Of a stretch of DNA of 32,956 bases, positions 1 to 32,956 are shown one piece after another. The translations under genes were made by a program, and so were the position numbers. The DNA is from Candidatus Komeilibacteria bacterium (GTDB lineage Bacteria; Patescibacteriota; Patescibacteriia; UBA1558; GWA2-36-10), in the NCBI GenBank assembly GCA_018656065.1, contig JABHZY010000017.1, forward strand, positions 84,873 to 117,828, given 5' to 3'. Numbering within the stretch: position 1 is the first letter of the stretch; each line of letters starts with the position of its first letter. The notes beneath the pieces were generated by a model that saw nothing but the letters and a program-made list of their open reading frames with translations, was not told the DNA's origin and did no database searches.

Positions 1-2330
1 TAATGATTAGATATCGTAGACTCAAAGGTGATAAAACTCTTTGGGTGCCTGGCACAGACCATGCAGCTATTGCTACTCAAACCAAAGTAGAAAAAATATT
101 AGCTGAAGAAGGTACAAATAGACAAAAATTAGGTAGAGATAAATTTTTAACAAGAGTTAAAGAATTTGTAGCAGGCTCTCAAAATACTATTCGTAATCAA
201 ACTCGTAAAATGGGTGCTAGCTGTGATTGGTCTAGAGAAAGATATACTTTTGATGATGGTTTATCTCAAGCCGTTAATGAAGCTTTTGTTAGAATGTATA
301 ACGATGGTTTGATAGAAAAAGATTATCGAATAGTTAATTGGTGTCCTCGTTGTGAATCTACTTTAGCTGATGATGAGGTAGAACATCAAGAGCAAGACGC
401 AAAACTTTATTATATAAAGTATGGGCCATTTGTAGTGGCCACTACTCGTCCTGAAACTAAGTTGGCTGATACGGGTGTAGCTGTAAATCCAAGTGATAAG
501 CGCTATAAAGAATATGTAGGGCAGACCTTGGATGTTGATTTAGCTGGTCATCAAATAAAAGTAAAAATTTTTGCTGATAAAGAACTAGATAAAGATTTTG
601 GCAGTGGCGTGGTGGGAGTAACTCCAGCTCATAGTGCGACTGATTATGATTTTGCTCAACGTCATAGTTTAGAAGTTATTAAGCTGATAAATGAGCAAGG
701 TATTATAATGAAGACTGGCGGTAAGTATGAAGGTAAAACAGTATTAGAAGCTAGAGAGGTTTTTGTTAAAGACTTAGAAGCAGCTGATCAAATAGATAAA
801 GTAGAGGATTTTAAAAATAATTTATCAATTTGTTATCGTTGTGATACAGCTATTGAACCACTCACTTCAGATCAGTGGTTTGTAAGAGTCAATAAAGAAA
901 TCCCAGGCAGAGGTAAAAGTTTAAAAACTTTAGCTACCTTAGCTGTTAAAGATGGTGATATTAAAATACTGCCAGAGAAATTTAATAAAATATATTATCA
1001 TTGGATGGATAATCTTCATGATTGGTGTATATCTCGTCAGATTTGGTGGGGACATCGTATTCCAGTCTGGTATACTGAAGATAATGAAGTTATAGTAGCT
1101 CAAAATGAAGCCGAAGCTCAGGAGAAAGCTAATGGTAAAAAATTAAGACAAGATGAGGACACTTTAGATACTTGGTTCTCTTCTTCACTTTGGACTTTTT
1201 CTACTTTAGGCTGGCCAGAACAAACTGAAGATTTGAAAAATTTTCATCCAACTGGTGTAATGGAAACTGGTTATGATATTTTATTTTTTTGGGTAGCTAG
1301 AATGATATTAATGACAGAATATATATTAAAAGACAAGCCTTTTGAGACAGTTTATCTACATGGCATGATTAGAGATAAAGAGGGTAAGAAAATGTCTAAG
1401 TCTTTGGGGAATGGTATTAATCCATTAGAGATGATAGATAATTTTGGTACAGATGCTTTACGACTGTCATTGATTATTGGCTCAGCTCCTGGAGCAGACA
1501 TGAGATTGTATGAAGAAAAAATTGCTGGCTATCGTAATTTTGTAAATAAACTTTGGAATATTTCTAGGTTTATATTTAGCAATGTTGATGAAATTAAAAG
1601 GATAGATAAACAACCGAAAGCCAAGACATTAGCAGATCGTTGGATTTTAGCAAAATTTAATCAAGTAAATCAAAGAGTAACAGAGCATTTGGATAATCAT
1701 AAGTTTTCAGAAGCAGGAGTCGAACTCTATCATTTTACCTGGGGGGACTTTGCAGATTGGTATTTGGAAATTGCTAAAATAGAAAAAGACAAGGATGAAA
1801 TTTTACTTTATATCTTAGAAAGATTATTAATTTTGTATCATCCTTTTACTCCCTTTGTTACAGAAGTGATTTGGAAACAATTTAATAATGATAAATTATT
1901 AATGATTGAGAAATGGCCAGATTCAGCTAAGTTTGAAGACAGTGTTATTTCTGATTTTTCGGAGCTTAAAGAATTAGTAGTGGCGCTTAGAAATTTGAAG
2001 GCAGCCAATAAGATATCACCAACTGAATTTCCTGATTGTTTTATAGCTTCTAAAGTTTTAGAGAAAGATTATTTAGAATTAGCCGCTAAAATGGCACGTG
2101 TTAATTTAGTAGATAAAAAAATTAATGTTGAAGCCAAGCTTATTAATAGTAGTACAGTTTATGTTGATTTAAGCAAAGAATTATCAGACAAAGAAAAGCA
2201 AGATCTTAAAAAGTATATTATCAGTACAGAAGCTAAGTTGACTAATAATGAATTTATAAATAATGCACCGGCTAAAGTAATAGAGGATACTAAAAAAAGA
2301 TTAGCTGAAGTTAAAAATAAGTTAAAATAA
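1..2330 (+). CDS. valS: Valine--tRNA ligase, 5'-truncated by the window edge
   Basis: Charges tRNA-Val with valine in the cytoplasm (class I aminoacyl-tRNA synthetase). The visible 775 residues start inside the Rossmann fold at the segment IRYRRLKGDKTLWVPGTDHA, typical of ValRS just after the HIGH motif. So some 50-70 N-terminal residues lie upstream, and the first ATG here (base 3) is an internal Met. The CP1 editing domain is present (TTRPET, about residues 147-152). The KMSKS loop is intact at residues 463-467, and an anticodon-binding domain follows. The last ~60 residues form the charged coiled-coil tRNA arm, with the NNAPAKVIEDTKKRL signature that separates ValRS from IleRS and LeuRS. 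It ends at an intrinsic terminator shared with the convergent pilB. The assignment is near certain; only the 5' end is missing. Confidence 0.97.
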   Translation, partial: MIRYRRLKGDKTLWVPGTDHAAIATQTKVEKILAEEGTNRQKLGRDKFLTRVKEFVAGSQNTIRNQTRKMGASCDWSRERYTFDDGLSQAVNEAFVRMYNDGLIEKDYRIVNWCPRCESTLADDEVEHQEQDAKLYYIKYGPFVVATTRPETKLADTGVAVNPSDKRYKEYVGQTLDVDLAGHQIKVKIFADKELDKDFGSGVVGVTPAHSATDYDFAQRHSLEVIKLINEQGIIMKTGGKYEGKTVLEAREVFVKDLEAADQIDKVEDFKNNLSICYRCDTAIEPLTSDQWFVRVNKEIPGRGKSLKTLATLAVKDGDIKILPEKFNKIYYHWMDNLHDWCISRQIWWGHRIPVWYTEDNEVIVAQNEAEAQEKANGKKLRQDEDTLDTWFSSSLWTFSTLGWPEQTEDLKNFHPTGVMETGYDILFFWVARMILMTEYILKDKPFETVYLHGMIRDKEGKKMSKSLGNGINPLEMIDNFGTDALRLSLIIGSAPGADMRLYEEKIAGYRNFVNKLWNISRFIFSNVDEIKRIDKQPKAKTLADRWILAKFNQVNQRVTEHLDNHKFSEAGVELYHFTWGDFADWYLEIAKIEKDKDEILLYILERLLILYHPFTPFVTEVIWKQFNNDKLLMIEKWPDSAKFEDSVISDFSELKELVVALRNLKAANKISPTEFPDCFIASKVLEKDYLELAAKMARVNLVDKKINVEAKLINSSTVYVDLSKELSDKEKQDLKKYIISTEAKLTNNEFINNAPAKVIEDTKKRLAEVKNKLK

Positions 2331-2335
2331 AATAT

Positions 2336-2363
2336 AAAAACAGCCCTTAAAGGCTGTTTTTTT
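2336..2363. terminator. Bidirectional intrinsic terminator between valS and pilB
   Basis: Stem CAGCC (2341-2345) / GGCTG (2352-2356), extended by A:T pairs on both sides, with a 6-base loop. An A-run precedes it and a T-run of seven follows, so it can end both valS (+) and pilB (-). Confidence 0.9.
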
Positions 2364-2369
2364 ATATCT

Positions 2370-4085
2370 CTAAGCTTTTACTTTATCAAATACTTCATCT
2401 ATAGAGGTGATGCCTTCTATAGCTTTAAGTAGTCCATCTTGGAGCATGGTAATCATACCGGCAGCAACGGCTACTTTTTCTATTTCATATTCAGAAGATT
2501 GTCCAGATAATATAATTTTTTCTATATCAGGACTCATAAGCATTACTTCATATATACCAATTCGGCCTTTATAACCTAGCTCTTGGCATTTGTCACAACC
2601 TTTAGCCGTATAGAATTTCAAATTTGTTAGTTCGGGTTTATTACCAGATTCCGGGCTAATTTCATTCAGAGAATTAAGTATAGTAGTCATGGTAGTATTA
2701 TCTATTTTAGTATCTTCAACTTTGCAATCTGGACATAGTTTTCTAGCCAATCTTTGTCCAATTACAGCATTTAATGATGGGGCAAGTAAGAATGGTTGAA
2801 CGCCCATAGCTAAGAGCCTTGGTATTGTACCAGCTGCAGAATTAGTATGGATAGTGGACAACATTAAGTGACCAGTTAGGGCAGCATTAATAGCGGTTTC
2901 AGCTGTCTCTAAATCACGGATTTCACCAACCATTACTACATCGGGATCTTGACGTAGAATAGCTCTCAAACCTCTAGCAAAAGTATAAATGGATTTCTTT
3001 TTTGTTTCTCCTGCTACAGTAGGTTCTTGATCAGATGCATCAGCATTATCTATTTGACTTTGTACTATGCCAGCTAATTTATATTCTATTGGATCTTCCA
3101 AAGTAATAATTTTTGTATCTTCAGTATTAAGTTTATTCAATATAGCGTAGAGTGTAGTGGTTTTACCAGAACCAGTTGGACCAGTGGTAATAATCATGCC
3201 ATTTGGTTTTTTCATTTCTTCTTGGAGATCATTAAATGACTTTCCTTTAAAACCAAGTTTTTCAAATTCCACACCAATCGATGAAGATTTTAATAATCTC
3301 ATCACAATACTTTCACCAAAGGCAGAAGGAATAGATGAAACTCTAACATCTACCTTGTCTTCACTAAGGTGAATAGTAAATCTACCATCTTGTGGTTTGT
3401 TACCAATATTTAATTTTAAGCCAGATAGTAATTTTATACGTGAAGAAATTTTAGGCCATGACTCTTTTTTAAGATTAGCAACTTCATGCAACATACCATC
3501 CATACGAAGACGTACTTTTACAGCGTTCTCTTCAGCTTCAATATGAATATCAGACGCTTTAAATTTTAAACTAGCTGCAATTATTATATTAATAGTTTCA
3601 GTTAAGCCAGTCTTTTTTATAACTTCGTCAAGCTCACTAAAAGTTGTTAATTGTTTATCGAATTTTTCTATATCCTCGGCAGAAATAGCTACTCCCTCTA
3701 TTTGAATAATTTTTGGTATTTTTTTGTATATAGCCACAGCAGTATTGAAGCTAGCTTCTGAAATTAAATATACTTTTATTCTGACGTGATATTTTTCTGC
3801 TAATTCTTTGGCTAGATTATTTACTTGAGGATTACTTGGATTGATAGAACCTAGACGCATTTCTTCACCAGTATATAAAAAACAGATTGTTTGTAGAGCG
3901 TTTGCTTGTTCAACCTCTATAGTTTTTAAAGCATTTTGAGAAATTGGAAATTTTTCTAGATTTATATAAGTAATACCAAGATCATCGGCCTGAGCTTGCA
4001 CGCGTTTTTCTTTTTCTTTAAGTTCTATTTCAGATAACTTACTCTCTAGTTTTTGGCTTTTGCTGTCGTTTGAAATATCGACCAT
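2370..4085 (-). CDS. pilB: Type IV pilus assembly / type II secretion ATPase PilB (GspE family)
   Basis: Cytoplasmic hexameric ATPase that powers pilus extension. The 571 residues carry an N-terminal MshEN/T2SSE_N-like domain (about 30-125). The ATPase core follows, with Walker A GPTGSGKT (302-309), an Asp box around ITLEDPIE (327-334), Walker B around VVMVGEIRD (383-391) and a His box near 412. A zinc-binding tetracysteine motif (C451, C454, C497, C500) is typical of extension ATPases and argues against the retraction ATPase PilT. A polar insertion of about 20 residues (roughly 346-366) sits between the Asp box and Walker B. No other pilus gene is beside it. A good promoter lies just upstream and the 3' end shares a terminator with valS. 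In these bacteria type IV pili are thought to serve DNA uptake or host attachment; that role is inferred. Confidence 0.93.
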   Translation of the reverse strand: MVDISNDSKSQKLESKLSEIELKEKEKRVQAQADDLGITYINLEKFPISQNALKTIEVEQANALQTICFLYTGEEMRLGSINPSNPQVNNLAKELAEKYHVRIKVYLISEASFNTAVAIYKKIPKIIQIEGVAISAEDIEKFDKQLTTFSELDEVIKKTGLTETINIIIAASLKFKASDIHIEAEENAVKVRLRMDGMLHEVANLKKESWPKISSRIKLLSGLKLNIGNKPQDGRFTIHLSEDKVDVRVSSIPSAFGESIVMRLLKSSSIGVEFEKLGFKGKSFNDLQEEMKKPNGMIITTGPTGSGKTTTLYAILNKLNTEDTKIITLEDPIEYKLAGIVQSQIDNADASDQEPTVAGETKKKSIYTFARGLRAILRQDPDVVMVGEIRDLETAETAINAALTGHLMLSTIHTNSAAGTIPRLLAMGVQPFLLAPSLNAVIGQRLARKLCPDCKVEDTKIDNTTMTTILNSLNEISPESGNKPELTNLKFYTAKGCDKCQELGYKGRIGIYEVMLMSPDIEKIILSGQSSEYEIEKVAVAAGMITMLQDGLLKAIEGITSIDEVFDKVKA

Positions 4086-4117
4086 GTTTTTATATTTTAT
4101 TTTAATAACTATAAATA

Positions 4118-4147
4118 ATTATACTTGATTGGCGGTCTTTAAGTCAA
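4118..4147 (-). promoter_or_regulatory. Sigma-70-type promoter for pilB
   Basis: Read on the minus strand: -35 TTGACT (4142-4147), an 18-base spacer, and -10 TATAAT (4118-4123). The predicted transcript starts about 25 bases before the pilB ATG. No Shine-Dalgarno is visible in that short A/U-rich leader. Confidence 0.75.
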
Positions 4148-4161
4148 TTTTGCTTATAATA

Positions 4162-4189
4162 AAAAATCACCCATTTAAGGGTGATTTTT
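4162..4189 (-). terminator. Intrinsic terminator after the 319-aa membrane protein gene
   Basis: Perfect inverted repeat AAAAATCACCC (4162-4172) / GGGTGATTTTT (4179-4189) with a 6-base loop, ten bases past the stop of the minus-strand gene. It is symmetrical enough to work in both directions. Confidence 0.88.
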
Positions 4190-4198
4190 AAAGATATT

Positions 4199-5158
4199 TT
4201 ATTTAGTGAGCTTCGGTAAATGTTTATGAGCTGTGCGATGAATTTTGCCATGACTTTTTCCAGGAGCTATTAAATCTAAGAAAATAGTAGCCCAAACTAT
4301 ATTGTAGAAAGTTCCGTGGATGGCAGTACCAGTAATAAATATTACAGCTAATAGAAAATAACCTATTAACATTAGTATTGGCGCTAAGATCGGTACTATA
4401 AATGATATTAATATAAATGGTACAATGGCAAAGACCATAATAGTGATAATAGCTACTATAGATAGAATAGTAATTATTAGCAATATAAAAGCATTTTCTA
4501 AAGTAATGATCCAGTTTATTTTAAATAACAACCAGGCGTTCACGAAAGCATCGGTAAATTTTTGATTTTTTATTACTACAAATCCAATACCATACCTAGT
4601 TACAAAGGCAATCGTAATTATTAAAGGTATTAAAACAAAGAATACAAATAGTCCTAATATTATATAGATTATCCAATCATCAGTGCGAGATAAGAAAAAA
4701 ATCAAAGGTTTTACCACCATTGATAGGAAAAAGAAAACTATTAGTGAGTTGATAATGTTTAATCCAAAGATTGGCCAAAATTTATCAACGCCATTTTTTA
4801 ATTGAAGGCCTAAAGATTTTTTAACAGATTGCTTACCTTTAGAGCTGGCTGTATAAGTAAGAGCTCCTTGTGAAGATATGGCTAAAATAGTGACTGCTGA
4901 GAATAAAACAAATAATCCAAACAGTGCCAAGACATCTGGTAAGCTACTCCAGCCAAGATTTACACTAGAGAAAGTTATAAAGATATCGACCCATGATTTT
5001 ATATTAGAGCTAATAAAATCAGGGAAATTACTAGATAGGCCCGAGAGAGTTTCTATTTCATAATATCCTAATAGAGCTGCAAATAATCCAAAGAACCAAA
5101 GGATTGGATGCTTTCTAGTAATGTACCAAGCTTTAGGATAGACTGTTCTGTAAAACAT
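4199..5158 (-). CDS. Polytopic membrane protein of unknown function
   Basis: I do not recognise a named family. The 319 residues begin with a short amphipathic stretch (FYRTVYPKAWYITRKHPILW) and then hold about six hydrophobic segments: roughly residues 22-40, 75-100, 128-155, 163-187, 218-245 and 250-280. The tail is basic (KSHGKIHRTAHKHLPKLTK). This layout resembles the DUF-type, glycerophosphodiesterase-membrane-domain-like proteins common in Patescibacteria, but I see no catalytic motif. It has its own promoter (5198-5226) and terminator (4162-4189), so it is probably a single-gene unit. Membrane location is secure; function is not. Confidence 0.75.
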   Translation of the reverse strand: MFYRTVYPKAWYITRKHPILWFFGLFAALLGYYEIETLSGLSSNFPDFISSNIKSWVDIFITFSSVNLGWSSLPDVLALFGLFVLFSAVTILAISSQGALTYTASSKGKQSVKKSLGLQLKNGVDKFWPIFGLNIINSLIVFFFLSMVVKPLIFFLSRTDDWIIYIILGLFVFFVLIPLIITIAFVTRYGIGFVVIKNQKFTDAFVNAWLLFKINWIITLENAFILLIITILSIVAIITIMVFAIVPFILISFIVPILAPILMLIGYFLLAVIFITGTAIHGTFYNIVWATIFLDLIAPGKSHGKIHRTAHKHLPKLTK

Positions 5159-5197
5159 AATTTTATTTTAATTTATTTTTATTTTTTAGACGTCTAT

Positions 5198-5226
5198 ATT
5201 ATACAATAAAACTGATAAAAAAACAA
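5198..5226 (-). promoter_or_regulatory. Promoter for the 319-aa membrane protein gene, nested in the upstream terminator's T-tract
   Basis: On the minus strand: -35 TTGTTT (5221-5226), a 17-base spacer, and -10 TATAAT (5198-5203), about 40 bases from the ATG. The -35 hexamer is made from the U-tract of the terminator of the upstream methyltransferase gene. Confidence 0.6.
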
Positions 5227-5248
5227 AACCCCTCTAACAAAGGAGGGG
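5214..5248 (-). terminator. Intrinsic terminator after the methyltransferase gene
   Basis: Stem CCCCTC (5229-5234) / GAGGGG (5243-5248). On the minus strand it is followed by a T-rich run through 5214. It lies 14 bases downstream of the stop at 5262. Confidence 0.82.
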
Positions 5249-5261
5249 ATGAATTTATTTT

Positions 5262-6017
5262 TTAGTTTTTGTTTATTTTTTCAGCAATAACTATGATACT
5301 CAATCCAAATCCAAAGTTAATATTATTTTCTATATATTTAAACCATAGGTTAAGGCTTTTTTGAATCATTTTTTTGAACCAACCCTTTTTTTTATTAGTT
5401 CGTAATTCAGTATTTAATTCTTTTCTTAAAATTTTTTCCGAGAATAAATATGGAAAAATTCCTAGAAAATTCCAATATCTTATTTGTATAATTCTAAAGT
5501 TTGAGCTTAATAGTTTTTGAATTAATAATTTTTTATTATACCTTCTATAATGTCCGTGGTTTTTGTCACGTTTTCCAAATAAAAACTGAAAGGCGGGAAC
5601 TGTAATTATGATTCTGCCAGACGCATTAAGGTGATCATGGATTTTATTGATCATTAAATTATCATTTTTGATATGTTCTAGTACATCAATTATTGTGATA
5701 GTATCAAATTTATTAAAAATTAATTTATCAATATTTTCTGCAAAGCCATTATAAATTTTTATTTTTGGATAGAATTTATTAGCTAAAGTTATCAACCTAT
5801 CATTTGGTTCAATACCACATACTTTTTTTTGATCGCAGTCTAAAAGATTTAATAAAAAAGCATTCCCACAGCCAATATCTAAGATCGAGTGGCCCCTTAT
5901 TTTATTTTTTATTAGATTATTTAGATTTATATTTCTAAAATCTGCTTTCATATCCCCTCTAATCTTATACTGCTCTTCTAAATAATATTTGGAAGTTTCA
6001 TAATTATTTGAGTCCAT
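5262..6017 (-). CDS. Class I SAM-dependent methyltransferase (Methyltransf_11/23 type)
   Basis: A 251-residue soluble enzyme expected to transfer a methyl group from S-adenosylmethionine; the substrate is unknown. Motif I is ILDIGCGNAFLLNLL (about 45-59). An acidic residue that would bind the SAM ribose follows in GIEPNDRL. A motif II/III-like segment has DTITIIDVLEHI, and the post-motif strand is GRIIITVPAF. The HGHYRRY segment after that is common in UbiG-like enzymes from surface-polysaccharide or lipid clusters. The C-terminus is hydrophobic (around NFGFGLSIIVIAEK) and may touch the membrane. It follows the 118-aa gene by 20 bases, so the two are probably co-transcribed. Family is firm; pathway is not. 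Confidence 0.85.
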   Translation of the reverse strand: MDSNNYETSKYYLEEQYKIRGDMKADFRNINLNNLIKNKIRGHSILDIGCGNAFLLNLLDCDQKKVCGIEPNDRLITLANKFYPKIKIYNGFAENIDKLIFNKFDTITIIDVLEHIKNDNLMINKIHDHLNASGRIIITVPAFQFLFGKRDKNHGHYRRYNKKLLIQKLLSSNFRIIQIRYWNFLGIFPYLFSEKILRKELNTELRTNKKKGWFKKMIQKSLNLWFKYIENNINFGFGLSIIVIAEKINKN

Positions 6018-6037
6018 GTAATCGATATGTTTAAAAA

Positions 6038-6394
6038 TTATTCTAAGACTTCTAGGGCTTGAATAGCTGCTTCAGTTTTCTCAGCGATATTTTCATATCC
6101 TACAATAGCCTTTTCTTCAACACTTTCTTTTTCAACAGGGCCTGTTTCGTACATATGTTCTTGTATCTTCGTATACTTGTCTAAAGCTTTAATTAAAGAT
6201 TCTTTTAAGGTAGTGTATTCACCAGCTTCAAACATAGCTATATATTCGGTTATATTTTTTTCAAAATCACCATGGGCTATTTCTTCATTTTCATATTTAG
6301 CTCGATAAGCTGTAAGAAAATCTTCTAGAGCTTCTTTAGCTACTTCTTTTGGATCTTTTTCTGGGCCTGCCTCAGGCTTCATTTGTTCGGGCAT
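6038..6394 (-). CDS. Small acidic helical protein, unknown
   Basis: 118 residues, rich in Glu, Lys and Ala, with no signal peptide, membrane segment or cysteine. It starts MPEQMKPEAGPEKDPKEVAK and looks almost entirely alpha-helical, perhaps a short coiled coil. No family is recognised. It lies 20 bases upstream of the methyltransferase gene on the same strand and probably shares its transcript. A TATAAT-like -10 is present upstream near 6419-6424 but without a convincing -35. Coding is supported by sustained frame, length and protein-like composition. Confidence 0.65.
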   Translation of the reverse strand: MPEQMKPEAGPEKDPKEVAKEALEDFLTAYRAKYENEEIAHGDFEKNITEYIAMFEAGEYTTLKESLIKALDKYTKIQEHMYETGPVEKESVEEKAIVGYENIAEKTEAAIQALEVLE

Positions 6395-6451
6395 AATTTT
6401 TATTGTTAATATTAATTATTATAAGTGTAGCTAATATTTTTAAATAAATCA

Positions 6452-6479
6452 AAAAACCTCCCAAGAGTGGGAGGTTTTT
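6452..6479 (-). terminator. Intrinsic terminator after ftsH
   Basis: Perfect 11-base inverted repeat AAAAACCTCCC (6452-6462) / GGGAGGTTTTT (6469-6479) with a 6-base loop, 14 bases beyond the ftsH stop. Confidence 0.92.
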
Positions 6480-6492
6480 AAGTTTAAAAGTT

Positions 6493-8295
6493 TTAGGCTA
6501 ATAGTTTATTGAATTCGTCTTTTTCTATAGTTTCTTTATCTATTAATACAGCAACTATTTTTTCCATTTTATCTTTATTATCTTTAATAGTTTTCTCCGC
6601 AGTCTTTAGGGCATTATCTACATAGTTTGATATTTCTTCATCAATAGTCTGGGCTGTTTTTTCACTATAATCACGACGTTCATGGATTTCCTTGCCTAAA
6701 AAAGGCATTTCATCTTTTTGCCCAAAAGTACGGGGTCCAAGTTTTTCATCCATGCCAAATTGAGTAACCATTTTTCGGGCGGTAGCAGTTGCTCTTTGTA
6801 AGTCATTGGATGCCCCAGTAGTTACTTCACCAAAAAATGTTTTTTCAGCTGCATAGCCACCTAATAGAACAGCCATGGAAGCTATAAAGTCAGAGTAAGC
6901 TGTCATTTTTTTATCTTCTTTTGGTAGATTAATAGTATAGCCAGCTGCTCTTCCGCGAGAAATAATAGAAACTTTATGTACAGGATCAGCTTTAGGTAAC
7001 ACATGAGCTATTAAGGCATGTCCAGCCTCGTGATAGGCAGTTATTTTCTTTTCTTCGTCAGATAGAATATGACTTTTTCTCTCACGACCAAGTAGTACTC
7101 TTTCAATTGAATCAAGTACAGCTAAGTTGTTAATAGTTTTTTTATTATCACGAGCAGACATTATAGCTGCTTCGTTTAATAGATTGGCTAAATCAGCTCC
7201 AGAAAATCCAGGAGTACGTTGGGCCACAATTTTTAAATCAACATCTTTATCTAGAGGCTTTTTTTGAGCGTGTATTTTTAGAATTGCTTCCCTATCTTTA
7301 ATATCTGGCAGATCAATTACTACTTGTCTATCAAAACGTCCAGGTCGTAGCAGAGCAGGATCTAGGACATCAGGTCTATTGGTAGCTGCCAGTACTATAA
7401 CATTGGTTTGATTATCAAAACCATCCATTTCAACTAGTATTTGGTTTAGAGTTTGTTCTCTTTCATCATGAGATCCGCCTAATCCAGCACCACGTTGACG
7501 ACCAACTGCATCAATTTCATCTATAAAGATAATACAAGGAGAAGCTTTTTTAGCTTTTTTGAATAAGTCTCTAACACGTGAAGCACCAACACCGACAAAC
7601 ATTTCTACAAATTCAGAACCTGAGATATGAAAGAAAGGTACTTTAGCTTCACCAGAGGTTGCTCTAGCTAGTAGAGTTTTACCAGTACCGGGAGAACCTA
7701 ATAATAATACACCTTTGGGAATTTTAGCACCCATGGTAATAAATTTTTGAGGATGTTTGAGAAATTCTACAATCTCTTCCAAATCTTCTTTAGCCTCTTT
7801 AGCGCCAGCTACATCTTTGAAAGTTGTTTTTATTTTTTGGTCAGCAATTTTAGCACCAGATTGACCAAATGTCATGGCCTTAGAATTTACACCTTGGACT
7901 TGGCGCATCATAAACCAAATTAAACCAATAATAAATAGAGCTGGGATTATAAATGGTAAGACAGTAAGTAGTATTCCAGAATTTGGTTCATCGCCAATGC
8001 TGATATCTAAATTATTTACTTTATCAGCTGGGACATTATAGTTTTTTAGTACTTCACCGAGAGGTTCATTAATTTCTTTTTTACTAGCTTGTTTACTTTC
8101 ATTTTTTAGTAATATATCAAGCTCATTGCCTTTAACGGTGATACTTTGGACTTCTTCATTATTTATTTCTTGAACCAGCTTAGCGATAGAGATATTTTCA
8201 ATATCTTCTCCGCTGTTATCAAATAGACTAAAAGCAGTCATGATAGCTGCAAATATCAAGAAAAATATTAGGAAGTTTTTAAAAATATTTTTCAT
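6493..8295 (-). CDS. ftsH: ATP-dependent zinc metalloprotease FtsH
   Basis: Membrane-anchored AAA+ protease that degrades unassembled membrane proteins and some regulators. It has 600 residues, slightly shorter than the E. coli enzyme. Transmembrane helix 1 is at about 4-25, an extracytoplasmic domain follows, and helix 2 is at about 107-130. The AAA domain has Walker A GSPGTGKT (200-207), Walker B FIDE (257-260) and the arginine-finger region RPGRFDR. The pore loop FVG lies near 232-234. The peptidase domain carries the zinc site HEAGH (422-426), with the third ligand probably D498 in [12 protein letters not shown]. The second residue of the usual GPPGTGKT loop is Ser here, a mild deviation. 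It is a single-gene unit, with the rpsA 3' end 97 bases upstream and its own terminator. Confidence 0.97.
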
Positions 8296-8392
8296 ATAAT
8301 TTTATTTATTATTTAACCCCATTAGAGGCCTGTTATTAATACTAAGTATATCAAATATCAGGAGATAGTTCTAACGGGGTAAATTTATAGAT
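8296..8392. promoter_or_regulatory. rpsA-ftsH spacer with a long-range inverted repeat
   Basis: ACCCCATTAG (about 8317-8326) and CTAACGGGGT (about 8372-8381) are complementary apart from one G:U pair and enclose some 45 AT-rich bases. An inner CCTG/CAGG pair tightens the loop. There is no T-run, so a simple terminator is unlikely. On the minus strand it would lie in the rpsA 3' end or the ftsH leader. A weak -10-like TATACT is inside the loop. The role is unknown. Confidence 0.4.
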
Positions 8393-9682
8393 TTATTTCT
8401 TGGCTTCTTTTTTATCTTCTTTCTTGGCTTCTTTTGCTTCTGTATCTTTTTTTACTTTTTCAGGTTTTTCTTCCTTCTTATCGTCTTTTTTTACTTTCTT
8501 AGTTTCAGTTTCTTTAATTTCTTTTACGTCTTTTTTATTCTCTTTTTTCTTATCGTCCTTTTTGTCATCTTTTTTAGTTTCCTTCTTTAGATCTATTCCT
8601 TTTAAAGAAAGTCCCAGGCGATGATGTTTTGGTTCGATAGTAAGAATAGTAAATTCATAATCTTTACCAACAGTTACTAAATCTTCAGGATTTGATACTT
8701 TCTTAGCGCTAAGTTCTGAAATATGAACCAAACCATGGATATCATTATCTAGTTCAATGAAAGCTCCAAAAGGGTTTACTTTAAGAACTTTACCTTTTAC
8801 TTTTTGGCCAATAGTATATTTAGAAGCTACTTCAACCCAAGGATCTTTTTGTAGTTTTTTAATAGACAGAGAGATCTTAGTATTTTCAATATCAATAATT
8901 TCAGCTTTTACATTATCACCAACTTTGATGATATCTCTTGGGTTATCAATTCTTTGCCAAGCAAGTTCTGAAATATGAACCAAGCCTTCTAGACCATCAC
9001 CAAATTCTACAAAGGCACCAAAGTCTACTACGCCAGTCACTCTACCGTCGATTTTATTGCCCACTTTAAATTTAGAAATAACTTTTTTCTGTTTGTCGTT
9101 CCAAGCAGCTTTTTCAGAAACAATAAGTTTTTCTTCTTTTTCGTTTATATCAATTACCTTCGTTTTTAGTAGTTGATTTACAAAACTTTTTAGATGAGTA
9201 AGAATTTTACTTTTATCTCCACCTTCAATACGAGGATAATGTTCAATAGTAAGTTGTGATACTGGTAAAAATCCTACGACATTACCGAGTTTGATCATTA
9301 GACCACCTTTATTAGCGTCTATTACTTTAGAATCAACAATAGTACCTTCTTTATGAAGGCCCTCTAGTTTATCCCAAGCTTTTTTATGGCCAGCCTCACG
9401 AAGAGATAATTCCATATAACCGTTTTCGTTATCTAGGCCGACAACAGTAGCGGTTGCTTGATCACCAATTTTTAAATCTGAAGTTTCATCTGATTCATCA
9501 TAGATTTCTCTACCACGGATAATACCAGTGGTCATACCATCTAGATCTAAATAAATTTCGTTTTTAGAAAGACTGATAACAGTACCAGTCACTAGTTCGC
9601 CCTCTTTTGGAATACTAACTGCTTTTTCATCTTGCAGTAATAGGTCCATTGGATGTTGGGCTGTTGTTTTTTCGTCTGACAT
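8393..9682 (-). CDS. rpsA: 30S ribosomal protein S1-like RNA-binding protein (four S1 domains)
   Basis: Binds mRNA on the small ribosomal subunit. The 429 residues hold four S1 (OB-fold) repeats at about 26-95, 108-190, 205-275 and 290-362. Repeats 3 and 4 have the canonical GAFVEF / GLVHISELA and GAFIEL / GLVHISELS cores. Repeat 2 is divergent (VVGFLPVSQL). The last ~65 residues are a low-complexity tail of Lys, Glu and Asp. Four repeats is fewer than the six of proteobacterial S1 and similar to the short Gram-positive forms. A promoter and two leader hairpins precede it. Given the near absence of Shine-Dalgarno sites in this window, S1-assisted initiation may matter more here; that is inference. 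Confidence 0.92.
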   Translation of the reverse strand: MSDEKTTAQHPMDLLLQDEKAVSIPKEGELVTGTVISLSKNEIYLDLDGMTTGIIRGREIYDESDETSDLKIGDQATATVVGLDNENGYMELSLREAGHKKAWDKLEGLHKEGTIVDSKVIDANKGGLMIKLGNVVGFLPVSQLTIEHYPRIEGGDKSKILTHLKSFVNQLLKTKVIDINEKEEKLIVSEKAAWNDKQKKVISKFKVGNKIDGRVTGVVDFGAFVEFGDGLEGLVHISELAWQRIDNPRDIIKVGDNVKAEIIDIENTKISLSIKKLQKDPWVEVASKYTIGQKVKGKVLKVNPFGAFIELDNDIHGLVHISELSAKKVSNPEDLVTVGKDYEFTILTIEPKHHRLGLSLKGIDLKKETKKDDKKDDKKKENKKDVKEIKETETKKVKKDDKKEEKPEKVKKDTEAKEAKKEDKKEAKK

Positions 9683-9707
9683 ATTAATTATTAATATTTA
9701 TCCCTAC

Positions 9708-9748
9708 CTCAAACTGAGATTGAGCCTCCAAATTCGTCATATTTGGAG
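9708..9748 (-). promoter_or_regulatory. Two hairpins in the rpsA 5' leader
   Basis: The first (in minus-strand transcript order) is an 8-bp perfect stem pairing 9741-9748 with 9726-9733 around a 7-base loop. The second pairs 9720-9724 with 9708-9712. They fill much of the predicted ~87-base leader between the promoter and the ATG. Autogenous control of S1 through leader structure is known in other bacteria; that it applies here is inference. Confidence 0.5.
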
Positions 9749-9775
9749 ATTGATTAGTTATTTATAAGCTGCCTT

Positions 9776-9804
9776 ACATTACCATAAAACTTAAAATAAA
9801 TCAA
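9776..9804 (-). promoter_or_regulatory. Probable rpsA promoter (extended -10)
   Basis: On the minus strand: -35 TTGATT (9799-9804), a 17-base spacer ending in TGG, and -10 TAATGT (9776-9781). The TG dinucleotide makes an extended -10. Confidence 0.5.
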
Positions 9805-9807
9805 GTC

Positions 9808-9828
9808 CCCTAGTCTTAGGGCTTTTTT
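9808..9828 (+). terminator. Terminator-like hairpin in the divergent rpsA / MBL intergenic region
   Basis: Stem CCCTA (9808-9812) / TAGGG (9817-9821), 4-base loop, then C and six T. No plus-strand gene lies just upstream, so it may block antisense readthrough or be a relic. Confidence 0.4.
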
Positions 9829-9869
9829 ATACATAAAACCCTTAAAAATAAGGTGGAAAACACCGTTTT

Positions 9870-9898
9870 TTGTCTTTACTTTTGGGCTTTTTTATGTT
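9870..9898 (+). promoter_or_regulatory. Probable promoter for the MBL-fold / Cys-rich pair
   Basis: -35 TTGTCT (9870-9875), a 17-base spacer, and -10 TATGTT (9893-9898), about 40 bases before the ATG at 9941. The leader is A/U-rich with no Shine-Dalgarno. Confidence 0.45.
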
Positions 9899-9940
9899 AA
9901 TATATTTAATATTAATAGGTATAAAAAATAGCTAAAATAT

Positions 9941-10546
9941 ATGATAATTTCATGGTACGGATTTAATTATTTTAAATTAAAAAACACTTCTCATTCTTTG
10001 ATATTTAATCCTTATGGATTAGACAAAGTAAGTAAATTTTCTAAAGCTAAAGCTGACTTGATTCTATTTTCAGATCCTAATCAAATAGCTAAAGCCAAAT
10101 TAAATAAAGATGCATTCATAGTTGACTCTCCTGGAGAATATGAAGTTAATGATATTTTTGTTTATGGTCGTGAGATCAAAAATAATATTATTTATTATGT
10201 TGTTTTTGAGGGTATTAAAATTGCTTTCTTAGGAGAGTTTGGTCACGACGATTTAGCTAATGGAGACTTAGAACTTATAGAAGGTGCGGACATTTTAATT
10301 TTACCAGTTGGTGGAGGAGATCTAACAACTAGCAAGGAAGCTTCTAAAATTATTCAACAAGTGGAGCCACGAGTAGTAATACCTAGTTGTCATAAGGCCG
10401 GTTCAGGCAAACTCAAAGCAGATAATATAGCAGATTTTGTAAAAGAGTTTGGTGTAAAGCCAGAAGAAGAAGAAAAATATAAAATAAAAAAGAAAGATCT
10501 TCCACAAGAAGATGTAAAGTTAATCATACTTAAAACACAAAAATGA
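9941..10546 (+). CDS. Metallo-beta-lactamase-fold protein with a degenerate metal site (Lactamase_B_3-like)
   Basis: 201 residues, similar in layout to UPF0173/UlaG-like members of the superfamily (Lactamase_B_3). The N-terminal strand pair is ISWYGFNYFKL. The SPGEYEVND segment (about 64-72) is the PGEYE signature of this group. GIKIAFLGEFG, ADILILPVGGGDL and VVIPSCHK match later strands. The place where active members have HxHxDH reads ADLILFSDPNQIAKA (about 38-52), so the histidines that would bind zinc are missing. Catalysis is therefore doubtful and it may be a binding or structural relative. Its stop overlaps the next start (ATGA, 10543-10546), which implies translational coupling to the membrane-anchored gene. 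Confidence 0.75.
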   Translation: MIISWYGFNYFKLKNTSHSLIFNPYGLDKVSKFSKAKADLILFSDPNQIAKAKLNKDAFIVDSPGEYEVNDIFVYGREIKNNIIYYVVFEGIKIAFLGEFGHDDLANGDLELIEGADILILPVGGGDLTTSKEASKIIQQVEPRVVIPSCHKAGSGKLKADNIADFVKEFGVKPEEEEKYKIKKKDLPQEDVKLIILKTQK

Positions 10547-11127
10547 TTATTTTTGACTCGGGGGGAAATAAAAATTTAATTTTAGTAATTTTAGTAATTT
10601 TATTTACAGGATTTATTGCTTGGCAATGGGCAGCGAGCGACCCTTTTGCTAGTGTAGATATGGAAGATAATTTTTTAATAAAGATAGGAGAAGATGCAGG
10701 AGATTCTTTAGGCGCTGTAAAAAATTCTTTAGACCAAGGGAAAGAAGATACAAAAATAGTGATTGATGAATTGAGCAAACAAGAACAACAAGATCAGTTG
10801 TTCGAGGAAGCCCAAAAATATTTAGAAGCCAAAGAAAATTCTGATTTATTATTATCAATTAATCAAGAAGACTGTGAAGTTGAGGGTGGTGAATGGGATG
10901 TATGGGGGGATGATACAGAGGAGGTGTGTAATTTATTTACTACAGACGCAGATAAAGAATGTAATGATAGTAGTGAATGCGAAAGTATTTGTATAGTAGA
11001 TCTTCCAGAGATAGCTTTAAAAGATTTACCAATAGAAGTAGGCGGAAATTGCACCGCCAGAAGTATTGTACCAGGATGTTATTCATTAGTTGAAGAGGGT
11101 TTAGTTTATGGAATAGTTTGTGATTAA
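10543..11127 (+). CDS. Membrane-anchored Cys-rich extracytoplasmic protein, unknown
   Basis: 194 residues. A single N-terminal hydrophobic helix (about 11-30) has no clear cleavage site, so it is probably an uncleaved anchor with the rest outside. A Glu/Gln-rich helical linker (about 55-105) follows. The final domain has cysteines in a pattern such as CEVEGGEWDVWGDD...C, CNDSSECESIC and GNC...GCYSLVEEG...C, which looks like a small disulfide-bonded module. Patescibacterial surface proteins often carry such modules, but I cannot name the family. Its start overlaps the preceding MBL-fold gene by four bases and gyrA begins 25 bases after it. Confidence 0.7.
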   Translation: MIIFDSGGNKNLILVILVILFTGFIAWQWAASDPFASVDMEDNFLIKIGEDAGDSLGAVKNSLDQGKEDTKIVIDELSKQEQQDQLFEEAQKYLEAKENSDLLLSINQEDCEVEGGEWDVWGDDTEEVCNLFTTDADKECNDSSECESICIVDLPEIALKDLPIEVGGNCTARSIVPGCYSLVEEGLVYGIVCD

Positions 11128-11152
11128 TATATATCAAAAATTTTAAAAATAT

Positions 11153-13660
11153 ATGGTAACAAAGAAAAAAAACGTAAAGAAAGATAAAGAAAAAAAACCA
11201 AATCAAGATGTTTTGATAGATAACAGAGGAAATGTAGAACCTCTATCTATTGTAGAAGAAATGGAAACTTCATACATTGATTATGCTATGAGCGTTATTG
11301 TTTCACGTGCTTTGCCCGATGTTAGAGATGGTTTAAAGCCAGTTCATCGCCGTATTTTGTATGCTATGTGGACCATTGGTTTAAAACATAACGCTAAGTT
11401 TAGAAAATCAGCTACTGTAGTTGGTGAAGTGCTTGGTAAATATCATCCGCATGGAGACGCATCTGTTTATGCTGCCATGGCTAGAATGGCCCAAGATTTT
11501 GCTATGCGTTATATGCTAGTAAATGGTCAGGGAAACTTTGGTTCTATGGATGGTGATAGTCCAGCGGCCATGCGTTATACAGAAGCCAAGCTACAAGCTT
11601 TAGCTGAGGAGCTAATGTTTGATATAGAAAAAAATACTGTAGATTTTATACCAAATTATGATGGTTCACAGAAAGAGCCTAGAGTACTGCCAGCTAAGCT
11701 TCCAAATTTACTTCTAAATGGTACAACTGGTATCGCAGTTGGCATGGCTACTAGTATCCCACCTCACAATTTAGGAGAATTGATAGACGCTGTTACATTA
11801 CTTATAGACAAGCCAAAAACCACCATTGATGATTTGATGGAAATAGTTAAAGGCCCAGATTTTCCAACCGGTGGATTGATTTATAATATAGAAGATATAA
11901 AGACTGCTTATGCTACTGGGCGTGGTGGCATTGTGATGCGTGGTGAAGCTGAAATTGTAGAGCCAAAAGCTGGACAATATCAAATTGTTATTTCTTCTGT
12001 TCCTTTTCAAGTCAATAAAGCTAATATGCTAGAGAAGATTGCCCAGTTGGTAAAAGATAAGAAATTAGAAGGCATTAAAGATCTTCGTGATGAATCAGAT
12101 AAGGAAGGTGTTAGGGTAGTAGTAGATCTCAAGAAAGATGCTTACCCAAATAAGATTTTGAATAACCTATATAAGCATACACAATTACAAGAAAAGTTTC
12201 ATGTGAATATGTTAGCGCTTATTGATGGTATACAACCAAGAGTTCTCACCTTGCAGAGTATTTTAGAAGAATATATTAAACATAGACAAGAAGTAGTTGT
12301 TCGTCGTACTCAATTTGAATTGGATAAGGCCAAAGATAGAGCTCATATTTTAGAAGGTTTGAAAAAAGCCCTAGACAAAATTGATGCTGTTATTAAAACT
12401 ATTAGAGCTTCCAAAGATAAAGAAGTGGCTAAAGCCAATTTGATGAAGAAGTTCAAATTAAGCGAAAGACAAGCTGTGGCTATTTTAGAAATGAAGCTAC
12501 AATCTTTAGCTAATATGGAAAGAAAGAAGATTGAAGATGAATTGAAAGAAAAAAAGAAATTAATCAAAGAATTAGAAGCAATCTTAAAGAGTAAAAAGAG
12601 AGTGTTATCTATTATTAAAAAAGAACTTAAAGAAATTAGAGATAGATTTGCCGATGATAGAAGAACTAAGGTAGTTAAAGGTGCGATTGGCAAAATGAAC
12701 ACTAAAGATCTTATTCCAAATGAATCTACTGTAATTACCATGACTCATGATGGTTATATCAAGAGGCTTTCTCCAGAAACTTTCCGTACACAAGGTCGTG
12801 GTGGTAAAGGGGTGATAGGTTTGACTACTAAAGAGCAAGATGAAGTTCAGATTTTTATGTCTACTAGCACTCATGCTGATTTGATGTTCTTTACTACTAA
12901 AGGCAGAGTATTTCAATTGAAGGCCTATGAGGTCCCTCAACAATCTCGTACTTCTAAAGGACAAAATATTGTTAACTTTTTACAATTATCTCCAGAAGAA
13001 AAAGTTTCATCTATTATTCAAAGTGAAGATTTTAAAGTTTTCAAATATTTTGTAATGTTGACTAAACAAGGCGTAATCAAGAGAGTAGAAATGTCTCAAT
13101 TTAATAACGTCCGTCGCAGTGGCCTAATTGCCATGAAACTAAAAGGAGACGACGTCTTAAATTGGGTAAGGACTTCATCTGGTAAAGACGATATTATCTT
13201 AGCTACTGCCAAAGGACAAGCCATTAGATTTAAAGAAAAGAATGTTAGAGCTATGGGTCGTGGTGCTTCCGGCGTTAGAGCTATTCGTCTTAAAAAGGAT
13301 GATGTTATAATGGGTGTAGATCTTATACCTGATGGCAAATCAAATTCTGATGAGCAATTGATGGTAGTAATGGAGAATGGTTTTGGTAAGAGAACATCTG
13401 TTGCTTCATATAAAGTACAAGGTAGGGGTGGGTCAGGAATTAAGACTGCTCAAGTAACTACCAAGACGGGTGATATTGCTTCAGCTAAAATAGTGTCTAC
13501 TCGGGTAGAAACAGAAGATATAATTATTATTTCCAAAAAAGGACAAGTAATTAGATTACCTATTAAATCAGTTAATGTCTTAGGACGAGCCACTCAGGGA
13601 GTTAGATTAATGAAATTTAAAGATAGTGACGACCGGGTTTCATCAGTGACATTTATATAA
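11153..13660 (+). CDS. gyrA: DNA gyrase subunit A
   Basis: Breakage-reunion subunit of gyrase, 835 residues. The catalytic tyrosine is Y142 (AAMRYTEAK), matching E. coli Y122 with an offset of 20. The winged-helix and tower domains follow, then a long coiled coil (about 375-490). The C-terminal six-blade beta-pinwheel starts near residue 515. The GyrA box is QGRGGKG (547-553), differing at position 2 from the usual QRRGGKG. The quinolone-determining region reads GDASVYAA: A103 and A107 replace E. coli S83 and D87. ParC is the alternative, but the near-canonical box and complete blades favour GyrA. It starts at the ATG at 11153 without a Shine-Dalgarno and ends at a strong terminator. Confidence 0.95.
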
Positions 13661-13666
13661 AATCTC

Positions 13667-13690
13667 AGCCCCCGCTCGTCGGGGGTTTTT
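13667..13690 (+). terminator. Intrinsic terminator after gyrA
   Basis: Stem CCCCCG (13669-13674) / CGGGGG (13680-13685) with a 5-base loop and a run of five T, a few bases past the gyrA stop. Confidence 0.93.
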
Positions 13691-13699
13691 GAGCTCTAT

Positions 13700-13728
13700 T
13701 TGTAAATAGCTTATATAAATGATAATCT
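13700..13728 (+). promoter_or_regulatory. Promoter of the mazG-ruvB-que operon (extended -10)
   Basis: -35 TTGTAA (13700-13705), a 17-base spacer ending TGA, and -10 TAATCT (13723-13728), 18 bases before the ATG at 13746. The leader would be about 10 bases. Confidence 0.5.
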
Positions 13729-13745
13729 TTAAATAATATAATATT

Positions 13746-14069
13746 ATGGATTTTGATAGATTAAAAAAATTTATTGATGAACAAGATATAAAATTAGATA
13801 AGTTATATAATAATTTTGATAATGATCAGCAAAAAAAGAATTTAGCTTATGCCGTGAAGTTGACAGAAGAAGTTGGCGAACTTAGTGATGAGATACTAGC
13901 TTATAATTCTTTTCAGCGACAGGAAAAATTAGATGTTAAAGGGAAAGATGATTTGGGAGATGAATTTGCTGATGTGATGTTAGTGTTGTTGTTACTTATG
14001 AAAAATATGGATATTGACATGGAAAAAGTTCTAAATAAAAAAATGGCCAAATTAGAAAAAAGAAAATAA
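13746..14069 (+). CDS. MazG-like nucleotide pyrophosphohydrolase
   Basis: 107 residues of the all-alpha NTP pyrophosphohydrolase (MazG/dUTPase-like) superfamily, which hydrolyses non-canonical or excess nucleoside triphosphates to monophosphates. The metal-binding acidic residues are in the expected pattern: EExxE at E41, E42 and E45 ([10 protein letters not shown]), then E73 and D76 ([10 protein letters not shown]). It is a single-domain form. The gene leads an operon: ruvB starts one base after its stop, and the GT-C-like, queH and queA genes follow closely. The exact substrate cannot be read from sequence. Confidence 0.8.
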
Positions 14070-14070
14070 T

Positions 14071-15090
14071 ATGGGAGAGGATAGATTGACATCAGCTAAA
14101 GAACAAAATACAGATCACACTTGGGATCTAACTTTGCGTCCTCAAAAACTTAAAGATTATGTTGGTCAGGAACAAGTTAAAGAAAATCTTGATATTGTAC
14201 TTCAGGCTGCTCAAAGTAGGAAGGAACCTATAGATCATACATTGCTTTATGGCCCCCCAGGACTTGGTAAGACAACTTTAGCTCATATTATAGCTAAGGA
14301 GATGGGAGTGGGAGTTAAAGTAACCTCTGGCCCAGCTATTTCTAAAGCGGGAGATCTAGCAGCTATTATTACTAATCTTCAAGAAGGTGATATTTTATTT
14401 ATAGACGAGATTCATCGATTGAATAAAACAATAGAAGAAATTTTATATCCAGCCATGGAAGATTTTGCTTTAGATCTTATACTTGGCAAAGGTCCGTCTG
14501 CTCAAATGGTTCGACTTGATTTGCCAAAGTTTACTTTGATTGGAGCTACCACTAGATATAATTTGATTTCTTCTCCATTGAGAGATAGATTTGGAGTAAC
14601 TTTTAGATTAAATTTTTATAATAATGAAGAGCTGGCTCAAATTGTAAAACGCGCTGCTGATATTCTAGCAATTAAAATTGATGATAAGGCTACTCTTGAA
14701 ATTGCTAGCCGTAGTCGGGCTACGCCTCGTATTGCTAATCGTATTTTAAAAAGAGTACGAGACTATAGCCAAGTTAAAGGTGATGGTAACATTTCTTACG
14801 AACTAACTAAGCAAGCTCTTAATATGATGGCCATCGATAAGTTTGGCTTGGATGATTTAGATAGAAAATTATTAGCTGTCTTAGTAGAAAATTTTGGTGG
14901 TGGTCCAGTAGGGCTTAGTACTCTAGCAGCTTCTGTCCAAGAAGAGGCTGGCACCATTGAAGAAATATTTGAACCATACCTTATGCAGTTGGGTTTGCTT
15001 TCTCGTACTTCTCAAGGCAGGATAGCCACTGATAAAACTTATGAATATTTAGGTATAGATAGGGAAGGCGACAAAAATAAATTATTTTAG
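14071..15090 (+). CDS. ruvB: Holliday junction branch migration ATPase RuvB
   Basis: Hexameric AAA+ motor that works with RuvA and RuvC to move and resolve Holliday junctions. The 339 residues match the usual length. Walker A is GPPGLGKT (61-68), Walker B is LFIDEIH (about 109-115), and sensor 1 and the arginine-finger region are [19 protein letters not shown]. The C-terminal winged helix is recognisable from [13 protein letters not shown] to [17 protein letters not shown]. It begins one base after the mazG-like stop and has no Shine-Dalgarno, so coupled translation is likely. ruvA and ruvC are not in the window. Confidence 0.97.
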
Positions 15091-15096
15091 TTTGTT

Positions 15097-16404
15097 GTGA
15101 AAATTTTTAGACCAAAATTTAATACTACCAGCCTTTTATTGTTGGTATTTTTTATTTTGTGTTTTTTGAGTATTTTATGGCGTCCATCATGGCAAATAGG
15201 TGGTGATGGCTTTGGTTATTATTCTTATATTAGATCCTTTATTTTTGATAGAGATTTTAATTTAGCTAATGAATTTTCTTTATTCGATAGTTTATATAAT
15301 CATGATAGTGTAATTAGATGGCAAAGTTCAGTAAATCAGATAGCCAATCCATATGCTGTCGGTTCAGCTATATTATGGAGTCCTTTTATACTTATAGCCT
15401 TTATAATTTCTAAGTTATTTAATTTTTATGATCCGTATTTCATAGAGGGTTTTAATTTTCCTTATCAGGCAGCAGTGGCCATGGGTACTTGGACATATTT
15501 TTTGTTAGGCTTAGCTCTTCTTTTTAATACTTTTAGAAAAATTATTGGCGATAAATATGCTTGGCTAGGTATATTAGTTACCGTTGGCTTGTCGCCAGTA
15601 GTTTTTTATCTAGTTTATGAACCCAGTATGGCACACGGGCTAACAGTTTTTTCTGAAAGTTTGTTTTTTTATATAATTTTTAAAATTTACCAAGCGCATC
15701 AAGTTTATTGGAAAGATTATTTAATCTTAGGTATATCAATAGGGTTTTTATTTTTAATTCGTTGGCAAGATTTAATATTTGCTATTATTCCATTGATAAT
15801 AATATTGAGAAAAATTTATTTACAGAAAAATTATCAGCCATATTTAAAAGTTGTTATATTAGTAATAGCTAGTTTTATTTTAACTATCTCTCCACAACTA
15901 TTCATGTGGAAGCATCTATTCGGATCTTGGCTAGTAGTACCTCAAGGAGAATCTTTTTTTCATTTAACTAATCCGCATATTTGGCAATTTTTGTTATCTA
16001 GTCACCATGGTATGTTTGCCGTTCATCCCTTACTTATTTTTGCTATTATGGGCCTAGTATTATTTTATAGGCAAAATAAATTTTTGGCTGGCTTATTATT
16101 TTTAGCTTTAATAATTCAAATTTATATTAATAGTGCTCTCTATGATTGGTATGGAGGCGGATCCTTTGGAGCTCGTCGGATGCTTAGTAGTTTTTTTATA
16201 TTTGCCTTAGGATTTTCTTGGTTAATTAAGAGTATATTTAATAAAAAAATATTGTTAACTATATTAATAGCGCTAGTATTTACAGGAATTATCTTTAATG
16301 CTTTACTTATGGTGTCCTACGCTCGAGGAATTATTCCTTTAATAGATTTTACTACATATATAGAGCTATATTTAGCGCCTATTAAAGTATTAAATAGTTT
16401 ATGA
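15097..16404 (+). CDS. Polytopic membrane protein, GT-C glycosyltransferase-like
   Basis: 435 residues with about ten hydrophobic segments. After the first helix (about 10-28) comes GGDGFGYYSYIRSF (36-49), an acidic first extracytoplasmic loop like that of GT-C enzymes (ArnT/PMT/GT39 types), which use lipid-linked sugar donors. A further loop after a helix hairpin has LIRWQDL. This supports a GT-C assignment only by topology, not by a decisive motif. The start is a GTG at 15097, six bases after the ruvB stop. Its stop overlaps the queH start (ATGA, 16401-16404). A link to queuosine is unlikely; it probably just shares the operon. Confidence 0.65.
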   Translation: MKIFRPKFNTTSLLLLVFFILCFLSILWRPSWQIGGDGFGYYSYIRSFIFDRDFNLANEFSLFDSLYNHDSVIRWQSSVNQIANPYAVGSAILWSPFILIAFIISKLFNFYDPYFIEGFNFPYQAAVAMGTWTYFLLGLALLFNTFRKIIGDKYAWLGILVTVGLSPVVFYLVYEPSMAHGLTVFSESLFFYIIFKIYQAHQVYWKDYLILGISIGFLFLIRWQDLIFAIIPLIIILRKIYLQKNYQPYLKVVILVIASFILTISPQLFMWKHLFGSWLVVPQGESFFHLTNPHIWQFLLSSHHGMFAVHPLLIFAIMGLVLFYRQNKFLAGLLFLALIIQIYINSALYDWYGGGSFGARRMLSSFFIFALGFSWLIKSIFNKKILLTILIALVFTGIIFNALLMVSYARGIIPLIDFTTYIELYLAPIKVLNSL

Positions 16405-16973
16405 AGCCAAAATTATTATTACATTCTTGTTGTGCACCATGTTCAATCTATGTGCTTAAAGAATTAGCTAAAAATTATCAGCTATCTATTTTTTTCTATG
16501 ATCCAAATATTCATCCACGATTAGAATATATAAAACGTCGCGATGAAATGAAAACCTATGCTAAGAAGATTGGTCTATCATTTGAAGAAGGGGAATATGA
16601 TAGTAAAAAATGGTTTGTCAAAACAGCTGGGTTAGAAAATGAGCCAGAAAAAGGTAAACGTTGTGAAGTTTGTTTTGATATTAGACTGGGTGAGACAGCT
16701 AAAAAAGCTAGTAAAGAAAAATATGATCTTTGGACAACTGTGATGAGCATTAGTCCCCATAAAGATGTTGGGCAGATTAATTGTGTCGCTAATAAATTAG
16801 CTGATAAATATAAAGTTAAATTTTTAGAAGCTAATTGGAAGAAAAATAATGGTTTTAAAATTGGTTCACAAATGGGTAAAGAGGAGGGATTTTATAGACA
16901 AGATTATTGTGGCTGTGTTTATTCAAAATTAGCTAGAGAAAAAATAATTCAAGCTAGAAAAAATGAAGATTAG
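16401..16973 (+). CDS. queH: Epoxyqueuosine reductase QueH
   Basis: Reduces epoxyqueuosine to queuosine in tRNA (the non-cobalamin alternative to QueG; formerly DUF208). The 190 residues contain the signature HSCCAPCS (C10, C11, C14), RCEVCF (C88, C91) and QDYCGCVYS (C170, C172), the cysteines expected to bind an iron-sulfur cluster and extra metal. It directly precedes and overlaps queA by 11 bases. QueA makes epoxyqueuosine, so the two genes encode consecutive steps. No tgt or preQ0/preQ1 synthesis genes are in the window. The assignment is strong both by motifs and by context. Confidence 0.95.
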   Translation: MKPKLLLHSCCAPCSIYVLKELAKNYQLSIFFYDPNIHPRLEYIKRRDEMKTYAKKIGLSFEEGEYDSKKWFVKTAGLENEPEKGKRCEVCFDIRLGETAKKASKEKYDLWTTVMSISPHKDVGQINCVANKLADKYKVKFLEANWKKNNGFKIGSQMGKEEGFYRQDYCGCVYSKLAREKIIQARKNED

Positions 16974-18000
16974 TCTTTTTGATTATAATTTACCTAAAGA
17001 GCTTATAGCTCAACAGCAAATAAAACCGCGGGATCATTCGCGGCTTTTGATATTGGATAAAGCTAAGAACAAAATAGCTCATAAACATTTTTATGATTTA
17101 GTAGATTATTTAACAACTAATGATGTCTTGGTAGTTAATGAAACCAAAGTATTTCCAGCTAGATTGTATGGGCATAAAAAAACTGGTGGCAAAGTAGAAG
17201 TTTTATTAACTGAAAAACAAACCAAAGGGAATTGGTTGGCTTTAATTGGGGCTCGTAATTTAAAGATAGGTGATAGTATTTATTTTGATAAAAAATTAGA
17301 AGCTAAAATTATAAAAGATATAGACGGCAAGACTAAACAAATCAAATTTAATATCGCAGGTAAAAAACTAGAGACGATTATAGATAACATCGGTCATACT
17401 CCGCTACCTCCTTATATAAAAACCAAAGATAGCGCTAAAATAAAAAAAGATTATCAAACTGTTTACGCTAAATCTAGTGGTAGTGCAGCTGCTCCCACAG
17501 CTGGACTTCATTTTACTGATAGAGTTTTGAAAAAATTAGCCAAGCAAGGCGTTAAAATTTTTAAAGTCACTCTACATGTTGGTTTAGGAACTTTTGCACC
17601 AGTCGAAGTAAAGGATATTAAGAAGCATCAGATTCATCATGAGTGGGCTAGCATTGATAAGAAGACAGCTGATAATTTAAATAAACTAAAAAAACAAGGC
17701 AAAAATATAATAGCTATTGGTACTACTAGCGCTCGCACTCTTGAGGCTTTTTCTACTAAAACTAGCCAACTTAAGTCAGGCTCTAAATGGGTAGATATTT
17801 ATATTTACCCTGGTTATAAATATAAATTTGTTGATGATTTATTAACTAATTTTCATTTACCAAAAAGCTCACTACTGTTTATGGTTAGTGCTTTGGCTAG
17901 TCGGGAGTTAATACTCAAAGCTTATAAAAAAGCTGTAGCCAAGAAGTATAGATTTTTCTCTTTTGGTGATGCAATGTTGATTACTAGAGATAGATTATAG
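16963..18000 (+). CDS. queA: S-adenosylmethionine:tRNA ribosyltransferase-isomerase QueA
   Basis: Transfers and isomerises the ribosyl part of S-adenosylmethionine onto preQ1 at tRNA position 34, giving epoxyqueuosine. The 345 residues match the family length. Hallmarks are FDYNLPKELIAQQ (5-17), RDHSRLLILD, LVVNETKVFPARLYG, the stretch SGSAAAPTAGLHFT, VTLHVGLGTFAPV, GTTSARTLE and LLTNFHLPKSSLLFMVSA. The start ATG at 16963 lies inside the 3' end of queH, which implies translational coupling. It closes the operon that begins with the mazG-like gene, and an intrinsic terminator follows at 18013. Confidence 0.97.
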   Translation: MKISLFDYNLPKELIAQQQIKPRDHSRLLILDKAKNKIAHKHFYDLVDYLTTNDVLVVNETKVFPARLYGHKKTGGKVEVLLTEKQTKGNWLALIGARNLKIGDSIYFDKKLEAKIIKDIDGKTKQIKFNIAGKKLETIIDNIGHTPLPPYIKTKDSAKIKKDYQTVYAKSSGSAAAPTAGLHFTDRVLKKLAKQGVKIFKVTLHVGLGTFAPVEVKDIKKHQIHHEWASIDKKTADNLNKLKKQGKNIIAIGTTSARTLEAFSTKTSQLKSGSKWVDIYIYPGYKYKFVDDLLTNFHLPKSSLLFMVSALASRELILKAYKKAVAKKYRFFSFGDAMLITRDRL

Positions 18001-18012
18001 GATAGAGATTGT

Positions 18013-18037
18013 AACTGCCCTAAAAGGCAGTTTTTTT
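18013..18037 (+). terminator. Intrinsic terminator after queA
   Basis: Stem AACTGCC (18013-18019) / GGCAGTT (18026-18032), 6-base loop, T-run through 18037. Confidence 0.92.
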
Positions 18038-18040
18038 ATT

Positions 18041-18080
18041 AAAAAAAGAATCCCACCTGCCCCAATGTAGGTGGAATTCT
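18041..18080 (-). terminator. Intrinsic terminator facing the minus-strand sulfatase unit
   Basis: Stem pairing 18047-18058 with 18069-18080 (11 of 12 positions pair) around a 10-base loop. On the minus strand a run of T follows. It lies about 175 bases past the sulfatase stop, so it ends either a long 3' UTR or a separate small RNA. Confidence 0.85.
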
Positions 18081-18184
18081 AAGAAACTTCCATGTTCATA
18101 TTCAATTGTATTAATGATTATCTTTGTTCCAGATATTAAACAAGTAATTTATATTTTTTGTGCTTTTTCATGGAGCACGCTTTA
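18041..18184 (-). ncRNA. Candidate small RNA or long 3' UTR downstream of the sulfatase gene
   Basis: The 254-base gap between queA and the sulfatase gene has no convincing gene. On the minus strand a promoter-like pair, TTGTTA (18214-18219) and TATTAA (18191-18196) with 17-base spacing, precedes a ~145-base stretch. That stretch holds a 5-bp hairpin near its 5' end (18160-18178) and ends at the strong terminator at 18041-18080. Only tiny reading frames occur, such as an 11-residue one. It may simply be the sulfatase 3' UTR. Confidence 0.28.
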
Positions 18185-18254
18185 CTTATATTAATATTTT
18201 GACAAAGAATTTATAACAAAGAACTGGGGCATATGTATTATAGCATTCTTTAGA

Positions 18255-19973
18255 TTAATCTAAAAATTTATATAGAAATTCAAGAGATTCTTTTTCGCCG
18301 GTTGAAGACATAGATGGATTTATTTCCATGTCGTCGTTTTCTAAGTTATAAGAAATGATATTTTTATCAGTACTATTGTATTGATATTTCATATTTCCAT
18401 CTATAACGTTTATATATTTTTTAGAATACGGCTGGGTCATTATTATTCTTCTATTAGGTATTTTCCCATATTCTAATTCTGGTAAAAAAGAAGTAGCAAA
18501 TTTATTTTGAGCATCAATATCTAGTAAATCTAAAATAGTTGGCATAATATCCATATGACTATAACGATTTTCAATTAGCTTACCTTTATATTCTTCTTGG
18601 CCACCAAAAACAACTGCTAAAGGAGTTCTAAAGTTTTCTTCAAAAGCATTTTTTTGGACAAAGCTATTATCACTTTGTATGCCTACTGGCCAACTATTAT
18701 CACTTAGTACAAATAAGGTATAATTTTTTTCAGGGAATAATTCATTTATTTTGTCCCATGCTATTTTCAAGTACATATCTTGTAAAAAAATAGTATTAGA
18801 CATTATTTCCTTGTTATTTTCGGGAGCTTGATAAGGAACGGTATTTTTAAGCTCCTCGGGAGTGATAAATGGATAATGATTAGTAGTACCTACATCTATA
18901 TAGAAAAAATTTTTAGCTTGCTTTTCTTTTGCTATATAATTAAAAGCTTTTTCAAAAAATACGTCTTCACGATATCCCCATGAATATTTAGGTTCATCTG
19001 GATCCATTATGTCGTCATTATGCAATTCTTGAAAACCTATATTAGAGCTAAAGTCATTAGCCTTGGTAATCTCTAAACGTGATCCACCTTTGAACCAGTA
19101 GGTACTATAATCAAGTTTACTTAATAATCTTGGCAAACATAGAATATTTTTGTCTAACCCAGTATCTACTAGATTATTTTCAAAAGAATTTGGTAAAGAG
19201 CACAATATATTTTCATAGGCAGATTTTGTTTGAACACTATTACTATAATAATTTTTAAACAACACGCCATTGGAAGCTATTTCTAATAAAGTAGGTGTGT
19301 GTTTTTCATTTACCAAAAAACCATTTAAACTTTCTAAGTGAATAATAATTATATTTTCTAGATATTCAGGAGTAGTTGTGTTAATTTTTGGGCTTAAATT
19401 ATTATTGATTATGGATTTTTTTATAATTTTATCATAAGTATTTTCATAATATGATATAACACTATCATTATGTCGGGATGTTTTTATAAAATATAATAAA
19501 CCATTATCATACTTTTTTGGTTGTACAACTAGAGTAGTAATTATTATAAAAAATATTATCAAATAATAAAATTTAAATTTAAATTTAGGTCTTATTTTGT
19601 ATACTACCCAAGTATTGATAAGAGATATAAAAATAAGTGTTATAAGTATGTATTGAAAATGTTCCGTTATATAACTTATTTGACCTATATTTTTTTTGAA
19701 ATAAAAAAAATCAAGCTTGTTAGCGGTGGTTACGAAGTATATATCAAAAACAATATATAGATAATTAATTAAAGCCACAAATAATATAGCTAATATTTTT
19801 ATTTTTTTTAGAGCATATAGTATTAAAAGATCTATTGTGATTATTTGTAAGAAATTGTATAGCTCTAAAGTAATATTATTTTCAGGATAGTTATTAGATT
19901 TTAAGGTTATAAAAAACAAATTTATAAAAGCAAATATAAACAGTAGTAAAATTGTAATTATTTTGTTGATCAT
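18255..19973 (-). CDS. LtaS-like membrane sulfatase/phosphotransferase-fold protein
   Basis: 572 residues. About five N-terminal transmembrane helices (roughly 2-24, 35-55, 58-80, 105-125, 135-152) are followed by an extracytoplasmic alkaline-phosphatase-superfamily domain. This is the architecture of lipoteichoic acid synthase and related phosphoglycerol or phosphoethanolamine transferases. Visible active-site parts, by analogy to LtaS, are E214 (IIHLESLNG), the nucleophile T249 (SVQTKSAYEN), H366 in TTNHYPF and D425 in VLSDNSW. The residue after that Asp is normally His and is Asn426 here. A later YSHMDIMPTILDLL segment is typical of the family. The gene starts 22 bases after ychF. Activity and substrate are uncertain because of the Asn; class and topology are clear. 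Confidence 0.82.
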   Translation of the reverse strand: MINKIITILLLFIFAFINLFFITLKSNNYPENNITLELYNFLQIITIDLLILYALKKIKILAILFVALINYLYIVFDIYFVTTANKLDFFYFKKNIGQISYITEHFQYILITLIFISLINTWVVYKIRPKFKFKFYYLIIFFIIITTLVVQPKKYDNGLLYFIKTSRHNDSVISYYENTYDKIIKKSIINNNLSPKINTTTPEYLENIIIIHLESLNGFLVNEKHTPTLLEIASNGVLFKNYYSNSVQTKSAYENILCSLPNSFENNLVDTGLDKNILCLPRLLSKLDYSTYWFKGGSRLEITKANDFSSNIGFQELHNDDIMDPDEPKYSWGYREDVFFEKAFNYIAKEKQAKNFFYIDVGTTNHYPFITPEELKNTVPYQAPENNKEIMSNTIFLQDMYLKIAWDKINELFPEKNYTLFVLSDNSWPVGIQSDNSFVQKNAFEENFRTPLAVVFGGQEEYKGKLIENRYSHMDIMPTILDLLDIDAQNKFATSFLPELEYGKIPNRRIIMTQPYSKKYINVIDGNMKYQYNSTDKNIISYNLENDDMEINPSMSSTGEKESLEFLYKFLD

Positions 19974-19995
19974 TGTAGCTTAATTATATAACATA

Positions 19996-21066
19996 TTAAT
20001 TAAAATGAAAATGTACCGTATCTCCATCTTGCATAATATATTCTTTACCTTCCATGCGCATATGTCCAGCATCTTTAGCTTGATTCCAGCCCCCATCATC
20101 TAAAAGTAGTTGCCAATCAATTGCTTCGGCTCTAATAAAGCCATCTTCAAAGTCAGTATGAATTACTCCAGCCGCTTGAGGTCCTTTAGTGCCATTGGTG
20201 ATAGTCCAAGCCTTAGTTTCTTCAGGACCAGTAGTGATAAAAGTGATAAGATTTAATAATTTATAACTAGCCGTGATTAAATTATCTAAACCGCTAGCAG
20301 AAATACCTAATTCTTTCATATATTCTTTAGCTTCAGTTTCATCTAGTTCGGCTAATTCAGCTTCAGTTTTAGCACAAATAGAAATAGAGTTGTCCGGCAA
20401 GCCAATATCTTCACCAACATCAGATTCATCAATATTATATAAATAAATAATTGGCTTGATACTTAATAAATTAAGTTGTTTAATTAATTTAGCCTCTTCT
20501 TCATCAAGCTCTAAAGAATTAAGCATTTTATTATCCTCTAATTGAGTCTTAGCTTTTTCCATTAAAGCCTTTTCTTGATCTAGAACTTTTTCATAGGGAC
20601 CCTTCATCTTAGAAACTACTTTATCTAGATGTTTAGTTACTACATCGAGGTCAGCCATTATTAATTCCAGATTAATGATGTCTTTGTCATATTCAGGATT
20701 AATATCACCATGAACATGGGTGACATTTTTATCTGTGAAATGTCTAATCACTTGAACAATGGCATCTACTTCACGAATATTTGATAAAAATTTATTACCT
20801 AAACCCTCACCCTCAGAGGCACCCTTAACTAGGCCAGCAATATCTACAAACTCAATAGTAGTAGGGATAGTTTTGGCAGATTTAGATAGTTTAGTTAATT
20901 TATCTAATCTATCATCTGGTACGGCTACTACACCTACATTGGGATCAATAGTACAAAACGGGTAGTTTGATGCTTCTACCTTGTTTTTAGTTAATGCTTG
21001 AAATAGGGTGGACTTACCAACGTTTGGTAGACCAACAATTCCGACTGTTAGTTTTGAACTTGGCAT
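19996..21066 (-). CDS. ychF: Redox-regulated ATPase / ribosome-binding GTPase-fold protein YchF (OLA1 family)
   Basis: Obg-family P-loop protein that prefers ATP and binds ribosomes. From the ATG at 21066 (MPSSKLTVGIVGLPNVGKST) it has 356 residues, close to the usual 363. The G1 motif GLPNVGKST is at about 11-19. SNYPFCTIDPNVG, VDIAGLVKGASEGEGLGN and the TGS domain (LITFITTGPEETKAWTI) are all present, and the C-terminal hallmark ending in GDTVHFHFN is intact. A longer in-frame start at 21129 is rejected because the added residues lie in the recombinase gene and are not YchF-like. The serine recombinase 3' end overlaps the first 53 bases, so this gene abuts an integrated element. The sulfatase gene follows by 22 bases. 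Confidence 0.96.
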   Translation of the reverse strand: MPSSKLTVGIVGLPNVGKSTLFQALTKNKVEASNYPFCTIDPNVGVVAVPDDRLDKLTKLSKSAKTIPTTIEFVDIAGLVKGASEGEGLGNKFLSNIREVDAIVQVIRHFTDKNVTHVHGDINPEYDKDIINLELIMADLDVVTKHLDKVVSKMKGPYEKVLDQEKALMEKAKTQLEDNKMLNSLELDEEEAKLIKQLNLLSIKPIIYLYNIDESDVGEDIGLPDNSISICAKTEAELAELDETEAKEYMKELGISASGLDNLITASYKLLNLITFITTGPEETKAWTITNGTKGPQAAGVIHTDFEDGFIRAEAIDWQLLLDDGGWNQAKDAGHMRMEGKEYIMQDGDTVHFHFN

Positions 21067-22636
21067 ATTGTTGTATAGGGATAAAGCCAGATATTTGTAA
21101 ATCTCGCCTTGTTCCCACGATTTTTTCAATAGTATTAAGAATTATCGACCTTTTAGTTGTAAAATCTAGGCCTTGCAAAGCCTCTTTTGTCTTATTAGCA
21201 AATTTCTTCATCTCTTGTTTGTTTGGCATTGCCAGTTGTTTTTGATTACCTTTACTTGTAGCTTTTCTTATTTGGTTTTCAAGCTGGCTAATTTTTTCCC
21301 TAATTGGCGTAGTGTAGCCTTTAAGTTGTTCTAAGTCAAACACTCCTGCACCATAGGCTTTGTTATACCTTTCCTCTTGTTTCTTTAATTTTTCAATTTG
21401 TCGTTTTTGGGCGTCTACATCAACCAAAACATCTTTGGATTTACTTTGTCTTTCTTTGAACCAACGATTGACTTGGGCTGTCATTAGTTCAGGCGAGCTC
21501 ATAAGCCCCGCTATCTTTTGCCAGACTAATTTATCTGCAAGTATTGCATTGATGCCTTTTTCTTTGCATTTGGGAGGTAGGGGGAAACTTAAAACTCTGT
21601 CGCTACAGCGATAATAAAGGTTTGGTTTATTAGCATACCCTTCTCCTGTTCGTTTTCTCCCACAAGCACAAGAAATTTTACCCGCTAAAAGGTAGTCATT
21701 TTTTTTGTTGCGTGGGCACAGAGCAAAGTTTGCCTCTATTTGTTTTCTTGCCTTTTCAAAAAGCTCCGTAGTAATAATAGGTGGCACAGGTATTATTATC
21801 CATTCTTCTTTGGGCTTTTTTCTACGACTGGTCTTTTTTACTTTTTTATACCTTTGCTCTTTCAGTGGCTTATCTGGAACGACAGCATAAGAGCTACCCC
21901 AGCAAGCCTCTCCTATATAAGTACGGTTGCGTAGCATAGTGCTTAAGGTGCTAGTGCTCCAAACACCTCGTTTACTCTTTCTTGGTTTTATGCCCTCTTT
22001 TTGAAGCCGTCTCACAACCGCTCTGAGTGTCATACCTTCATTAGCTACCCAAGAAAATATCATCTTTACAACACGTGCCTCTTCGGGATTTATTTTGTAA
22101 TAGCCGTGTTTGTCGTTTTGTTTTGGTATATAGTCGTAGCCATAACGGGGTTCACTTACTAAAATATGGCCTTCTTTTACTTTTCGTAGTTTACCTAATC
22201 TGAAACGTTCTGATATTTTTGCTCGTTCGTATTCAGCAAATAAACCCCTCACACCGTATAGTATTTTATCTTCACTATTCTTGGGAGAGGAGACAGTAAC
22301 AAATAATACTTCGATACCAGCTTCTTTTAATTCGTCCATAATCAACTCCTGATATGAGTAACGTCTGGCCAATCGGTCTGGGTCATAAATAAGTATGGCT
22401 TCCCACACTTTATTTTTAGCGTCTTGTCTTAACTTATCAAGAGCTGGTCTGGCTAGAATATCGCCGCTCCATCCGTCATCAATATATTCTTCAACAATAG
22501 TATAGCCATTCTTTTGAGTAAATTCCTTGAGTGAATACTCTTGATTTTTAATTGTTTGCTGTTCCTCCTGATGGGATGTAGAAACACGAGCGTAGGTAGC
22601 TATTAACTTTATTGGTTTTTCTTTTGTAATATCCAT
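21014..22636 (-). CDS. Large serine recombinase (site-specific integrase)
   Basis: 540 residues. The N-terminal resolvase catalytic domain has YARVSTS with probable nucleophile S19, then DDGWSGD and YDPDRLARR (the conserved active-site Arg region) and YERAKISERFRLG. The Recombinase domain (about 160-260) and a zinc-ribbon (SCACGRKRTG ... YYRCSD ... C) follow, and then a coiled coil (about 400-470). It would integrate and, with an excisionase, excise the element. An excisionase-like gene ends four bases upstream. The last 18 codons are read from DNA that is also the start of ychF in another frame, so the C-terminus may have been supplied by the insertion site or the overlap may be ancestral. 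Confidence 0.93.
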   Translation of the reverse strand: MDITKEKPIKLIATYARVSTSHQEEQQTIKNQEYSLKEFTQKNGYTIVEEYIDDGWSGDILARPALDKLRQDAKNKVWEAILIYDPDRLARRYSYQELIMDELKEAGIEVLFVTVSSPKNSEDKILYGVRGLFAEYERAKISERFRLGKLRKVKEGHILVSEPRYGYDYIPKQNDKHGYYKINPEEARVVKMIFSWVANEGMTLRAVVRRLQKEGIKPRKSKRGVWSTSTLSTMLRNRTYIGEACWGSSYAVVPDKPLKEQRYKKVKKTSRRKKPKEEWIIIPVPPIITTELFEKARKQIEANFALCPRNKKNDYLLAGKISCACGRKRTGEGYANKPNLYYRCSDRVLSFPLPPKCKEKGINAILADKLVWQKIAGLMSSPELMTAQVNRWFKERQSKSKDVLVDVDAQKRQIEKLKKQEERYNKAYGAGVFDLEQLKGYTTPIREKISQLENQIRKATSKGNQKQLAMPNKQEMKKFANKTKEALQGLDFTTKRSIILNTIEKIVGTRRDLQISGFIPIQQYAKFKTNSRNCWSTKRW

Positions 22637-22640
22637 TATT

Positions 22641-22823
22641 TTATTTTTTATATTTTGACTTGGACATAAATTTAGCTATTTCGGATTTTGGGATACGTAA
22701 TAAGGCGGTTCTGCCCTTGCCTAGCTTATAACCTTTAAGACTGCCCTCTTTGAGCCAGCGGGCTACTGTGCGGGGGTTAACTCTAAAAATTTTTGCTACC
22801 TCCTCTTTTGTTAGAAATTCCAT
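22641..22823 (-). CDS. Excisionase-like helix-turn-helix protein
   Basis: 60 residues of the MerR-like HTH_17/excisionase fold. FLTKEEVAKIFRVNPRTVARW forms the helix-turn-helix, followed by a wing with GRTALLRIPKSEIAKFM. Strongly basic. It lies four bases upstream of the recombinase gene on the same strand, the usual place for a recombination directionality factor. Without a test it could equally be a regulator of the recombinase. Confidence 0.82.
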   Translation of the reverse strand: MEFLTKEEVAKIFRVNPRTVARWLKEGSLKGYKLGKGRTALLRIPKSEIAKFMSKSKYKK

Positions 22824-22838
22824 ATGTTTATTATATAC

Positions 22839-22997
22839 CTAATTGTCCATAGTTGTCAAGTCATCTTTTTCTTTCAAGACTTCTTCAAAAAGAATGTCAA
22901 AAGCACGATTTAATTTATCGCTATTTTCCAACTCCTTATCAACAAATTGATAAGTTATAAGCGGTTCTTTTTTCTTTGTGCTATTTGACGTAGTCAT
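22839..22997 (-). CDS. 52-aa conserved-looking small protein upstream of the excisionase
   Basis: Translation from the ATG at 22997 gives a 52-residue protein beginning MTTSNSTKKKEPLITYQFVD, with a helical LNRAFDILFEEVLKEK segment, ending at TAG (22839-22841). It fits exactly between the replication gene (14 bases upstream) and the excisionase (15 bases downstream), on the same strand. Short proteins with an 'FDILFEEVLK'-like helix are, as I recall, common next to recombinases in such elements, but I cannot name a family. The start context ACTATGAC is shared with two other genes of the element. Confidence 0.65.
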   Translation of the reverse strand: MTTSNSTKKKEPLITYQFVDKELENSDKLNRAFDILFEEVLKEKDDLTTMDN

Positions 22998-23011
22998 AGT
23001 CTATAATGTTT

Positions 23012-24199
23012 CTAAGTATTACATCGTTTAATGTCTATATTTTTGGACAGTTGGTTATTAAAATTTAAGCCTAATTCTTCTTGAGTAGATGTGCTAATTC
23101 CGAATTGATTTAATATATAGCTGTGTATTTTGAGATTGGTTAGATTATTCAAAGCCTTAACATCAAAATTATTTTGTAGCTCACCTAAGCGTTTCAGGTA
23201 GTTATACCAAGTCTGACGGCTTTTATACCTTTGAAGGTATCTGCTCCTGGTTTCGGCCAGTCCATAGGCCTGCAAGCTGGCTAAAATGCCTTTGATAGTA
23301 TCTTTAGTCTGTATGTGGCTGTAATGCTCGTCTAAAAACTTTTCAATAAATGGTTGGCCTTCTAAGGACAAAAACAGGATTTTTTGTAATGGATGGTTGA
23401 ATACGTCATTAACTTCCTGTTTTAGTAAGGCGTCCCAAATATGTTGCTTGAAGATGGCTTCTAGGGTTGGTTTTTTTCTGCCAAGATACGGTTTGAATTT
23501 AGCCGTGATTTTTCGGGGAGTTTTTAGTGTAAGCTCAATTCTTAGAATTTCTGCACCACCGTCTTCAAATTTTTTGGCTATTTCTTTTTCTTCTTTGGTT
23601 TTAGCATTGTTCAAAACCTCTCGTTTTTTATCGTAAGCTTTGATAGTTTCTGAGCTTATTTTGCCTTTGCTAAATATCAATTCTTTGCCCCGATACTTAT
23701 AATCTGAAAAGTCAACAATTCTATATTTGGAATGAGCTTTGTAATCAAAAGGTTTCAGTGCTTTTAAGGCTAAATCACAGGGACAGACTTTCTCTAAGTG
23801 TATGTTTTTACCGATGGCTAGCAGTATGGGAATAGCTGATTTTATCTGATGAGAAAATATATAAACGCCTATCGTTTGTAAGAACTCGTGTAGTGCTTTT
23901 ACTGTGTCATCAAGCTGGTGCTCATATATAATTGAGTGGTTCTCGCCGTATAACAGTTTTGGCAGCGAAGTTTCAAGACAAAAATAGGTTTTAGCTGGGT
24001 TAAGAAAGTCTTGTTCAATCCAGTATTTGGGCGTATAGACGCCTTGTTTTTGTCTATCTTTTCGCCAAGTATTATTAGTCCAGATATACCTGTTTCCTGT
24101 AGCGTAGAATAGATTTAATGCCCTTTGGTGTATCTTTTCTTGGAAGTAAAAGGTATTTTTATGTTCGTATTTGAATTTTAGTTTTATAGTGTCTATCAT
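23012..24199 (-). CDS. Rolling-circle replication initiator, filamentous phage gene II/X-like
   Basis: 395 residues. It starts MIDTIKLKF, as such proteins usually do. Three stretches can be laid beside M13 gpII in order. YFCLETSLPKLLYGENHS (72-89) matches its VEIKASPAKVLQGHN region. IKAYDKKRE (187-194) matches AYLKHVE, so Y189 is the probable nicking tyrosine. ILRIELTLKT (about 218-227) matches LARFEARIKT, and a C-terminal SRYLQRYKSRQTWYNYLKRL also fits. It would nick a double-strand origin and start single-strand displacement replication. The small 52-aa gene, excisionase and recombinase follow in one direction. This is alignment by eye against remembered sequence, so a profile search is warranted. 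Confidence 0.75.
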   Translation of the reverse strand: MIDTIKLKFKYEHKNTFYFQEKIHQRALNLFYATGNRYIWTNNTWRKDRQKQGVYTPKYWIEQDFLNPAKTYFCLETSLPKLLYGENHSIIYEHQLDDTVKALHEFLQTIGVYIFSHQIKSAIPILLAIGKNIHLEKVCPCDLALKALKPFDYKAHSKYRIVDFSDYKYRGKELIFSKGKISSETIKAYDKKREVLNNAKTKEEKEIAKKFEDGGAEILRIELTLKTPRKITAKFKPYLGRKKPTLEAIFKQHIWDALLKQEVNDVFNHPLQKILFLSLEGQPFIEKFLDEHYSHIQTKDTIKGILASLQAYGLAETRSRYLQRYKSRQTWYNYLKRLGELQNNFDVKALNNLTNLKIHSYILNQFGISTSTQEELGLNFNNQLSKNIDIKRCNT

Positions 24200-24237
24200 C
24201 TCTGGGATGTGTTATAACCTCTAGTTACTGCTCAAAG

Positions 24238-24531
24238 TTAATTTGAGTAGAGTCTATTTTTAAGGTTTTTAACATTGTCCCAGTATGAGCGTGATTTTTG
24301 CTCTAGTCGGTCAGCCCAAAAATCATCAGCCACTTTTTCAATGCCTGCGTCACGGCGGAAAACAAATTGAACTTTACGGGGATTTGCTCTATCCAAAGTT
24401 AGTAATTCAAAATCAGCCGTTGTCAAAGCGGCTGCACAACCTAAATCATAAGTAGCAAAACGGTCGTTGTTTTCTTCAGAGACTTTATTGCTTGTTATGT
24501 TTTTTTGTTTCTCTGATAGTTTTTTTGTCAT
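24238..24531 (-). CDS. DUF5659-like small protein of the element
   Basis: 97 residues with a polar N-terminus, then ATYDLGCAAALTTADFELL, a basic strand pair (NPRKVQFVFRRD) and a C-terminal helix with DNVKNLKNRLYSN. This matches my recollection of DUF5659, small proteins often found beside replication or packaging genes in mobile DNA; its role is unknown. It is 38 bases upstream of the replication gene on the same strand. The start region shares a 15-base sequence with that of the 695-aa gene. Confidence 0.65.
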   Translation of the reverse strand: MTKKLSEKQKNITSNKVSEENNDRFATYDLGCAAALTTADFELLTLDRANPRKVQFVFRRDAGIEKVADDFWADRLEQKSRSYWDNVKNLKNRLYSN

Positions 24532-24620
24532 AGTAATTTTTGATAATAATTTTTTATATCTTAATTTTAATAAATCTGAGCAATACTTTTAATTGACTAG
24601 TGGTATACTTTGGCCAATAA

Positions 24621-24646
24621 AAAAATAGCCATATTAGGCTATTTTT
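24621..24646 (-). terminator. Intrinsic terminator after the 695-aa gene
   Basis: Perfect 10-base inverted repeat AAAAATAGCC (24621-24630) / GGCTATTTTT (24637-24646) with a 6-base loop, 38 bases beyond the stop of the minus-strand gene. Confidence 0.9.
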
Positions 24647-24684
24647 TAGTAAGTTGTTAACAATGACTAGAAGTTAACTAAAAG

Positions 24685-26772
24685 TCAGTTAACAAATTTT
24701 ATGTTGTATTTTTCACGATTTAGGTCATAACCGCCAGTAGGTAAGCGTATTATTAAGTCATCTTTTAATTTAAGTTTGTTTTTGAAATGAGAGTTTATTT
24801 CCTTTATTTCTTTACTTGGCATTTGATTGCTTTTATAACCAATAGTTTGGCACAAAATGTTAATATCTTTACGGCCATCTTTTAGAATAGTAATTATTTT
24901 AGGCCTTTTATTTCCTTTTATTGCATAGCTTGGTTTTTTAGTTTTTTCATTTTGATAAATTCCATTCCTTGTAGATATGAACACTTTTTTCTTGTCAGTG
25001 CGTTGTATGTCTTTTTTGGGCGAACTTTTTTGTTTAGTTGATGTAGCTATAGAGCTTAAGCCATCTTTTAGGCCTTCAACTTCCATTGCCCCACCAACTA
25101 TTTGAACTTGCAATGGTTGCTGTGTATTTTTTTCATTCTGTCCAAAATCAAATTCGCCGTTTTCTTTTTTCTCATCAATACTTTCCATCATTTTAGACCA
25201 ACTTTTAGACTTTGTTTTCTGGAGTCGAGATACACTGTCATCTATTTCATAAAGGTGCAGGATTAACCATTGAGGTAGAGGGAATGTTTGTTGGCCAGCT
25301 CGAACCCACATACTTTCAATATCGCCATAGAAATTTAGCATACCAGCCTTGCCACCATTTTCCCACCAGACGTCCATATCGTCTAAATTTTCAAAAAGGT
25401 TGTCTGGTAAATAATCAGGCATACTTTTCTTTATTTTTGCAAAATCATCACGTTTTAATAAAGTTTTTAGGTTGTCTATAAGGATTATGTATTGAGCGTT
25501 TAGCCTTTCGTTAACCATAAGAAGATAGCCAGAATAACTAGCTTCAAGGGTATTTGAAATTCGTCCTATGATTATTTTGAGCATAAATACCGCTTGTTCA
25601 TATGAGAGCTTATTGATTTTTATTTCTTTACCGCTAATAGCTTTTGTTGCTTTCCTCACACGCTCAATTAATTTGTCGTTTTCTTTTAATTTTTTTGCAA
25701 TTTCTTTTGTACCTGGTTTTTCTTTGGCAATTCCGAGCAACAAGAAGCTAATTAGATTTAAGGAATTTTCAGCCTTTTTTGCTACAGCCTCAACTTCGGC
25801 AGTGGCCAAAGATGTAAAAGGCCTTTCGTATGTTTCTGATAGTTTTCCAATTTTATTTTGGCCGACAATGTTTTCTATTTTATCAATAATTTCTAGGTAA
25901 AGGTTTTCCAAACTTTCACGGTCAAGCGGAGTATTACTTTGGTAGGCTTGGGTTAGCATTGACACTTGGCTTAATAGCACCCAAAATTCAGCAAGATGGT
26001 CTGGATAAATAACATAACTTTTTGGCTCTACAATTTTTCCATCTATACTAACCCAATCATCTATGCCCAGATTAGACTCATCGTCAGTTGGCAATGTATA
26101 AATTTGTCCATCTTTATCAATCGTGATGTTATTATATTTTAGCCACTTGTTGTATTTATCAATAGTTTCTTTTGTTTTATCTTCATCACCAGCAAACATT
26201 AAAGGATGTATTGTTTCTTGTATAATTTTTAGTGCTTTTATATAGTCTTCTTCCGATTTTGAGCTTGTATAGTATGATAGTATGTAAAAAACAGCACGCC
26301 ATTTGGTATCTTTGATAAATATAGTTTCTGGTACTCCCAAGTTAGTAAAAATCTCAACAATTTTGTAAAAGGTAAATCTATCACCAATGTCTCTTGCAAT
26401 CAATTCAAGAGCTTCTCTTTTAATACGACTGTTTTTCCCAGTAATTCTATTATGGAGTTCAATTATTTTATCACCGTAAAATTCAAATTCAATTATCCTA
26501 TTTCCAACCACACGGTGAGTTTGTTTTTTCATTTCATCCCAGTCATACTCAATGAGGTCAAGGTCTATGAGTAGCTGGATAAGGTCGTCGTTAGTCTCTT
26601 CTGTGGAAGTTTTGTATTTATGCTTTGGTTTGACATCTCGAATGTCTATTATTTGCATAAATTTTTGGAATAACTCTCGATGTTGTAGGAGTTCATCTAC
26701 AGTTTTAATATATGAAAGTAGATTACTACGTCTTGTTTTTTTGGTGTTTTCTTTTTTCGTTTTGGGAGTCAT
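24685..26772 (-). CDS. Large protein of unknown function with a winged-helix-like C-terminus
   Basis: 695 residues from the ATG at 26772. The start is chosen because its context matches that of the 24531 gene; a longer frame from 26832 exists. The N-terminus is basic. The middle (about 60-500) is helical and soluble, with no transmembrane segment and no ATPase, nuclease or methyltransferase motif I can see. It includes a long patch around LGIDDWVSIDGKIVEP and a PFTSLATAEVEAVAKKA helix. The last ~100 residues follow a polar linker: YAIKGNKRPKIITILKDGR, a helix pair, SKEIKEINSHFKNKL and a GGYDLNREKYNI strand, resembling a DNA-binding winged helix. It is transcribed divergently from an HTH gene and has its own terminator. 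It could be a defence, regulatory or maintenance gene; I cannot decide. Confidence 0.7.
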   Translation of the reverse strand: MTPKTKKENTKKTRRSNLLSYIKTVDELLQHRELFQKFMQIIDIRDVKPKHKYKTSTEETNDDLIQLLIDLDLIEYDWDEMKKQTHRVVGNRIIEFEFYGDKIIELHNRITGKNSRIKREALELIARDIGDRFTFYKIVEIFTNLGVPETIFIKDTKWRAVFYILSYYTSSKSEEDYIKALKIIQETIHPLMFAGDEDKTKETIDKYNKWLKYNNITIDKDGQIYTLPTDDESNLGIDDWVSIDGKIVEPKSYVIYPDHLAEFWVLLSQVSMLTQAYQSNTPLDRESLENLYLEIIDKIENIVGQNKIGKLSETYERPFTSLATAEVEAVAKKAENSLNLISFLLLGIAKEKPGTKEIAKKLKENDKLIERVRKATKAISGKEIKINKLSYEQAVFMLKIIIGRISNTLEASYSGYLLMVNERLNAQYIILIDNLKTLLKRDDFAKIKKSMPDYLPDNLFENLDDMDVWWENGGKAGMLNFYGDIESMWVRAGQQTFPLPQWLILHLYEIDDSVSRLQKTKSKSWSKMMESIDEKKENGEFDFGQNEKNTQQPLQVQIVGGAMEVEGLKDGLSSIATSTKQKSSPKKDIQRTDKKKVFISTRNGIYQNEKTKKPSYAIKGNKRPKIITILKDGRKDINILCQTIGYKSNQMPSKEIKEINSHFKNKLKLKDDLIIRLPTGGYDLNREKYNIKFVN

Positions 26773-26792
26773 AGTAATTTTTATAGTAATGT

Positions 26793-26821
26793 TTGCAGAT
26801 TGTAAAAATCTACTGTATAAT
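26793..26821 (+). promoter_or_regulatory. Promoter and possible operator between the HTH gene and the 695-aa gene
   Basis: Plus strand: -35 TTGCAG (26793-26798), 17-base spacer, -10 TATAAT (26816-26821). The spacer holds the inverted repeat AGATT / AATCT (about 26797-26811), which a dimeric HTH regulator could bind. A weaker minus-strand promoter (TATAAA with a TTTACA-like -35) lies in the same 60 bases. Confidence 0.6.
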
Positions 26822-26832
26822 AATGTTAGCAA

Positions 26833-27054
26833 ATGTTAAGTAATAAATCAATGAACCAAGATATTGCTAAAAATGAAGAAATGCCAGAGCTTCTAACATT
26901 ACAAGAGGCTTGCGATATTCTAAAATGTCATCCAAACACCCTTCGTCAATGGGACAAGAAGGGTATTTTAGTTGCCGTGCGTTTTGGTGAGAGAAAAGAT
27001 AGAAGATATAGAAAAGAAGATATTTTGCAATTTTTAAATCAGCAAGATAAATGA
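26833..27054 (+). CDS. MerR/excisionase-type helix-turn-helix DNA-binding protein
   Basis: 73 residues from the ATG at 26833; a start at 26851 (MNQDIAK) is also possible and would give a longer leader. The core is ELLTLQEACDILKCHPNTLR, a helix-turn-helix of the HTH_17 type, then a wing VRFGERKDRRYRKEDILQFL. It is transcribed away from the 695-aa gene, with a shared 60-base control region containing an inverted repeat. It probably regulates that divergent pair or acts as a second directionality factor. Confidence 0.8.
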   Translation: MLSNKSMNQDIAKNEEMPELLTLQEACDILKCHPNTLRQWDKKGILVAVRFGERKDRRYRKEDILQFLNQQDK

Positions 27055-27117
27055 AATAAATAATTAACAATTTAATTGCCTAACCCTCTTGAATTAAAAA
27101 TTTAGAGATATGGCATA

Positions 27118-27262
27118 AAATCCCATCCCTGATACTGAGCTCTTCGTTCAGCTACTCAGGGATGGGTCGTATAGGGAAACTTGTATGGATGGCCGAAAGG
27201 TCGTCGGCTGGCGGGGAGCTTTGTGCTTTTCGTCAGTGAGAAAACTAAATCCCATCCCTATA
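27118..27262 (+). promoter_or_regulatory. Structured RNA leader of the type III mod gene with repeat and anti-repeat
   Basis: The 207 bases between the HTH gene and mod hold no convincing gene but much structure. H1: 11-bp stem 27122-27132 / 27156-27166. H2: 27188-27194 / 27199-27205 closed by a GAAA tetraloop. H3: 27208-27213 / 27231-27236. The 13-mer AAATCCCATCCCT occurs at 27118-27130 and again at 27247-27259, two bases before the mod ATG. AGGGATGGG (27158-27166) can pair with either copy. TATAGGG (27170-27176) can pair with CCCTATA (27256-27262), which covers the A of the start codon and would enclose H2 and H3. There is no T-run, so it is not a simple terminator. Confidence 0.55.
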
Positions 27263-29031
27263 TGCCAACAAAAAATAAATCGGTTAATTTATCCGACAAT
27301 AAAAAAACAACAAATACTCTCCTTCAAGAGGTGGAGGGTTTTAAAAAAGAAATAAAACAACTTAAAACTAGGAAGAAATACGGTCTTGTCTGGGAGAGTA
27401 AACCAGAGAAGGTTGTTGAGATGTGTAAGGAAAAACTGCCAGTCCTTAAAGAAGAAAAATTTAAAGAAATAAAATCTAATACAAAGAGCCCAGTTAATGT
27501 TTTGATTGAGGGAGACAATTACCATTCTCTCTCAGTTTTAAATTATACTCATAAAGGTCTTGTAGATGTGATATATATTGACCCTCCTTATAACACTGGT
27601 AACAAGGATTTTATATTTAATGATGACTATATTGATAAAGATGATAGTTACCGTCATTCCAAGTGGGTTTCATTTATGTATTCAAGATTAAAATTGGCTC
27701 GTAATTTATTAAGTAAAGATGGAGTAATTTTTATATCAATTGATGATAATGAATTTGCACAATTGAAATTATTGTGTGATGAAATTTTTGGTGAAAGAAA
27801 TTTCTTATCCGCAATAAAATTAAAAGTAAAAGCACCAGCAGGCGTTGGGCAGGAGAGTTATTTATTTGATATTTGTGAGTATGTATTAGCATATGCAAAA
27901 AATTCTCTGAATGTAGTAAATAGGACTCCCCAGACAGAAAAAATTATTTCTACTGACACAACAAAAACATATAACAAAATACTAAAGTCATTTGGTAATG
28001 ATAAATTGGTAAAAACTATATCTGGAGGGATTGTAGGTAAAATTAAAGTATATAAACACAATAAGTATGAAATTGAAACCATACCTGTACTTAAGAGAGA
28101 TATGGCTACCTATTATTCAAATTTCAATAAGGTATTTAGAACCACAAATCCCCAAGGCGGGCTGATGAAAAGGGTAATACCACAAATCCCAAAAAAGGGA
28201 TTGGTTTCAATTGAGTATGTGCCATCTAAAGGTAGGAATAAAGGCACTAGGTATAGGTATTATTTTATAGATGGGTCTTTAGTTGTCTGGTTAAAAGACT
28301 CCGCATTAAAGGATACAGAAAATAAGTTGGTGAAAAAGAATGCAAAGAATACAAATTTATGGCTTGATAATTTTCATCAGGGTATTGCTGGAGAAGGAAA
28401 TGTAGATTTTAAAAATGGCAAGAAGCCAGTACGAATGATAAAGAGATTACTTGAAATGGCATCTGATGATAGTGCGGTTATACTAGATTTTTTTGCTGGC
28501 TCTGGCACAATAGGGCAAGCAGTATTAGAGCTTAATAATAAGGACTCAGGCAAGAGAAAATTTATATTATGTACTGATAATGAAGAAAATATATGTAGAG
28601 AAAAATGTTACCCTAGAATATCTAATGTTATAAAAGGCTATTCAAATAAAAAAGGATTAGGAGGGCACTTAAAATACTACAAAACAGATTTTGTAGATGG
28701 ACAATCTACGGATAAGAATAAAAAGGCTTTAGTTGATAAATCAACCGAAATGCTTTGTATTAAGGAAAATTGTTTTAATAGTGTTAAGAGAGGCAAAAAT
28801 TTTGTAATTTTCAAAGATGGCGACAATAAATATCTAGGTATTATTTATGATGATGATGGCATAGAGCCCCTTAAAAAAGAGGTTAATAGATTAAAGAAGA
28901 AATTTATTGTTTATGTTTTCTCTCTTGATGATAGTGCTAGAGAGGAAGAATTTGAAGATGTAGGCGAGTGGGTTGAGCCTAAACCTATACCAGCGGTAAT
29001 TTTAAATGTATATAAAAGAGTATTCCGATGA
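27262..29031 (+). CDS. Type III restriction-modification system DNA methyltransferase (Mod)
   Basis: 589 residues from the ATG at 27262. An in-frame TTG at 27181 is rejected because it would translate the structured leader. Beta-class amino-methyltransferase order: catalytic motif IV DPPYNTG (D107-P108-P109-Y110) comes before the SAM-binding motif LDFFAGSGTIGQ (FAGSG at about 411-415). The ~200-residue region between them (about 190-395) is the target-recognition domain. It methylates adenine in a short asymmetric site and gives the Res partner its sequence specificity. Its stop overlaps the res start (ATGA, 29028-29031). The N-terminal ~40 residues form a polar coiled coil. Confidence 0.92.
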   Translation: MPTKNKSVNLSDNKKTTNTLLQEVEGFKKEIKQLKTRKKYGLVWESKPEKVVEMCKEKLPVLKEEKFKEIKSNTKSPVNVLIEGDNYHSLSVLNYTHKGLVDVIYIDPPYNTGNKDFIFNDDYIDKDDSYRHSKWVSFMYSRLKLARNLLSKDGVIFISIDDNEFAQLKLLCDEIFGERNFLSAIKLKVKAPAGVGQESYLFDICEYVLAYAKNSLNVVNRTPQTEKIISTDTTKTYNKILKSFGNDKLVKTISGGIVGKIKVYKHNKYEIETIPVLKRDMATYYSNFNKVFRTTNPQGGLMKRVIPQIPKKGLVSIEYVPSKGRNKGTRYRYYFIDGSLVVWLKDSALKDTENKLVKKNAKNTNLWLDNFHQGIAGEGNVDFKNGKKPVRMIKRLLEMASDDSAVILDFFAGSGTIGQAVLELNNKDSGKRKFILCTDNEENICREKCYPRISNVIKGYSNKKGLGGHLKYYKTDFVDGQSTDKNKKALVDKSTEMLCIKENCFNSVKRGKNFVIFKDGDNKYLGIIYDDDGIEPLKKEVNRLKKKFIVYVFSLDDSAREEEFEDVGEWVEPKPIPAVILNVYKRVFR

Positions 29032-31214
29032 TAAAATTAAAAGATTATCAAAAAAATGCAGTAGAAAATCTGCATAGAAAAATTGAGAGTTCACTTAGGG
29101 CATCAGAAAACGAGGTGGTTATTTTTCAAGCCCCTACTGGCTCTGGTAAAACAGTGGTTGTTTCAGAATTGTTGAAAGAACTTGTAAAAAATAAGTCTGG
29201 CCACAAAGAGCTCTCTTTCGTTTGGCTTTCGGTTAGAATGTTGCACGAACAAAGTAAGGAGAAACTAGAAAATTACTATGAAGACGATAGGCTTATAAAA
29301 TGTTCATATTTTGAGGATTTAGAAGACCGTAAAATAGCCGAAAATGAAATACTATTTATAAATTGGCATAGCATCAATAAAAAGGACATTAACATTTTTG
29401 TTCGTGAGAATGAACAGGATAATAATTTAAGTAGTATCATAAAAAATACAAAAGCTGATGGGCGTGAAATGGTTTTAGTTATTGACGAAAGTCATCATAC
29501 TGCTAGTTCTGACAAATCAAAAGAGCTCATTGAGGTCATAAGCCCTAAATTGGTATTAGAGGTTTCTGCTACACCACACTTAACAGAAAATGTCGCAGAG
29601 ATTGAGAAAGTACGCTTAACAGATGTTAAAGCAGAAGAAATGATAAAGTCGGAGATTACAGTTAATCCAGAATTTTTAAATATCAAGGTAGGCACTAAAA
29701 GCTCAGATGAAATAGTGATAGAGCAGGCTTTAAACAAAAGAACAGAGTTGGCCAAAATGTATAAAAAAGAAAAAGACAATGTTAATCCTTTGTTACTAAT
29801 CCAGTTACCAGATAAAAAGAGTAATCTTATTAGCAAAAAAGAAGATGTAATAAAGATATTAGATAAAAACGGCATAACTGAAAAGAATGGTAAACTCGCT
29901 ATTTGGTTGTCAGAGGATAAATCAGACACGCTACAAGGGATTGAACAAAACGATAATCAGGCAGAGGTTTTGATTTTTAAACAAGCTATTGCATTGGGCT
30001 GGGATTGTCCAAGAGCTTCAATTTTGGCAATTTTTAGAGAGTCAAAGAGTTTTACCTTTACTATACAGACTATCGGTAGGATTATGAGAATGCCAGAGCT
30101 TAAGTATTATACAAAAACTCCAGAGCTTAATCAGGGTTATGTTTTTACAAACTTATCTGACATAGAAATTACTGAGGATTATGCCAAAGATTACCTCACT
30201 GTTTATGAGTCAAAAAGAGATAATAAAATATATAAAAACATTTCTATTCCCTCTGTGTATTTAAAAAGACAGAGAGAAAGAACTCGTTTATCAGGAGAAT
30301 TTACTAAATTGTTTGCACAAATAGCACAGACAAAGAAACTAAAGTCTAAGGTCACCCTAAAGCCATCAAAGCTAATTAGTCCCATAATATCAGATGGCAA
30401 GATTGTAGACATTGATAAATCTGGCGAAATAGAACATAAGGGTAAAATTAAAGTAGCCCTTAACGAGAAAGAGCTACAAGAAATGTTTGATAAGTTTATA
30501 ATACGAAACTGTACTCCTTATGCCCCCGCTGACTCAAGCGATAGAATGAAGACAGCTCTTTATCAATTTTTTAATAAAGATTTTAAATTGGCAAAGTATG
30601 ACCCTAAAGTTCAAAGATTGGTGTTAGGTCAAGAAAATGCACAGATTTTTGTAGACACAATCAATTTGGCCAAAGAGAAATATAAGAAGGAAATAGTCAA
30701 AAAAGTTAATGAAAAAAGAGAGGTTATAGAAACGCTAAAATGGGAAGTACCAGTAGTAATTAGTTATAACAGCAGATACCAGAAAGAAGAGCGTAAATTG
30801 TCAGCAATGAAACCATTTTACACTGCTAAGCCTAGTGAACCAGAGAAGATGTTTGTAGAGCTTTTAGAAGGCTCAAAAAAGGTAAAATGGTGGTATAAAA
30901 ATGGTGAAACGGAGGTTAAATACTTTGCTGTTTTAAGAGAAGATAATTTAGCATTTTATCCAGACTTCATTTTTCAATTGAAGGATGGAAGTATAGGTAT
31001 ATTTGATACTAAATCAGGCAGAACTGCTGAAACCGATGAGGCTGCACCCAGAGCCGAACCATTACAGAAATATATAAAAAAGCAAAACAAGAAAGGTAAA
31101 AAGTTATTTGGAGGAATTGCCATCTATGTTAATGGTACTTGGAGATATAATGATAATTCTAAATACGAATATAATCCTAACGATTTATCAAGCTGGAAGA
31201 TATTAACTTTATAA
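29028..31214 (+). CDS. Type III restriction enzyme Res subunit (SF2 helicase-nuclease)
   Basis: 728 residues. The superfamily 2 helicase core has motif I APTGSGKT (35-42), motif II DESH (153-156), motif III SATPH (about 178-182) and motif VI QTIGRIMRMPE (about 345-355). The C-terminal PD-(D/E)xK nuclease reads YPDFIF (P645, D646) and then FDTKSG (D660, K662), so both modules appear intact. With Mod it would move or slide on DNA and cut where two unmethylated head-to-head sites meet. Four-base overlap with mod implies coupled translation. It is shorter than EcoP1I/EcoP15I Res. No frameshift is seen, so the pair is probably active. Confidence 0.92.
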   Translation: MIKLKDYQKNAVENLHRKIESSLRASENEVVIFQAPTGSGKTVVVSELLKELVKNKSGHKELSFVWLSVRMLHEQSKEKLENYYEDDRLIKCSYFEDLEDRKIAENEILFINWHSINKKDINIFVRENEQDNNLSSIIKNTKADGREMVLVIDESHHTASSDKSKELIEVISPKLVLEVSATPHLTENVAEIEKVRLTDVKAEEMIKSEITVNPEFLNIKVGTKSSDEIVIEQALNKRTELAKMYKKEKDNVNPLLLIQLPDKKSNLISKKEDVIKILDKNGITEKNGKLAIWLSEDKSDTLQGIEQNDNQAEVLIFKQAIALGWDCPRASILAIFRESKSFTFTIQTIGRIMRMPELKYYTKTPELNQGYVFTNLSDIEITEDYAKDYLTVYESKRDNKIYKNISIPSVYLKRQRERTRLSGEFTKLFAQIAQTKKLKSKVTLKPSKLISPIISDGKIVDIDKSGEIEHKGKIKVALNEKELQEMFDKFIIRNCTPYAPADSSDRMKTALYQFFNKDFKLAKYDPKVQRLVLGQENAQIFVDTINLAKEKYKKEIVKKVNEKREVIETLKWEVPVVISYNSRYQKEERKLSAMKPFYTAKPSEPEKMFVELLEGSKKVKWWYKNGETEVKYFAVLREDNLAFYPDFIFQLKDGSIGIFDTKSGRTAETDEAAPRAEPLQKYIKKQNKKGKKLFGGIAIYVNGTWRYNDNSKYEYNPNDLSSWKILTL

Positions 31215-31239
31215 GGTTAATATAACTATCAATAAATGT

Positions 31240-31971
31240 ATGTCAAAAATAAAGAAAAAAAAGACATTAACAGTTCCTATAAAAGATATTAAGATTGATA
31301 AAGTAAGATATAAAAAGGCCAAAAAAAGTTTTGATGATTTTTTGAGCTCCACTGCCCATTTACATTTTTTCAAATGTCAGGATGAAGAGTGCCTTTTAGA
31401 GTTTATGGTATTGTCTTGGAAAAAAGATTGGCCATTGAAATATAAACCCTATTGTCCAGAATGTGGTCAGCAAAAAGCTAGTAATCTTCGTAGTGTTTCT
31501 ACTGATAAAAAAATATACGAAGTTGTATATAGTGATAAATGGGAGGATATTGGAAAATATATGAAAAGAAAAATTTTACATTTTGAAGATGAAGAAATGT
31601 TGGCCAATATATATTCCACCAAACTTAAACAACTAGGGTTTGATTATAAGTTTTATTTACATCCGCCAAAGACAGAACAAGAGTTGATAAGTTTAGTGTT
31701 GACCGAGAAACCTGATTTGATAATTATGGATATAATAATGCCCGTGATGGACGGATTTAAGGCTACTGAAATTCTGAAAAATCACCCAGAGACAAAAGAC
31801 ACACCGATTATAGGTTTGTGCAATATGGGTCAGAAAGAGGATATTGATAAGGCCAGAGAATTGGGTATGTCCGATTACTTTGTAAACTCGCAAATTACTC
31901 CCACTAAATTTGTAGCTAGGGTAGGGGGGTTTTTAGATAGTCCTCAAGACTATACTCCCAAATTTGGCTAA
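31240..31971 (+). CDS. Zinc-ribbon plus receiver (REC) domain protein
   Basis: 243 residues. The basic N-terminus is followed by a likely zinc-binding site (C46, C51, C72, C75 in CPECG). From about 110 there is a CheY-like receiver domain: acidic pair in HFEDEE (E116-E118), phosphoacceptor D164 in IIMDIIMPVMDG, and the terminal helix around 205-230. The usual Thr/Ser after beta-4 is C194 and the usual Lys after beta-5 is N216 (DYFVNS), so phosphorylation signalling may be altered or lost. No histidine kinase is nearby. It starts 25 bases after res on the same strand and may share its transcript; a link to restriction is only positional. Confidence 0.75.
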   Translation: MSKIKKKKTLTVPIKDIKIDKVRYKKAKKSFDDFLSSTAHLHFFKCQDEECLLEFMVLSWKKDWPLKYKPYCPECGQQKASNLRSVSTDKKIYEVVYSDKWEDIGKYMKRKILHFEDEEMLANIYSTKLKQLGFDYKFYLHPPKTEQELISLVLTEKPDLIIMDIIMPVMDGFKATEILKNHPETKDTPIIGLCNMGQKEDIDKARELGMSDYFVNSQITPTKFVARVGGFLDSPQDYTPKFG

Positions 31972-32005
31972 ATTAGAGCACATACTACTGGGGATATTTA
32001 TTAAA

Positions 32006-32032
32006 AATTTAGCTAATTATAGCTATTTTTTT
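32006..32032 (+). terminator. AU-rich terminator-like hairpin after the REC gene
   Basis: Stem TAGCT (32010-32014) / AGCTA (32021-32025), 6-base loop and seven T. The stem is weak but well placed, about 40 bases past the stop. Confidence 0.5.
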
Positions 32033-32053
32033 ATAATTTTAAGATAAAAACTA

Positions 32054-32082
32054 TTGACATTTTTGCTAAAATATGCTATCAT
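32054..32082 (+). promoter_or_regulatory. Canonical sigma-70 promoter of the DGR-like target gene
   Basis: -35 TTGACA (32054-32059), exactly 17 bases, -10 TATCAT (32077-32082). Transcription from about 32089 gives a leader of roughly 160 bases before the ATG at 32252. Confidence 0.8.
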
Positions 32083-32124
32083 TATATATTATTTAATGCT
32101 CCTTATACAATCTACTTGCAAACA

Positions 32125-32245
32125 GTAGCTATAGCCACAAGCCCTTAATATATTGAGGTTTTCTGGCTATGGCTACCAAGGTGGTCGCCCTCTAGCTCTA
32201 ACCTAGGACGAGTTCTTCAAAAAGAACGTGTCCAAAGCAAAGGAG
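32125..32245 (+). promoter_or_regulatory. Structured 5' leader and Shine-Dalgarno of the DGR-like target gene
   Basis: A 13-base stem with one G:U pair joins 32125-32137 to 32164-32176. A second hairpin pairs 32206-32217 with 32222-32233 (one mismatch, one G:U) around a 4-base loop. Six bases after it comes the strong ribosome-binding site AAAGGAG (32239-32245), itself six bases before the ATG. This is the only clear Shine-Dalgarno I see in the window. Confidence 0.65.
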
Positions 32246-32251
32246 TTGACG

Positions 32252-32815
32252 ATGTCAACAATTTATTCCATCGGCCAGATGAACCAGCTCGCAGATGCTC
32301 TCGAGGCAGCGGGATACACTCCCGATGACGTGACTAAGCTCCGTTCCAAGCCCGAGACTCTCAAGCAGTTCAAGCCCGTCCTGATGGGAATGGCCGAAGT
32401 CACCATCAAGACTCACGTCATCGACTGCGATGCCGACCCTTACGTGCCCGACAACTGGAATGTTGAGGAGCACATCAAGGGTGGCGAGCTTCGCTGGAAC
32501 CCCGACGAGGTCGAACTCTGGCTCTGCGACGAGCAGAAGAAGGATTCTATCGAGGGCAACAAGCTTCGTAAGAAGCTGAAAGGTCAGCTTGTCCTCAACG
32601 CCAACGTTCTGGATTATCTGCTGGCTAACCCCAAGCTCATCCCCGAGGAGTGGAAGAATAAGGCGGTGTTCTTCTGGGGCACCATCTACCGCTACTCGAG
32701 CGGCGACCTGTCTGTCCGCTACCTCTATTGGGACGACGACGGGTGGGACTGGAGCAGCGGCTGGCTCGGCCGTGGCTTCGGCGACGGCGACCCTGCGGCG
32801 GTTGCCTGCAAGTAG
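32252..32815 (+). CDS. Probable diversity-generating retroelement target protein
   Basis: 187 residues from the ATG at 32252, chosen because AAAGGAG lies six bases upstream; a GTG at 32228 would begin before the ribosome-binding site. The body is polar (STIYSIGQMNQLADALEAAG, then TIKTHVIDCDADPYVPDNW and LVLNANVLDYLLANPKLIP). The C-terminus from VFFWGTIYR (139-147) on looks like a C-type-lectin-like DGR variable region: LYWDDDGWDWSSGWLGRGFG (158-177) and a GDGDPAAV end. I recall similar proteins in Patescibacteria, many copies differing in this tail. Codon usage is GC-rich and unlike all neighbours. No signal peptide or membrane segment is seen; the function may be ligand or protein binding. 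Confidence 0.72.
   Translation: MSTIYSIGQMNQLADALEAAGYTPDDVTKLRSKPETLKQFKPVLMGMAEVTIKTHVIDCDADPYVPDNWNVEEHIKGGELRWNPDEVELWLCDEQKKDSIEGNKLRKKLKGQLVLNANVLDYLLANPKLIPEEWKNKAVFFWGTIYRYSSGDLSVRYLYWDDDGWDWSSGWLGRGFGDGDPAAVACK
32687..32791 (+). other. Putative DGR variable region (VR) at the 3' end of the target gene
   Basis: Codons for residues 146-180 contain no Asn and no Lys or Glu. About 18 of the 20 Tyr, Ser, Gly, Asp, Arg and Phe codons that look variable end in C or T, as expected if template AAC/AAT codons were mutated at A only (AAY to NNY). The invariant-looking residues are Trp (TGG) and Leu (CTG/CTC), which contain no A. The whole gene also favours C-ending codons, so this alone is not proof. 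The right edge would lie near GACCCTGCGGCGGTT. Confidence 0.55.
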
Positions 32816-32876
32816 TTAGTCCTTGAGACTTAAGCACTTTGGCCTCCTTAGGCCTTTGTCCTTAGTCCTTTGGACT
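32816..32876 (+). repeat. Small hairpins and near-repeat just downstream of the putative VR
   Basis: GGCCT-CCTT-AGGCC (32841-32854) and AGTCC-TTT-GGACT (32864-32876) are perfect short hairpins. A 16-base segment following the stop recurs with two differences about 47 bases later, both starting TTAGTCCTT. Many DGRs carry a hairpin after the variable region that assists retrohoming; equivalence here is inference. Confidence 0.45.
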
Positions 32877-32885
32877 TGAAAACAG

Positions 32886-32927
32886 CGACCTACATCGGTT
32901 ACTCACACTGGTGTAGGTCGTTTACTT
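32886..32927 (+). terminator. Probable terminator after the DGR-like target gene
   Basis: Perfect 9-base stem CGACCTACA (32886-32894) / TGTAGGTCG (32912-32920), 17-base loop, then TTTACTTTTG. It may separate the target gene from downstream DGR parts outside the window. Confidence 0.6.
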
Positions 32928-32956
32928 TTGCCAATTTTGTCTGCGAATGAAGAGAG

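Follow-up and report, generated by a model that had tools for sequence, protein, structure and literature searches.

A DGR target gene at a contig end of a Candidatus Komeilibacteria genome and a conserved structured RNA that probably belongs to the template transcript of related loci

The target gene and its surroundings

The window analyzed here is a stretch of 32,956 nucleotides from a Candidatus Komeilibacteria genome (G000:C28:84873-117828), the last base of which is also the end of contig C28. Close to that end lies a gene for a variable protein, the target of a diversity-generating retroelement (DGR), which alters one patch of a protein through error-prone copying from an RNA template. 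The gene is preceded by an AGGAG ribosome-binding site and followed by a Rho-independent terminator; its features are listed in Table 1 together with those located on a second contig, C29. The GC content of the gene is 58% (GC3 78%), compared with 33% for the window, and because the copies of this gene in relatives are also GC-rich, this richness is a trait of the family. Many of the 44 loci that hold homologues of the target then carry a template repeat (TR), avd and reverse transcriptase (RT) of their own. Inspection of the translated gene reveals a C-terminus built from Trp anchors with Asp, Gly, Ser and Tyr between them, where the variable part is devoid of Asn.

Table 1 Features of the target gene in the window and of the associated genes on contig C29
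Feature	Position	Strand	Details and basis
Promoter-like site of target gene, TTGACA-17-TATCAT (predicted)	32054..32082	+	Consensus scan, 11/12 matches
Structured 5' UTR stem of target mRNA, GCTATAGCCA (32128-32137) with TGGCTATGGC (32164-32173)	32128..32173	+	Covariation; helix proposed by eye
Hairpin GGAC..GTTC / GAAC..GTCC just 5' of target ribosome-binding site	32206..32233	+	Covariation test
DGR target (variable protein) gene, 187 aa	32252..32815	+	Homologues in 44 genome loci; AlphaFold2 model
Variable repeat (VR)	32688..32811	+	Arg147 codon to C-terminus; 124-base match to TR
Unmutated VR 3' end, CCTGCGGCGGTTGCCTGCAA, candidate IMH	32792..32811	+	Same in TR and VR; copies diverge thereafter
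Small hairpin 3' of stop, GGCCTCCTTAGGCC, within CTTTGG/CTTAG-type repeat run	32841..32854	+	Seen after VR in relatives read
Rho-independent terminator of target gene	32884..32922	+	16-pair stem, T-rich tail
Probable first leader bases, TCTGCGAATG..., like consensus TAGGTGAATATG	32940..32956	+	Position and similarity by eye only
Template repeat (TR)	G000:C29:30079-30202	-	124 bases; 17 bases from C29 end
bAvd gene	C29:29710-30060	opposite to TR/RT	PF22296
RT gene	C29:28664-29683	-	PF00078, E 7e-23

An AlphaFold2 model of the target protein was obtained with a pLDDT of 95.3. Foldseek searches with this model returned no match below E 0.001, and several of the weak top PDB hits were C-type lectin domains; the search against viral models returned no match. 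A divergent lectin-like fold is therefore likely.

Several genes upstream of the target were also recognized. A response-regulator receiver domain protein with a zinc-ribbon-like N-terminal part lies just upstream (31240-31971), and a Type III restriction-modification pair occupies 27181-31214 (Mod 27181-29031, Res 29028-31214). Further away, a large serine-recombinase-like ORF (21014-22636) sits beside a YchF-like GTPase gene, a possible boundary of a mobile element.

Template repeat and DGR proteins

Only two copies of the repeat exist across the assembly, namely VR and TR. Alignment of the two reveals 17 mismatches, all 17 of which fall on adenines of TR (14 A>G, 2 A>C and 1 A>T), an outcome with a chance probability of P = 3.4e-12 given the 33 adenines in TR. 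Just over half of these adenines (17/33) are altered in VR, as are all nine AAC/AAT codons of TR, and each altered codon specifies a new amino acid. By analogy with BPP-1, the unmutated stretch at the VR 3' end would act as the IMH.

The RT carries the motifs LGNLTSQ and YADD, and its best solved relative is the bRT of BPP-1 (8ub7, E 7e-46), with the next best match at 1e-19. The bAvd protein matches PF22296 with E 3.4e-10 and 40.8 bits (cut-off 40). The 5' end of the avd gene coincides with a run of nine C's (L004 ~9627-9660, G000:C29), where reading in frame from the upstream ATG would need a different number of C's; the homopolymer may be phase-variable or may contain a sequencing error. 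A second RT in the genome (L006, G000:C6:168220-168882) was considered as the DGR enzyme and rejected, as it is a DRT2-like defence RT (PADLOC E 2e-118). This DRT2-like gene adjoins a Schlafen AlbA_2 protein.

The gene at 32252-32815 is thus confirmed, at the level of sequence, as a DGR target: the repeats differ in an A-specific manner, a DGR-type RT lies near the template, bAvd is present, and VR forms the 3' end of the gene. Until the template was found, composition alone was compatible with an end that had nothing to do with a DGR, being instead a low-complexity Trp/Gly/Asp repeat or the mark of an ordinary paralogue family. Mismatches confined to adenines of a template that lies beside an RT and bAvd refute that explanation, and we regard its remaining probability as negligible.

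An initial annotation of the window had proposed a GC-rich gene with a DGR-type variable C-terminus, whose ORF proves real and has the composition described above, and had traced this composition to AAC/AAT template codons diversified at adenines, as the nine altered codons now bear out. It had also expected the remainder of the DGR, including a DGR-type reverse transcriptase, beyond the window, and TR, RT and bAvd were indeed located elsewhere in this genome, at the terminus of a second contig that is very probably adjacent to the first. The predicted template repeat, matching 32687-32808 except at adenines, was found with 17 of 17 mismatches at A, and its boundaries on the gene are revised to 32688-32811.

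A probable contig break inside the DGR

The start of VR lies 269 bases short of the C28 end, and that of TR 17 bases into C29. In two relatives of the same family, the targets of which are 60% and 53% identical to the present one, the target, TR, antisense avd and RT follow one another in the same order on a single contig, with 519 and 543 bases between the starts of VR and TR. This one-contig order of target, TR, avd and RT was found in L028, L029 and other loci, where the VR-to-TR offset is ~400-540. Given these relatives, the assembly was probably broken inside the DGR, such that C29 very probably abuts C28; the simplest reading would be a gap of ~200-260 bases at the 124-base near-repeat.

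DGRs across the class

A search for the RT returned matches in 116 of 381 genomes of the class. We read 127 RT loci and obtained a TR/VR pair from 104 of them, where 1799 of 1864 mismatches fall on TR adenines. Mismatches between TR and VR in relatives are thus almost exclusively at template adenines. Wherever avd was detected it is antisense to RT (118/118 loci), and the order of VR, TR, antisense avd and RT is constant despite widely differing target families.

Individual loci illustrate the range of arrangements. Large AAA-ATPase-like proteins (733-919 aa) with a C-terminal VR are the DGR targets at L038 and L040. One TR corresponds to two targets on different contigs at L030 (G008:C11) and L029 (G008:C7), both of which differ from it at adenines only. 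At L046, VR runs straight into avd without a separate TR, probably due to assembly collapse of VR and TR.

The presence of DGRs in Patescibacteria, also invoked in the initial annotation, agrees with the description of DGR clade 2 as restricted to this group (Roux et al. 2021, PMC8144416). The present system resembles clade 2 in host group, cellular location and small targets without recognized domains. The locus is almost certainly a Patescibacteria DGR and a candidate member of clade 2, where the fit consists of host group and the conserved architecture of the 127 related loci. An earlier wide description of Patescibacteria DGRs was reportedly given by Paul et al. in 2017.

A structured RNA leader precedes the template repeat in relatives

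Beyond anything in the initial annotation, a conserved structured RNA was found before the template. In relatives across Patescibacteria, the target terminator is followed by a conserved element that consists of a -10 box and then ~210 nt up to TR; all 43 of 43 leaders have such a box in front, compared with 14 expected. Eight helices with a total of 48 pairs make up the consensus derived from 32 diverse leaders. Of the cells in the alignment, 93.6% are paired, and both partners change in 43 of the 48 pairs. Covariation scores 0.765, versus 0.308 +/- 0.012 after shuffling and 0.15-0.19 when the partners are slid.

The 12 pairs of helix H3 end a few bases 5' of TR. Directly 5' of H3 is the motif UACUU(GG), itself preceded by a short strand, a1, that is complementary to a second strand, a2, directly 3' of TR. 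In the median, a1 ends 1 nt before ACTTGG and a2 starts 3 nt after TR. Both strands vary together among relatives, giving a1/a2 pairs such as AAATAAAGA/TCTTTATTT, AAATGAAGC/GCTTCATTT, AAAGATGAAA/TTTCATCTTT, AAATGAATA/TATTCATTT and CTGAAGA/TCTTCAG, among others. Across 79 loci, the a1/a2 helix scores 14.50 versus 10.98 +/- 0.28 with flanks swapped between loci (z 12.6), where the shuffling and swapping tests control relatedness only in part. Control positions in the leader gave z values of -0.9 and 2.0, and the pairing of the VR 3' flank with a1 gave z 5.6, which is above the null though much less than for a2 and is not fully explained. Two other foldings were rejected. A local a1 hairpin (CTTCA..TGAAG) in place of the a1/a2 helix reaches z 2.1 versus 12.2, with a1/a2 scoring higher in 84% of loci, and a GAATAC/GTATTC pseudoknot within H3, seen by eye, fails in several sequences.

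Downstream of TR, a terminator-like hairpin was found in 103 of 104 loci, against 24.6 expected, and the TR of this genome is followed by one as well. Given the covariation, the -10 box, this hairpin and the pairing of a leader strand with the 3' flank of TR, the template RNA is probably a separate transcript that is structured in its 5' part and has a helix closing around the template.

In the present genome, the leader coincides with the contig break. The last bases of the window are probably its first, and covariance model R1 fails to reach 32940-32956 because the element is cut there. Contig C29 holds the last 17 bases before TR, the a2 strand (TCCTCATTT) and the terminator-like hairpin after TR; the rest of the leader would fall in the gap between C28 and C29. 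A leader model for this locus includes a strand expected to pair with GGCAAGCTATAC before TR and another expected to pair with TCCTCATTT before an ACTTGG-like motif. The gap is accordingly predicted to contain hairpins H1 and H2, the ACTTGG motif and two strands that resemble AAATGAGGA and GGTATAGCTTGC, the second of which would pair with bases before TR. A DNA probe for the predicted H3 strand, run against the assembly, matched only the known partner strand and one chance site.

Distribution of the leader RNA

With model R1, matches were obtained in 107 of 334 genomes of the class and in 56 of 287 genomes drawn from the phylum, where most of the latter come from other classes, outside the training set. 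In 82 of 94 class matches compared with the RT list, an RT follows in the same orientation after 475-582 nt, an association that is partly built in because R1 was trained on loci chosen as upstream of DGR RTs. The leader RNA also precedes unrelated target families. Twenty R1 loci were examined further, mostly chosen for the lack of a listed RT alongside or in the genome, and several proved to have RT or avd. Seven loci (L252, L253, L255, L256, L259, L261 and L266) carry the RNA together with a TR-like stretch and no RT in the sequence covered, a pattern that hints at templates used in trans. R1 also finds templates without needing an RT gene. Leader copies at L258, L268 and L269 are without a recognizable TR and are probably remnants.

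These distributions bear on whether the leader belongs to the template at all. It could instead be a separate small or regulatory RNA that merely lies between target and template, for instance a cis-regulator of avd or RT, consistent with its own promoter-like box, its ability to fold alone and the few copies without TR. Against this stand the end of H3 within a few bases of TR, the seven loci where RNA and TR occur together even without a nearby RT gene, and the a1/a2 helix, which spans TR. We consider a separate RNA very unlikely, and favor a leader that is the 5' domain of the template transcript.

A scan of loci against Rfam 15 gave no leader match above gathering score, and none at the window end. 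The Rfam family RT-7 (RF03028) was rejected as an identity for the leader: its two weak matches in DGR loci (27.8 and 21.2 bits versus a gathering score of 116.8) include one on the opposite strand, and none of 192 class genomes reaches the cut-off. No description of a structured leader or an a1/a2 helix was found in the open literature searched. Within Rfam 15 and that literature, the structured template RNA appears to be previously undescribed. The text of Roux et al. 2021 (PMC8144416) was searched and makes no mention of Avd or strand.

Comparison with BPP-1 and retrons

The system of Bordetella phage BPP-1 (mtd-avd-TR-brt, AY029185) shares with the present one an A-specific TR/VR relationship, a DGR RT, bAvd and a hairpin after VR. 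In BPP-1, avd and TR share a strand, with avd immediately 5', and a spacer of 144 bp lies between TR and brt; this spacer folds, brings in bRT-Avd and supplies the internal adenine from which cDNA is primed (PMC12875486). Unlike BPP-1, the systems described here place avd antisense, a terminator right after TR and, in relatives, the structured RNA 5' of TR, so that neither a structured RNA 3' of TR nor a sense avd 5' of it, the marks of a BPP-1-type template RNA, was found. Running R1 on BPP-1 gave no match.

A second likeness, in layout only, is to the msr-msd RNA of retrons, which also has paired a1/a2 ends, a 5' structured domain and an unpaired conserved stretch after a1, at which a 2'-OH could prime. 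The paired ends are present in relatives, with one of the two strands unseen in this genome. Unlike a retron, the system uses a DGR-type RT with bAvd, it copies the TR that belongs to a target gene, and msDNA is not known from it. The RT is closest to the bRT of BPP-1 rather than to retron RTs, and the locus is not classed as a retron.

A proposed mechanism for template copying

We are highly confident in the reading as a whole, namely a Patescibacteria-type DGR target gene served by a separate template RNA with a 5' domain and an a1/a2 clamp, where target, VR, TR, RT and avd were identified from the sequence of this genome and the RNA structure from that of relatives. In the proposed mechanism, a separate transcript would carry TR, which RT and bAvd would reverse-transcribe with errors at adenines; the resulting cDNA would take the place of VR at the gene's 3' end, leading to altered residues in a C-terminal, probably C-type-lectin-like domain. 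The template RNA would comprise, in order, the -10 box at its promoter, a 5' domain of ~210 nt, TR (~125 nt), a2 roughly three bases further on and, where the antisense avd gene stops, a terminator. Its 5' domain would be composed of hairpins H1 and H2, strand a1, UACUUGG and the long helix H3, which closes right before TR. Because a1 pairs with a2, both ends of TR would meet at one junction beside the unpaired, conserved UACUU.

This geometry suggests functions for the individual parts. The 5' domain likely recruits RT-bAvd, doing the job of the BPP-1 spacer, and cDNA synthesis likely starts from a 2'-OH in UACUU, opposite the TR 3' end, as in retrons. The full proposal, a free-standing retron-like template RNA for Patescibacteria DGRs in which the 5' domain recruits RT-bAvd, the helix clamps the ends of TR and a 2'-OH of the invariant UACUUGG primes, is one we believe and doubt in about equal measure. 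If true, the arrangement would be a circular permutation of BPP-1, and cassettes of RNA, TR and target without an RT would be served in trans.

Chemistry of the BPP-1 type would assign these roles differently, with the recruiting and priming RNA 3' of TR, antisense to avd, and a 5' leader that only regulates or stabilizes the transcript. BPP-1 does use the spacer 3' of TR and supplies the closest solved relative of the RT, and the interval between TR and RT (~400 nt) is long enough for such a spacer. That interval, however, begins with a terminator-like hairpin in 103 of 104 loci and holds a coding gene on the opposite strand in all 118, while the covarying a1/a2 helix joins the leader to the 3' edge of TR. 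We therefore judge a 3' spacer to be improbable and retain the 5' domain as the proposed site of recruitment and priming.

Detailed knowledge of DGR chemistry comes from a single phage system. The new element here is a covariation-supported template RNA structure for a cellular lineage in which DGRs abound, where the template would be compact and self-contained and priming would be expected at an obvious junction. The start of cDNA in cellular DGRs, the kinship of DGR and retron RNA layouts, and the service of RT-less cassettes in trans are now directly testable.

Structured elements of the target mRNA

The target mRNA of this genome carries structured elements of its own on both sides of the coding region. 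In 16 related targets, the 5' UTR stems have a covariation score of 0.272, versus 0.131 +/- 0.013 after shuffling and 0.04-0.09 with partners slid, as counted on hand-given helices. RNAalifold returned no pair on a first, badly cut 5' UTR alignment. The hairpin before the ribosome-binding site varies in a compensatory manner among relatives (GGAC/GTCC, GCAAC/GTTGC, GTGAC/GTCAC). The structured 5' UTR (32128-32233), common to related targets, may control translation of the variable protein.

Beyond the stop codon, the small hairpin would correspond, by analogy with BPP-1, to the retrohoming hairpin. Short CTTTGG/CTTAG-type repeats follow VR at 32812-32880 and in the relatives read among L045-L080, forming small hairpins before the terminator, and these repeat hairpins are possibly the retrohoming signal of this lineage.
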